Source: Bacillus sp. FJAT-42315 (GTDB lineage: Bacteria; Bacillota; Bacilli; Bacillales; Domibacillaceae). Taken from it: a DNA stretch of 64,000 bases. The position numbers and the translations under genes were made by a program. This document shows positions 1 through 64,000 of this stretch, piece by piece (the first letter of the stretch is position 1; every line of letters starts with the position of its first letter). The stretch is from contig NZ_KZ454941.1 of assembly GCF_002797375.1 (NCBI RefSeq), forward strand, positions 2,932,118-2,996,117, given 5' to 3'. The notes under the pieces were generated by a model. It was not told where the DNA came from. It worked only from the letters and a program-made list of their open reading frames with translations, and searched no databases.

Positions 1-1021
1 TCACCCATTGACTATTTTCTTTAGTGACGGGTGATTTTTTGATCTTTCCATAATACACATCAATATTCCATGTTAAATGAGAAAAAACATGCTGGATTTT
101 CGCAATCGATTCCGCTTGCAACTCAACATCTATGCCATATTCTTGACGGAAAAATAACTCAAGCTCCATTTTCGGATTTCCGGCTCCGCTTAACTCGACG
201 TTCGGAAATTCCCATAAATTAGCAAGCAATCCTGTCTCCGGCCGCTTTTGAATTAGAGCATCTCCTTCGTCTGTTTCAATCACAGCCGCCCCTAGGTGAA
301 CATGCCTCATGTTTTTCTTTTTTGTTTTCACAGGCAGCTCTTGCTGGACTCCTTCATGGAACGCATGGCAATGATCGCGGACGGGACAAAGAAGACAAGA
401 AGGTGAAGTCGGGGTACAAATTAACGCACCAAGCTCCATTAAAGCTTGATTAAACGAAGAGGGATCTTCTTTAGAAATCAACTGCCGTACCGCTTCTTCA
501 AATATCTTTCTCGAAGAAGCTTTCGCAATATCGTCCCAAATCGATAAAATACGTGAGATCACCCTCATTACATTGCCATCGACAGCGGGCTCCGGTACAC
601 CGTAAGCAATGCTTAAAATCGCGCCACTAGTGTAAGGGCCTACTCCTTTTAACGAAGAAATTTCTTCTTTCGTGTTTGGCACTTTCCCACCATATTGCTC
701 TTTGACTTCACGCACCGCTGTTTGCAAATTACGCACACGCGAATAATAGCCGAGTCCTTCCCATGCTTTTAACACCGCTTCTTCTTCCGCATCCGCCAAC
801 GCTTCAATCGTTGGAAACTTACCAACAAAGTTATTAAAGTAAGGAATTACTGTATCGACCCGCGTTTGCTGCAGCATAATTTCCGACACCCATACTTTGT
901 AAGGGTCCTGATCTTTCCTCCACGGCAAGTCTCTCTTTTCAGCTTCATACCACGAGATTAAATCATGTTGAAATTGTTCAATATCTACATTTGATAATGA
1001 TTTTAATGATGGAAAATTCAC
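1..1021 (-). CDS. mutY: A/G-specific adenine glycosylase MutY (3' end beyond window)
   Basis: Base-excision repair glycosylase that removes adenine mispaired with 8-oxoguanine. About 340 codons are visible; the frame runs off the left edge, so the last ~20-30 residues are missing. The N-terminal [13 protein letters not shown] segment, the helix-hairpin-helix [12 protein letters not shown] and the following AVDGNVMRV with the catalytic Asp are all present. The [4Fe-4S] loop has the expected Cys spacing (C-x6-C-x2-C-x5-C in [17 protein letters not shown]). A NUDIX-like 8-oxoG recognition domain follows. The start is GTG at 1021, just after a GGAGGTT ribosome site. It is divergent from yfhP, as in B. 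subtilis. Confidence 0.95.
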
Positions 1022-1100
1022 AATTAACCTCCGAAAATGTTAAAATAAAGATAAGAAAGATACCATTTTATTTGCATCCTACTATAAGGAGGTACCTTGT

Positions 1101-2087
1101 TTGGATACTGGAACTCATATTGTCATGGGATTTGCCTTAGGAGGCTTGTCTACCCTTGATCCTGTCGTTGCTGTTGACCCGGTGACAAAATATGCCGTAT
1201 TAACAGCCGTCGTCATCGGCTCTCAAGCCCCTGATATAGATACCATATTAAAGCTTAGAAATAACGCTGTCTACATTCGAAATCACCGAGGAGCGACTCA
1301 CTCCATTCCAGCTGTGCTCCTATGGCCAGCCCTGATTGTAGCTGTGCTCTCCTTCTTCATGCCAGAAAGCAACCTATTGCATTTATGGCTATGGACACAA
1401 TTAGCCGTCTTTCTGCATGTCTTTGTTGATATCTTTAACGCTTATGGCACCCAAGCACTCAGACCTTTTTCTTCTAAATGGCTCGCTTTAGGCGTGATTA
1501 ATACGTTTGATCCTTTTATTTTTTCCGTCCATGTCATTGGACTTGTTCTTTGGGCGATTGGGTTCCACCCGGGATACACTTTTATCACGATCTATCTCGT
1601 ATTGATCGGATACTATATATTACGCTTTCAAATGCAAGGAGCTGTGCGAAATGCCGTACATCGATTAATTCCCGATGCAGAAGAAGTAATTATCGCACCA
1701 ACGATTCGCTTTAACCTTTGGAGAATTGCCGTGAAAACACCGACTCACTTTTATGTTGCCAGAGGGTATCGTCGCTCCGTTACGATTCTTGATAAATACA
1801 AACGAGTACCAATACCAGATAGCCCACTTTTTCAAGCGGCGAAGCAAGATCCAAACTTGGATGCATTTCTCCACTTCTCCCCAGTCTATCGCTGGGAAGT
1901 CGCTGAATATGACGACTGCTACGAGGTTAAATTTATCGACCTTCGTTACCGAAACAATGGCTACTATCCATTCGTCGCCGTTGTTCAGCTTGACCTTGAT
2001 TATCAAATTGTTGGGTCCTACACTGGCTGGATTTTCAGCGAAGAAAAACTGAGAAAAAAATTAGAATTTGTTCCTGGATCGAATTAA
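1101..2087 (+). CDS. yfhP: YfhP-type membrane metal-dependent hydrolase (YdjM/DUF457 family)
   Basis: Integral membrane protein of the YdjM/DUF457 family, annotated as a putative metal-dependent hydrolase; the substrate is unknown. It starts at TTG, 8 bases after AAGGAGG (1086-1092). Residues likely to bind metal are in THIVMGFALGG, SQAPDID, NHRGATHS and HVFVDIFNAYG. About five hydrophobic helices fill residues 35-185, followed by a soluble C-terminal domain. Length 328 aa matches B. subtilis YfhP, and the position next to mutY is conserved. Confidence 0.9.
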   Translation: MDTGTHIVMGFALGGLSTLDPVVAVDPVTKYAVLTAVVIGSQAPDIDTILKLRNNAVYIRNHRGATHSIPAVLLWPALIVAVLSFFMPESNLLHLWLWTQLAVFLHVFVDIFNAYGTQALRPFSSKWLALGVINTFDPFIFSVHVIGLVLWAIGFHPGYTFITIYLVLIGYYILRFQMQGAVRNAVHRLIPDAEEVIIAPTIRFNLWRIAVKTPTHFYVARGYRRSVTILDKYKRVPIPDSPLFQAAKQDPNLDAFLHFSPVYRWEVAEYDDCYEVKFIDLRYRNNGYYPFVAVVQLDLDYQIVGSYTGWIFSEEKLRKKLEFVPGSN

Positions 2088-2091
2088 GGGG

Positions 2092-2121
2092 AGCCTGCAC
2101 AGAAGTTGTGCAGGCTTTTTT
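2092..2121 (+). terminator. Rho-independent terminator of yfhP
   Basis: Perfect 9-bp stem AGCCTGCAC / GTGCAGGCT with a 7-nt loop, followed by six T. It begins 5 bases after the yfhP stop. Confidence 0.9.
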
Positions 2122-2218
2122 GCTGACTTTTCTACGATTTTCGAGAAATCATCAAGCGGATCTACTGAATCATGTGCAATTTTTACTGAGTGACCACTTT
2201 CCCCTCACCAATAGCAAA

Positions 2219-2240
2219 AAACCTGCCACAGCAGGTTTTT
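2219..2240 (-). terminator. Rho-independent terminator of yfhH-yfhJ
   Basis: On the minus strand, AACCTGC / GCAGGTT with a short loop and a T-run. It overlaps the TAA stop of yfhJ. Confidence 0.85.
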
Positions 2241-2508
2241 AATGTTTCACATCTTGCTCGTCATTAAGTAGATGTTTGTATTTTTCATAGCGGCCGGCAA
2301 ATTCATGAAGACGGCTACCGTAGTTTTCGATCCATTGGCGGACGACTTTCTCGGTCATTTCTTTTCCTTGGTAGTCATGACCAGCCTTGGCATAAGTAAC
2401 TTCGAAGTCTTCCCAAAGCAACTCGACCCAAGTTCTCGCTCGGGCATGAGATAAACGATCATTTTTATCGAGTAACATCGTCGTCAATCTTTCAAATATT
2501 TCTTCCAT
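2239..2508 (-). CDS. yfhJ: YfhJ, WVELL-motif protein
   Basis: Small soluble protein of unknown function. The diagnostic RTWVELLWEDFE segment lies near residues 25-36, and the length (~89 aa) fits the WVELL family. The chosen ATG lies 6 bases after GAGGTG, a ribosome site that overlaps the stop codon of yfhH, so the two genes form one translationally linked operon. An in-frame GTG three codons upstream falls inside that ribosome site and is rejected. Confidence 0.85.
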   Translation of the reverse strand: MEEIFERLTTMLLDKNDRLSHARARTWVELLWEDFEVTYAKAGHDYQGKEMTEKVVRQWIENYGSRLHEFAGRYEKYKHLLNDEQDVKH

Positions 2509-2518
2509 TGCTTTCACC

Positions 2519-2854
2519 TCAATTTTCTAATCGTTCTGTTTCTTTCAACATCGAGATCGGCAACCCTTCTTCTTTCCCGTTCCCATCCAAACGATACCCC
2601 CAAGCGAACACACCATTCATATAATCAATTTTAAAATAGCTTCCTGGTGCACCGATAATTTCATACATTTTCCCTGGTTCAAAATCGTCTGGGTTCATTA
2701 AATACGCTTGGGCCATGACCGCTTTTCTCTCAAGAACAGCAAATTCATTGACGATCCCTAACTGTTCCGCTTTTCTTGCTTTTTCTTTTAAACGTGAAAT
2801 TTCTTGCTTTAACTCGAATTCTGTCATCTCACTGTAACGTTTTTCTGCTTCCAC
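2519..2854 (-). CDS. yfhH: YfhH (DUF1811 family)
   Basis: Small protein of unknown function whose family members form a conserved Bacillaceae operon next to recX. The N-terminal half (about residues 1-50) is a charged predicted coiled helix (EKRYSEMTEFELKQEISRL). The C-terminal half is a beta-rich SH3-like fold (FEPGKMYEIIGAPGSYFKI). The start is taken as GTG at 2854, 9 bases after AAGGGG; TTG at 2863 abuts that site and is less likely. It lies upstream of yfhJ, separated only by the stop/ribosome-site overlap. Confidence 0.85.
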   Translation of the reverse strand: MEAEKRYSEMTEFELKQEISRLKEKARKAEQLGIVNEFAVLERKAVMAQAYLMNPDDFEPGKMYEIIGAPGSYFKIDYMNGVFAWGYRLDGNGKEEGLPISMLKETERLEN

Positions 2855-2917
2855 TAGTTGCAACCCCTTTTTTCCTTAAGTATATTAAAAGAACAAGATA
2901 TTAGAAAGTCTGAAAGG

Positions 2918-3598
2918 ATGAAACAATTGAAAAACTGTGTAATTACTGGCGGCGGCTCTGGCCTTGGTAAAGAATTAGCATTGATTTATAGTCAAAAAGG
3001 GTATCATGTTCATATTATTGGCCGCTACGCGGAAAAATTAGCGGCAGTCAAACAAGAAATAGAATCTACAGAAGGACTAGCTTCCGTTTATCAATTGGAT
3101 TTGCGAAATCCTGCAGAAATTGAACGTTTGGCACAACACTTTCAGACGAGTGCAAAAAAAGTCGAATTTCTCATTAATAATGCTGGCATCGGAATATTTG
3201 GACCTTTTGAAGAAATTGATCCCGATGATCTCGAAACAACTTTTGAAACAAATGTGTACGCCCCGATTATGATGACAAAAGCCTTTTTGCCATTAATGAG
3301 TGAAAATGGACGAGTGATCAATATTATTTCGACAGCCGGCCTACGTGGAAAGAAAAATGAAGCGATTTACAGTGCTAGTAAATTTGCGTTGCGTGGATTC
3401 ACCCAAAGTATGCAACAAGAATTTGCAGACAGCAGCATCAAATTTGTGGCCGCTTATATGGGTGGCATGAACACACCGTTTTGGGAGCACTCCACTCATA
3501 TTACGGATGCATCCCGTCTAAAGAAGGCAGCCGAAGTCGCACAGAAAATTGTCGTGGAAGCAGCAGAAAAAACCGAAATCATGATCGAATCTAATTAA
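2918..3598 (+). CDS. Short-chain dehydrogenase/reductase (SDR)
   Basis: Classical SDR of about 226 aa. It has the Rossmann glycine motif TGGGSGLG near the N terminus, NNAGIGIFG, and the catalytic Ser with YSASK (Tyr-x3-Lys). The substrate is not evident. The start could be ATG 2918 or, with better spacing from AAAGGATG, TTG 2927. It is divergent from yfhH and convergent with recX, overlapping its stop by 4 bases. B. subtilis has no SDR between yfhH and recX, so this looks like a lineage-specific insertion into the block. Confidence 0.85.
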   Translation: MKQLKNCVITGGGSGLGKELALIYSQKGYHVHIIGRYAEKLAAVKQEIESTEGLASVYQLDLRNPAEIERLAQHFQTSAKKVEFLINNAGIGIFGPFEEIDPDDLETTFETNVYAPIMMTKAFLPLMSENGRVINIISTAGLRGKKNEAIYSASKFALRGFTQSMQQEFADSSIKFVAAYMGGMNTPFWEHSTHITDASRLKKAAEVAQKIVVEAAEKTEIMIESN

Positions 3599-4389
3599 TC
3601 CTGTTCTAGCCGCTCCATCGCCTTTTCAATGTCACTAATAGCAAAGCCTTTCCGATAAAGCGACTGCTTCATCTTTTGCCTATACTCACCGCCTGTGTAT
3701 TTACTATACTTGCGGTGGGCTTTTTCTACTTGATACATTAACGCTTCCTGTTGCTCTTCATCCTCGCTTGCCTGCTCAGCAACCACCGCCTCTTGAATGA
3801 CGTCCCAGCCATAACCTTTTCTCATTAAAGCTTGTTCTATTTTCTGCTTTTGAATAACGAATGATTCTTTTCTATATTTTTTTCGATACTTCTCAGCGAG
3901 AGCCGTCGCTTTTTCAAGTTGACTACTGAAATCAAACGATGAAAGCACCTCTTCTATCCATTTTTCTTGTATCCCCTTCTCCTTTAGCTCACGTCGGATC
4001 ACGCCTGGACCTTTATCAGTCGTATTAATTTGTGTGTTCACGTAAGCTTTAGCAAATTGAGCATCGTCTAAATAACTCAGTCGATGAAGCGAACGGATAA
4101 CTTCTTCAATTGCTTCAAGCTCGATCTCTTTTTTCTGTAAGTAATCGCGTACCTCCTTCTCTGATCTCATTCGAATCGATAAAAAGTGAATCGCTGTATT
4201 TAGCCCTTTTTGAATACCATCTTGGTGAGCAATTACATCGATCTCATCCTTGCTCAACTCCATCCCCTTTTTCAACTGAAAGCGAATGAATACTGATTCA
4301 TCCACACTAAAAGCGTACTCTTCGTTTAAAAAAATATTGTAGCGGTCCTTCCGCTTTTCCTGTTGAGATATTTTCGTAATAATAACCAT
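3595..4389 (-). CDS. recX: RecA regulator RecX
   Basis: RecX modulates RecA filaments during recombination and the SOS response. The 264-aa length is typical of the long Firmicute form. Three RecX three-helix repeats can be seen, with motifs such as SEKEVRDYLQKK, YLDDAQFAKAYVN and GPGVIRRELKEKGI. The ATG start is 5 bases after GAGGTG. It is divergent from yfhF, as in B. subtilis. Confidence 0.93.
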   Translation of the reverse strand: MVIITKISQQEKRKDRYNIFLNEEYAFSVDESVFIRFQLKKGMELSKDEIDVIAHQDGIQKGLNTAIHFLSIRMRSEKEVRDYLQKKEIELEAIEEVIRSLHRLSYLDDAQFAKAYVNTQINTTDKGPGVIRRELKEKGIQEKWIEEVLSSFDFSSQLEKATALAEKYRKKYRKESFVIQKQKIEQALMRKGYGWDVIQEAVVAEQASEDEEQQEALMYQVEKAHRKYSKYTGGEYRQKMKQSLYRKGFAISDIEKAMERLEQD

Positions 4390-4479
4390 ATGATCACCTC
4401 TTCCTTCACTTTAACACATCGAAAATGTTTTATAAGACCATGAACAGGTAAAATAGAAAGAAAATAGGGGGGGAATAAC

Positions 4480-5394
4480 ATGAAGGTAGCGATTGCTGGA
4501 GGAACCGGGTTTGTCGGTAAAGCATTAACAGCTGAGCTATTGAAAAATGGATATGATGTCTACATCTTAACACGGAATACGAACGGAAAAACCAACACAG
4601 AGCATAAAAAATACGTTAAATGGATGACCGCTGATGCAACACCAGAACATGACCTGCAAGACGTCAAAGTGTTCATTAATTTAGCAGGTGAATCATTAAA
4701 TAGCGGACGGTGGACGAAGGAAAGAAAGCAGCGAATTTTGGATAGCCGGATTTCTTCCACGACCGAAATGATCCGCATTATGAAACAGCTTCCAAATAAG
4801 CCAGAAGTATTTGTCAATGCCAGCGCAATTGGCTATTACCCTATTTCAAACACCGAAACATTTACTGAAGCATCCAAAACTGTCGGCACCGGCTTTCTCG
4901 CTCATACCGTGAAGCTTTGGGAAGAGACCGCTCAACAAGCAGAAGAGATCGGAATTCGAACCGTTCTTACTCGCTTCGGTGTCATTCTCGGGAAAGAAGA
5001 TGGGGCTCTTCCACGCATGGCTTTGCCTTATCAGCTATTCGCCGGAGGAAAAATCGGATCAGGTAAACAATGGATGTCGTGGATTCATCTTACCGACGTG
5101 GCCAGAGCGATTTTATTTGCCATTGAAAACAAAGATATTCACGGTCCTCTTAATGTTACTGCTCCAACGCCAAAAATGATGGATCAACTAGGAAGATCAC
5201 TCGCCAAAACACTCCATCGACCACATTGGCTATTCGTTCCAAGTATCGCTTTAAAAATCATCCTCGGTGAAATGAGCACACTCGTCCTAGATGGACAAAA
5301 AGTTCTCCCGGAAAAATTACTCACTCACCAGTTTACGTTTCGATTTCCTGATATCGATGCCGCGCTACAAGATATTTACACAAAAAAGGGCTGA
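4480..5394 (+). CDS. yfhF: TIGR01777-type NAD(P)-dependent epimerase (YfhF)
   Basis: Extended-SDR/epimerase-family protein of 304 aa with the N-terminal nucleotide-binding loop AGGTGFVGKAL, then INLAGES and RWTKERKQRI, and the family C-terminal domain (DUF1731, about residues 250-300: VPSIALKIILGEMSTLVLDGQ). The exact reaction is unknown. The start follows a G-rich ribosome site (AGGGGGGG). The last five codons and the stop lie inside the left half of a terminator hairpin that is repeated at 13727. Confidence 0.9.
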   Translation: MKVAIAGGTGFVGKALTAELLKNGYDVYILTRNTNGKTNTEHKKYVKWMTADATPEHDLQDVKVFINLAGESLNSGRWTKERKQRILDSRISSTTEMIRIMKQLPNKPEVFVNASAIGYYPISNTETFTEASKTVGTGFLAHTVKLWEETAQQAEEIGIRTVLTRFGVILGKEDGALPRMALPYQLFAGGKIGSGKQWMSWIHLTDVARAILFAIENKDIHGPLNVTAPTPKMMDQLGRSLAKTLHRPHWLFVPSIALKIILGEMSTLVLDGQKVLPEKLLTHQFTFRFPDIDAALQDIYTKKG

Positions 5395-5410
5395 CATCAA
5401 AGTCAGCCCT
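5382..5410 (-). terminator. Terminator copy 1 (ends the LacI-SBP gene; overlaps yfhF stop)
   Basis: Stem AGGGCTGAC / GTCAGCCCT with loop ATCAAA. On the minus strand it is followed by TTTTTT, so it would terminate the regulator gene reading leftwards. An identical hairpin lies at 13728-13756. Confidence 0.8.
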
Positions 5411-5485
5411 AACCTATACTTTTTCCCAATGCACAAATAATTCTAATCCGATCAAGAACAGCGATTCGAAAAACTGTGATTTTAA
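5408..5485 (-). pseudogene. Remnant of the 3' end of an NCS2 permease gene
   Basis: Bases 5381-5453 match 13727-13799 (the terminator and last codons of the intact permease at 13760) with three mismatches at 5420, 5430 and 5450. Two of these fall at third codon positions and one gives Arg to His. Similarity decays beyond 5460. No start or further reading frame remains. It marks the left edge of the acquired block. Confidence 0.75.
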
Positions 5486-5495
5486 ATCCATTCAA

Positions 5496-7670
5496 TCAAA
5501 GTTGAGTAATCAATTCTTCATTTTTCATCGCAAGTTCTTCATTGATTAACTCTACATAACAATCAAAATCAGGGTCTCCCTCCTCTAGCATTTTAAGTAT
5601 ATACTTTCCAATTATTTCTTCCGCTTGCTTGATATCTATACTTTGTCCGTTTTCAAACGTATTTTCTCGTTTTCCATTCATAATGGTCTGTTTCGCTTTA
5701 TTTAGCCAAGGATACATCGTATGTACGACTGAACTATTAGCTAGGAAATCACTTGCTGTGTTTCCACCCAATAAAGTGATTTGCTCTGAAATTTCATTGC
5801 TATTTAGCCAATTAAAAAATTCGATACTTTCATTTAAGTTAGTTGTTTTTTTCGTTATCCCTAAAATACCTCCACCTAATAAAGGAATATCTCCAGGTAC
5901 ATTTGCAATTCCAATAGAGTCTTTAATATTACTTTGAGAGACAACAGATAAGTGGTTCATAAATCCTATTACCATTGCAGATTTTCCAGCTACAAAGGCT
6001 TTCACTTCTTCTCCCCACCAATTCGTGTCGACAACTTTAGAATTTCGATAATTTTCATATAATAATTTCATCGCAGCTTTTGCAATGTCCGTATCTAATT
6101 TTATTTCAGATTGATTAAGCAGGGTCCCTTTAAGAGAATAGTATCGAAGTAAATATTCTGCAGCGATGGTGCCTGCATTCCCCGTTATCATTGAAGCTCC
6201 ATGGACTTCTTTTAATAAATCAAAATCACTTTCATTAAAAAACTTCAAGATTTCATTATACGTATCAAAATTCGTCGGCATCTTCAATTCTGTTTTCGTT
6301 TTCTCAAAATATTTCCTTTTTACAATCTCGTCCCCAAATATATCCTTTCGATAGAATAACATCTGGATACTTATATCAAATGGTAGAGCATAGGTTACAT
6401 CATTAATATTCGCATAATAGTCTTTTAAGAAATACGGTAAATGATCTAATACGCGATCTAGCTTTTTATCTAAGCCTTGTAATTGTTTAAAGATCTTTTG
6501 ACCATACCAAGATAACCCTACAACATCTAAACGTATAATGTCATAGCTCTTCCATTTATCATCATCTTTAATAATATCAAATATTTCATTCGTCTTTTTT
6601 ATATCTAAGTTGACATGAATATTAGTGTTCTTTTCAAAGTGCGGAATAATTTTCATTAATGCTTTAGTCGTTGGTGATTCGATTGTTAGCATGTTAATTT
6701 GCGAATCATATTTCTGGAAGTTAACACCTTTGTCTAAAAACCCAATATTTTGATATGTTTTTGAGTGGCTTTTATCTTTTAAATTAATATTAAGAACGAT
6801 TTTCTTAACAACGTTTTCTCCCGCATATCCGTAATCTTGAAAATAGTAAAGAATTTCATTGCTATATGTATTTTTAAAGGGTGCCAAAGCGATTAATTTA
6901 GGTAACGGTTTGGTTGATCCATAATGATAAGCCTTTACTAGCTTAACTGCTTTCGAAACATTTGTAGTAATGATGCAATCAAAGGACGTATCTCGCACTA
7001 ATTCGAAGGCATGTTCATACTCATGCGCCATATTCGACTGAGAGATTATTATATTTTTATGATTTACTTGATTCAAAAGGGTTGAAATAAAGTCACTTTC
7101 ATTTGAATATTTATCTTCATCTGTAAAAACACCAATCGTATTCACATTCAAATGATTGATATAATCTGCAACGTCCGTACCTGCTCGCTTGAAATCAAAC
7201 GAGATGAACTCTAAAGCGTTTTTTACATGACGATTTAAAAAAATAATGTCACTTTTATTAACGGGAAGTTGATCATAGTATTCATCAGCATTCTCTAAAG
7301 AGGAAACTGTAATAATACCTGAAGGCCTTTCTTTAATGATTTCTTTAATGATTTCCAATTCTTTAATTGGATTGTCATATGTGCAATATAATTTAATTTG
7401 ATAATCTCTGGAAGTTGCTTCTCTTAAGGCACTTTCATAAAATGCAGCATACTCACCGAAAGAAATCGTTGGTAAAATAATAATAATGGTTTGGCTTTTA
7501 CCTGAGCGTAATAACTTAGCATTATTGTTGAGATTATATCCTAATTCTTCAGCAGTTTTCAGAACAAGTTCCATTTTTTTAGAACTTACATTCCCTTTAC
7601 CATTTAACACATTTGAAACCGTTCCGTGCGATACACCGGCTGCTTTCGCAATATCTAATATCGTTACCAT
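5496..7670 (-). CDS. LacI-type regulator fused to a cytoplasmic solute-binding-protein domain
   Basis: A 724-aa protein with three parts. Residues 1-55 are a LacI/GalR helix-turn-helix (VTILDIAKAAGVSHGTVSNV, then NGKGNVSSKK). Residues ~58-330 are a periplasmic-binding-like LacI sensor (SQTIIIILPTISFGEYAAFY and later). Residues ~345-715 resemble a family-1 extracellular solute-binding protein (PYFLKDYYANINDVTYALPF, then NWWGEEVKAFVAGKSAMVIG). There is no signal peptide, so both ligand domains act in the cytoplasm. LacI proteins are usually ~330-350 aa, so this is more than double. The start is ATG 7670 after TAGGAG; 15 upstream codons have no ribosome site. It is the last gene of the transporter block and is the likely regulator of it (inference). 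Confidence 0.85.
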   Translation of the reverse strand: MVTILDIAKAAGVSHGTVSNVLNGKGNVSSKKMELVLKTAEELGYNLNNNAKLLRSGKSQTIIIILPTISFGEYAAFYESALREATSRDYQIKLYCTYDNPIKELEIIKEIIKERPSGIITVSSLENADEYYDQLPVNKSDIIFLNRHVKNALEFISFDFKRAGTDVADYINHLNVNTIGVFTDEDKYSNESDFISTLLNQVNHKNIIISQSNMAHEYEHAFELVRDTSFDCIITTNVSKAVKLVKAYHYGSTKPLPKLIALAPFKNTYSNEILYYFQDYGYAGENVVKKIVLNINLKDKSHSKTYQNIGFLDKGVNFQKYDSQINMLTIESPTTKALMKIIPHFEKNTNIHVNLDIKKTNEIFDIIKDDDKWKSYDIIRLDVVGLSWYGQKIFKQLQGLDKKLDRVLDHLPYFLKDYYANINDVTYALPFDISIQMLFYRKDIFGDEIVKRKYFEKTKTELKMPTNFDTYNEILKFFNESDFDLLKEVHGASMITGNAGTIAAEYLLRYYSLKGTLLNQSEIKLDTDIAKAAMKLLYENYRNSKVVDTNWWGEEVKAFVAGKSAMVIGFMNHLSVVSQSNIKDSIGIANVPGDIPLLGGGILGITKKTTNLNESIEFFNWLNSNEISEQITLLGGNTASDFLANSSVVHTMYPWLNKAKQTIMNGKRENTFENGQSIDIKQAEEIIGKYILKMLEEGDPDFDCYVELINEELAMKNEELITQL

Positions 7671-7759
7671 CTTTTCCACTCCTAAAAAACGAAAAGGTTG
7701 TCTTGATTTTAGCAAACATCACTGTTTTTTTGTAATATTTGATAAAAACATACATAAAA

Positions 7760-8542
7760 TTAACAATTCCATCCTTTTAGAATATTTAATAGCTCACTAT
7801 AGGCTCCCTTATTAGAGAGTACCCAATCTCCGCAATCTAAATAATGTAACTCACTACCATCAAAATGAGAAACTTTCAAACCTAACTCTTTGGCAAAAAC
7901 AAGTTGGGCCGCTAAATCCCAAGGGCCGGCTTTTGATGTTACGAAAGCCGCAAACTTACCATTGATGACATGGATGCTATCAATACCTCCACAACCAAAA
8001 TAGCGAATATCAAAAGATTCCTCTGCTAACCTTCCAAAACATTCTTTTCCATACCACTCTCGAACATCAGCTGAAATAAGCCCTTCTCGTAACGGAATCT
8101 CTTCAGGCGGTAATAATTTTTGATCGTTTAAAAAAGCCCCTTTATTTTCAATTGCATAATATAAATCGTCATTCATAACATCAAATATATAACCTAACTT
8201 TCCAACATCACCTTCATAATAAGCAACCAAAATACAAAAATGATCTTGTTGTTTTACAAAATTTGCTGTACCGTCAATTGGATCAATGATCCACACATGC
8301 TCCCTATCATCGCTTATCTTCAATTCTGGAGATTCTTCTCCGACAATCAAATGAGTCGGATATGCTTCGGTAATTTTTTGAATAAAAAAATCTTGAACTT
8401 TTTTATCGATATCCGTCACTAGATCCTTATGATTTAACTTTGTTTCAATCGCTAAATCTTCAGATAAAGAACGTTTAATCATTGGAACTATTTCGTTTAA
8501 CCATGCTACAATTTGCGAATGTACTTTTTGTAAGTCTTCCAT
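7760..8542 (-). CDS. Inositol monophosphatase family protein
   Basis: Mg2+-dependent phosphatase of the IMPase/CysQ family, 260 aa. Family motifs are in order: LVTDIDKKVQ, GEES near residue 70, the catalytic DPIDGTANF near residue 88, and the C-terminal GPWDLAAQ. Known activities in the family are on inositol phosphates, 3'-phosphoadenosine phosphates or sugar phosphates. The neighbouring GDPD gene favours a phosphate monoester released from a glycerophosphodiester. The gene starts 34 bases after the GDPD gene with ribosome site GAGGAGG. It is cytoplasmic. Confidence 0.9.
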   Translation of the reverse strand: MEDLQKVHSQIVAWLNEIVPMIKRSLSEDLAIETKLNHKDLVTDIDKKVQDFFIQKITEAYPTHLIVGEESPELKISDDREHVWIIDPIDGTANFVKQQDHFCILVAYYEGDVGKLGYIFDVMNDDLYYAIENKGAFLNDQKLLPPEEIPLREGLISADVREWYGKECFGRLAEESFDIRYFGCGGIDSIHVINGKFAAFVTSKAGPWDLAAQLVFAKELGLKVSHFDGSELHYLDCGDWVLSNKGAYSELLNILKGWNC

Positions 8543-8576
8543 GTTACCTCCTCTTTTCCCGTCAAAAAGCTTACCA

Positions 8577-9407
8577 TTACTTAGTAAGCTTAAATTTTTC
8601 TCTAAAATGATGTAAAGGACTTGGCCAATCTGTTTGAATCATATCGGCACCTTTATCGACAAGCTTCTGCCATCCATATTCAGGTCCTTTTATAATCGAA
8701 GTATCGTCATCAAATCCTGCGTATAAAATAATATCTTCATCCAATTTGATCGCATTTATCCAAACTAATAAATCTTTCTCTTTTATACTATTAATAGTTT
8801 CATCTTGAAAAAGTGGACTATTAGCATCCTTAGCAATTATCTCCATAGCGACGGTATTAATATTTTTGTATGCTTTAACCTCCTTAATTTCTGATAACTT
8901 TTTAATAATCGGCATATATAAATATTTCACAGGATGTCTCTCTAACCTATCTAAATAGCTTTTGTTAACTGGGGATTTCAATAGTATTTGATTTTGCATA
9001 TCAAATTGATCCAGATAAGGAAGTAGTGTATCCCAGTATTCCCAAGAACGATCTAAATTTAAGAGAATGTCTCCTTTAAATGTATTCAATACATCTTCCA
9101 ATTTCTCAACTTTATAATTGACAACATAGCCGTTATTATTTCGATAATTAAGGGCATCAATTTCTGTTGAATCCATTGTTTTAATGTTACGATCTTGACC
9201 TAAAAGTCTTTTTTCATTCCCATCATGAAAAACATAAAACTTTCCATCTGTCGAACGAACAAGATCAATTTCTAAAATATCCGTGTTAGATTGAACTGCT
9301 GCATAAAAAGCTGGAATCGTATTTTCAACAATATTTCCCATACTACTGCCTCTATGAGTTGCTATTAAAAATGGATGTTGTTTAAGTTTCTCATGGATGA
9401 TATTCAT
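8577..9407 (-). CDS. Glycerophosphodiester phosphodiesterase (cytoplasmic)
   Basis: GDPD-fold enzyme of 276 aa. The catalytic and metal-binding motif is complete: ATHRGSS, ENTIPAF, EIDLVRSTDG and VFHD. The family cleaves glycerophosphodiesters to glycerol 3-phosphate plus an alcohol, or in some members to glycerol plus the alcohol phosphate. No signal peptide is present, so the substrate must be imported first. It lies 12 bases downstream of the ABC permease gene and upstream of an IMPase-family gene. This supports an uptake-then-hydrolysis pathway. Confidence 0.93.
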   Translation of the reverse strand: MNIIHEKLKQHPFLIATHRGSSMGNIVENTIPAFYAAVQSNTDILEIDLVRSTDGKFYVFHDGNEKRLLGQDRNIKTMDSTEIDALNYRNNNGYVVNYKVEKLEDVLNTFKGDILLNLDRSWEYWDTLLPYLDQFDMQNQILLKSPVNKSYLDRLERHPVKYLYMPIIKKLSEIKEVKAYKNINTVAMEIIAKDANSPLFQDETINSIKEKDLLVWINAIKLDEDIILYAGFDDDTSIIKGPEYGWQKLVDKGADMIQTDWPSPLHHFREKFKLTK

Positions 9408-9419
9408 ATTAGACCTCTT

Positions 9420-11135
9420 TTATAATATATTTTTATTTTTACTTCCTTTACCATAAACAAAGTAAATAACGACTGCAGATATCACCATCAAAATAACAGA
9501 ATAGACAAAATTCATTGCTTTCGCATCAATGGAGGCAGTAGGATCTGTATTATTTCGAATGACAATACCTAGTGGTTGATACAATGGATGATATAAAAAT
9601 ACAGTTAAATCATAATCTGCTAATTTACTATTAAAGTTTAATGCGAGTATAGCTAAAGCTGTTGGTAATACGATAGGTACGATGACACGAATAAATGTAT
9701 AAAAAGGACTCGCCCCTAAATTTTTTGCTGCATCCTCAAGCGAACTATCGAATGAATAATAAGCAGCCTTCAAAATTCTCAAAGTAAACGGAGTTGTTTC
9801 AAGCACATATGCGATTAACAACAAACTTAATGTACCTGTTAACACAATATTCCCCATAATAGGCATTGGTTTATCATAGGTCATAATTAAACCTAATGCC
9901 ATTAAAGTACCAGGTATTAACCATGGAATATGGAGTAAATACTCTAAAGATGTTGTTAACTTATTATTATATTTATGGATTAAGCGAGCAATAAATAGCA
10001 TGGCGGCAACACTTATAATTGCAGTTAATCCAGCATAGATGATACTGATAATAAATGGTTCATACGATGAAGCATCAGTTAAAATTTTCTTGTAATTTTC
10101 TAATGTAAAATGGCTCCACGATAGTGTTCCTGTACTAATGCTATATGTATCGGTGAATGAGAAAATAATGACCGCTGTGATTGGTAACACATAAATCACA
10201 AACAGAACATATGCAAAAAAGTGGACAATGATGTTAGCAACCTTATTTTCAATTTTTTGCTTTACTATCTTCGTTTTTACTTTTGATACTGACATATAAA
10301 AACCTTTTTTCTCTGATCTCGTAACTACATAAAGCAAAGCAATTTGTGTAACTCCCAAAAAGATTGCTAACAATGCGGCAAGATCTCTTGAACCCATACT
10401 ATTTGCAAACGAAAGTATCATTGGACTGATTGTTTGAAAATCTTTTCCACCTATGATTAATGGGGCAGACATGGCACCAAGTCCAGTTGCAAATAATAAT
10501 ACAGATAAAGTTGCTAAAACTGGCTTTAATACAGGAAAAACAATATTAACCAAAATCGTCCAAGGAGAAGCTCCCATATTTTTTGCTGCTTCAATCGTTT
10601 GATAATCAATATTTTTCATCGCATTTGAAAGAAAAATAATGTGATTCGTCGTACAAGCAAAAGTCATCACAAACACAACTGCAGGATAACCGATAAACCA
10701 ATCTGGATTCATATGAGGAAAGAGTTTCACTAATAATGTCGTCAAAAACCCTGAACTTCCATAAATAAATTGATAACCAAAAACTAAGATGATTCCACCA
10801 TAAATCAGCGTAGTGAAATAACCGAGCCTTAATATTTTCGCACCTTTAATGTCGAAATAATCTGTGACTAATACTAAGAAAACCCCAATAATGTTCACAG
10901 TAACCACTAATGTAATCCCTAATATAAAGCTATTAATTAAACTTTTCATTGCTCTTTCAGATGAGAATAACTTTTGAAAAGGCTCTAAAGAAAAGGAACC
11001 ATCTTGAAAGAATGTCATATAAAGAATATTTGTATTTGGAAGAATGAGAAATGCGGCAATGAACCATGTGAGTATAATCCCCACAAACCAAAGGTATAAC
11101 TTATTATGAACATGAGAATTTAAAAATTTATTCAT
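9420..11135 (-). CDS. ABC transporter permease, two fused BPD domains (FbpB/PhnV type)
   Basis: Membrane permease of 571 aa with about 12 hydrophobic segments and two binding-protein-dependent transport domains. Each has an EAA loop that docks on the ATPase: EAAKNMGASPWTILV (~residue 205) and DAAKNLGASPFYTF (~residue 480). The tandem-duplicated layout is typical of iron(III), thiamine and 2-aminoethylphosphonate importers. A charged linker (VSKVKTKIVKQKIENK) separates the halves. The start is 10 bases from the end of the ATPase gene. Confidence 0.92.
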   Translation of the reverse strand: MNKFLNSHVHNKLYLWFVGIILTWFIAAFLILPNTNILYMTFFQDGSFSLEPFQKLFSSERAMKSLINSFILGITLVVTVNIIGVFLVLVTDYFDIKGAKILRLGYFTTLIYGGIILVFGYQFIYGSSGFLTTLLVKLFPHMNPDWFIGYPAVVFVMTFACTTNHIIFLSNAMKNIDYQTIEAAKNMGASPWTILVNIVFPVLKPVLATLSVLLFATGLGAMSAPLIIGGKDFQTISPMILSFANSMGSRDLAALLAIFLGVTQIALLYVVTRSEKKGFYMSVSKVKTKIVKQKIENKVANIIVHFFAYVLFVIYVLPITAVIIFSFTDTYSISTGTLSWSHFTLENYKKILTDASSYEPFIISIIYAGLTAIISVAAMLFIARLIHKYNNKLTTSLEYLLHIPWLIPGTLMALGLIMTYDKPMPIMGNIVLTGTLSLLLIAYVLETTPFTLRILKAAYYSFDSSLEDAAKNLGASPFYTFIRVIVPIVLPTALAILALNFNSKLADYDLTVFLYHPLYQPLGIVIRNNTDPTASIDAKAMNFVYSVILMVISAVVIYFVYGKGSKNKNIL

Positions 11136-11145
11136 TCTTATTCTC

Positions 11146-12159
11146 CTAATATTGAAGTATGTCTTTTGGATTAATAAATAATGTTACATCGTCACCTTCA
11201 GAATATCGAAAGTTGCCATCTTCTTTCTCAATATTGATAAGAGTAGAACCCATTACTTCGTATTTATACTGAGAGTATATGCCATAAAATTCTTTCGACA
11301 CTACCTTTGCCTGAAATGCAACAGATTGATGATCACGATCTAGTACTTTCGTTTTTATCTTTTCTGTTCGGATATAATATTTTTGATCAAGATTCAATTT
11401 GATACCTGATTTTCTTGAGGTTTCTCCTATTATTTCTTTGCTCAGTGCATTGGCATCACCTATAAAGTTACACACAAACTCTGTTTTGGATTGATTGTAA
11501 ATATCCTCAGGAGTACCTACTTGCTCAACAACTCCATTATTAAAAACCGCTACACGATCTGACAATGTTAAAGCTTCTTCTTGATCATGCGTCACATAAA
11601 CCGTTGTGATACCTTGTTCTAGTTGCAATTTTTTTAGTTCTTTTCTTAGTTGTTTCCTTAACTTTGCATCCAAGTTTGACAGTGGTTCATCTAAAACGAT
11701 GATCTTTGGAGCAAGCGCCAATGCTCTTGCTATCGCCACACGTTGTTGTTGTCCTCCTGATAATGCTGAAACATTTTTCTTAAGTTGTTCATCGGTTAAA
11801 TCTACAACTCTTGCTAATTCTTCTACCCGTTTATTTATTGCTTCTTTTTTATACTTTTGAACCTTTAATCCAAAAGCGATGTTGTCATAAACGGACATTG
11901 TTGGAAATAAGGCATAGCTTTGAAAAACCATTCCAATTTGTCTTTTTTCAATCGGCATATTTGTAATGTCTTCCCCATCAACAATGATTCTTCCTTTAGT
12001 AGGAGTAAGAAAGCCTACTAATGTTCGTAAGGTTGTTGTTTTCCCGCAACCAGATGGTCCTAGAAACGTAAAGAATTCACCTTCTTTTATATCTAAATTT
12101 AAGTTTTGTATCGCAACAAACTCGTCAAATTTCACTTGTATATCTTGAAATCTAATCAC
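11146..12159 (-). CDS. ABC transporter ATP-binding protein (PotA/FbpC type, TOBE domain)
   Basis: Cytoplasmic ATPase of 337 aa. It has Walker A GPSGCGKTT (~residue 35), Q-loop VFQSYALFP, signature LSGGQQQRVAIARAL, Walker B IIVLDEPLSNLD and the switch His in VTHDQEEA. The C-terminal ~100 residues form a TOBE-like regulatory domain. GTG start after GGAGG. It sits between the binding-protein and permease genes. Confidence 0.93.
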   Translation of the reverse strand: MIRFQDIQVKFDEFVAIQNLNLDIKEGEFFTFLGPSGCGKTTTLRTLVGFLTPTKGRIIVDGEDITNMPIEKRQIGMVFQSYALFPTMSVYDNIAFGLKVQKYKKEAINKRVEELARVVDLTDEQLKKNVSALSGGQQQRVAIARALALAPKIIVLDEPLSNLDAKLRKQLRKELKKLQLEQGITTVYVTHDQEEALTLSDRVAVFNNGVVEQVGTPEDIYNQSKTEFVCNFIGDANALSKEIIGETSRKSGIKLNLDQKYYIRTEKIKTKVLDRDHQSVAFQAKVVSKEFYGIYSQYKYEVMGSTLINIEKEDGNFRYSEGDDVTLFINPKDILQY

Positions 12160-12181
12160 ATGCCATCCTCCTTCATAATGA

Positions 12182-12214
12182 AAACCGTCAAACCCTTTTG
12201 GGTTTCGACGGTTT
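12182..12214 (-). promoter_or_regulatory. Intercistronic stem-loop between binding-protein and ATPase genes
   Basis: A long near-perfect hairpin: AAACCGTC and AAACCC pair with GGGTTT and GACGGTTT around a 4-nt loop, with one unpaired C. On the transcribed minus strand only TTTT follows, so it could be a leaky terminator or a stabiliser of the upstream mRNA. Either would give more binding protein than transporter, a common arrangement for importers (inference). Confidence 0.7.
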
Positions 12215-12310
12215 ATACCTTCTTCTTACTAGGGGGAGTAAGAAAAAAGTTCTACAACTTCAAACTACCTTCCTTGATTAACCATAAGACTATTCAACAC
12301 ACTTTTATAA

Positions 12311-13378
12311 TTAGAATATCTCTAATTCAATTTTCTCTACCCAATCGTCAATATGCTCAGCGATGAACTTGTAATCCATTTCTTGAACCGTTGTAATTTC
12401 ACCAATTTGTTTCATTCTGTCTGGTGCTTTTTCAACTGCTTTTGTATTTACAGGTAAAGAACCAAATTGTTCAGCCCAAGAACCTTGAATTTCTGCACTG
12501 CCAAACCAATTCATGAACTCTTCTGCTACTAGAGTATCTTGATCTTTCCCTTTATTAATGATTCCTATTTGCTCAACTGTTGTTGGTACACCAATTTCTG
12601 GTGAAACAATACCAGCTTCAAAACCAAATTCCTCTTCAATTCCAGGCAAACCACTTGAATAAATGAAAGAAATCGGCACTTTTCCTGAAGCAAGGTTTGC
12701 ATTAGCATCTTCACCTTCTGGCGTTTTATATCCATTGTCAAAGAACAACTCTATTTCTTTCCACCCATCTCCAGATATACCCAACTCACCATTTTCATCT
12801 AAATGTCTCATTAACATTCCGTATACTACTGAGCGATTTGTCCCTCCACCTAAGTTAATAGGAACATGATATTTCCCTTTAAATTCTTCATTTTCAATTA
12901 AGTCTGTCCAATCTTTAGGAGCCGTTTCTTCTGTATAAACATCTTTGTTATAAATCATAAAAATTCTTTGTTCTACTAGTGGATGATAGAAGTTGGCATT
13001 ATCGATTGAATTTTCCGGAGTTTCAGCAGTCCATTCTGGTTCAAACGGAACCAGTAAATCATTTGACTTTAATGTTTCAAAATTCATTTGATTTAATCCA
13101 AAAACAACATCCGCCAAAGGATTGTTCTTTTCAGAAACTAAACGGTTTAAAAGATCTCCACCACCAGCTTCAACTAGCTCGAGATCAAAACCTGCTTCAG
13201 CAGCTTTTTCAGTTAACCAATCTCCACGTCCATCAGATAAGGAGTTCGAATAAATAACAAGAGATTTTTTTTCATCTTTTGAATCTGTTTCCGCTGAATT
13301 ATTACCCATACAACCAGCTAAAATACTTGCTACTAACATAAATGCCATTAAGAGTAGAAATGATTTTTTTGCTTGCAT
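12311..13378 (-). CDS. ABC transporter substrate-binding lipoprotein
   Basis: Extracellular solute-binding protein of 355 aa with a lipoprotein signal peptide: a basic N terminus, a hydrophobic stretch and lipobox LAGC (Cys ~22). It is then anchored to the outer face of the membrane. The fold resembles the Fbp/Phn/Pot cluster (SLVIYSNSLSDGRGDWL; VVFGLNQMNFETLK). The ligand cannot be deduced from sequence. The ATG at 13378 follows AAAAGGAG with 7-nt spacing; an upstream in-frame TTG overlaps that site. First gene of the block, preceded by a candidate operator. Confidence 0.88.
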   Translation of the reverse strand: MQAKKSFLLLMAFMLVASILAGCMGNNSAETDSKDEKKSLVIYSNSLSDGRGDWLTEKAAEAGFDLELVEAGGGDLLNRLVSEKNNPLADVVFGLNQMNFETLKSNDLLVPFEPEWTAETPENSIDNANFYHPLVEQRIFMIYNKDVYTEETAPKDWTDLIENEEFKGKYHVPINLGGGTNRSVVYGMLMRHLDENGELGISGDGWKEIELFFDNGYKTPEGEDANANLASGKVPISFIYSSGLPGIEEEFGFEAGIVSPEIGVPTTVEQIGIINKGKDQDTLVAEEFMNWFGSAEIQGSWAEQFGSLPVNTKAVEKAPDRMKQIGEITTVQEMDYKFIAEHIDDWVEKIELEIF

Positions 13379-13411
13379 TATTTTTCTCCTTTTCAAGATA
13401 CATTATTTGGT

Positions 13412-13426
13412 ATCGAAAAATTCGAT
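13412..13426. promoter_or_regulatory. Candidate operator palindrome upstream of the ABC operon
   Basis: ATCGAA-AAA-TTCGAT, a perfect 6-bp inverted repeat with a 3-bp centre, 34 bases upstream of the binding-protein start. Size and position fit a LacI-family operator. The rest of 13379-13726 holds only a weak imperfect stem (13691-13723, GCTTCAACA / TGTTAAAGC), with no gene visible. Confidence 0.4.
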
Positions 13427-13727
13427 CAAGACGAAACATAGTTTATTGAATCTCTACACTTTACTGTTTTTATGCCCCCCTCTCTTTTTTTGGAACGTGT
13501 CAATTTCTATTGCAATTTCATTATATTTAGGCAATAAAGCATCGTCAATAAGATTTACAGTTGTTTAACGTCAGCTTTACAAACTTTATATTTTCCTTTT
13601 CAATCTTAAAACTAAGGTGAAATTTTGAAAAACTATCCTGATATTTTACTCCCAACCATGCATGAAAATTTTTTCACACAATAAAAAGCTGCTTCAACAC
13701 CATTAATTTCTAGATGTTAAAGCAACC

Positions 13728-13756
13728 AAAAAAGGGCTGACATCAAAGTCAGCCCT
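13728..13756 (-). terminator. Terminator copy 2 (NCS2 permease)
   Basis: Same hairpin as at 5382-5410: AGGGCTGAC / GTCAGCCCT followed by TTTTTT on the minus strand, directly after the permease stop. Confidence 0.9.
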
Positions 13757-13759
13757 AAC

Positions 13760-15031
13760 CTATACCTTTTCCCAACGCACAAATAATTCTAATCCAATCG
13801 ATAGCAGCACACCGACCATGAGTCCGTTTGAAATTAACGGCTGTAAAAAGATCGGCAAAGTGCTGAAAATGGCCGGATCAATCGTCATTAAACTAATCCC
13901 TACTAATACAGGAACGGCAATTCGAAAAATGGTGTTCGAATTGAATTCCGTCCCTTGCAAAGACTTTAAAGCCGTTCCAAACAGCTGTAAATAAGCGATA
14001 AATAAAACGGCATTCCCTACCGTAATTGGTAGCGTGGCAAAGAAATCACCGGCTGCCGGAATCAAGCCGAGCACACTAAAAAATACCCCACCAATAATAA
14101 ACGGACGTCGATCAAAAATGCGCGTACTTTCAAGAAAGCCGAGTGAAGAAGCAAATGGAGCGTATGGAACAAGCCCTAAAGGAGCCGTCAAAACCGTATA
14201 AATACCCGTTAAAGACAAAGAACGATTAAATTGCTTATTAGTCGGTTCTTCTTTATAAAACGAGCTCGCCGCTTGAATAGCCGTAACCGTATTGCTCATA
14301 TTCAGCAAACACGCGACAAACGTCGTAATAATAATCCCCCACTCTAAATTGGGCTGACCTAAAGGAAAGAGTGAAAAGGCCGCGTTCTCACTCGAAGGCA
14401 TCGCCTCTACTGGAAACAACAAACGATACAAGACCCAGCCCGTTACAATCCCGATCAAAATCGAGAAATTGCTCAGCACTTCTTTTCCTTTCACTTTTAA
14501 CACTCCAACTAGCACAGCAATAGCGATAGAAAATAAACTGACTGGAATATCTAAACCACCGCTAGGAGTTAGCTTCAGCATTCCACCAAAGAAAATGATC
14601 ACTAGTTGAATCGCTAACAAAAATAAATAGACACTCATAACCATCGGAGTGAAAATTTTATTGAGCCAAGGAACTAATCCTAGTCCTCCCATCACAACCA
14701 TCAGCAAACCAGCAGCGATTATTCCTGTTGCCATTGCCCCGCCAATCGTCTGTAAATCCATATTGAGAGCGGCAGCCGACGCACTAATGTTTAAAAATAA
14801 TCCCCACATCAAGCCTGAATGCCCTTCCATTAACGGATAGCGATGCCCCCAGACCCCTTGTAGCACACAAGCGATACCAGTGACAATGAGCGAACTCTTT
14901 AATGTCATCGCAATTTCCGCCGCCGATAAATCAAATGCCGTTCCAATCGACACCGGCACAACAATCGTATTTGCAAAAATAAAAAAGAACCATTGCAAAG
15001 ACGCGACTCCTGTTTTTAAGTGAGCATTCAT
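13760..15031 (-). CDS. NCS2-family purine/pyrimidine permease
   Basis: Membrane protein of about 423 aa with 12-14 hydrophobic segments, belonging to the nucleobase:cation symporter-2 / xanthine-uracil permease family; it looks most like B. subtilis YwdJ. Useful segments are NTIVVPVSIGTAFDLS near the N terminus and NMSNTVTAIQAASSFY in the second half. The start is placed at the Met before NAHLKTGVASLQ; 17 earlier codons lack a ribosome site. Its 3' end and terminator are duplicated at 5381-5453. Confidence 0.85.
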   Translation of the reverse strand: MNAHLKTGVASLQWFFFIFANTIVVPVSIGTAFDLSAAEIAMTLKSSLIVTGIACVLQGVWGHRYPLMEGHSGLMWGLFLNISASAAALNMDLQTIGGAMATGIIAAGLLMVVMGGLGLVPWLNKIFTPMVMSVYLFLLAIQLVIIFFGGMLKLTPSGGLDIPVSLFSIAIAVLVGVLKVKGKEVLSNFSILIGIVTGWVLYRLLFPVEAMPSSENAAFSLFPLGQPNLEWGIIITTFVACLLNMSNTVTAIQAASSFYKEEPTNKQFNRSLSLTGIYTVLTAPLGLVPYAPFASSLGFLESTRIFDRRPFIIGGVFFSVLGLIPAAGDFFATLPITVGNAVLFIAYLQLFGTALKSLQGTEFNSNTIFRIAVPVLVGISLMTIDPAIFSTLPIFLQPLISNGLMVGVLLSIGLELFVRWEKV

Positions 15032-15195
15032 TTCGTTACCAACCTCTTTCTTAAGACCACCATTTAAAAAAGCTGAAATCATTTTAACATAGATACTTTA
15101 CTTTCGTTAGCATAGATTCATGTATAGCCCTATTGTTCATTAATAAATAGGAGATAATACATATAGGCATTAAGTCTAATTTTTCTTTGAAAAAT

Positions 15196-15230
15196 AAAAA
15201 GGCTCTTTGAGAAAAAACTCAAAGAACCTT
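15196..15230 (-). terminator. Terminator of the YfcC/M20/epimerase operon
   Basis: CTCTTTGAG / CTCAAAGA stem, extended by AGG/CCT, with an A6 loop; a T-rich tract follows on the minus strand. Confidence 0.85.
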
Positions 15231-15236
15231 CAGGAC

Positions 15237-16343
15237 TTATTGAACTTCACAGGAAAAACATGTAATCTCTTTCACGAAATCTTCATCCACTTCAATGCCA
15301 AGCCCTGGTTGATCACTGAGTTGAAGAACATCTCCTTTAAAAGTTACTTTTGCCACATCTTTTGAAAACATTTGCGGACCGACCATTTCATTTGTTTCGA
15401 TAATAGACTTAGCCATGGCGAGGTGAGCACCAGCCATTGTACCAATCGCTGACTCTACCATCGAGCCGATTTGACATGGCATATCCGCCGCATCCGCTAA
15501 ATTAGCTAACGCTAAAGCTGGATAAATGCCGCCAGATTTCATCAGCTTAATGTTGAGCATATCAGCTGCTCTCATCTCGATGACGTCTACTAAATCGTGA
15601 ATGTTATGCACACCTTCATCTACCATAATGCTCGCAGGAGAAACGGATCTTATTTCCTTCATCGATTTTAAATCATGCGCTTTGACAGGTTGTTCATACC
15701 AATCCACGTCACAGTCAACCGTTTCACGAATCACTTTCAACGCTTCAATTCGACTCCACCCTTGGTTAGCATCGACTCTTAATTGAACATTCGCACCAAT
15801 CGCCTTTCTCACTGCTTGAATCCGTTGAATGTCTACCTTAGCATTCGTTCCTACTTTAATTTTGATATTGCGACAACCCGCGGCCACATAGTTGCGCGCA
15901 TCCTCTGCCATAACGGCAGGATCTTTAATACTGATTACTTGAGGAACTTGTAATTCCTCATGGGCTTTTCCGCCAATTAACTGATAGACAGGTTGTCCTG
16001 TCATTTTCCCCATTAAATCATATAATGCGATATCTAAAGCGGCCTTTGCCGAAGGAACCTCTGAGACTGTTTCATTAAACTTTCTATGGATACGATCGAT
16101 AGAGAATGGACTTTCATTGATTAATAGTGGAGCTAATTCATTTTGAATCACTTGATACGTGCTTTCCCATGTTTCTCCGGTCACAATCGGATCTGGCACA
16201 GCCTCTCCCCAACCAACTAGGCCGTTTTCTGTTTCTACTCGTGTCAGAACGGTTGGCATATCATCTAACCGAAGATAAGAGATAATAAACGGCTCTTTCA
16301 ATGGTAAACGAGCAGCAAATACATCTATTTTTTTAATTTTCAT
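15237..16343 (-). CDS. Enolase-superfamily epimerase (dipeptide epimerase / mandelate racemase group)
   Basis: TIM-barrel enzyme of 368 aa. It has the catalytic Lys in NIKIKVG (K-x-K), metal ligands in LRVDANQGW (Asp), DWYEQPV (Glu) and MVDEGVH (Asp), and the second catalytic Lys in NIKLMKSGG. This resembles Ala-Glu (L-Xaa) dipeptide epimerases or N-acyl amino acid racemases; muconate cycloisomerase is less likely. Pairing with an M20 hydrolase and a YfcC carrier supports use of peptides or acyl-amino acids. The start may be ATG 16343 (after AAGGAG, 12 nt) or ATG 16364, which overlaps the upstream stop as TAATG. Confidence 0.85.
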   Translation of the reverse strand: MKIKKIDVFAARLPLKEPFIISYLRLDDMPTVLTRVETENGLVGWGEAVPDPIVTGETWESTYQVIQNELAPLLINESPFSIDRIHRKFNETVSEVPSAKAALDIALYDLMGKMTGQPVYQLIGGKAHEELQVPQVISIKDPAVMAEDARNYVAAGCRNIKIKVGTNAKVDIQRIQAVRKAIGANVQLRVDANQGWSRIEALKVIRETVDCDVDWYEQPVKAHDLKSMKEIRSVSPASIMVDEGVHNIHDLVDVIEMRAADMLNIKLMKSGGIYPALALANLADAADMPCQIGSMVESAIGTMAGAHLAMAKSIIETNEMVGPQMFSKDVAKVTFKGDVLQLSDQPGLGIEVDEDFVKEITCFSCEVQ

Positions 16344-16363
16344 GTGATGAACAGGCTCCTTCA

Positions 16364-17512
16364 TTAATTATAATTTTTGACAATATCAATAAATAATTTA
16401 ATAGCATCTGGAATGACGTCTTCATCAATATCGAATCGAGGATGGTGGTGTGGATACGCACTTTTTTCCCCACCCATGCCGACAAAAATAAACGCTCCTG
16501 GCTTTTGCTGCAAATAATAGGAGAAATCCTCCCCTCCCATTACCGGCTCAATTAACTCAAATACGTCCTCACCAAATGACTCACGAATAACAGATTCAAC
16601 AAACTGCGATTCTTTCGGATGATTCACAAGCGGTGGTGTACCATAGATAAAGTCAATATGAGCCTTTGCACCAAATGCGTAACAAATCCCTTCTGTAAGT
16701 TGGACTGTTTGCTCCTGAATCGTCTTCACTGCTCTCGGAGTTAATGCTCGAATCGTTCCAATCAATTTCGCTGTGTTCGGAATAATGTTATAGGTCGATC
16801 CTGCTTCAATTTTCCCAACGGTGATCACACCAGCATCAATAGGATTCAGCTTACGACTGACAATACTTTGCAAAGATTGAATGACGTGAGTAGCTACATA
16901 AATGGGATCGACTGTCTCATGCGGCATGGATCCATGACCACCAGAACCTTCAATCACTATTTCAAAGTCATCAATTGAGGCCATCATCGGCCCATGAGTC
17001 AGACCAATTTTTCCTTTTTCAAGCCCTTGCCATAAATGCAACCCAAAGATCACATCAATATGATCTAACACCCCTTGCTTGACGAGTGCGTCTGCTCCAC
17101 TAGGAGTAATTTCTTCAGCTGATTGAAAAATAAGCACAACATTTGGTTCAATTTCTTTTCTATGATTAGACAGCCACTCCGCCACGGCAAGCAACACCGC
17201 TGTATGTCCATCATGCCCACACATATGAGCAACTCCAGGACGCTTGGAAATATACGGTTGATCCCCTTCCTCCGTGATCGCCAAAGCATCTATATCTGCT
17301 CGTAAAGCAATCGTCTTATCACCTTTTGTTCCTTTTATAAAACCAACCACACTAGGCGGCTGATAATCTAATAGTTCGATATTTAAGGATTCTAATCGCT
17401 TGCGAATGAATGCATTTGTTTCATACTCTTCTCCGGATAATTCAGGATATTGATGAAAATGACGTCGATCTTCAATCGCTTGTTTAATTAAATGATCATC
17501 GACAATAGTCAC
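16364..17512 (-). CDS. M20-family amidohydrolase / N-acyl amino acid hydrolase
   Basis: Zn-dependent peptidase-family M20D protein of 382 aa. It has metal-binding MCGHDGHTA (~residue 97), QSAEEI (~132), HLWQGL, the dimerisation-domain GSGGHGSMPHE and the C-terminal HHHPRFDIDED. Relatives cleave N-acetyl or other N-acyl groups from amino acids or peptides. GTG start after GAGGAGG. It is the middle gene of the YfcC-M20-epimerase operon; its stop overlaps the next ATG (TAATG). Confidence 0.92.
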   Translation of the reverse strand: MTIVDDHLIKQAIEDRRHFHQYPELSGEEYETNAFIRKRLESLNIELLDYQPPSVVGFIKGTKGDKTIALRADIDALAITEEGDQPYISKRPGVAHMCGHDGHTAVLLAVAEWLSNHRKEIEPNVVLIFQSAEEITPSGADALVKQGVLDHIDVIFGLHLWQGLEKGKIGLTHGPMMASIDDFEIVIEGSGGHGSMPHETVDPIYVATHVIQSLQSIVSRKLNPIDAGVITVGKIEAGSTYNIIPNTAKLIGTIRALTPRAVKTIQEQTVQLTEGICYAFGAKAHIDFIYGTPPLVNHPKESQFVESVIRESFGEDVFELIEPVMGGEDFSYYLQQKPGAFIFVGMGGEKSAYPHHHPRFDIDEDVIPDAIKLFIDIVKNYN

Positions 17513-17531
17513 AAAAAAACCTCCTCTTCAT

Positions 17532-18926
17532 TTAAAACGGACCAAACTGAATCAACTGAGCAATAATTAGTGCAATGACAGCAATCGTAATTTGAATGAG
17601 GAAAAACGGAAAAAACCATTTGACCCATTTCCCCCACGGAATACCTGCGACCGCTAGTGCTGCCATAAAATATCCGCTTGTCGGGAAGATGATATTCGAA
17701 ATCCCATCTCCAAATTGATAAGCAAGAACTGCTGTTTGTCTCGTCACGCCGATCATATCCGATAATGGTGCTAATATCGGCATCGTTAAAGCCGCTTGTC
17801 CACTTCCTGATGGAACAAGAAAGTTTAAACCTAATTGGAAGAAAAACATACCAACAGCTGACAATACAGCTGGAAACGAATCTAATGCATTCGCTGAATA
17901 GTAAAGAATCGTATCCATAATTCCTGTCGTATTAAAGATCACTAAAATCGTCTGTGCTAAACCGATAATTAATGCTCCCCCGATTAAATCTCCTGCTCCT
18001 TTAATAAAGTTATCAGCAATTTGCGACGGCGATAATTTGCCGATAAAACCCATGATCACTCCAAATAATAAGAACAAACCAGCAATTTCAGGAATATACC
18101 ATCCGTATTGAATGACACCATATATAAGGATGAGGAAATTGAATAAAAACGTAATCATCACCCATTTGTGACGCGTTTCCATCTTGCCATGAGAGTTTAG
18201 TAACTGCTCTTTGTTCACATGTTCATATTTTCCGTAAAAGCCCAAAGACGGATCTTTCTTCACTTTACCTGCATAATGATACACATACATAACAGCCGCT
18301 ACATACATGACAATGAATAAAATAAGGCGAAAACCGAGTCCTGAAAATGTCGGTAACTCAGCAATTCCTTGAGCAATTCCGACTGTAAATGGGTTCATCA
18401 CCGCAGACGTAAATCCAACAGATGCCCCGATAATGACAATCGCAAAACCAGTAATGGCATCAAATCCTAGTGCAATGGCTAACGGAACGAGAACGCCGAC
18501 ATAAACGATCGTTTCATCTGACATCCCCATTAAAGAGCCACCAGCCGCAAAAAATAACATTAACACCGGAATAATGAGCTTTTCTCGATTGCCCATCTTG
18601 CGTGAGATCATTGCAATAAAAGCATCTAGTGCGCCTGTCGCAGCTAAAATCCCAAACGCTCCCCCAACAATTAAGACAAAGAAAATCGTGTTGGCTCCTT
18701 GGACCATCCCACCATGAACACTGCTGAATATATCTAAAAACCCGAGCGGATTTCCGTCTATAAATTGAAATGTCTCTGGTTGAACAATACTTCGCCCATC
18801 AACCTCTGCTCGTTCAAATTGCCCAGCTGGAACAAAATGAGTTAACACAGCGGACAAAACAATTAAACAAAAGATTAAAACATACACATTCAAACTTTTT
18901 GGCTTTTTTTCGTTCTTTACACTCAT
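17532..18926 (-). CDS. YfcC-family membrane transporter
   Basis: Polytopic membrane protein of 464 aa with ~12 predicted helices, in the YfcC/DcuC-ArcD-like ion transporter superfamily. Typical segments include FVPAGQFER after helix 1, GGSLMGMSDETIVYVGVLVP, and NFLVPSGSGQAALTMPILAP in the second half. Members move basic amino acids, dipeptides or dicarboxylates. Followed 20 bases later by the M20 gene, so the substrate is probably a peptide or acylated amino acid (inference). Confidence 0.88.
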   Translation of the reverse strand: MSVKNEKKPKSLNVYVLIFCLIVLSAVLTHFVPAGQFERAEVDGRSIVQPETFQFIDGNPLGFLDIFSSVHGGMVQGANTIFFVLIVGGAFGILAATGALDAFIAMISRKMGNREKLIIPVLMLFFAAGGSLMGMSDETIVYVGVLVPLAIALGFDAITGFAIVIIGASVGFTSAVMNPFTVGIAQGIAELPTFSGLGFRLILFIVMYVAAVMYVYHYAGKVKKDPSLGFYGKYEHVNKEQLLNSHGKMETRHKWVMITFLFNFLILIYGVIQYGWYIPEIAGLFLLFGVIMGFIGKLSPSQIADNFIKGAGDLIGGALIIGLAQTILVIFNTTGIMDTILYYSANALDSFPAVLSAVGMFFFQLGLNFLVPSGSGQAALTMPILAPLSDMIGVTRQTAVLAYQFGDGISNIIFPTSGYFMAALAVAGIPWGKWVKWFFPFFLIQITIAVIALIIAQLIQFGPF

Positions 18927-18981
18927 ACGACTCTCCTCCTTACATTAAAATTATGTCGTTATATAGTCGTTAATTGGTTAG

Positions 18982-19011
18982 ATTATACCCGACTGAATAA
19001 ATAATAGTCAA
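18982..19011 (-). promoter_or_regulatory. SigA-type promoter of the YfcC operon with direct repeats at the start point
   Basis: Minus strand TTGACT (19011-19006), 18-bp spacer, TATAAT (18987-18982). Two direct copies of TAACGAC (18972-18966 and 18961-18955), 11 bp apart, lie just downstream of the -10 near the expected start. They could be the operator for the adjacent regulator. Confidence 0.65.
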
Positions 19012-19056
19012 TGGTATTTTTTAAATATTTAATTAATTTATTGTTATACATAAAAA

Positions 19057-19102
19057 TGGATTTAATTTCATAAATGATACAACATAAATGAAATTAAATC
19101 CA
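19057..19102 (-). terminator. Large inverted repeat / terminator after the regulator gene
   Basis: Perfect 14-bp stem TGGATTTAATTTCA / TGAAATTAAATCCA with an 18-nt loop, then TTTTTA on the minus strand. It separates the regulator gene from the YfcC promoter. Confidence 0.7.
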
Positions 19103-19120
19103 CTACAATGAGTAATTATT

Positions 19121-20422
19121 CTATTGAAAGGGTAAATCTAGCCGATAAATTGATCGAGGACGACCATTTTGGAAAGGCTGCTCTTCCCCAATAATATGCA
19201 AATAACCAGCCTCTAAAAATTTCTTTAATAAGCGTTCCGCCGACCGCTTACTTACCTCAAAATATTCAGAAACATCACTAGCTGTAAATCGATTCATGGG
19301 ACGCGAAGCAACAAATTGCGCCATTTTTATTACATTCGTAACGCTCATTTTTAACTCTTTTGCTAATTGAACAACTGCTTCATTTTCGCTTTTTAAAACA
19401 GACACAGTGGGTGACTTTTTCTGCGGATTGATGACTGTTTGTTCTTCTGTCACAATATGAATCGTATTTTCAGCTTCTTGCTTCTCAGAATAATTGAGAG
19501 CAATATGAGCATTCCGTTCTGCTTCTACGATAGTTAAACCAAACCCCAAACCGATGCTCACGGTTTGTTCTTGCTTTTCTACATCTTCATAAAGAGAGTG
19601 TAAGAAATCCATATTCTTTACTAAAAACTCCATACTCCCTTTCGTGCCATACAAAACAAAAAAATCCGATGTAGATTGTTGAAGCGTACAATTTATTTGT
19701 TTCGCTACACTCATTAGCCGTTGATAAATATGTGAGTTCGTTTTCTTTTCAGTGGATGACTCTAGCTTCACTAACCCAATCGCCACTTGCGCTTGTTGAC
19801 TTTGCTGTAATTCACCGAGCATTTTTGCTTCTTTCAATGCCTCTATAATATTTCGTTCAGGCTCAACCATTTGAATACATGGAATATTTTCTTGCTTCAA
19901 TTGATCAGACACCGCATGAATACTCGTGATGATTAAGTCCACTTTTCCACGATTCCAAAGATCGCGATGCCTTGCTAAAATATCAGTCACTTGGAAATCC
20001 TTATCTACATTTTCTATCATCCATGGATAGTCTTGTATATACAATGCTTCTGGCATCATGTTTAATTGTTTGACCACACTGTCCACATACTTCCGATCAG
20101 GTAAATCAATAGACAAGCGGTTGATGCTCGCTTGCTGGCCATACAAAAGAGATAACAACGTTAACGAAACACTCAATTCATTATCGACAACGTAAATAGA
20201 TGGTCGATCAAACAAATGGAAGAATTTTTTACAATAATAGTAGGGGATAATACCAGAAAATAAATACACATCGCAATAGGTCGCCTCCCGTATGAGTTGC
20301 TCCGTTTCACGAGGGGCTTTATACACATAAGGAATAATTTCGATTCCTTCTACATAACGTTCTAACTTTTTCACCAATTTCACCATTTCTTCTGGACCAA
20401 ACAAAGCTACCTTGATAGACAT
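19121..20422 (-). CDS. Multidomain transcriptional regulator with C-terminal winged helix
   Basis: A 433-aa cytoplasmic protein. Residues 1-190 look like a ligand-sensing domain of no family I can name. Residues ~200-330 resemble a degenerate GGDEF/GTP-cyclohydrolase-III-like nucleotide-binding fold (SIGLGFGLTIVEAERNAHIA). Residues ~365-430 are a helix-turn-helix (FTASDVSEYFEVSKRSAERL). ATG 20422 follows AAGGGGGG; seven earlier codons are excluded. It is encoded immediately upstream of, and in line with, the YfcC operon, so it is the probable regulator of amino-acid or peptide use (inference). Confidence 0.7.
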   Translation of the reverse strand: MSIKVALFGPEEMVKLVKKLERYVEGIEIIPYVYKAPRETEQLIREATYCDVYLFSGIIPYYYCKKFFHLFDRPSIYVVDNELSVSLTLLSLLYGQQASINRLSIDLPDRKYVDSVVKQLNMMPEALYIQDYPWMIENVDKDFQVTDILARHRDLWNRGKVDLIITSIHAVSDQLKQENIPCIQMVEPERNIIEALKEAKMLGELQQSQQAQVAIGLVKLESSTEKKTNSHIYQRLMSVAKQINCTLQQSTSDFFVLYGTKGSMEFLVKNMDFLHSLYEDVEKQEQTVSIGLGFGLTIVEAERNAHIALNYSEKQEAENTIHIVTEEQTVINPQKKSPTVSVLKSENEAVVQLAKELKMSVTNVIKMAQFVASRPMNRFTASDVSEYFEVSKRSAERLLKKFLEAGYLHIIGEEQPFQNGRPRSIYRLDLPFQ

Positions 20423-20568
20423 ACGAATTTCCCCCCTTAACACAATAAGGAACGTTCTATTTTTTAACTCTCATTATACCACGTCATTCTCAATATTTCC
20501 CACATAGTGCAATCAAACAACTTATAAAAAACACCTTACTAAAAACAGGTATAAATGCCCCTTTTTAT

Positions 20569-20596
20569 TTGAATATATTTTCTATCATTGTATAAT
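20569..20596 (+). promoter_or_regulatory. Probable promoter of the UcpA-like SDR gene
   Basis: TTGAAT (20569-20574), 16-bp spacer, TATAAT (20591-20596), about 30 bases before the start codon. Confidence 0.5.
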
Positions 20597-20628
20597 ATTA
20601 GTGAAATCACAAAAGGAGGATGTTCACA

Positions 20629-21420
20629 ATGAGAAAAATGGATGGAAAAGTAGCGATTGTTACAGGGGCAGCTATGGGAAATGGACAAGGGATCGCAAAA
20701 ATTCTTGCTAAACATGGGGCAACGACGATCCTAGCTGATATTTCTGATCAAGTATTTGCAACAGCTGAACAAATGAAACAAGAGGGACTTGACGTACATG
20801 CCGTTCAAATGAATGTAACCGACAACGACAGTGTCAAACAAGCCGTTGCTACCATCGTGGACAAGTTCGACAAAATTGATGCGTTAGTAAATAATGCCGG
20901 GGTTGTACGCTTAGCTAACTTCCTTGATATGAGCGATGAAACGCGTGATTTTCAATTTAAAGTCAATATTGAAGGCGTTTGGAACGTCACGAAAGCTGTG
21001 CTTCCGTTTATGAAGGAGAAAAAGTACGGTCGAATTGTCAACCTATCCTCTGTCACCGGGACAATGGTCGCTGATGAAGGAGAAACTGCTTACGCTACAA
21101 CGAAAGCCGCTCTTTTAGGCTTTACTAAATCATTGGCTCGCGAAGCTGCGAATGATCATATCACAGTCAATGCGATTTTACCAGGCTATATCATGACGCC
21201 AATGGCTGAACAAATTGCTCAAGAATCCAATCCATCCAATCCTCAACAAGTCATTGACGGCATCGCCAGCGGTGTTCCACTAGGTCGCCTCGGAAAAATC
21301 GAAGAAGTCGGCGAACTAGCAGCATTTCTGGCATCCGATGAATCCAGCTACATAACAGGCACACAAATTGTTATCGACGGTGGCAGTACGTTACCTGAAA
21401 CCGTATCTGTTGGTGTGTAG
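20629..21420 (+). CDS. ucpA: SDR family oxidoreductase, UcpA-like
   Basis: NAD(P)-dependent dehydrogenase of 263 aa. It has the cofactor loop TGAAMGNGQGIA, Asp at the end of the second strand (ILADIS, favouring NAD), NNAGVV, the catalytic Ser in NLSSVTG and YATTK (Tyr-x3-Lys), and the tail GTQIVIDGGSTLPE. The unusual GNGQGIA loop and the C terminus resemble UcpA; the substrate is unknown. ATG at 20629 lies 9 bases after AAAGGAGG; an earlier in-frame ATG (20620) abuts that site. Confidence 0.8.
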   Translation: MRKMDGKVAIVTGAAMGNGQGIAKILAKHGATTILADISDQVFATAEQMKQEGLDVHAVQMNVTDNDSVKQAVATIVDKFDKIDALVNNAGVVRLANFLDMSDETRDFQFKVNIEGVWNVTKAVLPFMKEKKYGRIVNLSSVTGTMVADEGETAYATTKAALLGFTKSLAREAANDHITVNAILPGYIMTPMAEQIAQESNPSNPQQVIDGIASGVPLGRLGKIEEVGELAAFLASDESSYITGTQIVIDGGSTLPETVSVGV

Positions 21421-21427
21421 ATAGATG

Positions 21428-21471
21428 AAAAAGAAGCCTGCTCTTGTTCACTAGGGAGAGCAGGCTTCTTT
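21428..21471. terminator. Bidirectional terminator
   Basis: AAGAAGCCTGCTCT / AGAGCAGGCTTCTT, a 14-bp perfect stem flanked by A- and T-runs, serving the SDR gene and the convergent small genes. Confidence 0.85.
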
Positions 21472-21501
21472 AACTTTTCAACTATATCAATTTGTAGTCT
21501 T

Positions 21502-21909
21502 TCAAAACTCTTCATAAGAACCGCCTGGCAAAGAAATAACAAGCAAGCCTTGCTCTCCTTGTAATTGCCAGCCTTCAAACATACTACTATCGTGAAATAA
21601 TTCTAAAAATAGACCTTCTTCCAGTTCAAGTACAAAATCCGAAGTATTCTCATAGTGTTGAACAGAAACAATTTTCTTTCCTTTAATCTGTTTTTCTAAT
21701 GATTCACGTAACACGAATCGAGACCATTGTTTACAGTCCGAATATCCCATTATAATCTGATTCATATCTCGTAACCGCCAAGGACATTCGATGATTAACA
21801 CACCTTTTTCAAAAAACACTCCTAACGGCAATCCGGCTTCCGATTTCACTTCGGTCACTTTCTGTCCAACAAAGTAGCTAAAATCGATATCACTTAATTT
21901 TTTATACAC
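21502..21909 (-). CDS. Hypothetical protein (135 aa)
   Basis: Not recognised. Soluble, acidic, beta-rich, with aromatic clusters (FSYFVGQK, ELFHDSSMFEGWQLQGEQG). GTG start; its first 8 bases overlap the end of the upstream gene, so the pair is co-translated. Size, acidity and neighbours (DUF3885, CPCC, YcxB-like genes) recall immunity-type proteins of polymorphic toxin loci, but no toxin gene is visible. This is only a contextual guess. Confidence 0.6.
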   Translation of the reverse strand: MYKKLSDIDFSYFVGQKVTEVKSEAGLPLGVFFEKGVLIIECPWRLRDMNQIIMGYSDCKQWSRFVLRESLEKQIKGKKIVSVQHYENTSDFVLELEEGLFLELFHDSSMFEGWQLQGEQGLLVISLPGGSYEEF

Positions 21910-22234
21910 TTGACTTTAGTTCCCCTATAAACCAAATTTCATTCTCAATTATTTCTCCATCTTCCTCCGTTATCTCTTCTCTAATTCCTAGAACATCCAT
22001 AGCATCGGGTATAGCCACTCCCCATTCGCTTTCGATATTGCTTTCTTTCGATAATTGCAGCCATTTTTGGTGATATGTATTCCTCTCAAAAAAATCTTCA
22101 AAATAACGATCACCAGCAAAAATAATAATTTGAGAATTCCACAAATCAACGGGAAAATTCGTTGTTTGTTCTATAATTCTATTGACCATCCCTTTCGTTT
22201 TACGCTTCAATCCTCTCACTTTTTTAACTCGCAT
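21902..22234 (-). CDS. Hypothetical protein (~110 aa)
   Basis: Not recognised. The N terminus is strongly basic (MRVKKVRGLKRKTKGMVNRI) and the rest is acidic (REEITEEDGEIIENEIW). Start at the second of two close ATGs, 7 bases after AGGAG. It overlaps the next gene by 8 bases and forms a two-gene operon with it. Confidence 0.6.
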   Translation of the reverse strand: MRVKKVRGLKRKTKGMVNRIIEQTTNFPVDLWNSQIIIFAGDRYFEDFFERNTYHQKWLQLSKESNIESEWGVAIPDAMDVLGIREEITEEDGEIIENEIWFIGELKSSV

Positions 22235-22367
22235 ATTCATACTCCTATCATTTTCAATATTTCAATATAGTATCCAAGCAATTGTTCAATTTAATTTTTG
22301 CAACAGAGATCATTCTCCTCTATTCTAATAGAAACATATATTCATTGAAATTATAGGAGAACCTCAG

Positions 22368-22753
22368 ATGTCAAACAAGCTAGATTCATTTATGACCGAA
22401 CACTTTAGATGAAATTACAGCATAAAGTCTTTGCAGAGGAGGACGAGGAGGATATCGTGACACATCGATTTATTTTACCCTGTAAAAAGAGCGATATTCG
22501 ATACCATCAGCTTTTATCAGCTATCGGTTACGAAGATTTCCCACACCCGACACGCATCTTAAACAATTACGACCGGGCCGGCTATAACATTTACTTTGTC
22601 AATATCACTAGGAAGTTCATTTATCACCTGTATGATGATCGTGGTTGTGATGTGATCGCATCTAATAAAGAAAATTTGCGTCCACTTTACGAAGAACGAA
22701 ATGCTTGGATCTTGGATTATGACCGTGAACAGATTGATAAACTATTTAAATAG
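22368..22753 (+). pseudogene. DUF3885 gene with internal deletion
   Basis: A good ribosome site (TAGGAGA) and ATG open MSNKLDSFMTEHFR, which looks like the N terminus of DUF3885 proteins, but a stop follows at 22410. Reading resumes in another frame at 22409 with KLQHKVFAEEDEED and continues to the family C terminus WILDYDREQIDKLFK. Full-length relatives are about 200 aa (from memory), so roughly 80 central codons are missing and the junction is out of frame. The 3' fragment alone would be a 114-aa ORF without its own ribosome site. Confidence 0.8.
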
Positions 22754-22768
22754 AGAATAGGTGGCTGT

Positions 22769-22838
22769 ATGAAATATACTTGTCCTTGTTGTGGATATAA
22801 AACATTAGAAGAAGAACCACCAGGTACGTATGATATAT
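22769..22838 (+). pseudogene. CPCC-family cysteine-rich protein gene, 5' part (split by IS605)
   Basis: ATG after AGGTGG opens MKYTCPCCGYKTLEEEPPGT, with the family's CPCC zinc-binding-like motif. The frame breaks into the IS200/IS605 element about 23 codons in. The 3' part resumes at 25173. It follows the DUF3885 remnant by 15 bases, the usual pairing of these genes. Confidence 0.85.
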
Positions 22839-23086
22839 CTGACAACTCCCCACGACTAAAGTCAGGGGGTTCTGAGAGATAGTGCAGATTTACTGCACTA
22901 TCCATACTTCTTAGGACGACCTTATCAATCTTGCGATTAAGTTTGCCATTCCTACACTGGTATGCGTATCTCAAAACTTAGCGGACACCTTCACGTATAG
23001 TGTTGTACTTGTGCTTAGCCCGAAGACCGTACACTGACTTAGAATCCCGCCTTTATCGAGGTGCTGTCACTCCCCGAAATATGCTG
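22839..23086 (-). ncRNA. Candidate right-end omega (guide) RNA of the TnpB element
   Basis: 248 bases between the tnpB stop and the right end of the element. In IS200/IS605 elements this region, with the tnpB 3' end, is transcribed as the RNA that guides TnpB, and the ~16-20 bases just outside the right end are the guide. Here these would be ATATATCATACGTACC from the CPCC gene (minus strand). Two hairpins close the 3' end. Assigned by position and structure, not by RNA data. Confidence 0.5.
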
Positions 23087-24538
23087 TTATGCCACGTACC
23101 AAGACAATGTTTTGTTGCTTGATTGGCGAAGTCTTTCGATTTCTAAATGGTGTAGTGCTACAAATTTTTTCCATTGATCATTGCACAAATCCACATCAAC
23201 AGAATCAAGGTTGTCATGGGTGTTTCCAATTAGGAAAGCTGAATATAGATCACGTTGGATGGCTAGACCTTGAATATCGTTCCAACGTTCATTAAGTTGC
23301 TTCTTGGCATAAGTTTGAGTTGCATGGTTGAATTGACTGGCTTTGGTTGAATAGGTATCAATCTTCTTGATCGACCGACCTTGATACCTTAGTTTTCGAT
23401 CAATAATAGAAATCAACATGGCAGGTGCACGATGAGCGATGGTCTTTCCATAACGTTTTTTCTTGTTGATTTTACCGTTCTTCTTATTTCGGGTTGTGTT
23501 CTTCGCTCGTTTGGCGAGAGATTGAAACTGCATGGTTTCCACTCGAATATCAGAACCTAATGCAAGAATTTCATTGGCAAGTTGCTCATGTGACTGTTTG
23601 CGCTTAACCGTAAGTTTGCGATATAGCTCTTTCCGTTTGGCTTTGAGTTGAATGTAGCGATTTGAGTACGTCCAAGTTCGACGACCTTTCTTCGCCACTC
23701 CATTTTTGTCAAAGTTATCGGGATTGCTTGCACGTTTACTTCTATCCATTGCTCGCTGGACTTTACGAAGTTCTTTGTAGTCAGGTGTACAATCGGGTGC
23801 AAGTTCGACCAACATCACGTTTTCTTCACTGACAATCGCAGAAGTTGAGGTGCCAACATCCATACCAACACGTTTGGAGTCGTCATTCTTAGGCTCACAG
23901 TTGTATTTTTTGGGCGGCAGCCCTTCTTGCACAAGTTGCACGAAATAGCGTTGTTTCCCTCGAATTTCGCGTTTGATCACACGTACATATTTGGTACGAT
24001 CACACAAGCCTTCAAGGGCGTAATCATCATTACGTTTCACTTTGAAATCAAGTTCTAGTTCACCCCATAAGATTTTCATGTCTTTCTTGCGAAGCCCTGT
24101 GTTGTTTGATTTATTTTCGATACTCATATCGTCAAATTTTTTCTTGAAATGCACTCTAGCCGCTTGATGATAATGGACTTTCTCAACTGATTGAAAGGCA
24201 CGAGTCGCTAATTTTTGTACTTCATTAATACCTAGTGCTTTTCCAAAATGGTATTTTGGCGATTTCGCAAACTCATGGACTTGATATTCGGAATAGCCAT
24301 GCGAGCGTTCAATTTCACGTAGGCGTTGATTACGAACCTTAGAACTCGGTTCTTTCAACAAAGTACGATATTCTTTATCAGCTTTGACCGCTTTTAATCG
24401 TTTTAGGCAGTACCCAAGACAAGCGTTGTATATCGACTTACCGATACGCATTTTCTTATCAAGAATGACCTTATTTCGTGCGCTTTGAACGATTAATTCA
24501 AATTCAAGAATATAGCTAGAAGTCTTTGCTTTTGCCAT
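23087..24538 (-). CDS. tnpB: TnpB-type RNA-guided nuclease of the IS605 element
   Basis: A 483-aa TnpB-family protein. RuvC-like residues appear as GMDVGTSTSAIVS (Asp), IRVETMQFQSLAKRA (Glu) and AIQRDLYSAFL (Asp). Between the second and third of these, where typical TnpB proteins have a CxxC...CxxC zinc ribbon, this one has KASQFNHATQTYAKKQLNER and no paired cysteines. ATG 24538 follows GAAAGGTGG. The frame is intact, so the protein may be active. It is 20 bases downstream of tnpA. Confidence 0.88.
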   Translation of the reverse strand: MAKAKTSSYILEFELIVQSARNKVILDKKMRIGKSIYNACLGYCLKRLKAVKADKEYRTLLKEPSSKVRNQRLREIERSHGYSEYQVHEFAKSPKYHFGKALGINEVQKLATRAFQSVEKVHYHQAARVHFKKKFDDMSIENKSNNTGLRKKDMKILWGELELDFKVKRNDDYALEGLCDRTKYVRVIKREIRGKQRYFVQLVQEGLPPKKYNCEPKNDDSKRVGMDVGTSTSAIVSEENVMLVELAPDCTPDYKELRKVQRAMDRSKRASNPDNFDKNGVAKKGRRTWTYSNRYIQLKAKRKELYRKLTVKRKQSHEQLANEILALGSDIRVETMQFQSLAKRAKNTTRNKKNGKINKKKRYGKTIAHRAPAMLISIIDRKLRYQGRSIKKIDTYSTKASQFNHATQTYAKKQLNERWNDIQGLAIQRDLYSAFLIGNTHDNLDSVDVDLCNDQWKKFVALHHLEIERLRQSSNKTLSWYVA

Positions 24539-24557
24539 TGGATACACCACCTTTCAA

Positions 24558-24962
24558 TTAAGCGTTCTTTTGATTTTCAATATATTTTCGGATGGTTTCT
24601 TCGTTTACGTGTCCGACTGAACAAGAAAAGTAATTCCTCGTCCAAAGGCTAGGCAAGCGAGATTTCAGCCACGGAAACTCTTCACGCAAGATACGAGAAG
24701 AACGTCCTTTGAAGTCTTTAATGATTTTATGCAACATCAGACGAGGATCAAAGTCGATGAAGATATGCACATGATCTGACATGATTTCCAGACCCTTAAT
24801 AGTAATTTCTTTTTCTTCGGCTATCTCGAACAAGATTTCTTTTAACTTTTCATCTACGCCATTCACAAGAACGGGTCTACGGTACTTCGGCGTGAAGATG
24901 ATATGAAACTGGTTTTTGTAAACGATTCCTTTTTTATGAGTATAAGCATCTTCCTTAGGCAT
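24558..24962 (-). CDS. tnpA: IS200/IS605 Y1 transposase TnpA
   Basis: HUH-type single-strand transposase of 134 aa. The HUH motif is DHVHIFIDF (~residue 63) and the nucleophilic Tyr is in IRKYIENQ near the C terminus. Full length and intact. First gene of the element, followed closely by tnpB. Confidence 0.95.
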   Translation of the reverse strand: MPKEDAYTHKKGIVYKNQFHIIFTPKYRRPVLVNGVDEKLKEILFEIAEEKEITIKGLEIMSDHVHIFIDFDPRLMLHKIIKDFKGRSSRILREEFPWLKSRLPSLWTRNYFSCSVGHVNEETIRKYIENQKNA

Positions 24963-25172
24963 TGGTATCCCTACCTTTCCGATGAATCTATCATACTATA
25001 AGCAAATAGATAATTACATAATAAACTAATGTAATTGAGCAAAAAAATAAAAACAGAAGAAAAGATATAGATAAAGGAAGTGTCGGGCTTTCGACAGACC
25101 TAAAGGTTTGCCTCATCCCGAACGGCAATTCCTCCCACTGCCTAAAGGCACGGGCTTCCTTGCCTGTATCTA

Positions 25173-25381
25173 GTGAAATTTGTTTTTGGGAAGATGATAT
25201 AGTTCAATTTAATGACTCCGATTATGAAGGTGGAGCAAATGAAGTTTCATTGAGACAAGCACCAAAAAACTTTAATAAGCTTGGAGCTTGCGAAAAAGTC
25301 TGTATTCAGTCTGTAAGAAAAAACAATGAGCAAGACATAAAAGACCATTTAACAAAAAACCGCTATTCAAAAAGTCAGTAA
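25173..25381 (+). pseudogene. CPCC-family gene, 3' part
   Basis: Continues the split CPCC gene: EICFWEDDIVQFNDSDYEGG, then NEVSLRQAPKNFNKLGACEK and a C-terminal KNNEQDIKD tail. These are the hallmarks of the second half of the family. An ATG inside the IS end (25160) gives an accidental in-frame start. Confidence 0.8.
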
Positions 25382-25435
25382 AAATTAACTTTCTGCAACA
25401 GCCGCTTGCTCTTGGCAAGTAATCATGATAAATAT

Positions 25436-25948
25436 TCATTTTGTCACCTTCGATTTAAGATAAGTTTTTATTTCCTCAACATCATCTACCTCTCTTTTCG
25501 GAAGTATGTATGCACTTACTGAGCTGTTATAAAGATAGATGTTATGTTTATCCTCACTAATAGTTTTAATGCCTGACCAAGTTACTTTTGTTTCACCATT
25601 AGAAGTCGAATCGATGATCCCCTCTTCTGACAAAACCATATGATGTTCACCTAATAGACCCTCGTTCGTTCCCTCTTTTATCATTTTCTTAGTATTTCGG
25701 ATAACATAAAAATAGAAATATCTTGGATAGAAAATAATCCACAGAATACTTATTACTAAAAAAGTAATGAATACCCCAAGAAAAGGCACACTTCCGACTT
25801 TTGAAAGTACAAAGGATACAATGATAAAGAGGATAGGAGTTAAAAATCTTTGCATATTCAATACTCTTTTAACCGCTTTTGAATTTTTAACGTGAAACAT
25901 ATTGAACTTTAAATAATCCTCTTCTGTTAAATTGTAATTTATCTCCAT
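25436..25948 (-). CDS. YcxB-like membrane protein
   Basis: A 170-aa protein. An N-terminal cytoplasmic stretch (NYNLTEEDYLKFNMFHV) is followed by two transmembrane helices (~residues 34-75). A C-terminal domain resembles the YcxB family (HHMVLSEEGIIDSTSNGETK, VTWSGIKTI, AYILPKRE). Function unknown. Confidence 0.75.
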   Translation of the reverse strand: MEINYNLTEEDYLKFNMFHVKNSKAVKRVLNMQRFLTPILFIIVSFVLSKVGSVPFLGVFITFLVISILWIIFYPRYFYFYVIRNTKKMIKEGTNEGLLGEHHMVLSEEGIIDSTSNGETKVTWSGIKTISEDKHNIYLYNSSVSAYILPKREVDDVEEIKTYLKSKVTK

Positions 25949-26029
25949 TACGAATCTCCTTTTTATATTCTTTATAAAGAAAATTAGTAAACGTCATCAT
26001 TTGTTGCTAAAACACCTTTAATAAGAGGA

Positions 26030-26152
26030 ACAAAGGCTAAAACCGCAACTTCCTGTTGCAACGCCTTTGTAACCTGCATCTTGCAGGCCCGAACGGATCG
26101 GGCATTTACGGGCTGTTGAGGTGGAAGTCTTACAACCCGTTAATGCGGGATA
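26030..26152 (+). ncRNA. Highly structured RNA-like segment, probable relic of a TnpB-element right end
   Basis: Consecutive hairpins in 120 bases: ACAAAGGC/GCCTTTGT enclosing GCAAC/GTTGC; CCTGCA/TGCAGG; GCCCGA/TCGGGC; then ACGGG/CCCGT competing with CCCG/CGGG in a pseudoknot-like arrangement. No ORF supports a coding role except a truncated gene that reads into its 3' end from the other strand. The layout recalls omega RNAs, but the identity is not proven. The flanking 25949-26029 and 26153-26248 stretches hold only the gene fragment described below. Confidence 0.45.
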
Positions 26153-26249
26153 AACTTGAAACATTATCAAATGGTATAGGTTTCCCATTAATCAAAATAT
26201 CAATAACCTGTTGTAGCCCATAGTTTGAATCAATTTTATTTTGATTCAT
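26130..26249 (-). pseudogene. Truncated small gene (39 codons) cut by the structured-RNA segment
   Basis: ATG at 26249 overlaps the stop of the upstream gene (TAATG) and opens MNQNKIDSNYGLQQVIDILI, then NGKPIPFDNVS. It continues only into the structured segment, where it stops. The coding look and translational coupling suggest a real gene that lost its 3' part. Family not recognised. Confidence 0.5.
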
Positions 26250-26488
26250 TAATAGAGTTTTTGCTTAAAAAGTTTCATTGCACAGAAAGTAATACCTAAT
26301 GCTAATAAAGAAATCATCAATGGCGAAATCGAACTTGCAGAACCAAATTCAACTTCAGAGGGTAGAGATGAGGCATTTTTCCATACAAAGTCTGGTGTAT
26401 AAAGCTTAGTTAATACTAGACCCGAAACTATTTGAAGTACGCCGTAAGCTAAAACAAAACTACCTGTAAACAATAAATATTTCTTCAT
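26249..26488 (-). CDS. Small two-helix membrane protein
   Basis: 79 aa with transmembrane segments at ~5-27 and ~55-72 and a short external loop. Not recognised. The stop overlaps the ATG of the truncated gene above. Confidence 0.55.
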   Translation of the reverse strand: MKKYLLFTGSFVLAYGVLQIVSGLVLTKLYTPDFVWKNASSLPSEVEFGSASSISPLMISLLALGITFCAMKLFKQKLY

Positions 26489-26648
26489 GTCAATTCTCTC
26501 CCTTTTGCAATTTTTTCATTACCATTAGTTTATCACATACTATACCTTATTAGGTAAAAAAAGTAATTAATTCCCCCTAGCCTTTAGGCGCGCTGTGAAC
26601 CCTAATTGCAAAATCGATTGTGGGAAAGCTATTTAAAACAAAGCCTCA

Positions 26649-27482
26649 TCATTTCAACTTCACACTATAAAATCGCATAGCTTCAAGGCTACCTTCTGAC
26701 TCAAATACTCCTGCTTTTATTAGTTTTTTTAGTCGATATTCTAAAAAGGAATCACCTACATATTGTTCTAAATATCCGAGAACATCGCCGATCAGTCTTG
26801 CTGCTTTCATAAAGTCTTTTAATTGCGGTTTTCTATGTAAATACTTTGCTCTTTGAATAATAAATTGGTCATAATAGTCTTCAGGTACACTTTCAATTCT
26901 TCCGTTCTTCCATATTCTTAATGCTTCACGATTTTCAGCAAGAGTCAGCCATTCTTGTTCAAGCTTCTTCCGTTCAATTTGTGATAAAGACGGCTTCATT
27001 TGACTTTGCTCATAAATCACTTGGAGTTTCTCTGGAGGTATTTCACCTGTATGCATTACCACATATTCTATATTCGGTTCGTTAAAGTGTTCCGCATAAG
27101 TCGTTGTCGAGTTAATCACGTTCATTTCATTCGTTTTATTCTTTAATAAATGCAGAACAAATCGCAGTCCTGTTTGCTCATGAGAACTTTCAGATACCCA
27201 TATCGTAATTGGCAAATTTTCTGGAATAGACAATATTTGATCCATCGTCTTTTGATAGCGCTGTTTATATTCATGAAAATCTTCAGCCGTAAGATTTTTC
27301 ATCCAATCCAACCTTGCTTCTTCATGCAATCGAAAAATAGGACCAACAGAAAATATATCCCAAAATGAAATGACTTTTTCTATTTTATTGACGCCCATCG
27401 CTTTTAAAGCTACTTTTAAACTTCCGGCAGGAGAATCACCGAAAAGAATATGTACCCTTTGAAATTGTTCTTCCTGCTTCAT
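26649..27482 (-). CDS. DUF1835/DUF3658 domain protein
   Basis: About 277 aa. The N-terminal DUF1835 domain opens RVHILFGDSPAGSLKVALKA, and a C-terminal DUF3658 region follows (EYRLKKLIKAGVFESEGSLE). The family is common in Bacillaceae; no biochemical role is known. The start is placed at the Met after GGAGGG (10-nt spacing). An in-frame ATG at 27566 would add 28 residues but has no clear ribosome site. Confidence 0.8.
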   Translation of the reverse strand: MKQEEQFQRVHILFGDSPAGSLKVALKAMGVNKIEKVISFWDIFSVGPIFRLHEEARLDWMKNLTAEDFHEYKQRYQKTMDQILSIPENLPITIWVSESSHEQTGLRFVLHLLKNKTNEMNVINSTTTYAEHFNEPNIEYVVMHTGEIPPEKLQVIYEQSQMKPSLSQIERKKLEQEWLTLAENREALRIWKNGRIESVPEDYYDQFIIQRAKYLHRKPQLKDFMKAARLIGDVLGYLEQYVGDSFLEYRLKKLIKAGVFESEGSLEAMRFYSVKLK

Positions 27483-27572
27483 TTCGTTATATCCCTCCAA
27501 AACTTTTTCATTTGGATGAAGTGTCGTATTCACCTCTTCAATATAGAACTTTGAAAAGGTCAACATTCTTCA

Positions 27573-27723
27573 TCAAAGTACATATACCAACGCACATACT
27601 CGTTCTAAATCAAATTCAGCATCGTAACATCGAAAGATTATGTAGATAAGATAAATTCATTCTTCGATAGTTTCGTACATATCCCTCAAAAAATTGAATA
27701 AGATTGAAATACTGTTTTTTCAT
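27573..27723 (-). pseudogene. Small frameshifted gene
   Basis: After GGGGAG, ATG 27723 opens MKKQYFNLIQFFEGYVRNYR. About 12 codons further on the coding look moves to the next frame (RCYDAEFDLERVCALVYVL, stop at 27573). Total 151 bases, one more than a multiple of three, consistent with a single-base frameshift. Not recognised. Confidence 0.4.
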
Positions 27724-27818
27724 ACGCATTACTCCCCTTCTATATAACGTTTCCCTATTCTACATTGTAAGGAAAAAAACACCCTAAAAACAACAAGTGA
27801 ATTTACATAAAATAATAA

Positions 27819-27844
27819 GAGAGCTTCCCATAAAAGAAGCTCTC
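27819..27844 (-). terminator. Probable terminator of rlmCD
   Basis: GAGAGCTTC / GAAGCTCTC perfect 9-bp stem, 77 bases after the rlmCD stop on the minus strand, followed by an A/T-rich run. Confidence 0.65.
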
Positions 27845-27920
27845 CTACGACTGCCTCCACCTTAAGAACTTCAGACCATTGCATGAACAATACGTCTTCG
27901 ATTCGTTAGTGGTTTATTTC

Positions 27921-29300
27921 TTAATTATTTAAAACCAACTTCGCCACTGCCTCGACATGAGCCGTCATCGGAAACATATCGACAGGTTGAATATATTCAA
28001 CCTCATACATCCCGCTCAATTGGTTAATATCCTTCGCCAATGTCGATGGATTACACGAGACATAAATGAAGCGTTTCGGTTTGATTTTTTTCAATGTGTC
28101 TAAAAATTTCTGATCACAGCCTGTACGCGGTGGGTCGACGATAACGACGTCGGGCTTCCATCCTTGCCAAAGCCATTTTGGTAGCCATTCTTCCGCTGTG
28201 CCGACTTCATATACGGCGTTCATATTGTATGTTTTCGCATTTTTCCTAGCATCATTAATCGATTCAGCGATAACGTCCATGCCGCGAATTTCCGCTGCTT
28301 CTTTGCCGACCCAGAGCCCGATCGTTCCGGAACCACAATAAGCATCAACGATTTTTTCTTTTCCTGTTAAAGCCGCTGCTTGCTTCACTTCATTATAAAG
28401 CTTTGTTGTCTGCACAGGATTCAATTGGAAAAAAGCTCTCGCTGATAGTTCGTACGTGTAGTCTTCTAGCTGTTCTTCGATCGTTTCTTGACCAGCTAAT
28501 GTGACCGTTTGATCGCCAAAAATTAACGACGTTTTCTTCGGGTTAATGTTGTGCATAATCGATGTGACTTCCGGCAGACGTTTTTGAATTTCATCGACGA
28601 TTAATGCTTTTTTCGGTAGTTCGTTCGTAGCAGTAATGAGTACGACTTGGATTTGCCCCGTCGCAATTCCTACTCGCGTGACAATCGTTTTCACAGCGCC
28701 TTGTTTTTTCTTTTCATCATAAATGGAGACGTTGACATCTTGTAAAATATTTTTCACCGTTGTTAGCACATGATTGATAGCTGGTTGTTGGACATTGCAG
28801 TTCGGAATATCAATTAATTTATGGGAGTTTAAGCTGTATAAGCCGGCGACGACTTTCCCATCTTTTTTCCCTACTTGAAACTGGCTTTTGTTGCGGTAAT
28901 TCCACGGATTGTCCATGCCGATTGTTTCGCGAATATTAAGCGATTCCATATCAAGCTTCGTGTGCCGTTCAAGTGATTGGATTAAAATATCCCGCTTCTC
29001 TTTTAACTGCTGATCATAGGATAAATGCTGTAGCTGACAGCCTCCACATTGCTCGTACACAGGGCATGGAGGAGTTGTCCGGTGCGGAGAGGCTTTACGA
29101 ATTTTTTTAATTCGACCTTCCGCAAATTTTGGATGAACCTTTGTTGCTTCAACGACGACTTCTTCTCCCGACAAAGCCCCTGGGACAAAGACAACTTGCC
29201 GTTTAAAATAACCAACGCCTTCCCCATTAATGCCGATCCGTTTAATCGTTAACGGAAACGTTTGTTTTAATTTGATTTTCATTTGATTTTGTTGCTTCAT
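27921..29300 (-). CDS. rlmCD: 23S rRNA (uracil-5-)-methyltransferase RlmCD/RumA family
   Basis: SAM-dependent enzyme making m5U in 23S rRNA (B. subtilis YefA/RlmCD modifies both U747 and U1939). 459 aa. TRAM domain ~1-70; [4Fe-4S] cysteines in [11 protein letters not shown] plus a later Cys (DIPNCNV); SAM motif [20 protein letters not shown]; catalytic [11 protein letters not shown]. All key residues are present. Confidence 0.93.
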
Positions 29301-29390
29301 TATTAAGCCTCATTTCACAGGTTTGCTTTTATTAGTATAACAAAAAATAGTACCTTATAAGAAAGAGGATATGCGTTCAATGAGTTTGCT

Positions 29391-29425
29391 AAAAAAGTTT
29401 GACTCCCACAGCTACGCAGGAGTCA
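29391..29425 (-). terminator. Terminator of pdaA
   Basis: TGACTCC / GGAGTCA with a 12-nt loop, then a T-run on the minus strand, just after the pdaA stop. Confidence 0.7.
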
Positions 29426-29430
29426 GACGT

Positions 29431-30210
29431 TTACGATTTTTTTCGAGACTTCATATAATGATCTAAGCTTTCAAAGCGATAGCCCTTCTTTTTCAAATCT
29501 TTGATCGCTTTTGGAAGTGCTTCGGCATTGTCTTTTGAGACGGAGTGCAATAAAAGTACAGCTCCTGGATGAATTTGCGCCATAATGTTGTCATATGCGT
29601 ATTGCCAGCCTCTTTGGTTGTTTGTTTCCCAATCCTTAAAAGCGAGCGACCACATGACATGGGTGTAGCCCTCGTCTTTCGCCAGCTTTAATGTTCGTTC
29701 ACTTAATACTCCACGCGGCGGCCGCAAATAAGGCATGCTTTTTTGTTTGGTTAGTCGAGCGGTTTCCTCCTTTACTAACCGCAGTTCTTCTCTTAACTTT
29801 TCATCGTTAACTTGCGTTAGATCAGGGTGAGTCCAGGAATGGTTGCCGATGATATGCCCTTCTTTATGCATTCTTTTCACTAAATCTGGCGCGCTTTTCA
29901 AATAATGACCTGTGACAAAAAAAGCACCGGGCACTTTTTCTTTTTTCAACGTATCAAGAATGTTTTCGGTGTAGCCATTTTCATACCCATTATCAAACGT
30001 TAAATAGATGACCTTTTCATTCGGGTTTGCTTTGTAAAACCCACCATATTTTTCGAGGATCTCATCATATTCTTTCCCTGCTTGTGCTGGCTGCTCATCT
30101 TTTCCTTTTTGAAAGCCCCAATGAATCGCTTGATTAGACATCGAAAAAGCAGTAGAAGCGAAGATCATTAGGAACAGTGACACCAACACGCTATTTTTCA
30201 ACCATTTCAT
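29431..30210 (-). CDS. pdaA: Polysaccharide deacetylase PdaA (delta-lactam de-N-acetylase)
   Basis: Exported NodB-family enzyme that de-N-acetylates muramic acid during muramic delta-lactam formation in the spore cortex. Signal peptide residues 1-24 (KWLKNSVLVSLFLMIFAST). NodB motifs: LTFDNGYENGYT, HSWTHPD (metal His), RPPRG, and LLLHSV near the C terminus. The TFDNG form is typical of PdaA. Start at the Met before KWLKN, 6 bases after AAAGGAAG; ATG 30216 is possible. A 30-codon upstream extension is rejected. Confidence 0.9.
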   Translation of the reverse strand: MKWLKNSVLVSLFLMIFASTAFSMSNQAIHWGFQKGKDEQPAQAGKEYDEILEKYGGFYKANPNEKVIYLTFDNGYENGYTENILDTLKKEKVPGAFFVTGHYLKSAPDLVKRMHKEGHIIGNHSWTHPDLTQVNDEKLREELRLVKEETARLTKQKSMPYLRPPRGVLSERTLKLAKDEGYTHVMWSLAFKDWETNNQRGWQYAYDNIMAQIHPGAVLLLHSVSKDNAEALPKAIKDLKKKGYRFESLDHYMKSRKKS

Positions 30211-30294
30211 ACGCATCTTCCTTTGCTCTTTTTCCTTTAGTTTCAATCGAAAGCAGAAAAATATCCGTTCATTGCGGAGAAATATTTGGTAATG

Positions 30295-30427
30295 TCGAAG
30301 AAACACTTATTAAGGTCGAAGAAAATTAACTATCATCGAAGAAACACTCATTAAGGTCGAAGAAGATTAACTATCATCGAAGAAACACTCATTAAGGTCG
30401 AAGAAGATTAACTATCATCGAAGAAAG
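30295..30427 (+). repeat. 41-bp-period tandem array, locus 1
   Basis: Seven TCGAAGAA cores at 30295, 30316, 30336, 30357, 30377, 30398 and 30418, alternately 21 and 20 bp apart. Spacers are CACTCATTAAGG-like and GATTAACTATCA-like. It lies between the pdaA 5' end and the fumarase terminator, the one locus where the GAAGAA strand opposes both neighbours. Confidence 0.9.
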
Positions 30428-30429
30428 GC

Positions 30430-30462
30430 AAAAAGCGGCCGAATCAACTTCGACCGCTTTCT
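30430..30462 (-). terminator. Terminator of the fumarase gene
   Basis: AAAGCGG-C-CGAA / TTCG-A-CCGCTTT with a short loop, then a T-run on the minus strand. Confidence 0.85.
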
Positions 30463-30472
30463 CATTTCAATC

Positions 30473-32005
30473 TTATTTAAATACTGGCTCTTTAAATTGA
30501 GCTAGTTTTTCTAGTGATGATTTGTCTACAGTTTCGTGAAGGCTGTTGCCGTGTGAGTCCATTGTGACAACTGCTGTGAAGCCTTCTACTTGTAAATGCC
30601 ACATCGCTTCTGGAATACCGAATTCCATTAAATCAACACCTTCAACTGATTTAATACAGTCAGCGTAGTATTGAGCTGCTCCGCCGATGGCATTTAAGTA
30701 AACGCCCCCGTGTTCTTTTAGAGCTGCCAATGTTTTTGGTCCCATACCGCCTTTACCGATTACGGCACGGATACCGAATTTCTTCATGATGTCTCCTTGA
30801 TAAGGCTCCTCACGAATAGACGTTGTTGGACCTGCTGCTTTTACATGCCATTTGCCGTCTTCATCTTTTAGCATAACTGGACCGCAATGGTAAATGACTT
30901 GTCCATTTAAGTCTACTGGTGCATCGTGGTCTGTTAAGTATTTATGAATCGCGTCACGACCTGTGTACATCATGCCGTTAATACGAACGACATCGCCCAC
31001 TTTTAACTCACGAATTTGCTCTTCTGTAATTGGTGCCTGTAAAGTCACTGTACGGCTTTCAGACTGTGTTTCTTCCGCTTGTTGTTCGAATGTGATTTTT
31101 TCGCCATCTTGGTATAACCATTCTTGAATTTCGCCTGTTTCAGGATTGATTTGTACACCTAAGCGACGGAATGCCCAGCAGTTGTAAGCAACAGACACGA
31201 AGAAGCTAGCTGGTAAACGGTGCATTACTCCAACTTTACAGCCAAGCAATGTCGTTTCACCGCCGAAGCCCATTGTTCCGATGCCAAGCTCGTTCGCATG
31301 CTTCATTACATACTCTTCTAGTTTGCGAAGATCTTCGTTTGGATTTACATCTTCTACGTTGCGGAAAAGTTGCTCTTTCGCTAATTCATAGCCAGTTGTA
31401 CGGTCGCCACCGATTCCAACGCCGATGAAACCTGCGCTACAACCTTGCCCTTGTGCTTGATAAACAGAATGCATAATACATTTGCGGATTCCATCAAGAT
31501 CACGGCCTGCTTTACCTAGTCCTTCTAATTCACAAGGTAAGCTGTACTGAATGTTTTTATTTTCACAGCCACCGCCCTTTAAAATTAGGCGTGCATCGAT
31601 ATAATCTTTTTCCCATTGTTCAAACTTAATAACTGGTGTCCCTGCACCAAGGTTATTCCCACTGTTTTCCCCTGTTAATGAATCAACGGAGTTTGGACGT
31701 AGTTTGCCGTCTTTCGTTGCGCGAATCAACGCCTCATGAATCGCTTCTTTAATAACAAGCTGATTCACTCCCACTGGCGTTTTCACTTTAAACGTTGGCA
31801 TACCCGTATCTTGGCAAATTGGAGAAATATTTTCATCCGCCATTTGGATATTGTTCGTAATTGTGTCTAGGCTCATTGCTGCACGAGTGCCAGCGTTTTC
31901 ACGAAGCTTCGCAGCCTTTACCGCACGACGAACGTCCTTCGGTAAATTAGTGGATGTTTCAACGATTAATTGGTACATGCTTTCCTGAAATTGTTCAAGA
32001 TTCAT
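30473..32005 (-). CDS. fumA: Class I (Fe-S) fumarate hydratase
   Basis: Fe-S-dependent fumarase of the TCA cycle, 510 aa, with alpha and beta domains in one chain. Conserved parts: SPICQDTGMPTF, GGGCENKN, QGQGCSAGFIGVGIGG (about the first 290 residues), then the beta domain with MYTGRDAIHKYL, YHCGPVM, AAGPTTSIRE and GKGGMG. B. subtilis uses the class II FumC, so this is a lineage difference. ATG 32005 follows GGAAGGGG. Confidence 0.92.
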   Translation of the reverse strand: MNLEQFQESMYQLIVETSTNLPKDVRRAVKAAKLRENAGTRAAMSLDTITNNIQMADENISPICQDTGMPTFKVKTPVGVNQLVIKEAIHEALIRATKDGKLRPNSVDSLTGENSGNNLGAGTPVIKFEQWEKDYIDARLILKGGGCENKNIQYSLPCELEGLGKAGRDLDGIRKCIMHSVYQAQGQGCSAGFIGVGIGGDRTTGYELAKEQLFRNVEDVNPNEDLRKLEEYVMKHANELGIGTMGFGGETTLLGCKVGVMHRLPASFFVSVAYNCWAFRRLGVQINPETGEIQEWLYQDGEKITFEQQAEETQSESRTVTLQAPITEEQIRELKVGDVVRINGMMYTGRDAIHKYLTDHDAPVDLNGQVIYHCGPVMLKDEDGKWHVKAAGPTTSIREEPYQGDIMKKFGIRAVIGKGGMGPKTLAALKEHGGVYLNAIGGAAQYYADCIKSVEGVDLMEFGIPEAMWHLQVEGFTAVVTMDSHGNSLHETVDKSSLEKLAQFKEPVFK

Positions 32006-32101
32006 TATTATTCCCCTTCCCACTTACCTTTATGTATAAGACTCAATATTCTTATTATAACGCTGAACATATTCGTTTGAAAGAGATTAAATTGTAAACA
32101 C

Positions 32102-32128
32102 AAAAAGTGCCAGAATTGCTTCTGGCAC
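32102..32128 (-). terminator. Terminator of the SE1561-family gene
   Basis: GTGCCAGAA / TTCTGGCAC with a 4-nt loop, then TTTTT on the minus strand. Confidence 0.85.
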
Positions 32129-32142
32129 CCACGGGACAACTA

Positions 32143-32319
32143 TTATCTGCTTTTAAATTGTTCACATTTCACTTCGATATCATCAATCATTTGTAGAAGG
32201 CGATCAATATCTTCTAATTCTGTTTCAGCAGGATCAATGGAATCCAACACTTCTAAAAATATATTTAATCGCTCCTTTAAATAGCTGACTTGCGATTCTT
32301 TATCATTAATTGGTTTCAT
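32143..32319 (-). CDS. SE1561 family small protein
   Basis: 58-aa acidic, helical protein with the family pattern SQVSYLKERLNIFLEVLDSI followed by TELEDIDRLLQMIDD. Function unknown. ATG 32319 lies 9 bases after AAAGGGG; the TTG two codons upstream is too close to that site. Confidence 0.75.
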   Translation of the reverse strand: MKPINDKESQVSYLKERLNIFLEVLDSIDPAETELEDIDRLLQMIDDIEVKCEQFKSR

Positions 32320-32394
32320 GAGCAATGGCCCCTTTCTTTTTTACACAATTAAATGGTAGCCGATCGCAAAGTCAATTTCAACGTTTTTCACATA

Positions 32395-33174
32395 TTAACG
32401 AACGGATTGATAGCTAAATGACAGATGATTTTTAATTGGAATCCAAGCAGTCACTCTTTTAGAAGTAAGATTTTTGACGACGACTGCTCGATTCCAGCCC
32501 GATATGACTAAATACACTTCTCCGAAAGTCGCTGTCCCTTTTTCATGAATCGCAGGGGCAAAGGAATGTAAGTAGCCAGCCGTTTTTGGTGCGACGTTGT
32601 AAATATCATTTTGTTTCGTTCCATTGCCAATAACCGTTGAGTAAGCAAGTGGCAGTTTTGTTTTTTTGATAGCTGATTTTAACACCATCTCTTGCACTTC
32701 ATCTGCTCGCGGTACTTTTGCTGACAATCCACCTTTTACGACTTTATATGTCTCTTGCACATAATGCATTTGATAGTTGTTTTTCCCACCGCGGTTATCA
32801 TAAAAATTGGTATTGATTTTTTGATATTGCCAATTGGGGGTAGTTTCCTCTGAATGATAGGAAAGCGGCCACTCTCCAAGGTAAATTTCTGCTCTCACAC
32901 CAAATGCAAACGGCGATTTATTCATATCCGTTTCATTGAGCATGCGAATAAACTTAGGGTTCGTAATCTTCGCCTTAGATGTGCTAAGTAATTCTTTCGT
33001 CAGCTCTGTCGGCTGTAATTCTGATATTTCTTGCTCTTCATTTAAAAACGTATTCTCCTTCGTAATATCTCTGACCGAAGAAGGAATTTGAAAAGGTTGT
33101 TTCGCTACGGCGGAATTGACCCCGCTGAACAGAAATACAATTACTATAGATAAAAGCAAACGGATGAATTTCAT
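32395..33174 (-). CDS. yfkD: YfkD-like exported protein
   Basis: 259 aa with a signal peptide (residues 1-25, cleavage near SAVAKQ) and a C-terminal beta-rich domain ending LSFSYQSVR. Function unknown. It follows the Ca2+/H+ antiporter gene as in B. subtilis (yfkE-yfkD). Ribosome site GGAGG. Confidence 0.85.
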   Translation of the reverse strand: MKFIRLLLSIVIVFLFSGVNSAVAKQPFQIPSSVRDITKENTFLNEEQEISELQPTELTKELLSTSKAKITNPKFIRMLNETDMNKSPFAFGVRAEIYLGEWPLSYHSEETTPNWQYQKINTNFYDNRGGKNNYQMHYVQETYKVVKGGLSAKVPRADEVQEMVLKSAIKKTKLPLAYSTVIGNGTKQNDIYNVAPKTAGYLHSFAPAIHEKGTATFGEVYLVISGWNRAVVVKNLTSKRVTAWIPIKNHLSFSYQSVR

Positions 33175-33312
33175 GATGTCATTTCCTCCAAGCTTTCTTT
33201 TTTCTATAGTTTGTACCCGTAAGGTCTCTTTATCCGTTGAAATAAGCGGCTCTATTAAGTGATTTTTTGGTAAAAACTGAAGATGATTGGCGCTTTTTTA
33301 GTATTATGGAAG

Positions 33313-33480
33313 CTTCTTCGATGTTGTTAGCCTTTTCCTCGACTTTTCTGCTCATTTCTTTGACCTTGCTAGCTCTTTCTTCGACTTTCTGATCGTTTCT
33401 TTGACCTTGCTAGCTCTTTCTTCGACTTTCTGATCGTTTCTTTGACCTTGCTAGCTCTTTCTTCCACTTTCTGATCGTTT
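33313..33480 (-). repeat. 41-bp-period tandem array, locus 2
   Basis: On the minus strand, about four periods of TCAAAGAA-N12-TCGAAGAA-N13 with spacers ACGATCAGAAAG and AGAGCTAGCAAGG; the distal copies degenerate. It begins at the stop codon of the antiporter gene and reads in the same direction. Confidence 0.9.
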
Positions 33481-34534
33481 ATAGTAAGTAAAATCCAATG
33501 CCCATAATAACGTAAGCAGCTAATAACGTTAAGCCTTCAAACCAGTTTGTTTCTCCATCGTTTGAGATGACGATTGCTACCAAAACGGCTGTGACCATCG
33601 AAACCAACTCTGGAATTGTGAATACTAACGGCATCGGATTCACAAATAATAATGATAATAACACGAGCAACGGGGCGACGAACATGGCGATTTGTAGCGT
33701 GGAGCCGATAGCAATTTCAACAGCGATATCCATTTTATTTTTCATCGCCATTAAGATCGCTGACGCGTGCTCAGCGGCGTTACCAACGATGGCAACAATA
33801 ATGACTCCGATAAATAATTCAGACCACCCAAAGCGATCGCCGACGGCTTGAAATGTATGTACAAGCCCTTCTGATACGTAGGCAACGGCAAGAGTCGCCG
33901 CAAACAAAATGCCGAGCGCCTTTCGTTTTGACCATTCCGGCTCCTCATGATCAGTTTCTACATTTTCATCTTGTGAAACATAGACCCCTCGATGAGTGAC
34001 TAATTTAAAGAACAAAGCAGCTAAATAAAGCATAATTAATATAATTGAAACCCCGATACTTAAAGAAAGTGTCTTTGTTTCATTCATATTCATCGTAAAG
34101 ATCTCTGGAATAACAAAAGCCACAATGACAGCAAACATTAATAACCCTGAATTATGTCGGGCATCATGCACATTAAATGTTTGACGTTTATATTTCAACC
34201 CACCTAAAAAGAAAGAAAGTCCAGCGACTAACAGCAAGTTTCCTAAAACAGAACCTGTCAACGAAGCAAGTACCACTTCAACTAACCCTGCTTTCAAGGC
34301 AAAAATCGAAATGATCAGCTCAACCGCATTTCCAAAGGTAGCATTTAACAACCCACCAATTCGCGGACCAGCGACAATGGCTAAACTTTCTGTTGCTCTG
34401 CCCATATAGCTAGATAAAGCAATAATCGTCAAACAGTAAATCGCAAACATCAAAATACTCGACCAATGTAGTAAAGACCCTGCGACAGACAGCGGCACCC
34501 CAAGTAAGACCATGATTCCAAATATTTTACCCAT
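33479..34534 (-). CDS. chaA: Calcium/proton exchanger ChaA/YfkE (CaCA family)
   Basis: Membrane antiporter of 351 aa with ~11 helices and the two alpha-repeats of the CAX family: GRATESLAIVAGPRIGGLLN, ATFGNAVELIISI and, in the second half, IVGNAAEHASAILMAMKNKM. It exports Ca2+ in exchange for H+. Ribosome site AGAGGT. The stop codon is the first element of repeat array 2. Confidence 0.92.
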   Translation of the reverse strand: MGKIFGIMVLLGVPLSVAGSLLHWSSILMFAIYCLTIIALSSYMGRATESLAIVAGPRIGGLLNATFGNAVELIISIFALKAGLVEVVLASLTGSVLGNLLLVAGLSFFLGGLKYKRQTFNVHDARHNSGLLMFAVIVAFVIPEIFTMNMNETKTLSLSIGVSIILIMLYLAALFFKLVTHRGVYVSQDENVETDHEEPEWSKRKALGILFAATLAVAYVSEGLVHTFQAVGDRFGWSELFIGVIIVAIVGNAAEHASAILMAMKNKMDIAVEIAIGSTLQIAMFVAPLLVLLSLLFVNPMPLVFTIPELVSMVTAVLVAIVISNDGETNWFEGLTLLAAYVIMGIGFYLL

Positions 34535-34706
34535 TTGTGTACCTCTCTTCCCTTATAAGTTAGTAACTCTACTCTCTTTCGTTAAAGCCTATTTTTCCCC
34601 TTCACTCGTTATTGTATTCTTTTCCATTTTAGCTGATAAAAAAACGACTTGAAAACAAAGGATTTATCCTTTTCTTTTCCACCGTCCTATGTTAAGATAT
34701 CCTTAA

Positions 34707-34721
34707 TTAGAATAATTTTAA
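34707..34721 (+). promoter_or_regulatory. Candidate PerR box upstream of pfeT
   Basis: TTAGAATAATTTTAA matches the PerR 7-1-7 consensus TTATAATNATTATAA at all but two positions. In B. subtilis pfeT (zosA) is PerR-controlled. Confidence 0.6.
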
Positions 34722-34768
34722 AGTAAAAATTAGTTGTCTACATCTAATAAAGCTTGTATTAACGGTAT

Positions 34769-34783
34769 TGATAACGATTTTCA
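34769..34783 (+). promoter_or_regulatory. Candidate Fur-type box 1 upstream of pfeT
   Basis: TGATAACGATTTTCA differs at two positions from the Fur 7-1-7 consensus TGATAATNATTATCA. Confidence 0.5.
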
Positions 34784-34805
34784 CTATCTCTCACACTTCA
34801 GAATA

Positions 34806-34820
34806 TGATTATTATTCTCA
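34806..34820 (+). promoter_or_regulatory. Candidate Fur-type box 2 upstream of pfeT
   Basis: TGATTATTATTCTCA also differs at two positions from the Fur consensus; 38 bp before the start codon. Confidence 0.5.
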
Positions 34821-34857
34821 ATTAAAAAATAAATTATCAATTAAGGAGGTTTTTCCT

Positions 34858-36777
34858 ATGGATGCACAAGTAAAAGCTTTATCTTCTCATTCAAAGGAAC
34901 AAGCAGTTTGGCTTCAGAAAATACTTCCACATGCGGAGTTAATTGCAGCTCTCTTTAGCGGCTTACTCATTTTAGCAGGGTGGCTATTAGACCATAACGG
35001 GTTGCACACCGCAGCAATTGTCAGCTATGTGGCAGCCTTTGTAATCGGCGGATTCGCCAAAGCCAAAGAAGGTATTGAAGCAACCATCGAAGAGAAAGAA
35101 TTGAATGTTGAAATGCTGATGATTTTTGCCGCGGTTGGTTCAGCTATCATTGGCTATTGGACAGAAGGTGCCATTCTTATCTTTATTTTTGCTGTAAGTG
35201 GCGCTCTTGAAACGTATACGATGAATAAAAGTCAGAAAGAGATTTCGGCGTTAATGGAGATTCAGCCTGAAGAAGCTTTGCGGGTAATCAATGGATCGGA
35301 AGAACGCGTGCATATTTCTGAATTAGCGATTGGCAATACCATTCTTGTGAAGCCAGGTGAACGAATTCCAGCTGATGGTATGATCGCAAAAGGTCGGTCT
35401 TCAATTGATGAATCGGCCATTACCGGAGAGTCCATCCCTGTATCAAAAGAAATTGACGGCGAAGTGTTTGCTGGAACGGTCAATATTACAGGCTCCCTTT
35501 ACGTCGAAGTGACGAAAAAATCAACGGAAAGCTTGTTCCAAAAAATCATTCAACTCGTACAATCGGCTCAAAGTGAAAAATCGCCTTCTCAGCAATTTAT
35601 CGAAAAATTTGAAGGAACTTATGTCAAAGTCGTATTAGCTGTCGTCGGAATTATGATGTTTCTTCCTCACTTTGCCCTCGGCTGGAGCTGGAATGAAACG
35701 TTTTATCGGGCGATGGTGCTGCTCGTCGTTGCGTCTCCATGTGCCCTCGTTGCTTCCATTATGCCAGCGACGTTATCAGCTATTTCCAACGGAGCCCGTC
35801 ACGGTATTCTATTTAAAGGTGGCGTGCATTTAGAAAACTTAAATAACTTGAAGGCGATCGCTTTCGATAAAACAGGCACATTAACGAGAGGAAAACCAGA
35901 AGTTACTGATGTGATTGTTCGCGAGGATCTCGATGAAACAGAGTTGTTAAAAGTCGCCGCTTCGATCGAAAGCCAGTCGAATCATCCCCTTGCTCAAGCT
36001 GTCGTTCGTTATGCCCGAAAACAACAATTAACTTTTTCTGCCCCAGAGCATTTAGAAGATGTCGCTGGCTGGGGAGTCAAAGGGCAAGTGGACGGCAAGG
36101 AATGGAAAATCGGAAAAGCGGATTTTGTTGGACGTGAAGAAGCCTTCGCTTTTGCTTCTGGTCAAGCGAAAGATCTAGCCTCTACTGGAAAAACAACCGT
36201 TTTTGTGGCAGATGAGCATGGCGTAGCTGCCGTCATTGCGTTAAAAGACTTAATTAGAGAAGAAACGAAGCTCGCTTTAGATTTGCTTCGACAAGAAGGA
36301 ATTTATACGATTATGCTCACAGGCGACAACGAAAAAACAGCGAAAGCCATTGCTGAAGAAGCCCACTTAGATAGCTTTATCGCCGAATGTTTACCGGAAC
36401 ATAAAGTAGAGCATTTGAAAACGCTCATCGAAAAACACGGAACAGTCGCGATGGTTGGAGATGGGATCAATGACGCACCAGCTCTTGCGACAGCCAATAT
36501 CGGTATCGCGATGGGTGAAGGCTCTGACGTTGCCTTAGAAACAGCGGATATCGTGTTAATGAAAAATGACCTACCTAAAATCGCAGAAGCCATTCGCCTG
36601 TCGAAAAAAATGAAACGAATCGTCAAGCAAAATGTCATCTTTTCTATTTCGGTGATCATGCTACTCATTATCTCAAACTTCTTCCAAGCACTTGATTTAC
36701 CACTCGGTGTGATCGGCCACGAAGGAAGTACGATTCTTGTTATTTTAAATGGTTTACGACTATTGAAATCAAGCTAA
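34858..36777 (+). CDS. pfeT: P1B-type metal-transporting ATPase (PfeT/ZosA-like Fe(II) efflux)
   Basis: P-type ATPase of 639 aa. Metal-site motif SPCALVAS in helix 6, phosphorylation site DKTGTLTRGKPE, TGES, the HP motif in SNHPLAQA, and MVGDGINDAPAL. It has no N-terminal heavy-metal-associated domain, like B. subtilis PfeT (ZosA, 637 aa), which exports Fe(II) under PerR and Fur control. CadA-type zinc/cadmium export is an alternative. ATG 34858 follows AAGGAGG; a 30-codon upstream extension overlaps the regulatory boxes and is rejected. Confidence 0.85.
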   Translation: MDAQVKALSSHSKEQAVWLQKILPHAELIAALFSGLLILAGWLLDHNGLHTAAIVSYVAAFVIGGFAKAKEGIEATIEEKELNVEMLMIFAAVGSAIIGYWTEGAILIFIFAVSGALETYTMNKSQKEISALMEIQPEEALRVINGSEERVHISELAIGNTILVKPGERIPADGMIAKGRSSIDESAITGESIPVSKEIDGEVFAGTVNITGSLYVEVTKKSTESLFQKIIQLVQSAQSEKSPSQQFIEKFEGTYVKVVLAVVGIMMFLPHFALGWSWNETFYRAMVLLVVASPCALVASIMPATLSAISNGARHGILFKGGVHLENLNNLKAIAFDKTGTLTRGKPEVTDVIVREDLDETELLKVAASIESQSNHPLAQAVVRYARKQQLTFSAPEHLEDVAGWGVKGQVDGKEWKIGKADFVGREEAFAFASGQAKDLASTGKTTVFVADEHGVAAVIALKDLIREETKLALDLLRQEGIYTIMLTGDNEKTAKAIAEEAHLDSFIAECLPEHKVEHLKTLIEKHGTVAMVGDGINDAPALATANIGIAMGEGSDVALETADIVLMKNDLPKIAEAIRLSKKMKRIVKQNVIFSISVIMLLIISNFFQALDLPLGVIGHEGSTILVILNGLRLLKSS

Positions 36778-36808
36778 AAAGCAACGGCTGCACAGCCGTT
36801 GCTTTTTC
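36777..36808. terminator. Bidirectional terminator between pfeT and yfkH
   Basis: AAAGCAACGGCTG / CAGCCGTTGCTTT with flanking A- and T-runs, between convergent genes. Confidence 0.9.
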
Positions 36809-37643
36809 ATGTAGCGGATGGAGTTTCACTGTTTTTATAAGCATTAATTTCACCGCCGAGTAAAATAATGAATGCCGTTAAATAAAACCAAATCATCATG
36901 ATAATGATCCCTCCGATACTCCCATATGTAGCAGAGAAATTACCAAAGTTATTCACATAAAAAGAAAAGCCGAAAGAGGCAGCAATCCAACCAATCGTAG
37001 CAAAGACAGCCCCTGGAACGACCGACCGCCACTTTACTTTTACACTCGGAGCAAAATAATACAGGCCCATAAAAACGGTAAATATCAATATCGGAGAAAT
37101 CGACCATCTCAACCAATCCCATAAAGCAATGAGCTCTTCAGATGCATTGAAATAGCTATAAGCGAGCAAACCGAGCTGGCGACCGAATACTTGCAGTACT
37201 AAAGCAGCTGCCACCGTTAAAATTAAGCCGAATGTTAATAAAATCGAGATCCCTCGATTCATATAAAAAGGACGAGTCTCCTCCACACTATATGCGTGAT
37301 TTAACCCTTTAATAATCGCATTCATCCCATTAGAAGCAGACCAGACTGTCGCAATAATCCCAAATGACAACAGGCTGCTATTGCGAGTGTTGACCACTTC
37401 TTCGACTGTTGCTTGAATCGTAGCTATTGTCTCTTCTGGTGCAAAATCTTTAATTAGTGCAAACAAATCATCCGTTGTAAAGGGCAAATAAGCTAACAAT
37501 GTCACTGTAAAAATCATCAACGGAAAAATAGACAACAGAAAAAAGTAAGCCATTTGCGCGGCAATGCCAGCGATATCTGATTCTTGAAATCGCCCAATTA
37601 AATGCATAATAAATTTTTTCTGTTTTTCTATCGTGACCTTCAA
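36807..37643 (-). CDS. yfkH: YihY/YfkH family membrane protein
   Basis: 278 aa, six predicted helices. Family segments: GIAAQMAYFFLLSIFPLMIF, WSASNGMNAIIKGLNHAY, GAVFATIGWIAASFGFSFYV and GGIIIMMIWFYLTAFIILLG. Once called RNase BN, but the family is membrane-bound and its function is unclear. TTG start after a GGGGGTGG-like ribosome site. Follows the YtxH gene by 14 bases. Confidence 0.88.
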   Translation of the reverse strand: MKVTIEKQKKFIMHLIGRFQESDIAGIAAQMAYFFLLSIFPLMIFTVTLLAYLPFTTDDLFALIKDFAPEETIATIQATVEEVVNTRNSSLLSFGIIATVWSASNGMNAIIKGLNHAYSVEETRPFYMNRGISILLTFGLILTVAAALVLQVFGRQLGLLAYSYFNASEELIALWDWLRWSISPILIFTVFMGLYYFAPSVKVKWRSVVPGAVFATIGWIAASFGFSFYVNNFGNFSATYGSIGGIIIMMIWFYLTAFIILLGGEINAYKNSETPSAT

Positions 37644-37657
37644 ACTGCCACCCCCAA

Positions 37658-37993
37658 TTATTTTGAAGTAGCTGAACCTGATTTTTCTTCATTAAAAAGA
37701 AAAGTTGTTTTCGTCTCTTCCATTAATTCTTTTACTTGAGGCGTTAATTCTGTCAAGCTACTTACTTTATCACGAATAAATCCAATATCTTCATTGACCT
37801 GCTCATATGTTTCTTTCGCCAGATTGATAATTTCCTTAGAAGAATCCATCAGTTGTTCTCGATTTTTCACTAATTCACATACCTGTTTCCCCCATGCATT
37901 CATCTCTTCTCGCGTTTTTCGATCAGTCAGGCTAATCGCTCCTCCTATAACAGCACCGATCATTACCCCAGCAACAAATTTAACTTTTCCCAT
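37658..37993 (-). CDS. YtxH-domain protein
   Basis: ~111 aa with an N-terminal glycine-rich membrane segment (KFVAGVMIGAVIGGAISLTD) and a long amphipathic, coiled-coil-like tail. YtxH proteins are often stress-related; the precise role is unknown. Start at the Met before GKVKF, 9 bases after AGAAGGG; ATG 38002 abuts the ribosome site. Confidence 0.75.
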   Translation of the reverse strand: MGKVKFVAGVMIGAVIGGAISLTDRKTREEMNAWGKQVCELVKNREQLMDSSKEIINLAKETYEQVNEDIGFIRDKVSSLTELTPQVKELMEETKTTFLFNEEKSGSATSK

Positions 37994-38038
37994 GATATTC
38001 ATCCCTTCTTTGAAATATATGTACTTTCTTTATTTTCA

Positions 38039-38509
38039 TTATAACTGCTGATCTTGTTTAATGAATTGTAATAAAGCTTGATTTCCCTTGGCAATTAGCT
38101 CATACACCTCTTCAAAATCTCCTGTAAAATAAGGGTCTGGTACATCTTTGTTTGTCACTTCTTGGACTAAATCAAGAAGTTGAATCACTTGAGCGTTCCC
38201 TTTCGAAGTTAATTTTTTATGGATATTTTTGACATTATCACTATCCATAGCGACAATATATTGGAAATCCGCTCCATCTTCAATCTTTAGCTGTCGTGCC
38301 TTTAATCCTTCACTACTCACTTTATACTTTTTCAAAATCGATAATGTACCTTCGTGTGGAGGCTTTCCGATGTGCCAATGGCCTGTGCCAGCAGAGTCTA
38401 CTTCAATGATATCATCTAATTTTTCTCTTTTCACTAAATCACGAAACATCGCTTCAGCCATAGGAGATCGGCAAATGTTTCCGAGACACACAAATAACAC
38501 TCGAATCAT
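38039..38509 (-). CDS. yfkJ: Low-molecular-weight protein-tyrosine-phosphatase YfkJ
   Basis: 156-aa phosphatase. The P-loop CLGNICRSPMAEA (C-x5-R-S) is at residues ~8-20 and the catalytic DPYF motif near residue 125. It dephosphorylates phosphotyrosine/phosphoarginine-type substrates in Bacillus stress physiology. ATG 38509 lies 5 bases after AAGGTGG; 22 upstream codons are excluded. Confidence 0.92.
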   Translation of the reverse strand: MIRVLFVCLGNICRSPMAEAMFRDLVKREKLDDIIEVDSAGTGHWHIGKPPHEGTLSILKKYKVSSEGLKARQLKIEDGADFQYIVAMDSDNVKNIHKKLTSKGNAQVIQLLDLVQEVTNKDVPDPYFTGDFEEVYELIAKGNQALLQFIKQDQQL

Positions 38510-38735
38510 TTTTTCCACCTTCTTATATAAGAATAATATATACCCATTCTCTATTTTGTCATAAATCCCCTTCATTTCAACGAATAAAATCTATTTTTGT
38601 CGAAATAAAAACAAGCTCTCCCTTTATTCCCATTTGTGTTTTCTAACAAAAATTATCTACTTTCTTATTTTTATTCACATAATAGCTAGTTTTTTCAGAA
38701 TATTCTTATATAATATTAAAAAAGGGGGGAAAAGT

Positions 38736-40094
38736 ATGAATCAGGAAAAACTTCTTGAAGTGCTAAATAACATTAGCGGAATGATTTGGGGACCACCACT
38801 TCTTATCTTATTAGTAGGTACAGGTATTTATTTAACGATTCGTCTCGGATTTTTACAATTGAAATTGCTCCCATATTCATTGAAGCTCGCCTTTAGCAAA
38901 AGTCAGGATCATCAATCCGAAGGGGATATTTCCCATTTCCAAGCATTAATGACCGCACTTGCTGCCACAGTTGGTACAGGGAACATTGTCGGTGTCGCTA
39001 CCGCGGTGTTAATTGGAGGACCCGGAGCGATTTTTTGGATGTGGATGAGTGCCTTTTTTGGTATGGCTACTAAATATGCAGAAGCTGTTTTAGCGGTTAA
39101 ATATCGCGTGCAAGATGAAGACGGCGAAATGTCCGGTGGGCCAATGTACTATTTAGAACGAGGATTAAAGCAAAAATGGCTTGGTGTCCTGTTTGCTATA
39201 TTCGGTGCGATTGCCGCCTTTGGAATCGGCAACCTCGTACAGGCAAACTCCGTCGCAGGTGTTGTCAATTCAACATTTAACATTCCTGCATGGGTAACGG
39301 GTCTAGCTCTCACTATTTTCACGGCGTTAGTTCTGTTAGGCGGAATTAAAAGCATCGGAAAAGTGACGGCGTTTTTCGTACCAATTATGGCTGCCTTTTA
39401 TCTTTTGGCAGGTTTAATCATTTTATTGATGAACATTAGTGACATTCCAGCAGCCTTTGCTCTTATTTTCTCTGACGCTTTTACTGGAAATGCAGTAGCT
39501 GGTGGTGCAATTGGTGCTGTCATTCGTTACGGGGTAGCTCGTGGGGTATTCTCCAATGAAGCAGGTCTCGGTTCTGCTCCAATTGCAGCTGCAGCGGCAA
39601 AAACAGATATGCCAGCCCGTCAAGCACTTGTCTCTATGACACAAGTATTTATCGATACAATTGTAATTTGTTCTATTACAGGATTGACGATTGTTCTTGC
39701 AGGTCAATATAATACTGGTCTTGAAGGTAGTGAGCTAACAACAGCTTCCTTTGAAATGTTCCTTGGTTCCGCTGGTTCCTATGTCGTTGCCCTTGGCCTA
39801 TTATTCTTTGCTTCCTCTACGATCATTGGCTGGTCTTATTACGGCGAAAAATGCTTCTCTTATTTATTCAGCAAAAAGGTTGTTAAATATTATCGCCTTG
39901 CTTTCGTTATCGCTGTCTTTATAGGAGCTATCGCAAAACTGGATGTCGTTTGGACCTTCGCTGACATTATGAACGGCTTAATGGCATTCCCTAACCTAAT
40001 CGGCCTCGTCGGCTTATCCGGCGTCGTCATCCACGAAACAAAAAATGTACTAACAGCCATCAAAGAAGAAAAAACAAAAAAAATGAGCGCTTAA
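38736..40094 (+). CDS. Alanine/glycine:Na+ symporter (AGCS family)
   Basis: Na+-coupled amino-acid importer of 452 aa with ~11 helices. Signature segments: [20 protein letters not shown] (AGCS motif), [31 protein letters not shown] and [14 protein letters not shown]. Alanine, glycine or glutamine could be the substrate. ATG 38736 follows GGGGGG. A TATAAT (38709-38714) lies upstream. It is inserted between yfkJ and yfkK, which are adjacent in B. subtilis. Confidence 0.9.
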
Positions 40095-40095
40095 A

Positions 40096-40295
40096 TCGAA
40101 AAGCGGAAGGCGCCGTTTAACGACGTATGAACTGGAACGAGCCGATCGAGATAAAGGAAACACGATGAACGTAGTGAATCGATGTTGACTTATCGCAAGG
40201 AGGAACGTGGAAGTTCACTAGTCGTTGGCGCTTGGAGCTAGACAAATCGAAAAGCGGAAGGCGCTGTTCAGTGGCGTATGAACTGGAACGAGCCG
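40096..40295 (+). repeat. Palindromic interspersed element A, full copy plus 5' partial copy
   Basis: Full copy 40096-40244: starts GAAAAGCGGAAGGCGCC and ends GGCGCTTGGAGCTAGACA. Stem GCGCC-gttt-AACGAC / GTCGTT-GGCGC. A partial copy of its first ~50 bases follows at 40246-40295 and runs directly into repeat array 3. Compare 60971-61140. Confidence 0.8.
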
Positions 40296-40300
40296 AAAAG

Positions 40301-40452
40301 TCGAAGAAATCTCTCGTAAGGTCAAAGAAAGTGTTCGTAAAGTCAAAGAATGGTTTAAAAGATTGAAGAAATCTCTGTATAGTCGAAGAACTTACTCAGA
40401 ACATCGAAGAAATAGCGACAACATTGTAGAAAACGTTCGTAAGGTCAAAGAA
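40301..40452 (+). repeat. 41-bp-period tandem array, locus 3 (degenerate)
   Basis: Eight cores (TCGAAGAA, TCAAAGAA, TTGAAGAA, TTGTAGAA) at 40301, 40322, 40343, 40363, 40383, 40404, 40424 and 40445: steps 21, 21, 20, 20, 21, 20, 21. Spacers are diverged. It lies downstream of the symporter gene, in sense. Confidence 0.85.
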
Positions 40453-40555
40453 AATCCGCTATCAACTATCTAGAGCTTCTTGTTCACGCGAGATTAAACA
40501 CCACATTGACAAGAAGCTCAAATAATGAAATGATATGAAAAAATGATTCGAGAGG

Positions 40556-40789
40556 ATGAAGAAAATAGTGGATCTTTCTGTAAAGTCGCCTGAGAATATT
40601 GAGTTTATGATTGAGCAAATTACAACTAAGTTGCGGATGGTGAACGTGGGAGCGATTAAACCTGATCATTTTGGCGAAGCTTCTTATGAAGATTTGCGAG
40701 ATCTTTATGAGATGGTACAGCGAAAAAGTCATTTCAGTCCAAGTGAAATGCAGGCGATTGCGGAGGAACTTGGCAATTTAAGAAAATAA
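40556..40789 (+). CDS. yfkK: YfkK (DUF1128 family)
   Basis: Small soluble helical protein of ~77 aa with [17 protein letters not shown] and [20 protein letters not shown]. Function unknown; next to yfkJ in B. subtilis. The start is uncertain: ATG 40556 abuts GAGAGG, while GTG 40568 lies 12 bases after it. Confidence 0.82.
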
Positions 40790-40828
40790 TCTGTTCAGAA
40801 CAAGTAATATAGTCTACGAGAATCTGTT

Positions 40829-40857
40829 GGGTCTAACTCCTTAGTTAGGCCCTTTTT
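40829..40857 (+). terminator. Terminator of yfkK
   Basis: GGGTCTAACT / AGTTAGGCCC stem with one mismatch, loop CCTT, then TTTTT. Confidence 0.8.
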
Positions 40858-41010
40858 GTTATATAAAGCCATTCTACTAGCATAAAAATAACCCAAAACA
40901 ACAAACATTTTTTCCCAAAAATTAAAGACTTTTCATTTAATTTATGATAGAGTAATATATGTAATTTGAATGTAATATTTTTGTAAATTTTGAAATGGGG
41001 GTTTTTTCAA

Positions 41011-41505
41011 ATGAAGAAAAAGTTTTTTGCTTTTGGATTGGCTACGGCGATGGTCTTCTCTGCAGGTACTAGCGTATTAGGAGCAGCTCCAGCAACTAAG
41101 GTACCAGTGCAACAAATCACAAAGGAACAACAAATTAAAAACATCGTTGCTTATGCAAAGAAACTAAAAGGCACACCTTATAAACAAGGCGGTACAACAA
41201 CTAAAGGCTTTGATGCTTCTGGTTATGTTCACCATGTATTTACTAAAAACAAAGTGAAACTAGCGCGCAATTCAGCTGATATACAAAAACAAGGCACAAA
41301 TGTAGAGCTAAAGAAACTTAAAGAAGGCGATCTAGTATTCTACAACACAACAGGTAAACCTAGCAAAAAAGCTAGCTTTGTAGGTATTTATATTGGAAAA
41401 AATCAATTTATGGGCGTAACAACTAAAAACGGTGTCTCTGTTATTGATATGAATAATAAGTACTGGAAATCCAAATACTTAGGTGCGAAACGCATCATTA
41501 AATAA
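41011..41505 (+). CDS. Secreted NlpC/P60-like protein without catalytic residues
   Basis: 164 aa. Signal peptide 1-24 (KKKFFAFGLATAMVFSAGTS), then an NlpC/P60 fold: YAKKLKGTPYKQGG, GFDASGYVHHVF, LKEGDLVFYNTTG, SFVGIYIGKNQFMGV. Active endopeptidases have DCSG where this has DASG, and His before VGIY where this has Phe, so both catalytic Cys and His are missing. A binding or non-catalytic wall role is likely (inference). ATG 41011 follows a GGGGG ribosome site. Confidence 0.8.
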   Translation: MKKKFFAFGLATAMVFSAGTSVLGAAPATKVPVQQITKEQQIKNIVAYAKKLKGTPYKQGGTTTKGFDASGYVHHVFTKNKVKLARNSADIQKQGTNVELKKLKEGDLVFYNTTGKPSKKASFVGIYIGKNQFMGVTTKNGVSVIDMNNKYWKSKYLGAKRIIK

Positions 41506-41530
41506 GAACGAAAAAAGATGATGTCAATGA

Positions 41531-41560
41531 AAATGCCAAGAATTTTGTTGGCATTTTCCT
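41531..41560 (+). terminator. Terminator of the NlpC/P60-like gene
   Basis: AAATGCCAA / TTGGCATTT with an 8-nt loop and a short T-tract; the adjacent IS begins at about its 3' edge. Confidence 0.75.
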
Positions 41561-43044
41561 GTTTCTATTTGTTTTACAAAGGCATTTCTTCTATAATTTG
41601 ATGTGTGAGATGTAAGCCGACTTGCTTAAGTGAGCGAAGTTTGGCCCATTTTTTCAAGTTTTGTATGATGGCGGTCATCAAAACTTGCGTTTTCACCTTT
41701 TGAACTCCACGGTAACGCGCATAGCGCAAACCGTGGAGTTCTTTACTATGGGCAAAACTCAGTTCAACTGTAGAGGGGCGAACAGAGCGAAGAATCTTTC
41801 CTCTAGGCGACAAGCGCTGTTCTCTTAATTGATTATAAACCTCTTGATGAATGGAGATACGTAGCACGCGATCTTCGTTTTCTTTTTTCGCAAAAGGACA
41901 AGATTGGCAACTTCCTTTTGGGGGCTTGAATTCATGATAGCCTTGCCGATTCGTTGTTTTATAATAAAACGGGACACCACATGGACAGGCATAGAGATCC
42001 TCGTTCACCTGCTTAAACTGATAACGACGACACTTAGGGTGGTCTTTCGTGGCGAATCGACGATAAGACATATAAACAAAGAAGTCCCGTTTAAACAATT
42101 TTGGGGCAAGAGTGGCATTGTAGTACCCGGAGTCTAAAGCGATTTCTTTCGCATATTGCCCAAATAAGTTCTTTAACTGATCGACTTGTCCAATCAATTG
42201 ACGATGTCCTGGCACATTCGCCGCCGTGACATCTGTGGCGACGATAAAGTTATGAAGCGAGTCCACTACCCGATGCTCAAAATAGGCAAAACGTCCGCGC
42301 GCATCGTGTTTCACAGATAAACGTGCATCAGAATCGACCGGGCTTACATTTGTTTGTTTTTCCTCTATTTTCGCATCTTTCGCTTTTAGAGGTTTTTTCC
42401 CACGACGCGCACGCTGTTCATTAATGATCGCTAAATCTTCTTCTTTTTCTTCTATAATTTTCTCTTCTATCCAGGTTTCGCGAACCCGCTTATTCGCATT
42501 GGCTTTTAATTCTGTTTCATCGGCGACCCATGTTTCGTTCGCGATAAATCCTTCTTTATGAATGAAACGAAGGCAATGATGAAAAAGCTCCTCCCAGAAC
42601 GTCGCATTTTGTAGACGCTGTGAAAGAAACTTAGAAATCGTCGAATGATCTGGAATCTTTTCTTGTGGAGAAATACCTAAAAACCAGCGATACGTGGCAT
42701 TCTGTTGGACTTGACGACAGGTAAAGCGAACGGAACGAAAGCCTTCTATATACTGAATCAGTAAGATTTTCACTAACATGATCGGATCTTTTGTAGGTCG
42801 ACCGATACGATGCGGATAAAATCCTTCCAACTGTCTCGTGACAAAATCCCAGTCCATGACTTGGTCCATCTTTACTAAATGATGTGAAGCATCATACATC
42901 ATTTCATAATACTTTCGATTCTCCGCAATCTCTTGTCTGGAATAAGTAATGTACATGAAAAACTCTCCTCGCTTCCTTTGATTCACGAGGAGAGTTTACC
43001 TAGGATTTCGCAATTTGTCCATTGTCTAGGTTGTTTTTCAACAG
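41559..43044 (-). mobile_element. IS1182-family insertion sequence (ends approximate)
   Basis: Contains one intact transposase gene. The ends are inferred from a short CTGTT match at 41559 and on the opposite strand at 43044; a longer inverted repeat and a target duplication are not evident. It is inserted between the terminators of the NlpC/P60-like gene and motB, so no gene is disrupted. Confidence 0.75.
41574..42956 (-). CDS. IS1182 family transposase
   Basis: DDE transposase of 460 aa. N-terminal DUF772-type segment (GRPTKDPIMLVKILLIQYIE), catalytic-core parts WVADETELKANANK, VKHDARGRFAYFEHRVVDS and EIALDSGYYN, a Cys cluster (CPCG, CQSCPF), and the C-terminal STVELSFAHSKELHGLRYAR with the likely catalytic Glu. 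No frameshift. ATG 42956 follows GAGGAGAG. Confidence 0.92.
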   Translation of the reverse strand: MYITYSRQEIAENRKYYEMMYDASHHLVKMDQVMDWDFVTRQLEGFYPHRIGRPTKDPIMLVKILLIQYIEGFRSVRFTCRQVQQNATYRWFLGISPQEKIPDHSTISKFLSQRLQNATFWEELFHHCLRFIHKEGFIANETWVADETELKANANKRVRETWIEEKIIEEKEEDLAIINEQRARRGKKPLKAKDAKIEEKQTNVSPVDSDARLSVKHDARGRFAYFEHRVVDSLHNFIVATDVTAANVPGHRQLIGQVDQLKNLFGQYAKEIALDSGYYNATLAPKLFKRDFFVYMSYRRFATKDHPKCRRYQFKQVNEDLYACPCGVPFYYKTTNRQGYHEFKPPKGSCQSCPFAKKENEDRVLRISIHQEVYNQLREQRLSPRGKILRSVRPSTVELSFAHSKELHGLRYARYRGVQKVKTQVLMTAIIQNLKKWAKLRSLKQVGLHLTHQIIEEMPL

Positions 43045-43049
43045 TATGA

Positions 43050-43083
43050 AAAAACTGAACCCTATTCTCGGGTTCAGTTTTTT
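43050..43083 (-). terminator. Terminator of motAB
   Basis: AAAACTGAACCC / GGGTTCAGTTTT with a 7-nt loop. It overlaps the motB stop codon. Confidence 0.85.
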
Positions 43084-43850
43084 GCTGGAGGCGTATTATT
43101 TTCTTTTCCTCCCTGTGGTAAAATCAATATTTCTACTCGGCGGTTTTTGGCACGCCCTTCTGCTGTTTCATTAGATGCAATCGGTTGGTATTCGCCGTAC
43201 CCTTTCGCACTGAAAAGACGTGGATCGAGCTTTTTATTCTCCAATATGACTTTCATAAAGTTAACGGCGCGCATCGCACTTAATTCCCAGTTAGATTGAA
43301 ATTGCTCGTTTTTAATCGGGATATTATCCGAATGACCACTAATGATAATATTACGAGGAATATCCATTTCGAGTAATCGAGAAATCTCTCGAGCAGCTTG
43401 GCGATTTTCCTCTCTCACTTCAGCAACTCCGGAATTAAATAAGACGTTGTCGCGAATCCGCAAAAGCAACCCTTCACCGCTCAAAGTTGTCTCTACTTTA
43501 TTTTGCAAACTATTCTTCTCGATGTATTCAGCCATTTTCTTCTGCATTTCGGATAGTTCTTTTTGGTCTTTCGCACCTAATCCACTTAATTTTCCTTCTT
43601 GTGATTGATTTTTAGGATCATTCATCGTCTCTGACGGCGTTGTACTTGGATAATCCATCACACCGGCCCCACCTTGAAAGACCTCATTAAAAGCTTGAGA
43701 CATCGTTTGAAATTTTTTCGCATCAACAGAACTCATGGCGAACAATACGATAAAGAGTGCTAATAAGAGCGTCAATAAATCTGCATATGGAATGAGCCAA
43801 GATTCGTCCACGTGTTCATGCTCATGTTGTTTCTTTCTCCCCTTAGCCAT
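43074..43850 (-). CDS. motB: Flagellar motor stator protein MotB
   Basis: Stator subunit of 258 aa. One N-terminal helix PYADLLTLLLALFIVLFAMS carries the ion-binding Asp; an OmpA-like peptidoglycan-binding domain follows (~130-245, IIISGHSDNIPI, NRRVEI). The pore sequence resembles proton-type MotB rather than MotS, but this is not certain. Overlaps motA by 8 bases. Confidence 0.93.
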   Translation of the reverse strand: MAKGRKKQHEHEHVDESWLIPYADLLTLLLALFIVLFAMSSVDAKKFQTMSQAFNEVFQGGAGVMDYPSTTPSETMNDPKNQSQEGKLSGLGAKDQKELSEMQKKMAEYIEKNSLQNKVETTLSGEGLLLRIRDNVLFNSGVAEVREENRQAAREISRLLEMDIPRNIIISGHSDNIPIKNEQFQSNWELSAMRAVNFMKVILENKKLDPRLFSAKGYGEYQPIASNETAEGRAKNRRVEILILPQGGKENNTPPAKN

Positions 43851-44634
43851 TGGCCCCCACGCCTTCTTCTAATAATTTTTTCTTTTCTTCTGTTGGCAAA
43901 TAAGAAGCGAGTTTTTGTTCCAATACGCGTGGTGCTTCCCCTTCTAAAATGGAAAGAACCCCTTCAATCATCATTTCTTTCACTTTCACTTCCTGCTTGG
44001 ATTTGCGCTTTAATTTATTTGCAAATGGATGCCATAATACATATCCCGTAAAAATCCCCATCAATGTGGCAACAAAGGCTGCAGAAATAGCATGCCCAAG
44101 ACTATCGGTATCGTTCATATTTCCAAGAGCAGCAATTAATCCAATAACCGCTCCAAGCACCCCTAATGTCGGTGCGTATGTACCTGCTTGTGTAAAAATA
44201 CCAGCTCCTGCTTGATGTCTTTCTTCCATAGCAGCTAACTCTTCATTTAATACATCACGAATATAATCCGCACTTTGACCATCGACTGTTAAGCTAAGTC
44301 CATTTTTTAAAAACGGGTCATCAACTTCATTTGTTTTTGACTCAAGTGCTAATAACCCTTCCTTACGAGCCAATTCTGCCCAGCCCGTAAATAGGGTGAT
44401 GACCTCTTGTGGTGTCATCAATTGCTGTTCTTTAAATAAAATCCCGAACAGCTTAGGTACCTTCTTCAGTTCACTGGCAGGAAAGGCAATCGTGACAGCC
44501 CCAATCGTTCCAAGAATGATGATGAGTAATGCTGCAGGATTCACAAGGACAACTGGACTAACCCCCTTGAACACCATCCCTACTCCTACCGCAACAAGTC
44601 CTAGAATTATTCCAATAATTGAGCTCTTATCCAT
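43843..44634 (-). CDS. motA: Flagellar motor stator protein MotA
   Basis: Stator subunit of 263 aa with four helices. Conserved pore regions TYAPTLGVLGAVIGLIAALG and AFVATLMGIFTGYVLWHPFA; cytoplasmic charged loop ARKEGLLALE that contacts FliG. Ribosome site AAGGTG. Forms the motA-motB operon. Confidence 0.93.
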   Translation of the reverse strand: MDKSSIIGIILGLVAVGVGMVFKGVSPVVLVNPAALLIIILGTIGAVTIAFPASELKKVPKLFGILFKEQQLMTPQEVITLFTGWAELARKEGLLALESKTNEVDDPFLKNGLSLTVDGQSADYIRDVLNEELAAMEERHQAGAGIFTQAGTYAPTLGVLGAVIGLIAALGNMNDTDSLGHAISAAFVATLMGIFTGYVLWHPFANKLKRKSKQEVKVKEMMIEGVLSILEGEAPRVLEQKLASYLPTEEKKKLLEEGVGANG

Positions 44635-44730
44635 ACTTTTTTCACCTTATCATTTTTATTTTATATTTCTTTTATCGGATTAAATTTGAAAATTTACATA
44701 CGTTTTTTACTTAAAATCATAAACAAGACA

Positions 44731-44765
44731 AAAAAAAGAGAATGCCCTCCTAGACATTCCCTTTT
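44731..44765 (-). terminator. Probable terminator of hmp
   Basis: Minus strand AGGGAATG / CATTCTCT with a loop of about 10 and then eight T. Confidence 0.65.
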
Positions 44766-44771
44766 CATATA

Positions 44772-45950
44772 TTAAGCTTGCAAAGATACCGCTGGTCCAA
44801 AGAATTCGTATCGAATCTGCTCATCACTGATGCCATTTTCTTTTAGTTGACGAATCATTGCTTCCATAAACGCTACTGGTCCACATACATAACAAATGCT
44901 ATCTTGGTGCACCACTTCTTTTAAAAATTCTTTGCTAATGTAACCATCTGTTTGTTCGTATTTCACATACGCCTGTCCATTTTCTAGCTGTTCCATCAAT
45001 TGTTTTGTGTCTTCTTTAAAAGGATGTACTTCTTCATTGCGAGAAGCATGAATAAAAGTGACTGGTTGAGCACTTTTTTTAGCTGCTAATGTTTCAAGCA
45101 TACTCATCATTGGTGTAATGCCTACTCCTCCGCTAATTAAAGCGACAGGCTTGTCGCTGTCCATATCTAAATAGAAATCGCCAGCTGGTGCACTTACTTC
45201 AACGGTATCGCCAATATTCACATGATCATGTAAATAATTAGACACCTTGCCTTCAGGTTTTTGCTCCATTTCTTTTTTAACAGAAATGCGGTAGTAATCA
45301 TCATGAGTAGGTGCAGCGGATAAGCTATATTGACGGTTTAAAGTATATTCTTCCCCAGGTATTTCAACTTGGATCGTGATGTATTGACCTGGTAAATAAG
45401 CTGGTAGGTTAACACCATCTTTTGGTTTTAAATAGAAAGATGTAATAACGGAGCTTTCCTCTTTTTTATCAACGACTTCAAATTGTTTAAAGTCCATCCA
45501 TCCCCCTGGCTGTTCGCTTGCTTCTTTATACATTTCTGCTTCTACATCGATGAACACTTTCGCAATGACACCGTATGCTTCTGCCCATGCATTAATAATT
45601 TCATCTGTCGCTGCTTCACCAAGCACTTCTTTAATCGCCTTTAATAAATATTCTCCGACGATCGGATAATGCTCTGGTTTCACTGCCAAACTGCGATGCT
45701 TATGACCAATTTGTTTCACCGCTGGAACAAGAACTTCAAGTTGATCAATATGTTTCGCTGCTGCATACACTGTATTTGCTAAAGCCGTTTGCTGACGCCC
45801 TTTCTCTTGGTTGGCATGGTTAAAAATATTAAGTAATTCTGGATGATCAGCAAACATTGTTTTATAAAAATAAGTAGTAATTTCTTTTCCTTTTACTTCA
45901 AGTACTGGAGCTGTTGCTTTGACAATTTCAATTGTTTTTTCAGATAACAT
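44772..45950 (-). CDS. hmp: Flavohemoglobin (nitric oxide dioxygenase)
   Basis: Converts NO to nitrate with O2 and NAD(P)H. 392 aa: globin domain 1-140 with the proximal His in IGHKHRSLAVKPEHY; FAD domain with RQYSLSAAP; NAD domain with LISGGVGITPMMSM and CYVCGPVAFMEAM. Divergent from nsrR with NsrR boxes between, so NO-inducible. Complements the nos gene at 52.7 kb. Confidence 0.95.
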   Translation of the reverse strand: MLSEKTIEIVKATAPVLEVKGKEITTYFYKTMFADHPELLNIFNHANQEKGRQQTALANTVYAAAKHIDQLEVLVPAVKQIGHKHRSLAVKPEHYPIVGEYLLKAIKEVLGEAATDEIINAWAEAYGVIAKVFIDVEAEMYKEASEQPGGWMDFKQFEVVDKKEESSVITSFYLKPKDGVNLPAYLPGQYITIQVEIPGEEYTLNRQYSLSAAPTHDDYYRISVKKEMEQKPEGKVSNYLHDHVNIGDTVEVSAPAGDFYLDMDSDKPVALISGGVGITPMMSMLETLAAKKSAQPVTFIHASRNEEVHPFKEDTKQLMEQLENGQAYVKYEQTDGYISKEFLKEVVHQDSICYVCGPVAFMEAMIRQLKENGISDEQIRYEFFGPAVSLQA

Positions 45951-45966
45951 AATGTGCCTCCATTAA

Positions 45967-45988
45967 AGTAGTATTTTAAATACATCTT
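45967..45988. promoter_or_regulatory. NsrR operator 1
   Basis: AGTATTTTAAATACATCTTA matches the NsrR palindrome (AAGATGTATTT paired with AAATACATCTT) except in the outer part of the left arm. About 17 bp upstream of hmp. Confidence 0.75.
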
Positions 45989-46024
45989 ATTTATACAGGA
46001 TGCTCACAACAAAAGCAATATATA

Positions 46025-46036
46025 AAATACATCTTT
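46025..46036. promoter_or_regulatory. NsrR operator 2 (half-site)
   Basis: AAATACATCTTT, a strong right half-site with a poor left half, between hmp and nsrR. Confidence 0.55.
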
Positions 46037-46116
46037 AAAGAAATGTTCACATTTCTTTGAGAAGATAGAGCGCGTAGTATATAATGGAAATATTATAAGA
46101 TTCGTGGTGAATATTT

Positions 46117-46566
46117 ATGAGACTAACGCTTTACACCGACTATTCTTTACGTGTACTCATTTATTTATCCTCTAAAGAGCAAAATGAGCTTGCTAATATT
46201 AAAGAAATTGCCGAAGCTTATCAAATATCTAAAAATCACTTAATGAAGGTTACGTATGAGCTTGGCAAAATGGGGCTTATTGAAACGATTCGTGGACGCG
46301 GCGGCGGCATTCGTTTGGCGATGCATCCGAAAGAAATTAACATCGGACAAGTGGTGCGGCAAACAGAGGATGACTTTCATTTGGTCGAATGTTTTAATAA
46401 GGAAACAAATCAATGCGTCGTTACTTCTGTTTGCGGACTGAAGCATGTCCTTTTTAAAGCATTGCAAGCCTATCTCGCTGTCCTCGATCAATATACGCTA
46501 CAAGATATTGCTGGTGACCCTGCTATTTTAAAGAGCTTATTCGAGAAAAACCCCGAAGAGTCATGA
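46117..46566 (+). CDS. nsrR: NO-sensing Rrf2-family repressor NsrR
   Basis: 149-aa repressor. N-terminal winged helix (LTLYTDYSLRVLIYLS, ISKNHLMKVTYEL) and the wing GRGGGIRLA; three Fe-S ligand cysteines in ECFNKETNQC and SVCGLK. NO destroys the [4Fe-4S] cluster and releases DNA. Divergent from hmp with boxes between. The stop lies inside its own terminator. Confidence 0.93.
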   Translation: MRLTLYTDYSLRVLIYLSSKEQNELANIKEIAEAYQISKNHLMKVTYELGKMGLIETIRGRGGGIRLAMHPKEINIGQVVRQTEDDFHLVECFNKETNQCVVTSVCGLKHVLFKALQAYLAVLDQYTLQDIAGDPAILKSLFEKNPEES

Positions 46567-46582
46567 ACTCTTCGGGGTTTTT
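46551..46582 (+). terminator. Terminator of nsrR
   Basis: CCCCGAAGAGT / ACTCTTCGGGG with TTTTT. It contains the nsrR stop codon. Confidence 0.9.
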
Positions 46583-46643
46583 ATTTGCCATCTGTCTGTT
46601 TATTGATACAATTATGAAAACAACTATTGCGAGGAGAATGTAT

Positions 46644-47882
46644 ATGACAAACTTTCAACAAACATTAGAAAAATACGCAGAGTTAGCTGTTAAAGTCGGC
46701 GTCAATATTCAATCAGGACAAACGTTGGTCATCAACGCATCTACTGACTCAACAGAATTCGTTCGCTTAATTGTGAAAAAAGCGTACGAAGCAGGCGCGA
46801 AGCACGTTCATGTAGAATGGAACGATGATGCCGTTACTCGATTAAAATATGACCTTGCTCCTGATGAAGCGTTTCATGAATTTCCTAAATGGCGTGCACA
46901 AATGCTTGAAGAGTTAGCTGAAGAAGGGGCAGCTTTTATGTCTGTCATTTCTTCTAGCCCTGATTTGCTAAAAGGCGTGCAATCTGAACGAATCGCCAAC
47001 TCTCAAAAAGCAAGCGGACAAGCATTGAATAAATACCGTCAATTCATTCAATCAGATAAAGTGAGCTGGTGTGTCGTTGCCTCTCCATCCGAAGCGTGGG
47101 CGCAAAAGGTATTCCCAAACCTCCCTCAAGAAGAGCAAGTTCCAGCTTTATGGGAAGCAATTTTCAAAGCAGTACGTGCAGATGTTGATCAACCAGTGGA
47201 AGCTTGGAAGCAACATGACCAAGCGCTGCATACAAAGGTGGATTATTTAAATAGCAGACGTTACCAGTCACTTCACTACACAGCACCAGGTACAGATTTA
47301 ACGATTGATCTGCCAGAGGGTCACTTATGGGTCGGGGCTGGTAGCATCAATGAAAAAGGGCATGAATTTATGGCGAATATGCCAACAGAAGAAGTGTTCA
47401 CTGTTCCTCATAAAACAGGTGTCAACGGTCACGTAGCTAGCACGAAACCATTAAGCTACGGCGGCAATATCATCGATGAATTCACAGTTACATTTGAAAA
47501 TGGCCGCATTACAGAAGTGACAGCTAAAGAAGGCGAAGAAGTATTGAAGAAGCTCGTAGAAACAGATGAAGGTTCCCATTACCTTGGAGAAATTGCACTC
47601 GTACCGCATCACTCTCCAATTTCCGAGTCAAATATTCTTTTTTACAACACGTTATTTGATGAAAATGCCTCAAATCACTTAGCGATCGGCAGCGCCTATG
47701 CCTTCTGTATTGAAGGCGGCAAAACGATGTCTCAAGAAGAGCTCGAAAAGAATGGTCTAAACACAAGCATCACCCACGTTGACTTTATGATTGGCTCCGA
47801 ACAAATGAACATCGATGGCATTACAGCTGATGGACAAAAAGAACCAATCTTCCGTAACGGCAACTGGGCGGAAGGAATTTAA
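46644..47882 (+). CDS. ampS: M29-family aminopeptidase (AmpS-like)
   Basis: Cytoplasmic metallo-aminopeptidase of 412 aa. M29 features: AGSINEKGHEFMANMPTEEV (metal Glu), HVASTKPLSYGG, EIALVPHHSPIS and NHLAIGSAYAF. ATG 46644 follows GAGGAG. 27 upstream codons overlap the nsrR terminator and are rejected. Confidence 0.9.
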   Translation: MTNFQQTLEKYAELAVKVGVNIQSGQTLVINASTDSTEFVRLIVKKAYEAGAKHVHVEWNDDAVTRLKYDLAPDEAFHEFPKWRAQMLEELAEEGAAFMSVISSSPDLLKGVQSERIANSQKASGQALNKYRQFIQSDKVSWCVVASPSEAWAQKVFPNLPQEEQVPALWEAIFKAVRADVDQPVEAWKQHDQALHTKVDYLNSRRYQSLHYTAPGTDLTIDLPEGHLWVGAGSINEKGHEFMANMPTEEVFTVPHKTGVNGHVASTKPLSYGGNIIDEFTVTFENGRITEVTAKEGEEVLKKLVETDEGSHYLGEIALVPHHSPISESNILFYNTLFDENASNHLAIGSAYAFCIEGGKTMSQEELEKNGLNTSITHVDFMIGSEQMNIDGITADGQKEPIFRNGNWAEGI

Positions 47883-47890
47883 CATAGAAA

Positions 47891-48028
47891 GCCGGGACTG
47901 TCCGAAAAGTGATTTTTCAGCCCGGAAATTAAAAATAGCAAAAGCCAAGAATGCCGTAAAATCAACATTCTTGGCTTTTTATTTTCGGTGCTTTTTACTC
48001 GAAAATTGACTTACTGGACAGCCCCGGC
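47891..48028. repeat. 138-bp imperfect palindrome (MITE-like), also the convergent terminator
   Basis: Ends GCCGGGACTGTCC and GGACAGCCCCGGC are inverted repeats; the centre is AAAAGCCAAGAATG / CATTCTTGGCTTTT. The arms pair imperfectly throughout (~60 bp each). It sits between the convergent ampS and LysR genes. The hairpin-only structure with GC-rich terminal repeats resembles a small non-autonomous element; no target duplication is seen. Confidence 0.6.
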
Positions 48029-48039
48029 TTTTGCTTTAA

Positions 48040-48945
48040 CTAAAAGCTAAATTGATTCAAGCGCTTGTAGTAATCGATCAAAAAGTGGTAAAACATTTTT
48101 TCTGATGGCGGCATCTCTCTTGCTGTTGTAATGATGACGCCAACGGTTCTGGCAATTGTCGGCACACTAATCGGGAGGCTGACAGTCCCAAGCGGTGTTT
48201 GGTCTACAAGCAATGTTTCCGGTAGCAATGTCACTCCAAGCCCCGCTTCAACCAGCCCTTTAATAGTGTAAATATCTTCACTTTCAAAGCCAACATGCGG
48301 TTCAAAATTGACTTGTTGACACGCTTCAAGAACAAGCTTTCTCATATCATACCCGGTGCGGAACAAGACAAATTGATCATCCTTCAGCTCTCTTAAATTG
48401 ACTTTTTCCTGTTTAGCTAACGGATGTTGGCTCGGTAGAAGCACTCGCATTCGCTCTGAAAAAAAGACATGAGTGTCGATGTTGGCTGTTTTTTCAGGTA
48501 CTGGCGACACGAAAGCTAGGTCGATCTCTCCTTCTTGAACTAATTCTTTTAATTCTTTGTTGGAGCCTTGATGAAAGTCGAAGCCGATATCTGAATATTG
48601 CTTTCGAAAAGCGGAAATCACTCGTGGTAATGTCTTTGTTGCTAACGAATTCGGAAAACCGAGCCGGATTTTTCCTTTCTCTGGATTTAAATAATCATTG
48701 ACTGCGGCTACAGCTTTATCGATCTCATTCATCGCTGATTCGATATGCTGTAAAAATATTTTCCCGGCATAAGTGAGTTTGACATTTCTTCCCTCACGTA
48801 AAAATAATTCGACGCCAAGCTCATCCTCTAGTTTGGCAATTTGTCGACTGACAGCAGACTGAGCAACGTGCAAACGATAAGCCGCTTCGGTTACATGCTC
48901 TTCTCTCGCCACTTCCATAAAGTATTTGATTTGACGAAGTTCCAT
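48040..48945 (-). CDS. LysR-family transcriptional regulator (GltC-like)
   Basis: 301 aa. N-terminal LysR winged helix MELRQIKYFMEVAREEHVTE with RLHVAQSAVSRQIAKLEDEL; effector domain ~90-300 (GKIRLGFPNSLATKTLPRVI, GLVEAGLGVTLLPETLL). The N terminus is close to B. subtilis GltC, but gltAB is not nearby, so the target is unknown. ATG 48945 lies 5 bases after AGAGGTG. Confidence 0.9.
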   Translation of the reverse strand: MELRQIKYFMEVAREEHVTEAAYRLHVAQSAVSRQIAKLEDELGVELFLREGRNVKLTYAGKIFLQHIESAMNEIDKAVAAVNDYLNPEKGKIRLGFPNSLATKTLPRVISAFRKQYSDIGFDFHQGSNKELKELVQEGEIDLAFVSPVPEKTANIDTHVFFSERMRVLLPSQHPLAKQEKVNLRELKDDQFVLFRTGYDMRKLVLEACQQVNFEPHVGFESEDIYTIKGLVEAGLGVTLLPETLLVDQTPLGTVSLPISVPTIARTVGVIITTAREMPPSEKMFYHFLIDYYKRLNQFSF

Positions 48946-49000
48946 GTCTTCACCTCTTACAGTGCTCACTAATTTTATTTTCTATTGTACCACCAAAACG

Positions 49001-49029
49001 AAAAAGACCGGACATCTTACTGTCCGGTC
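49001..49029 (-). terminator. Terminator of argF
   Basis: GACCGGACA / TGTCCGGTC stem with a 6-nt loop, then TTTTT on the minus strand. Confidence 0.88.
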
Positions 49030-49037
49030 ACTCGCTA

Positions 49038-49988
49038 TTATTTTTTCATTAAGCTATAAAGTACCGCTTTTTGAGCATGCATCCGATTCTCCGCTTGTTG
49101 GAAGACGACGGACTTTTCTCCATCCATCACACTCGCTGATACTTCTTCTTCGCGATGAGCAGGAAGGCAATGCATAAATTTGCAGTCTTGATTTGCCGCT
49201 GCCATGAGTTGATCGTTCACTTGGTAAGGAGCAAACACTTGCAAGCGTTCTTTCGCCTCCTCCTCCTGTCCCATACTCGTCCAGACATCCGTATAGATGA
49301 AATCGGCTCCTTTTACGGCTTCTAACGGATTTTCAGTAAATGCCAATTTTGCCCCTGTTTGCTCGCTAATTTTTTGTGCGAATTGTACGACTTGAGGATC
49401 AGCTTCATATCCTTTTGGTGCCGTTAATGTGAAATCCATGCCGACCATTACAGACGCAATCATTAGTGAATGAGCCACATTATTTCCGTCTCCTACATAC
49501 ACCATTTTATTTCCTTTAAAACCGCCTTTAAATTCATAGACCGTCAATAAATCAGCTAACGCCTGACAAGGATGATATAAATCTGTTAAGCCATTAATGA
49601 CAGGAATACTCGCCGCTTCAGCCAATGCCTCAATTCTTGAGTGGCTATGTGTACGAATCATAATTCCATCTAAATAACCAGATAACACTTTTCCTGTATC
49701 TTCAATCGTTTCACCGCGTCCTACTTGCAAATCATTCGAGCTTAAAAACATCGCATTCCCGCCAAGCTGAAGCATCGCTGCTTCGAAAGAAACCCGCGTA
49801 CGAGTCGAATGCTTTTCAAAGATCATTCCAAGAATTTGTCCCTTTAAGCTATCGAAGTATTTTTCCTTATTTTTTTTCATATCATCTGCTAATTCGATCA
49901 GTGCTGCTACCTCTTCAGAAGAAAAATCCATTAACTTTAAAAAGTCTAGTCCATACATATTCCCTATCTTCACTGTTTGAGTCCCCAT
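49038..49988 (-). CDS. argF: Ornithine carbamoyltransferase
   Basis: Makes citrulline from ornithine and carbamoyl phosphate in arginine synthesis. 316 aa. Carbamoyl-phosphate loop KHSTRTRVSFE, the HRLR-region equivalent MIRTHSHS, DLYHPCQALADL, and the ornithine-side HCLPAHREEE. Stands alone here, with no other arg genes in the window. No convincing ARG box was found upstream. Confidence 0.95.
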   Translation of the reverse strand: MGTQTVKIGNMYGLDFLKLMDFSSEEVAALIELADDMKKNKEKYFDSLKGQILGMIFEKHSTRTRVSFEAAMLQLGGNAMFLSSNDLQVGRGETIEDTGKVLSGYLDGIMIRTHSHSRIEALAEAASIPVINGLTDLYHPCQALADLLTVYEFKGGFKGNKMVYVGDGNNVAHSLMIASVMVGMDFTLTAPKGYEADPQVVQFAQKISEQTGAKLAFTENPLEAVKGADFIYTDVWTSMGQEEEAKERLQVFAPYQVNDQLMAAANQDCKFMHCLPAHREEEVSASVMDGEKSVVFQQAENRMHAQKAVLYSLMKK

Positions 49989-50176
49989 TCATCTCTCACC
50001 TTTCTATTTAAACGTTATTCACGTAATTTATATATTTGAGCTTATTAATATTTATACATTAAAAAGAATTAAAATACAACTATAATTTCAGAATTCTTTC
50101 ACTTTTTATAAAAACGACAGATTTGTGTCTGTTTCATGTATACTAATCCGTAGACATAATTGAAGAGGTGACAGCA

Positions 50177-50686
50177 ATGAGAGAACAAAGATTAATGAAA
50201 GATACATTATCTATAAAAACAAGCTACGTGCTTCCTCCTGATACGAACCACCACGGTACGCTATTTGGTGGAAAATTAATGGCTTACATTGATGATATTG
50301 CTTCAATCACAGCGACGAAATTAGCAAGAAAACCTGTCGTTACCGCTTCTACCGATTCTGTAGACTTTTTGAAGCCGATTCGTGTTGGTGATGCCGTCAC
50401 ATTAGAAGCGATGGTTTCTTACACAGGAACGACGAGTATGGAAGTATTTGTGAAAGTGTTATCAGAAAACTTATTAACAGGAGAATCATCGGTTGCCGCT
50501 CTCTCTTTCCTAACCTTCGTTGCCTTAGACGAAAACGGCAAACCAGTTCCTGTTCCTGAAGTTGTACCGGAATCAAAAGAAGAAAAATGGCTAAACGAAA
50601 CAGCCGCTAACCGTGCTGAACATCGGAAGGCCCGTAAAAAATATAGCAAAGAATTGGCTGACTTCTTCGCAAACGGAGAAAAATAA
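50177..50686 (+). CDS. Acyl-CoA thioesterase (YkhA-like, hotdog fold)
   Basis: 169-aa cytoplasmic acyl-CoA hydrolase. Hotdog motif NHHGTLFGGKLMAYIDDIAS with the catalytic Asp, TASTDSVDFLKPIRVGD, and a charged C-terminal helix (NRAEHRKARKKY). ATG 50177 lies 6 bases after GAGGTG; a GTG three codons earlier is inside the ribosome site. Confidence 0.9.
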   Translation: MREQRLMKDTLSIKTSYVLPPDTNHHGTLFGGKLMAYIDDIASITATKLARKPVVTASTDSVDFLKPIRVGDAVTLEAMVSYTGTTSMEVFVKVLSENLLTGESSVAALSFLTFVALDENGKPVPVPEVVPESKEEKWLNETAANRAEHRKARKKYSKELADFFANGEK

Positions 50687-50702
50687 GCCAATCACTCCAA
50701 CA

Positions 50703-50739
50703 AGCCGCCTGAAAGATGATGTTTCAGGCGGCTGTTTTA
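50703..50739 (+). terminator. Terminator of the thioesterase gene
   Basis: AGCCGCCTGAAA / TTTCAGGCGGCT with a 7-nt loop, then GTTTTATT. Confidence 0.88.
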
Positions 50740-50759
50740 TTGAAAAAATGATGATAAAG

Positions 50760-51345
50760 CCGAAGAACGATCTCGTAAGGTCAAAGAAGTGAGCAGAACA
50801 TCGAAGAAAGCACCGGCAAGGTCGAAGAAACATGCAGAACATCGAAGAAAGCACTGGCAAGGTCGAAGAAACATGCAGAACGTCGAAGAAAACACTGGCA
50901 AGGTCAAAGAAACATGCAGAACGTCGAAGAAAGCACCGGCAAGGTCGAAGAAACATGCAGAACGTCGAAGAAAGCACTGGCAAGGTCGAAGAAGCAAGCA
51001 GAACGTCGAAGAAAGCACTGGCAAGGTCGAAGAAGCAAGCAGAACGTCGAAGAAAGCACTGGCAAGGTCGAAGAAGCAAGCAGAACGTCGAAGAAAGCAC
51101 TGGCAAGGTCAAAGAAACATGCAGAACGTCGAAGAAAGCACCGGCAAGGTCGAAGAAACATGCAGAACGTCGAAGAAAACACTGGCAAGGTCAAAGAAGT
51201 GAGCAGAACATCGAAGAAAGCACTGGCAAGGTCGAAGAAACATGCAGAACGTCGAAGAAAGCACCGGCAAGGTCGAAGAAACATGCAGAACGTCGAAGAA
51301 ACCACCGGCAAGGTCGAAGAAACATGCAAAACATCCAAGAAAGAT
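50760..51345 (+). repeat. 41-bp-period tandem array, locus 4 (largest)
   Basis: 29 half-units, ~14.3 periods, with cores at 50760+41k and 50781+41k, no indel over the whole 586 bp. Half-units are TCGAAGAA (or TCAAAGAA)-ACATGCAGAACG and TCGAAGAA-AGCACTGGCAAGG with small variations. All six frames are open in the middle (50914-51024); these ORFs are products of the repeat and have no ribosome sites. The remaining 51346-51640 holds the mreBH upstream region: a TATAAT at 51535-51540 with an imperfectly spaced TTGACC at 51509. Confidence 0.95.
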
Positions 51346-51640
51346 CCCACCTCCTCGATCCATCTCACACTTTTTTCCTAAGCATATATATCCTCCTATC
51401 ATAAAATAAACACAACAAGCCAAACTATAGAGACGGCACTATTCTGTAACAAATATTAATTTTTAATAACAACACTCATGGGATCTTTATCCATAACCAC
51501 TTAGACCTTTGACCTGACTACAACACAAAACCGTTATAATTCACATCAATTTGTAACATCTATTTTTCCATACATTGTCCCCTATACAGGCATCTTTTTC
51601 CGATCCATACTTAAAGGAGTTAATATTGGAGGTATATGTG

Positions 51641-52648
51641 ATGTTTGGACAAGCAGAAATTGGGATTGATTTAGGAACTGCTAACCTATTAGTTTACAGT
51701 AAGGATAAGGGGATTATCGTCAATGAACCGTCTGTTGTGGCTATTGATCAACAGACAAAAAAGGTGTTAGCGGTTGGCTCTGATGCGAAGGAGATGATTG
51801 GGAAAACACCAGGTCGCATTATTGCTACTCGTCCAATGAAAGATGGAGTCATTGCCGACTTTGATATTACATCAGAAATGCTTAAAGGGTTGATGCAAAA
51901 AGCAAGTAAAGAAATTGGCTTAAATTTGCGAAAACCGACTGTTGTCGTTTGTGTCCCTTCAGGAGCGACTTCCGTAGAAAGAAGGGCGATTGAAGATGCG
52001 ATTAAAAGTAGCGGAGCGAAGGAAGTGCACTTAATCGAAGAGCCTGTTGCGGCTGCGATTGGAGCTGACTTACCAGTGGAAGAGCCAATTGCCAACTTAA
52101 TTGTTGATATTGGCGGCGGTACGACAGAGGTTGCGATCATTTCTTATGGTGGCATCGTGTCTTGTAATTCCATCCGCCTTGCAGGTGACAAGCTTGATGA
52201 AGATATCGTCCAATACGTCAAAAAAACTTACAACTTACTCATCGGTGAACGAACCGCAGAAAATATAAAAATGGAAATTGGCCATGCCTTAATTGAGCAT
52301 CAAGAACAAAAGATGGACGTTCGCGGGCGTGACCTGTTGACTGGCTTACCAAAAACGATTGAAGTCAGTTCATATGAAATCCAAAAAGCAATTAAAGAAT
52401 CACTACTGACCATTTTAGAAACGATTCGAACAACATTAGAAACCTCTCCTCCAGAGCTAAGCGGAGATATCGTTGATAGAGGAATTGTATTAAGTGGTGG
52501 CGGTGCTTTAATAAAAGGAATGCAGGAATGGGTCAGTGAAGAAATCCTCGTCCCCGTTCATGTTGCCCCCAATCCGTTAGAATCAGTAGCAATTGGGACC
52601 GGCCGCTCTTTGCACGTGTTAAAAATGTTACAAAAAGTGAAAAGCTAA
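51641..52648 (+). CDS. mreBH: Rod-shape protein MreBH (MreB actin family)
   Basis: 335-aa bacterial actin. Phosphate-1 loop [14 protein letters not shown], phosphate-2 [14 protein letters not shown], adenosine motif [12 protein letters not shown]. Closest by eye to B. subtilis MreBH ([39 protein letters not shown]). Directs sidewall synthesis and LytE localisation in B. subtilis. It is monocistronic, away from mreCD, which fits MreBH. ATG 51641 follows GGAGGT. Confidence 0.9.
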
Positions 52649-52657
52649 AGACAAACT

Positions 52658-52686
52658 AAGGCTGACCTCATCGGGTCAGCCTTTTG
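52658..52686. terminator. Terminator between mreBH and nos
   Basis: AAGGCTGACC / GGGTCAGCCTT, followed by a short T-tract; lies between convergent genes. Confidence 0.85.
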
Positions 52687-52699
52687 TCCTCAGCACAAA

Positions 52700-53782
52700 T
52701 TAATACGGTTTATCTTGATAAAAGTAGTTCGGTGTTTGAATCGTATCATCATATGGCTGGTGAAAAATGTGAGTTACAGCCGGTGAAATCGGTGGAATGA
52801 GCCACGTCCAATCTCCCGTTAATGCCCGCCCTTCCTGCTTCTCATTTTGTTCGAAAACTTTAAATTGCTGGGCTGCTGTGTGGTGATCGACAATACTGAC
52901 GCCCGCTTCTTTAAAAGAATGTAACACCGCCGCATTTAATTCAATCAGTGCACGATCCTTCCAAAGTGTAGAAGCTTTGCTCGTATTTAACTCCATTCGC
53001 TCGGCAATCACTGGAAGCAAATTATATCGAAATTCATCCGCTAAGTTACGCGCACCAATTTCCGTTCCCATATACCAGCCGTTAAATGGCGCAGACTTGT
53101 ATTCTAAACCGCCAATTTCTAATTTCATATCAGAAATAATGGGCACCGCATACCATTTTAAACCGAGCTCACGAAACCACGAAAATTCCGGGTGGACAAG
53201 TTCCACTTCCTTCATCAACTGACTAGGAGCTTGCTTCCACTTCGGTGACTCATTACCGATTTGTACGACCCATGGTAACAAATCAAAATCGGTTCCTTCT
53301 CCGCACCAACCTAATTTCTCACATTGTTCCGTAAATTCCACTGACGAAGGATCGCCCACAATTCCTGTCTCTGTTTCATAACCTGCATAACGAATTAATT
53401 GATGGTTCCAAAGCCGCACATCGTCTCGATTCGGCACAGTCGGCGAAAATATCGTAATGGTGGGGCGAATTTTGCCATCATTTGTGGCATAGTCAACATG
53501 CTGCTCAAGTGCTGTGAACACTTCCTCTTCCGTGCGTGCTTCCCTTTCATCAAACACATGTAGCGTTTGCCAAAACAAGCGACCGATACAACGATTGCTA
53601 TTGCGCCAAGCCATTCGCGCACCATGCACTAACTCTTCATATGTATGACTATAACTTCCCGTCGTTTCAATTTGCTCCTTAATCTCTTGCAAACGTTTTG
53701 TTCGTTCCATTTCCGACTTATTTAATTCTGGGTAACATTGTTTTATAAAAGCCTGCGCATCATTCCAAAGTTGCCTATTCAT
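52700..53782 (-). CDS. nos: Nitric oxide synthase, oxygenase domain
   Basis: Bacterial NOS of 360 aa; makes NO and citrulline from arginine using host reductases. Heme-thiolate Cys in [10 protein letters not shown]; substrate and pterin regions [20 protein letters not shown] and the C-terminal [18 protein letters not shown]. No reductase domain, as in other Bacilli. With hmp/nsrR it gives both NO production and detoxification. Confidence 0.95.
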
Positions 53783-53869
53783 CCATGATCCACCTTCAAT
53801 AGATTACTTTTTACCGAAAGTATATCATTTTTTTCTTTAACAATCTTGCGACAACTTGTTGAAGAACGG

Positions 53870-54274
53870 TTACTTCTCTCGAATGATCTTAAACGTTCCT
53901 GTTCCTTTGCCAAGCAAACGCCCATCCGCATCTGTGATTTCCCCTTCAATAAAAGCAATTTTGTAGCCTTGCTGAAGGATGGTTGCTTCCGCAAATATTT
54001 CACCTGAAGATACACTAGCGAGAAAGTGAGTCGTTAAATTAGTCGTCACGCATTTTTCTTTTGTGACCGCCCGAAGCAGCATCCCTTGAATAAAGTCTAG
54101 CATCGTTGCATACACCCCTCCGTGCAGCGTGCCATTCGTATTCAATAATACATCTTTAATATTTAGCTTAATTTTTACCCGATCATCTTCAAACTCAACC
54201 ACTTCAAAGCCAATATGCTGAAAAAATACGTTATTCTCGAAATCCTCTTTAATAAACTGTAATGTTGTCGCCAT
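53870..54274 (-). CDS. PaaI-family thioesterase (hotdog fold)
   Basis: 134 aa. Hotdog features NTNGTLHGGVYATMLDFIQG (catalytic Asp in ATMLD) and ATILQQGYKIAFIEGEI. Likely hydrolyses an acyl- or aryl-CoA; substrate unknown. Ribosome site GGGGAG. Confidence 0.88.
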   Translation of the reverse strand: MATTLQFIKEDFENNVFFQHIGFEVVEFEDDRVKIKLNIKDVLLNTNGTLHGGVYATMLDFIQGMLLRAVTKEKCVTTNLTTHFLASVSSGEIFAEATILQQGYKIAFIEGEITDADGRLLGKGTGTFKIIREK

Positions 54275-54345
54275 GCTCTCCCCATCCTTTCTTCGTTCCT
54301 ACCTTTTTAATTCTTGAATCATATCGAAAAACCTGCAAAGATAAG

Positions 54346-54374
54346 AAAAAGCTACCTTATATAAGCAAGGTAGC
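54346..54374 (-). terminator. Terminator of the EamA transporter gene
   Basis: GCTACCTT / AAGGTAGC with an 8-nt loop, then TTTTT on the minus strand. Confidence 0.85.
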
Positions 54375-54375
54375 C

Positions 54376-55278
54376 TTAATTCGTATACACTCTCTTCGGA
54401 CGCGCCATTTTTCTTGAACGCCACTGTGGAACGGCCATTCCGATTAAAATCAATAACACCCCAGTTGTCTGCTCTGGCGTAATTTGTTCACCAAGAATGA
54501 GCATCGCTGATAAAATAGCCGCCGGTAATTCCGCCGCTCCAACAATTGTTGCCGTTCCAGAATCAATATGTGGGGTACCAATCGCAAAGAGAATCACTGG
54601 TAGAATGACACCGAACAGCGCAGCGAGTAGACCGTAGGCCCATAACCCGCCCGTGAGCGTTCCATCCACAATAAATGTAGGCGGTACAAAGAATAATACC
54701 GTCAAAAACCCTCCAACTGTAATCACTAAACTTCTTTGAATGGTCGGTACACCTTTTCCTGCTTTTCCGCTAAAGAAAATAAATAAAGCGAACGTAATCG
54801 CTGCTAAAAAACCGAACACAAGCCCTTTCGTCTGGCTCATCCAATCCATTTGACCAGAGATAAGACCTCCGGCTAACAACGTACCTCCCCAAAGAAAAAC
54901 GATCGAAATCAACTTTAAATTAGATGGCCAAGCTCTTAAATAAATAGACTCAATCACAATCCCGATCCAAGTAAATTGAAACAATAGAACAATCGCCATA
55001 GAAGCCGATAATTGTTCGATACTCGTCGCATAAAACACGCCGGTTAAGCTTAATAAAATTCCAACCCCCAACAATGAGCCCAGCTGTTTCATATTTAATT
55101 TCACTCGTTTCGTAAACCACACAACCACGAATAATAACAGCAATCCAAAAAAATATTGAGCACCAGTCGCCTGTTCTGCCTGATAACCCGCATTTGTTGT
55201 CAGTTTAACTAACGACGAATGCAAGCCATAGCTACAAGCTCCTAACAATACGAATAAAGAATAACGAAGCTGATTCAA
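54376..55278 (-). CDS. DMT-superfamily (EamA) transporter
   Basis: Ten-helix membrane protein of 300 aa with two EamA repeats (GACSYGLHSSLVKLTT; GFLAAITFALFIFFSGKAGK). Probably exports or imports a small metabolite; the substrate is unknown. The start is taken as TTG 55278 before NQLRYSLF, 8 bases after GGAGGAGG; an in-frame TTG 6 codons upstream overlaps the ribosome site. Confidence 0.88.
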   Translation of the reverse strand: MNQLRYSLFVLLGACSYGLHSSLVKLTTNAGYQAEQATGAQYFFGLLLLFVVVWFTKRVKLNMKQLGSLLGVGILLSLTGVFYATSIEQLSASMAIVLLFQFTWIGIVIESIYLRAWPSNLKLISIVFLWGGTLLAGGLISGQMDWMSQTKGLVFGFLAAITFALFIFFSGKAGKGVPTIQRSLVITVGGFLTVLFFVPPTFIVDGTLTGGLWAYGLLAALFGVILPVILFAIGTPHIDSGTATIVGAAELPAAILSAMLILGEQITPEQTTGVLLILIGMAVPQWRSRKMARPKRVYTN

Positions 55279-55444
55279 CTTCTTTTCCTCCTCCAATTAA
55301 TCGATCCGAATGTCAAATTAATGCAAGTATAGTCCTCTAATCCATGTTCATCAATGGCTTTTAATAAAGTTCTAAAACTCAGAAACTTCTCATTTCACAT
55401 GCTATTTTCACAATATAAATTAAATAAATATTCTAAATATTCTC

Positions 55445-55473
55445 TTGACTCTTTCTGTCACAACCGCTATGAT
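55445..55473 (+). promoter_or_regulatory. SigA promoter of the yitJ-metH operon
   Basis: TTGACT, 17-bp spacer, TATGAT (55468-55473), ~25 bases before the riboswitch. Confidence 0.75.
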
Positions 55474-55497
55474 GTTTCTATCAATTAAATAATGTAT

Positions 55498-55609
55498 TTC
55501 TTATCAAGAGAAGCCGAGGGTACTGGCCCTAGGACGCTTCAGCAACCAGCCGATGATCGGTCCGGTGCTAACTCCAGCAAACGATTTTATTCGTTTGACA
55601 GATAAGAAG
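55498..55609 (+). promoter_or_regulatory. SAM-I (S-box) riboswitch
   Basis: Contains the S-box signatures: CTTATCAAGAGAAGCCGAGG, GGACGCTTCAGCAACC, GGTGCTAACTCC and the closing P1 strand AGATAAGAAG. When SAM is bound the downstream terminator forms and yitJ-metH are switched off. Confidence 0.95.
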
Positions 55610-55629
55610 GAATAGCGATCGTTAATGAC

Positions 55630-55666
55630 AACGCCTTCTTATTTTTTAAGAAGGCGTTTTTTATTT
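55630..55666 (+). terminator. Riboswitch-controlled terminator
   Basis: AACGCCTTCTTA / TAAGAAGGCGTT with a T-run, between the S-box and yitJ. The left side can pair with the P1 3' strand (GATAAGAAGG), giving the antiterminator. Confidence 0.9.
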
Positions 55667-55683
55667 TAGAGAGGGTGAATACA

Positions 55684-57549
55684 ATGAACATTTTAGATCG
55701 ATTGAAACATGAGGTGCTAACGGCGGACGGAGCGATGGGAACATTACTTTATTCATATGGAATTGACTTTTGCTATGAAGAATTAAATGTGGAAAAACGA
55801 GAAGTGATTGAACAAATTCATCTTGAGTATATTAAAGCGGGGGCCGATGTCATTCAGACAAACTCCTACGGGGCCAATGCTCATAAACTAGCACGCTATG
55901 GCTTGGAGCATCGCGTACAACAATTCAACAAAGCTTCGATGCAAATTGCGAAAAAAGCAGCATCCCCAAATGGGCGCTTCGTGTTAGGAACGATTGGCGG
56001 CATCCGCGGGATGAGAAAAAATAGCGTGACATTAACGGAAATTGAAACGGCAATTCGTGAACAAGCGGACAGCCTTTTGTCCGAACAACCAGATGGCCTC
56101 CTGTTTGAAACGTATTATGATTTTGATGAATTAACGACAGTGTTAAAAACGGTTCGTCGTCTGACCGATCTCCCACTCATTGCCCAAGTGTCGATGCATG
56201 AGCCCGGTGTACTCCAAAACGGGATGGCTCTAAATCAGGCACTTCATCATCTCGAAGGTTTAGGAGCAGACGTCGTTGGAGTGAACTGCCGACTCGGTCC
56301 TCACCATACGATTCAAGCGTTAGAAGAAGTGGTCTTGCCGGAAAAAGCCTTCCTATCGGCTTATCCAAACGCTAGTCTACTAGATGTCGAGGACGGGCGA
56401 ATCGTCTATGAATCAGAAGCCGATTACTTCGGGCAAGCGGCAGTCAAACTGCGCAATGAAGGGGTTCGCTTAATCGGTGGATGCTGTGGAACGACGCCAA
56501 AGCATATCGAAGCGACGAAAAAAGCATTAGCTTCTCTCCCACCGATTACCGAAAAAAAAGTAAAAACAAAACAACCCATTATTATTAAAGAAACGACCGT
56601 TCCGCCTACTCCACGCCTACATGAAAAAGTGAAAACGGAACGAACGATTATTGTTGAACTAGATACACCGAAACAGCTAGATACCAATGCTTATATCGAA
56701 GGAGCGAAAGCGTTGCACGAAACAGGCATCGCCGCTGTTACGATGGCCGATAACTCGCTCGCTTCTCCACGAGTAAGTAACCTTGCGATCGCGTCTTTAT
56801 TGAAAATGAATCATCATATTCGACCGCTCGTCCACATTACATGCCGCGATCGCAATTTGATCGGGCTGCAATCACATTTAATGGGCTTACACGCACTAGG
56901 CTTGCATGACGTACTAGCAATCACTGGCGACCCCACAAAAATTGGCGACTTCCCTGGGGCGACTTCGGTCTATGACGTATCGAGCTTAGAGCTCATTCAA
57001 TTGATTAAGCGAATGAATGAAGGCATTTCTTTTTCCGGGAAGCCATTTAAACAAAAAGCCAACTTTTCCGTTGCCGCCGCCTTTAACCCAAATGTGCGTG
57101 TGCTTGACCGCGCAGTGAAGCGATTAGAGAAAAAAATCGAATGCGGAGCGGATTATTTTATTACTCAGCCCGTATTTACAAAGGAGAAAATCATCGAGGT
57201 GTACGAAGCGACGAAGCATTTGCCAACACCTATTTTTATCGGCATTATGCCTTTAACAAGTTCAAGAAATGCTGAGTTTCTTCATCACGAAGTGCCTGGT
57301 ATTAAATTGTCGGATGAAACATTGAAACGCATGAAAGCTTGCGAAGGAGATCGGGAAGCTTCCGTTCGTGAAGGCGTCACCATCGCAAAGGAGCTGATCG
57401 ACACAGCGGCAGAGCTGTTTAACGGCATTTATTTAATCACACCGTTCTTGCGATACGAAATGTCGCTTCAACTCATCGAATATATTCAACAGCTCGATGG
57501 AAAAACAAACGAAAGAGGGATTTCTCATGTCCAACCGACATCTAATTGA
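55684..57549 (+). CDS. yitJ: Bifunctional homocysteine S-methyltransferase / methylenetetrahydrofolate reductase
   Basis: 621 aa. N-terminal homocysteine methyltransferase domain (~1-285) with TADGAMGTLLYSYG and zinc ligands Cys in GVNCRLGP and [12 protein letters not shown]-terminal MetF-like reductase (~325-600) with LLAITGDPT-type motif VLAITGDPTKIGD and YFITQPVFT. Supplies methyl groups for methionine. ATG 55684 follows GAGAGGG; its last 23 bases overlap metH. Confidence 0.92.
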   Translation: MNILDRLKHEVLTADGAMGTLLYSYGIDFCYEELNVEKREVIEQIHLEYIKAGADVIQTNSYGANAHKLARYGLEHRVQQFNKASMQIAKKAASPNGRFVLGTIGGIRGMRKNSVTLTEIETAIREQADSLLSEQPDGLLFETYYDFDELTTVLKTVRRLTDLPLIAQVSMHEPGVLQNGMALNQALHHLEGLGADVVGVNCRLGPHHTIQALEEVVLPEKAFLSAYPNASLLDVEDGRIVYESEADYFGQAAVKLRNEGVRLIGGCCGTTPKHIEATKKALASLPPITEKKVKTKQPIIIKETTVPPTPRLHEKVKTERTIIVELDTPKQLDTNAYIEGAKALHETGIAAVTMADNSLASPRVSNLAIASLLKMNHHIRPLVHITCRDRNLIGLQSHLMGLHALGLHDVLAITGDPTKIGDFPGATSVYDVSSLELIQLIKRMNEGISFSGKPFKQKANFSVAAAFNPNVRVLDRAVKRLEKKIECGADYFITQPVFTKEKIIEVYEATKHLPTPIFIGIMPLTSSRNAEFLHHEVPGIKLSDETLKRMKACEGDREASVREGVTIAKELIDTAAELFNGIYLITPFLRYEMSLQLIEYIQQLDGKTNERGISHVQPTSN

Positions 57550-60500
57550 ACAAGAATTAGAAAAACGCATACTCATCATTGACGGGGCGATGGGAACGAT
57601 GCTTCAGCAAGCCAACTTAACCGCCAAGGACTTCGGTGGCGAACACTATGAAGGCTGCAATGAATATTTAAATATGACCGCCCCTGATGTAATTGATCGC
57701 ATTCACCGAGCATATCTTGAAGCCGGTACTGATATTATCGAAACGAATTCCTTTGGCGGAACGGAGCTTGTGTTAAATGAATATGATCTCGGGGAGCATA
57801 CGTATGAAATCAATCGACGTGCCGCAGAAATTGCCCGCCGATGCGCCGATGATTTTTCAACACCTGATCACCCGCGCTTCGTTGCTGGAGCGATTGGACC
57901 TACAACAAAGACATTGTCTGTCACAGGTGGCATCGACTTTGAAACTTTAAGCAAAGATTTCGAGCTCCAAGCAACGGCGCTAATTGATGGCGGTGCTGAC
58001 TTAATTTTAATGGAAACGAGTCAGGATATGCTCAACGTCAAAGCGGGAACGCTCGGGATTCAACGCGCGTTTGAAAAGACAGGAAAAACGCTCCCTGTCA
58101 TGATTTCCGGCACAATTGAACCGATGGGAACAACGCTTGCTGGACAAAATATTGAAGCGTTCTATATTTCGATCGAGCATATTCATCCGCTCTCTGTCGG
58201 CTTAAACTGTGCGACTGGACCAGAATTTATGACCGATCATATCCGCTCCCTTTCCGCTTTATCAAAAGGCTTTGTTAGCTGTTATCCAAATGCCGGGCTT
58301 CCAGATGAAGAAGGCTGTTATCATGAATCGCCAGACTCTTTAGCACAAAAGCTCAAAGGCTTTGCGGAAAAAGGCTGGCTTAATATCGTTGGCGGATGCT
58401 GCGGGACAACGCCTGACCATATTCGAGCGATGAAGGAAGCGGTCAAGGACCTCCCTCCTCGCCCGCGTCCAGAACATCCCCATGACCATGCCGTCTCAGG
58501 GATTGAGCCGCTTTTATACGATGACACAATGAGACCATTATTTATCGGAGAACGAACGAACGTGATTGGCTCACGAAAATTTAAACGCCTAATTATTGAA
58601 GGCAAATTTGAAGAGGCAGCGGAAATCGCCCGTGCCCAAGTAAAAGGCGGCGCCCATGTTATCGACATTTGTCTAGCCAACCCGGATCGCGATGAGCTTG
58701 AGGATATGGAAAACTTCATGCAAGAGGTCGTGAAAAAAGTCAAAGTGCCACTCGTCATCGATTCGACAGATGAAAAAGTGATTGAAAAAGCACTGAAATA
58801 TTCACAAGGAAAAGCGATCATTAACTCGATTAACTTAGAAGACGGTGAAGAACGATTTGAAGCGGTCCTTCCGCTCGTCAAAAAATACGGAGCGGCGGTT
58901 GTCGTCGGTACGATTGACGAAATTGGCATGGCTGTATCTCGCGACCGAAAATTAGAAGTCGCTATTCGCTCGTATGACCTGCTCGTTAATAAATGGGGAG
59001 TTGCTCCTGAGGATATTATTTTTGACCCGCTCGTCTTCCCTGTTGGCACTGGTGATGAGCAATACATCGGTTCCGCTGAAGAAACGATTGAGGGTATTCG
59101 ATTAATTAAAGAAAAACTACCAAAAGCTTTAACAGTTCTCGGTGTGAGCAATGTGTCTTTCGGTCTCCCTCCTGTCGGCCGCGAAGTACTGAATGCCGTC
59201 TATTTATATCATTGTACGCAGGCTGGTCTCGATTACGCGATCGTCAATACGGAAAAATTAGAACGTTTCGCTTCGATTCCACAAGGTGAGATCGAACTAG
59301 CGGAAAAGCTGTTATTTCATACGAATGATGACACGTTAGCCGCTTTCACCGATTTTTACCGCGATAAGAAAAAGGAGAAAAAAGAAGAAGATATTCCGAA
59401 AACGGTACCGGAACGGCTTGCTTATTACGTTGTTGAGGGAACGAAAGAAGGCTTAATCCCTGATTTGGAAGCGGCATTAACGATGTATGATACCCCGCTT
59501 GATATTATTAATGGTCCACTCATGAAAGGAATGGCCGAGGTCGGTCGATTATTTAATGACAACCAATTAATCGTCGCCGAAGTATTGCAAAGTGCTGAAG
59601 TGATGAAAGCAGCCGTCGCCTTTTTAGAACCATATATGGAAAAGAAAGAAAATGACAATGGCAAAGGAAAAGTCGTCCTTGCTACCGTCAAAGGGGATGT
59701 GCATGACATTGGAAAAAATCTCGTCGATATTATTTTAAGCAATAACGGCTTTAAAGTAGTCGATCTTGGCATTAAAGTAACACCGTCGGAATTAATTGAA
59801 GCGATTAAAAAGGAAAATCCTGATATGGTCGGTCTGTCTGGATTACTCGTCAAATCAGCCCAGCAAATGGTGTTGACCGCTCAGGATATGAAAGCGGCTA
59901 GCATTGATGTGCCGATTTTAGTTGGAGGTGCCGCCCTCTCTCGCCGCTTCACCGAGACAAAAATTTCGCCAGAATATACCGGCCCTGTTTTATACGCAAA
60001 AGATGCGATGGATGGACTATCGATTGCTAGTCGCCTGCAAAATGAAGAGGAAAAGTCACAGCTATTAAATGAACTTTCCGAAAAACAGGAAAAACGAAAA
60101 GAAATTGAAGCGTACCGCGAAACAGCAAAGCCGGCGGTTGCTGTATTAAATAAGCCGGTAAAAACAGTACGGCAAGATGCTCCTGTCTATCAGCCGCGCG
60201 ACTTACGAAAGCATATTCAGCGCGACTATCCAGTTGCCCATTTAAAGCCGTATATCAATATGCAAACATTGATCGGTCACCACCTCGGCTTAAAAGGAAA
60301 AATAGACAAATTGCTCACTGAAAAAGATGAACGCGCGATTCTATTAAAAGAAACCGTCGATGAATTTTCACAAGATGGCCTGCTAAAAACCGCGAGCGTC
60401 TATCAATTTTTTCCCGCTCAATCGGACGGAGATGATGTCATCATTTACGACCCAGCGGATGCTAAAACAGAAATCGAACGCTTCACCTTCCCGCGGCAGC

Positions 60501-60970
60501 AAAAAGAGCCATTCCTTTGCCTAGCCGATTATTTAAAACCTGTTGACAGCGGCGAAATCGATTACGTTGGTTTGTTCGTCGTCACGGCTGGCTTCGATGT
60601 TCGTAATCAAGCCGCCAAATTTAAAGAAAAAGGCGAATTCCTGCAAAGTCATGCGATCCAGTCTACGGCGTTAGAACTTGCGGAAGGCTTTGCTGAACGC
60701 ATCCACCAAGAAATGCGCGACCAATGGGGCTTCCCAGATCCCATCGACTTCACAATGAGAGAACGCTTCGCCGCCAAATACCAAGGCCAGCGCTTCTCCT
60801 TTGGTTACCCGGCCTGTCCGAACTTAGAAGACCAAACAAAACTATTTAAACTATTGCAACCAGAAGACATCGGCGTCCACCTCACCGAAGGCTACATGAT
60901 GGAACCCGAAGCAAGCGTATCCGCCATCGTATTCGCCCACCCAGACGCAAGATACTTTAATGTGGAATAA
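57527..60970 (+). CDS. metH: Cobalamin-dependent methionine synthase MetH
   Basis: 1147 aa, all four modules. Homocysteine domain ([22 protein letters not shown], ~1-320); pterin/CH3-THF domain ([15 protein letters not shown], ~345-600); B12-binding cap and Rossmann domain with the cobalt-ligating His in [13 protein letters not shown] (~735); AdoMet reactivation domain ending [17 protein letters not shown] 57527 lies after AAAGAGGG, inside yitJ. Needs cobalamin; no uptake or synthesis genes lie in the window. Confidence 0.95.
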
Positions 60971-61140
60971 CGAAAGGCGAAAGCGGCTGTTTAGACTCGG
61001 CAGACATCAGGCGGACCGTCTAAGTGGTGTTTTTTGCCACATAGACGTGACGACTTATGTCCGAGAGTCTAGCCGCTGGAGCTAGACAATAACGAAAGGC
61101 GAAAGGCGCTGTTCAGCGACGTATGGACTGAAGCGATCGG
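60971..61140 (+). repeat. Palindromic interspersed element B, full copy plus 5' partial copy
   Basis: Full copy 60971-61088, starting CGAAAGGCGAAAGCGGCT and ending CCGCTGGAGCTAGACA; partial copy of its start at 61089-61140. Stem AGCGGCT-gttt-AGACT / AGTCT-AGCCGCT; inner stems GTCTAAGTGG/CCACATAGAC and GACAT/ATGTC. Begins right at the metH stop. Confidence 0.8.
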
Positions 61141-61154
61141 ATCGAGATACTGGA

Positions 61155-61190
61155 TAAAAAAAGCAGACACTCTTTTGTCTGCTTTTTTTC
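61155..61190 (+). terminator. Terminator downstream of metH
   Basis: AAAGCAGACA / TGTCTGCTTT, flanked by A7 and T7. Terminates the yitJ-metH transcript after the repeat element. Confidence 0.88.
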
Positions 61191-61238
61191 GTATAAGTAC
61201 AGATTTTCGACTCACACTAATCATAAGGAGATGATACT

Positions 61239-61409
61239 ATGAAAAAGAAATTAAAACTAACTGAACCAATTTCACACGATCCACAAATCACGATTCATTC
61301 TGACGTCAAAAAATCGCTCGGTGACTCAGTAGACCAGTACGAAGATTTAAAAGACGCTAATGAAATACTAGCTAGCAAAGAAATCGGGCAGCAAAATGAA
61401 AATTTATAA
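61239..61409 (+). CDS. Small hypothetical protein (56 aa)
   Basis: ATG 8 bases after AAGGAG. Sequence opens MKKKLKLTEPISHDPQITIH and ends SKEIGQQNENL. Charged and soluble; not recognised. The good ribosome site and codon use suggest a real gene. It is convergent with repeat array 5. Confidence 0.6.
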   Translation: MKKKLKLTEPISHDPQITIHSDVKKSLGDSVDQYEDLKDANEILASKEIGQQNENL

Positions 61410-61435
61410 AGTAGCTTTTTAGAGACGGCTTGGCG

Positions 61436-61668
61436 TTCTTTGACCTTACTACTGCTTTCTTCCACTTTCTGCTCGTTTCTTTGACCTTGCCAGCGCTTTC
61501 TTCCACTTTCTGCTCGTTTCTTTGACCTTGCCAGCGCTTTCTTCCACTTTTTACTCGTTTCTTTGACCTTGCCAATACTTTCTTCCACTTTTTACTTATT
61601 TCTTTGACCTTGCCAACGCTTTCTTCCACTTTCCAATCATTCACTTAACCTTACGAGCACTTTCTTCA
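61436..61668 (-). repeat. 41-bp-period tandem array, locus 5
   Basis: On the minus strand, about 5.5 periods of TCAAAGAA-ACGAGCAGAAAG and TGGAAGAA-AGCGCTGGCAAGG. The complementary cores recur at 61436, 61477, 61518, 61559 and 61600, exactly 41 bp apart. The array begins within the stop codon of the pentapeptide gene (TGAAGAAA) and reads in sense. The two antisense-looking ORFs here are repeat products. Confidence 0.92.
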
Positions 61669-62304
61669 TTTAATATTCAAGCCCAATAATCGAGAAAAAG
61701 CGATAGCCTGTTCTTCAGACACGGTACATCCTGCTAATTTCTCTGCTGAGACCTTAAGTTCGTGAAATTCACAGCTACTCAGGTCGATTCCATTAAGTGA
61801 CGTGCCTTCAAAGTTTGCTTCATCTAAATTGCATTGATTAAACTCGACTTTATCCAACTGACATTCATAAAAATCCCCACTTTGAATGGCACATTGTTGA
61901 AACTTCACCTGCTTCAATTTTGCATAACCAAACGAAGCTAATCTTGCCTGACACTCTTCAAACACGACATTACGCAACACCGCATCTGCAAAATTCAAAC
62001 CCAATAATTTAGAGTTTTTAAACTCGACTCGATGAACACTTCCATTGCAAAATTCGGTATTGGACAAATCGCATTTATCAAAAATAACATCAACCAATTC
62101 AACAAATCGAAAGTTCACATCAATGAAAGAAACATTTTCGAAAACGACTTGATCAAATTGGATTCGCTCAATCTCTTCCCCGACAATGGAGCAATCACGG
62201 ATCACGCATTTCTTAAAATAGTGCTCTTCTTTTAAATCATTAAACTCAACTGAAGTTACATTTTGCGGGATTTTCGGTTGGTGAATTTTAAATAGATTAG
62301 TCAT
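61666..62304 (-). CDS. Pentapeptide-repeat protein
   Basis: 212 aa, right-handed beta-helix predicted from A(D/N)LxX-type repeats (NFADAVLRNVVFEECQARLA, EANFEGTSLNGIDLSSCEF). Length and repeat style resemble Qnr/MfpA-like DNA-gyrase-binding proteins, but no such activity can be claimed. Its stop codon starts repeat array 5. Confidence 0.82.
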   Translation of the reverse strand: MTNLFKIHQPKIPQNVTSVEFNDLKEEHYFKKCVIRDCSIVGEEIERIQFDQVVFENVSFIDVNFRFVELVDVIFDKCDLSNTEFCNGSVHRVEFKNSKLLGLNFADAVLRNVVFEECQARLASFGYAKLKQVKFQQCAIQSGDFYECQLDKVEFNQCNLDEANFEGTSLNGIDLSSCEFHELKVSAEKLAGCTVSEEQAIAFSRLLGLNIK

Positions 62305-62433
62305 TTAATCGCCTACTTTCCTAAAGAAATACATACTATGTCTAAAAATTGATATAGTGTAAAAGGGCTACTAACTGTAGAACTGAGCTGTTTAAATTTA
62401 TAGTACTCTTTTTCAATCATATTTTGTTTCTCC

Positions 62434-62462
62434 TTGTATTGTATAACATTGTGTGATATGTT
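62434..62462 (+). promoter_or_regulatory. Probable promoter of the cold-shock gene with long leader
   Basis: TTGTAT, 17-bp spacer, TATGTT (62457-62462). It would give a ~110-nt 5' leader with hairpins CTTCC/GGAAG (~62508) and GTGTG/CACAC (~62550), as usual for csp mRNAs. Confidence 0.5.
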
Positions 62463-62579
62463 TAAGAAGAATTATTTTTGTTCAGTAAGGATTGATAAGT
62501 GTTACAACTTTCCGTCTGGAAGATTTTAGAGCAAGGATAGTAACAAAATGTGTGTACAGCACACGAGGAGGAAACAATA

Positions 62580-62780
62580 ATGGAACAAGGTAAAGTGAAA
62601 TGGTTTAATGCAGAAAAAGGTTTTGGATTCATCGAACGTGAAGGCGGAGACGATGTATTCGTTCACTTCTCAGCTATCCAAGGTGAAGGCTACAAATCTT
62701 TAGACGAAGGTCAAGCTGTAACATTTGATATCGAACAAGGTCAACGTGGATTACAAGCGACTAACGTTCAAAAAGCATAA
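62580..62780 (+). CDS. cspD: Cold-shock protein (CspB/CspD family)
   Basis: 66-aa single-strand nucleic-acid-binding protein. RNP1 KGFGFIE and RNP2 VFVHF are intact. ATG 62580 follows GAGGAGG; 10 upstream codons belong to the leader. Acts as an RNA chaperone. CspD versus CspB cannot be settled by eye. Confidence 0.9.
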
Positions 62781-62795
62781 TTGCTACCATATATA

Positions 62796-62826
62796 AACAG
62801 ACTCTACACGTAGAGTCTGTTTTTTC
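62796..62826 (+). terminator. Terminator of the cold-shock gene
   Basis: AAACAGACTCTAC / GTAGAGTCTGTTT followed by T. Confidence 0.9.
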
Positions 62827-62845
62827 GTTTTCATAGAACAATAAA

Positions 62846-62876
62846 AAAAACCCTACTCACAAATGAATAGGGTTTA
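62846..62876 (-). terminator. Terminator of queF
   Basis: AAACCCTA / TAGGGTTT with a short loop, then eight T on the minus strand. Confidence 0.8.
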
Positions 62877-62930
62877 TCGAAACAAGTTAACGTTAGTGTA
62901 GCATAGTCCCCTTACCATCACTAATCATTT

Positions 62931-63428
62931 TTATCGATTGTCAATCTTCTCCGGATACAAATCATGATTCATCATGCGGTATTCGGCCATTTGCTCATAT
63001 TTTGTTCCTGGACGGCCCCAGTTTGTATACGGGTCAATGGAAATCCCGCCACGTGGCGTAAATTTGCCCCAAACTTCGATGTAGCGTGGGTTCATGAGTT
63101 CAATTAGATCATTCATAATGATGTTCATGCAGTCCTCATGGAAGTCGCCGTGATTGCGGAAGCTAAATAAATAGAGCTTTAACGCTTTACTTTCCACCAT
63201 TTTCACATCTGGAATATAGCTGATATAAATCGTCGCAAAATCCGGTTGTCCGGTCATTGGACATAGACTCGTGAATTCCGGACAATTGAATTTCACGAAG
63301 TAATCACGATTTTGGTGCTTGTTATCGAATGTTTCGAGAATGGATGGATCGTAAGCAAATTTATATGTGGTCCCTTGATTTCCTAAAAGGGTGATGTCTT
63401 GTAATTCGTCTTCTTTTCTTCCTGCCAT
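62931..63428 (-). CDS. queF: NADPH-dependent preQ0 reductase QueF
   Basis: Reduces 7-cyano-7-deazaguanine to preQ1 in queuosine synthesis. 165 aa, single-domain Bacillus type. Catalytic Cys in [38 protein letters not shown] 63428 follows AAGGAGGAG; 18 upstream codons are rejected. No preQ1 riboswitch seen upstream. Confidence 0.95.
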
Positions 63429-63524
63429 ATAAACTCCTCCTTGTCTACTCGTATTATAAAGCCATCGCTCTTGCTCTAACATACCCCTAATGGTATAATT
63501 AAATAAAAAAGGGAGGTCATCCTC

Positions 63525-63845
63525 TTGGAAAAAATTTCATCGCTATCTACCCTTCACGAAAGATTAAAGGAGCATCCACTCACTTTACTTTATATTTCAC
63601 GACCGAATTGCTCGGTTTGTCACGCGGTTTTACCACAAGTGGAGGAACTATTAACGAACTATCCACAAGTGAAACTATTACACATCAACGCCGACGATGT
63701 ACCTGAAATTGCCGGAGAGTATTCCATCTTCACGATCCCTGTCCTCATTTTCTTTGTGGAAGGAAAAGAAATGTTCCGGAAAGCCCGCTTCATTCCAATG
63801 GAAGAACTCGACCATTCAATCAAAAAAATTGTTGAATTAATGTAA
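63525..63845 (+). CDS. ydbP: Thioredoxin-like protein (YdbP type)
   Basis: 106 aa. Thioredoxin fold with active site [12 protein letters not shown] (CxxC) and the cis-Pro TIPVLIFF. Probably a cytoplasmic thiol-disulfide protein. TTG start after GGGAGG. Confidence 0.82.
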
Positions 63846-63918
63846 AAAAACGAATTAAAAATTCTCACCTTCGCCATCTTCATGTAAAATAGAAGATGTA
63901 CGAAGGGGGAATGACGAG

Positions 63919-64000
63919 ATGACGTTATTAGAAGAAATTTTAACTTATAATGAAAATTTTGTAGCAAGTAAGCAATACGAAGCATTTGCAACGGATAAAT
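63919..64000 (+). CDS. ytiB: Beta-carbonic anhydrase YtiB-like (5' end only)
   Basis: ATG after GAAGGGGG opens MTLLEEILTYNENFVASKQY, then EAFATDK, running off the right edge. The start resembles YtiB/YvdA beta-class carbonic anhydrases; the zinc site is outside the window, so this is provisional. Confidence 0.65.
   Translation, partial: MTLLEEILTYNENFVASKQYEAFATDK

Follow-up and report, generated by a model that had tools for sequence, protein, structure and literature searches.

The genome of Bacillus sp. FJAT-42315 carries a dispersed family of intergenic arrays in which a short word, built around the 8-bp core TCRAAGAA, returns every 20 or 21 bp, i.e. about every two turns of the helix. 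Our leading but tentative explanation is that these arrays are rows of putative sites for a sequence-specific DNA-binding protein, which would serve as roadblocks or insulators behind terminators.

The window, i.e. the whole 64-kb stretch of DNA analysed here, had been described in an earlier note as holding five such arrays of one architecture. All five are real: chains of cores with at most one mismatch and steps of 20 or 21 bp were found at every locus (Table 1). The common architecture holds in part. Steps of 20 or 21 bp occur everywhere, but the two lengths alternate less strictly at loci 2 and 3, and the odd cores of locus 5 read TGGAAGAA instead of TCGAAGAA. A loss of the 41-bp phase at other loci had been named as evidence against the family; at locus 3 the steps are 21, 21, 20, 20 and 21 bp, and strict alternation is gone while each single step is still 20 or 21 bp. 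The claim that array 4 keeps its phase without an indel was borne out, with 21/20 alternation across all its cores. Its consensus unit is AACG TCGAAGAA agcactggc AAGG TCGAAGAA acatgcag, and the terminator finder gives a gap of 18 between the terminator and the first core. With TRF, loci 1, 2, 4 and 5 gave a period of 41 bp, the rows of that period having 0% indels, and locus 3 gave no such period. The spaced pairs TCRAAGAA-N12-TCGAAGAA and TCGAAGAA-N13-TCRAAGAA match the window 18 and 20 times, respectively, against no match in each of 100 dinucleotide shuffles.

Table 1. Arrays of the first family in the window and the terminator that precedes array 4 (window positions).
Feature	Position	Strand	Description
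Array 1	30295-30425	+	7 cores TCGAAGAA; steps alternate 21/20 bp
Array 2	33314-33466	-	8 cores, mostly TCGAAGAA/TCAAAGAA; final steps 21, 21, 21
Array 3	40301-40411 (strict rule); to 40452 (looser rule)	+	6 (strict) or 8 (looser) cores, degenerate
Intrinsic terminator of the gene upstream of array 4	50702-50738	+	~20 bp before array 4
Array 4	50760-51341	+	29 cores; 14 repeats of 41 bp
Array 5	61416-61628	-	11 cores, odd TGGAAGAA, even TCAAAGAA; flanked by convergent genes

We compared five members of the genus: the genome of this window (G000, 3.71 Mb), its sister genome G004, and G001, G002 and G003. A 52-bp sequence model built from 28 segments matched G000 136 times at E ≤ 1, G001 eight times and G003 seven times; the last two are drafts of ~50 and ~120 contigs, and their counts may be too low. 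The search of the genome and its relatives proposed in the note thus uncovered a family much larger than five loci. A chain search of selected G000 stretches gave 34 arrays of 2 to 44 half-units, 33 on contig C1 and one on C2 (136 kb), and G004 has 15 arrays by the same search. Three weak loci of the model (L075, L079 and L094) gave no chain. The longest array (G000:C1:285387-286276) has 44 half-units in 890 bp, with even cores TAGAAGAA, and two smaller arrays lie near it at 283.5 and 284.1 kb. The array on C2 (14512-14745) has 12 cores, and genes nearby resemble a calcium-transporting ATPase and vanY in plasmid matches.

Among the genomes searched, the family is essentially confined to the genus, and the idea of a widely spread repeat is not supported. 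Among 61 genomes ranging from near to far, the model at E ≤ 0.001 matched four of the five genus members and none of the 56 genomes outside the genus. A pattern of paired cores matched seven of 397 genomes of the order, with 74 pairs in G000, 81 in G004, three in G003, two in G001 and none in G002. The remaining three genomes (G187, G344 and G384) have one match each, with in-phase chains of 3, 3 and 2. We regard these single matches as being at the level of chance, because a backwards control pattern likewise matches once or twice in scattered genomes. Scanning a contig collection, from which records of the genus itself may be absent, with an exact 33-base pattern gave four single matches in unrelated organisms and a longest chain of 2, and array 4 had no match in a plasmid collection. 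G002 has no member of the family, and G001 and G003 have few; the function of the family is therefore dispensable. The earlier statement that no such family had been described agrees with our searches of the open-licence literature, a scope that leaves most subscription papers outside: neither the layout, nor bacterial intergenic repeats of this kind, nor the words themselves led to a description. In Rfam at gathering score, the window matched only a SAM riboswitch and a Bacillaceae-1 RNA, and none of the arrays. We rate the arrays as a kind of dispersed 3'-end repeat rather than as a new category.

The phasing seen in the window holds genome-wide. Across the 49 arrays of G000 and G004, 333 of 392 core-to-core steps measure 20 (155) or 21 bp (178); another 18 measure 41 bp, which corresponds to one missing core, and each remaining step length occurs only once or twice. 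The general 41-bp unit is AAAG-TCGAAGAA-N9-AAGG-TCAAAGAA-N8. With a single unit drawn from each array (48 and 44 arrays), the word AARGTCRAAGAAA carried 0.7-2.0 bits at most of its positions, against 0.1-0.7 at linker positions. The family thus consists of many intergenic copies of an asymmetric word of 12-13 bp, with linkers that drift around it, as is expected of a protein-binding array. Linkers are 78% and 76% identical within arrays and only 33% and 35% between them; cores are 91% and 86% identical between arrays, values that are too high, since the arrays were recognised by their cores. A CRISPR-like array is rejected on the same ground, the linkers within an array being alike (76-78%).

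A test that avoids most of this circularity uses the AARG that precedes the core. It had no part in the detection of units, but the sequence model spans it, so that the test is blind for units and not wholly for loci. At seven of the nine sites that are orthologous between G000 and G004, namely where both genomes have a complete unit, AARG is identical in 50 of 56 positions (89%), whereas the remaining positions of the unit, cores excluded, agree in 58 of 119 (49%; p = 1e-7). The detected cores at these sites are identical in 103 of 112 positions, and the flanking DNA is 75-88% identical. Since AARG and cores are conserved while linkers diverge, both the word of 12-13 bp and its spacing of two turns are probably under purifying selection.

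Arrays lie at the ends of genes. We classed 38 of the 49 by the orientation of flanking reading frames of at least 100 codons (11 remained unclassed) and found 22 between convergent, 15 between co-directional and one between divergent genes. The 53 gene pairs of the window comprise 11 convergent, 32 co-directional and 10 divergent ones, which makes the convergent excess (p = 4e-4) and the divergent deficit (p = 0.02) of arrays significant. Many of them also sit right behind a terminator. One that faces the array within 130 bp was found for 23 of 49 arrays (the finder gave none for the other 26), and for 26 of 35 blocks of the second family described below, compared with 54 of 300 random positions; these positions include coding DNA, so part of the enrichment reflects mere location at gene ends. 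The gap to the terminator is at most 30 bp in 23/26 cases for the first family and 17/26 for the second.

One type of hairpin (CCAGAAARTCAGT-loop-ACTGACTTTCTGG) follows 14 of the 49 arrays, and in 13 it is in phase with them. In 11 arrays the left arm of the hairpin coincides exactly with the half-unit due 20 bp past the last core; two further hairpins, at 41 and 61 bp, were counted as in phase with a decayed core in between, and the remaining one stands apart from its array (59 bp; G004 422957). Eight of the G000 arrays with this hairpin share a left end, GTGTCC (five exact, three with one mismatch), and their right hairpin ends near CTTTCTGGACAGCTCC, such that the left GTGTCC and the right GGACAGCTCC, or a close variant, are mutually inverted. 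Most of the eight have near-identical units. They look like a dispersed element with inverted ends. Ends of this type were not found for most of the 49 arrays, and plasmid searches with them, aimed at an origin from a mobile element such as a MITE or insertion-sequence derivative, revealed no annotated element, the sole match being a featureless one of 38 bp beside a catalase gene. A separate element of 132 bp (window 47894-48025) has ends, GGGACTGTCC and GGACAGCCCC, that resemble those of the array-bearing element; copies with 99% identity occur at three places in G003, and the G003 site orthologous to the window position lacks it and has a different terminator hairpin.

Sister species often differ at the same site. 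The locus 1 site has a degenerate array in G003 and none in G004, G001 and G002. Two cores remain in G003 at locus 2, where G001 and G002 have none of the TCRAAGAA type and G004 has an AATYAGTCG array with 21-bp steps; at locus 3 G003 again has two cores and the other relatives none. The array of locus 4 is missing from all four relatives, and G003 retains a single TCGAAGAA directly behind the terminator. For locus 5, G004 has an 11-core array, G003 keeps a remnant and G001 a degenerate array. More generally, nine of the 15 G004 arrays occupy sites of G000 arrays, with core counts (G004 versus G000) of 11 v 2, 17 v 2, 14 v 4, 5 v 2, 7 v 4, 9 v 6, 9 v 44, 10 v 8 and 11 v 10. Because sites are shared and counts differ, we conclude that many array sites are inherited and that their lengths change fast.

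The array found in G004 at the locus 2 site belongs to a second family, with the word AATYRGTCG, steps of 21 bp and blocks of 4-6 cores, in G004 and G001. These two genomes hold both words. Pairs of the AATYAGTCG type number 49 in G004, six in G001 and zero in G000, G002 and G003, and a single further pair occurs among 24 genomes of the taxonomic family (in G019). A class-wide scan of 398 genomes for the second word matched 21, with 43 matches in G004, 13 in G001 and one in each of the other 19; the scan of the order matched five of 397 genomes, including the distant G170. Of the 35 blocks of at least three cores listed from G004 and G001, 20 have six cores, 11 have five and four have four; none is longer. 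One of the 23 G004 loci (L203) gave no block. Blind extension of the phase from one pair at 13 loci gave five or six in-phase cores at 12 of them and four at L138, with noise on both sides beyond; L138 also reaches six cores once one 20-bp step is permitted. Linker positions carry 0-0.3 bits, apart from the one that directly follows the core (0.5). Cores in odd and even places tend to be different, a trait shared with the first family, and several copies start behind one type of terminator. In G170, which belongs to another family of bacteria, the related word ATCRGTCG forms real arrays that are longer, with steps of 21 and 18 bp; one of them (L209, on contig C6) has 23 cores with 21-bp steps and four steps of 18 bp. 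That one second-family locus of G004, at the locus 2 site, coincides with a G000 array does not speak for a rule by which one word replaces the other.

How could such arrays work? We favour a DNA-binding protein that sits on one face of the helix, since the word is fixed and asymmetric, the linkers are free, and neither folding (in seven of the eight strands tested) nor coding fits. We favour an effect on RNA polymerase past the terminator because of where the arrays are found, next to the ends of genes, with convergent neighbours and often a terminator just before them. The putative protein would recognise the asymmetric 12-13 bp of AARGTCRAAGAAA, in copies two turns apart and facing the same side of the helix. 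Placed at 3' ends, mostly convergent and often right behind a terminator, the arrays would halt RNA polymerase that reads through. New copies may disperse in the form of short units, part of which end in a terminator-like hairpin, and tandem duplication would then lengthen the arrays. The near-identical units at several loci also fit a selfish repeat.

That repeat is the main rival: a neutral or selfish hairpin-bearing sequence dispersed in gene-end gaps where it is tolerated and lengthened by replication slippage, the word being shared by recent homogenised copies. We consider it a real possibility, if on balance an unlikely one. Presence and copy number shift fast between species, as it predicts (17 versus 2 and 9 versus 44 cores at shared sites), the eight G000 arrays with a common GTGTCC end, a hairpin and, in most of them, near-identical units look like copies of one element, and linkers within arrays resemble each other as they would after recent duplication. 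Recent copying should, however, preserve linkers as well as the word, and whereas the word keeps close to 90% identity, that of linkers is down to 49% at orthologous sites and to 33-35% between arrays; the near-random linkers of the second family raise the same difficulty. A neutral repeat therefore accounts for spread and turnover, but not for a slow word beside fast linkers.

A role of the arrays in organising the chromosome, through a nucleoid protein, segregation or nucleoid occlusion, is much less probable. To place the loci we set the origin of G000 near 0.09 Mb of C1 from gene order, dnaA not having been located: the start of the contig was recognised by eye as what we take to be the lysS-to-coaX run of B. 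subtilis. Base skew in G000 flips between samples at 1.95 and 2.10 Mb, and the origin of G004 was set to 0 by synteny and skew. After joining same-strand neighbours within 10 kb, the half of the chromosome around the terminus contains only six of 31 loci in G000 and two of 14 in G004, and three of the 21 second-family loci of the latter genome (Kolmogorov-Smirnov test against uniformity, p = 0.001-0.003). An unrelated control repeat, ATGTTGACTTATCGCAAGGAGGA, is also thin there, with 12 of 27 loci in G000 and 11 of 29 in G004, and the arrays differ from it marginally (Mann-Whitney p = 0.05, 0.08 and 0.06; Fisher 0.05, 0.16 and 0.11). The mapping relative to origin and terminus that had been suggested earlier thus did reveal a thinning at the terminus, but one that barely exceeds that of an unrelated repeat.

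Strand gives a similar picture. The purine strand of the array is the leading strand at 22 of 31 loci in G000 and 12 of 14 in G004; for convergent loci, at which the direction of genes offers no explanation, these numbers are 14 of 16 and six of six, and for co-directional ones 10 of 14 lead, a class in which gene and fork direction are confounded. The second-family word is on the leading strand at 14 of 21 loci (p = 0.19). The control repeat is polar in the opposite way, with six of 27 (G000) and four of 29 (G004) leading, and G000 and G004 are not independent, since nine of the 15 arrays of G004 have an orthologous array in G000. We gave the thinning and the polarity little weight because the control repeat shows that they are in part a general feature of these genomes. 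The role in packaging or segregation that the note had proposed is not supported, the family being absent from G002, rare in two drafts and hardly thinner at the terminus than the control.

Sinks for gyrase or supercoiling between convergent genes, in the manner of E. coli BIMEs, appear very unlikely. The preference of arrays for convergent 3' ends would suit them, and six second-family cores at 21 bp span ~126 bp, close to the size of the gyrase wrap. Yet the array unit is not palindromic, and a fixed word of 9-13 bp exceeds the specificity of gyrase, whose sequence preference is looser. The comparison also draws on REPs at 3' ends, which the excerpted source gives as gyrase targets (PMC3733652).

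We attach still less probability to an element acting in RNA, either as an unstructured purine-rich transcript of the array or as a Rho/NusG site on the other strand. One strand is purine-rich, and on the opposite strand TTCTTTGA resembles a NusG pause motif, but the word of the second family is not purine-rich while its layout is equal, and it is hard to see what a spacing of two turns would mean in RNA. The repeated RNA motif that had been offered earlier finds no backing in folding, as seven of the eight strands tested are no more stably folded than shuffles lead one to expect: the six strands of three first-family arrays gave z of +1.25, +1.34, -2.23, -0.32, +0.66 and +1.11, and both strands of one second-family array -0.91 and -0.80, so that only the strand at -2.23 folds better than most shuffles. 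A protein-coding repeat was rejected because 41 bp with 20/21-bp steps shifts the frame at every unit, although the frames in array 4 happen to remain open.

The closest known parallel to the favoured protein-bound rows is in phages. Stoperators of cluster A mycobacteriophages, bound by the L5/TipsytheTRex repressor, are asymmetric 13-mers present in more than 20 copies per genome in short intergenic spaces; their orientation matters, and the bound repressor halts transcription elongation, according to the excerpt of the source (PMC9283540). The arrays too consist of an asymmetric intergenic word of ~13 bp in many copies. They differ from the stoperators of that excerpt, dispersed phage-genome sites of a known repressor, in being phased rows of 2-44 sites on a bacterial chromosome. 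In a stoperator-type test of orientation, the arrays follow the direction of replication at 20 of 22 convergent loci and 10 of 14 co-directional ones, the latter being confounded. By analogy, the arrays may work like stoperators; we do not claim that they are stoperators. A more far-reaching and doubtful idea is that the arrays behind terminators are fast-evolving, phased and protein-bound, that the word switched between species (TCRAAGAA in some, TCRAAGAA together with AATYRGTCG in two) while the two-turn, two-type layout was kept, and that they would thus form chromosomal stoperator dialects.

Were they protein-bound, the arrays would be a chromosomal counterpart to phage stoperators and a way to make gene ends tight that is not encoded in RNA structure. 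Sister species would then be natural experiments, with 17 versus 2 or 29 versus no cores at the same site, that would bear on read-through, on convergent genes and on the passage of forks. Even if they are neutral, two unrelated words that share a two-turn layout within one genus call for an explanation.

Other known repeats are more distant. REP/BIME sequences are dispersed and mostly intergenic, with a preference for gaps whose flanking genes are convergent or co-directional, and in E. coli they are gyrase targets, as excerpted (PMC3733652). The arrays resemble them in location, with 22 convergent and 15 co-directional among 38, but REPs are there palindromes of 20-40 bp, while array units are non-palindromic and have a two-turn step with free linkers; AARGTCRAAGAAA is asymmetric, and one of six first-family strands folds better than most shuffles. 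The TAACTGA direct repeats of Beggiatoaceae are likewise short and occupy many intergenic regions of one lineage (PMC4679880, excerpt). They are heptamers, however, the majority lie just before a start codon, and the excerpted text describes no two-turn linker layout.

Plasmid iterons are direct repeats about two turns apart, often in ~5-7 copies, bound by one protein. The arrays share this spacing, but iterons belong to one replication origin and arrays to dozens of 3' ends. The operator of CtsR consists of RGTCAAA heptamers, two boxes one turn apart, in promoters. AAGGTCAAAGAA includes the heptamer GGTCAAA, which we take as a lead only; arrays have one heptamer per two turns and lie at 3' ends.

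The surroundings of the arrays in the window contain further elements. A dispersed repeat at 40099-40297 adjoins array 3; it holds the control word ATGTTGACTTATCGCAAGGAGGA, which has 58 matches in G000 and 38 in G004, with tandem runs of ~150 bp. Together with the sequences at ~60970-61150 and 62567-62782, it represents dispersed repeat families with many copies in relatives. The gene of a pentapeptide-repeat protein (61669-62304) adjoins array 5, and the two Rfam matches lie at 55498-55608 (SAM riboswitch) and 26021-26087 (Bacillaceae-1 RNA).
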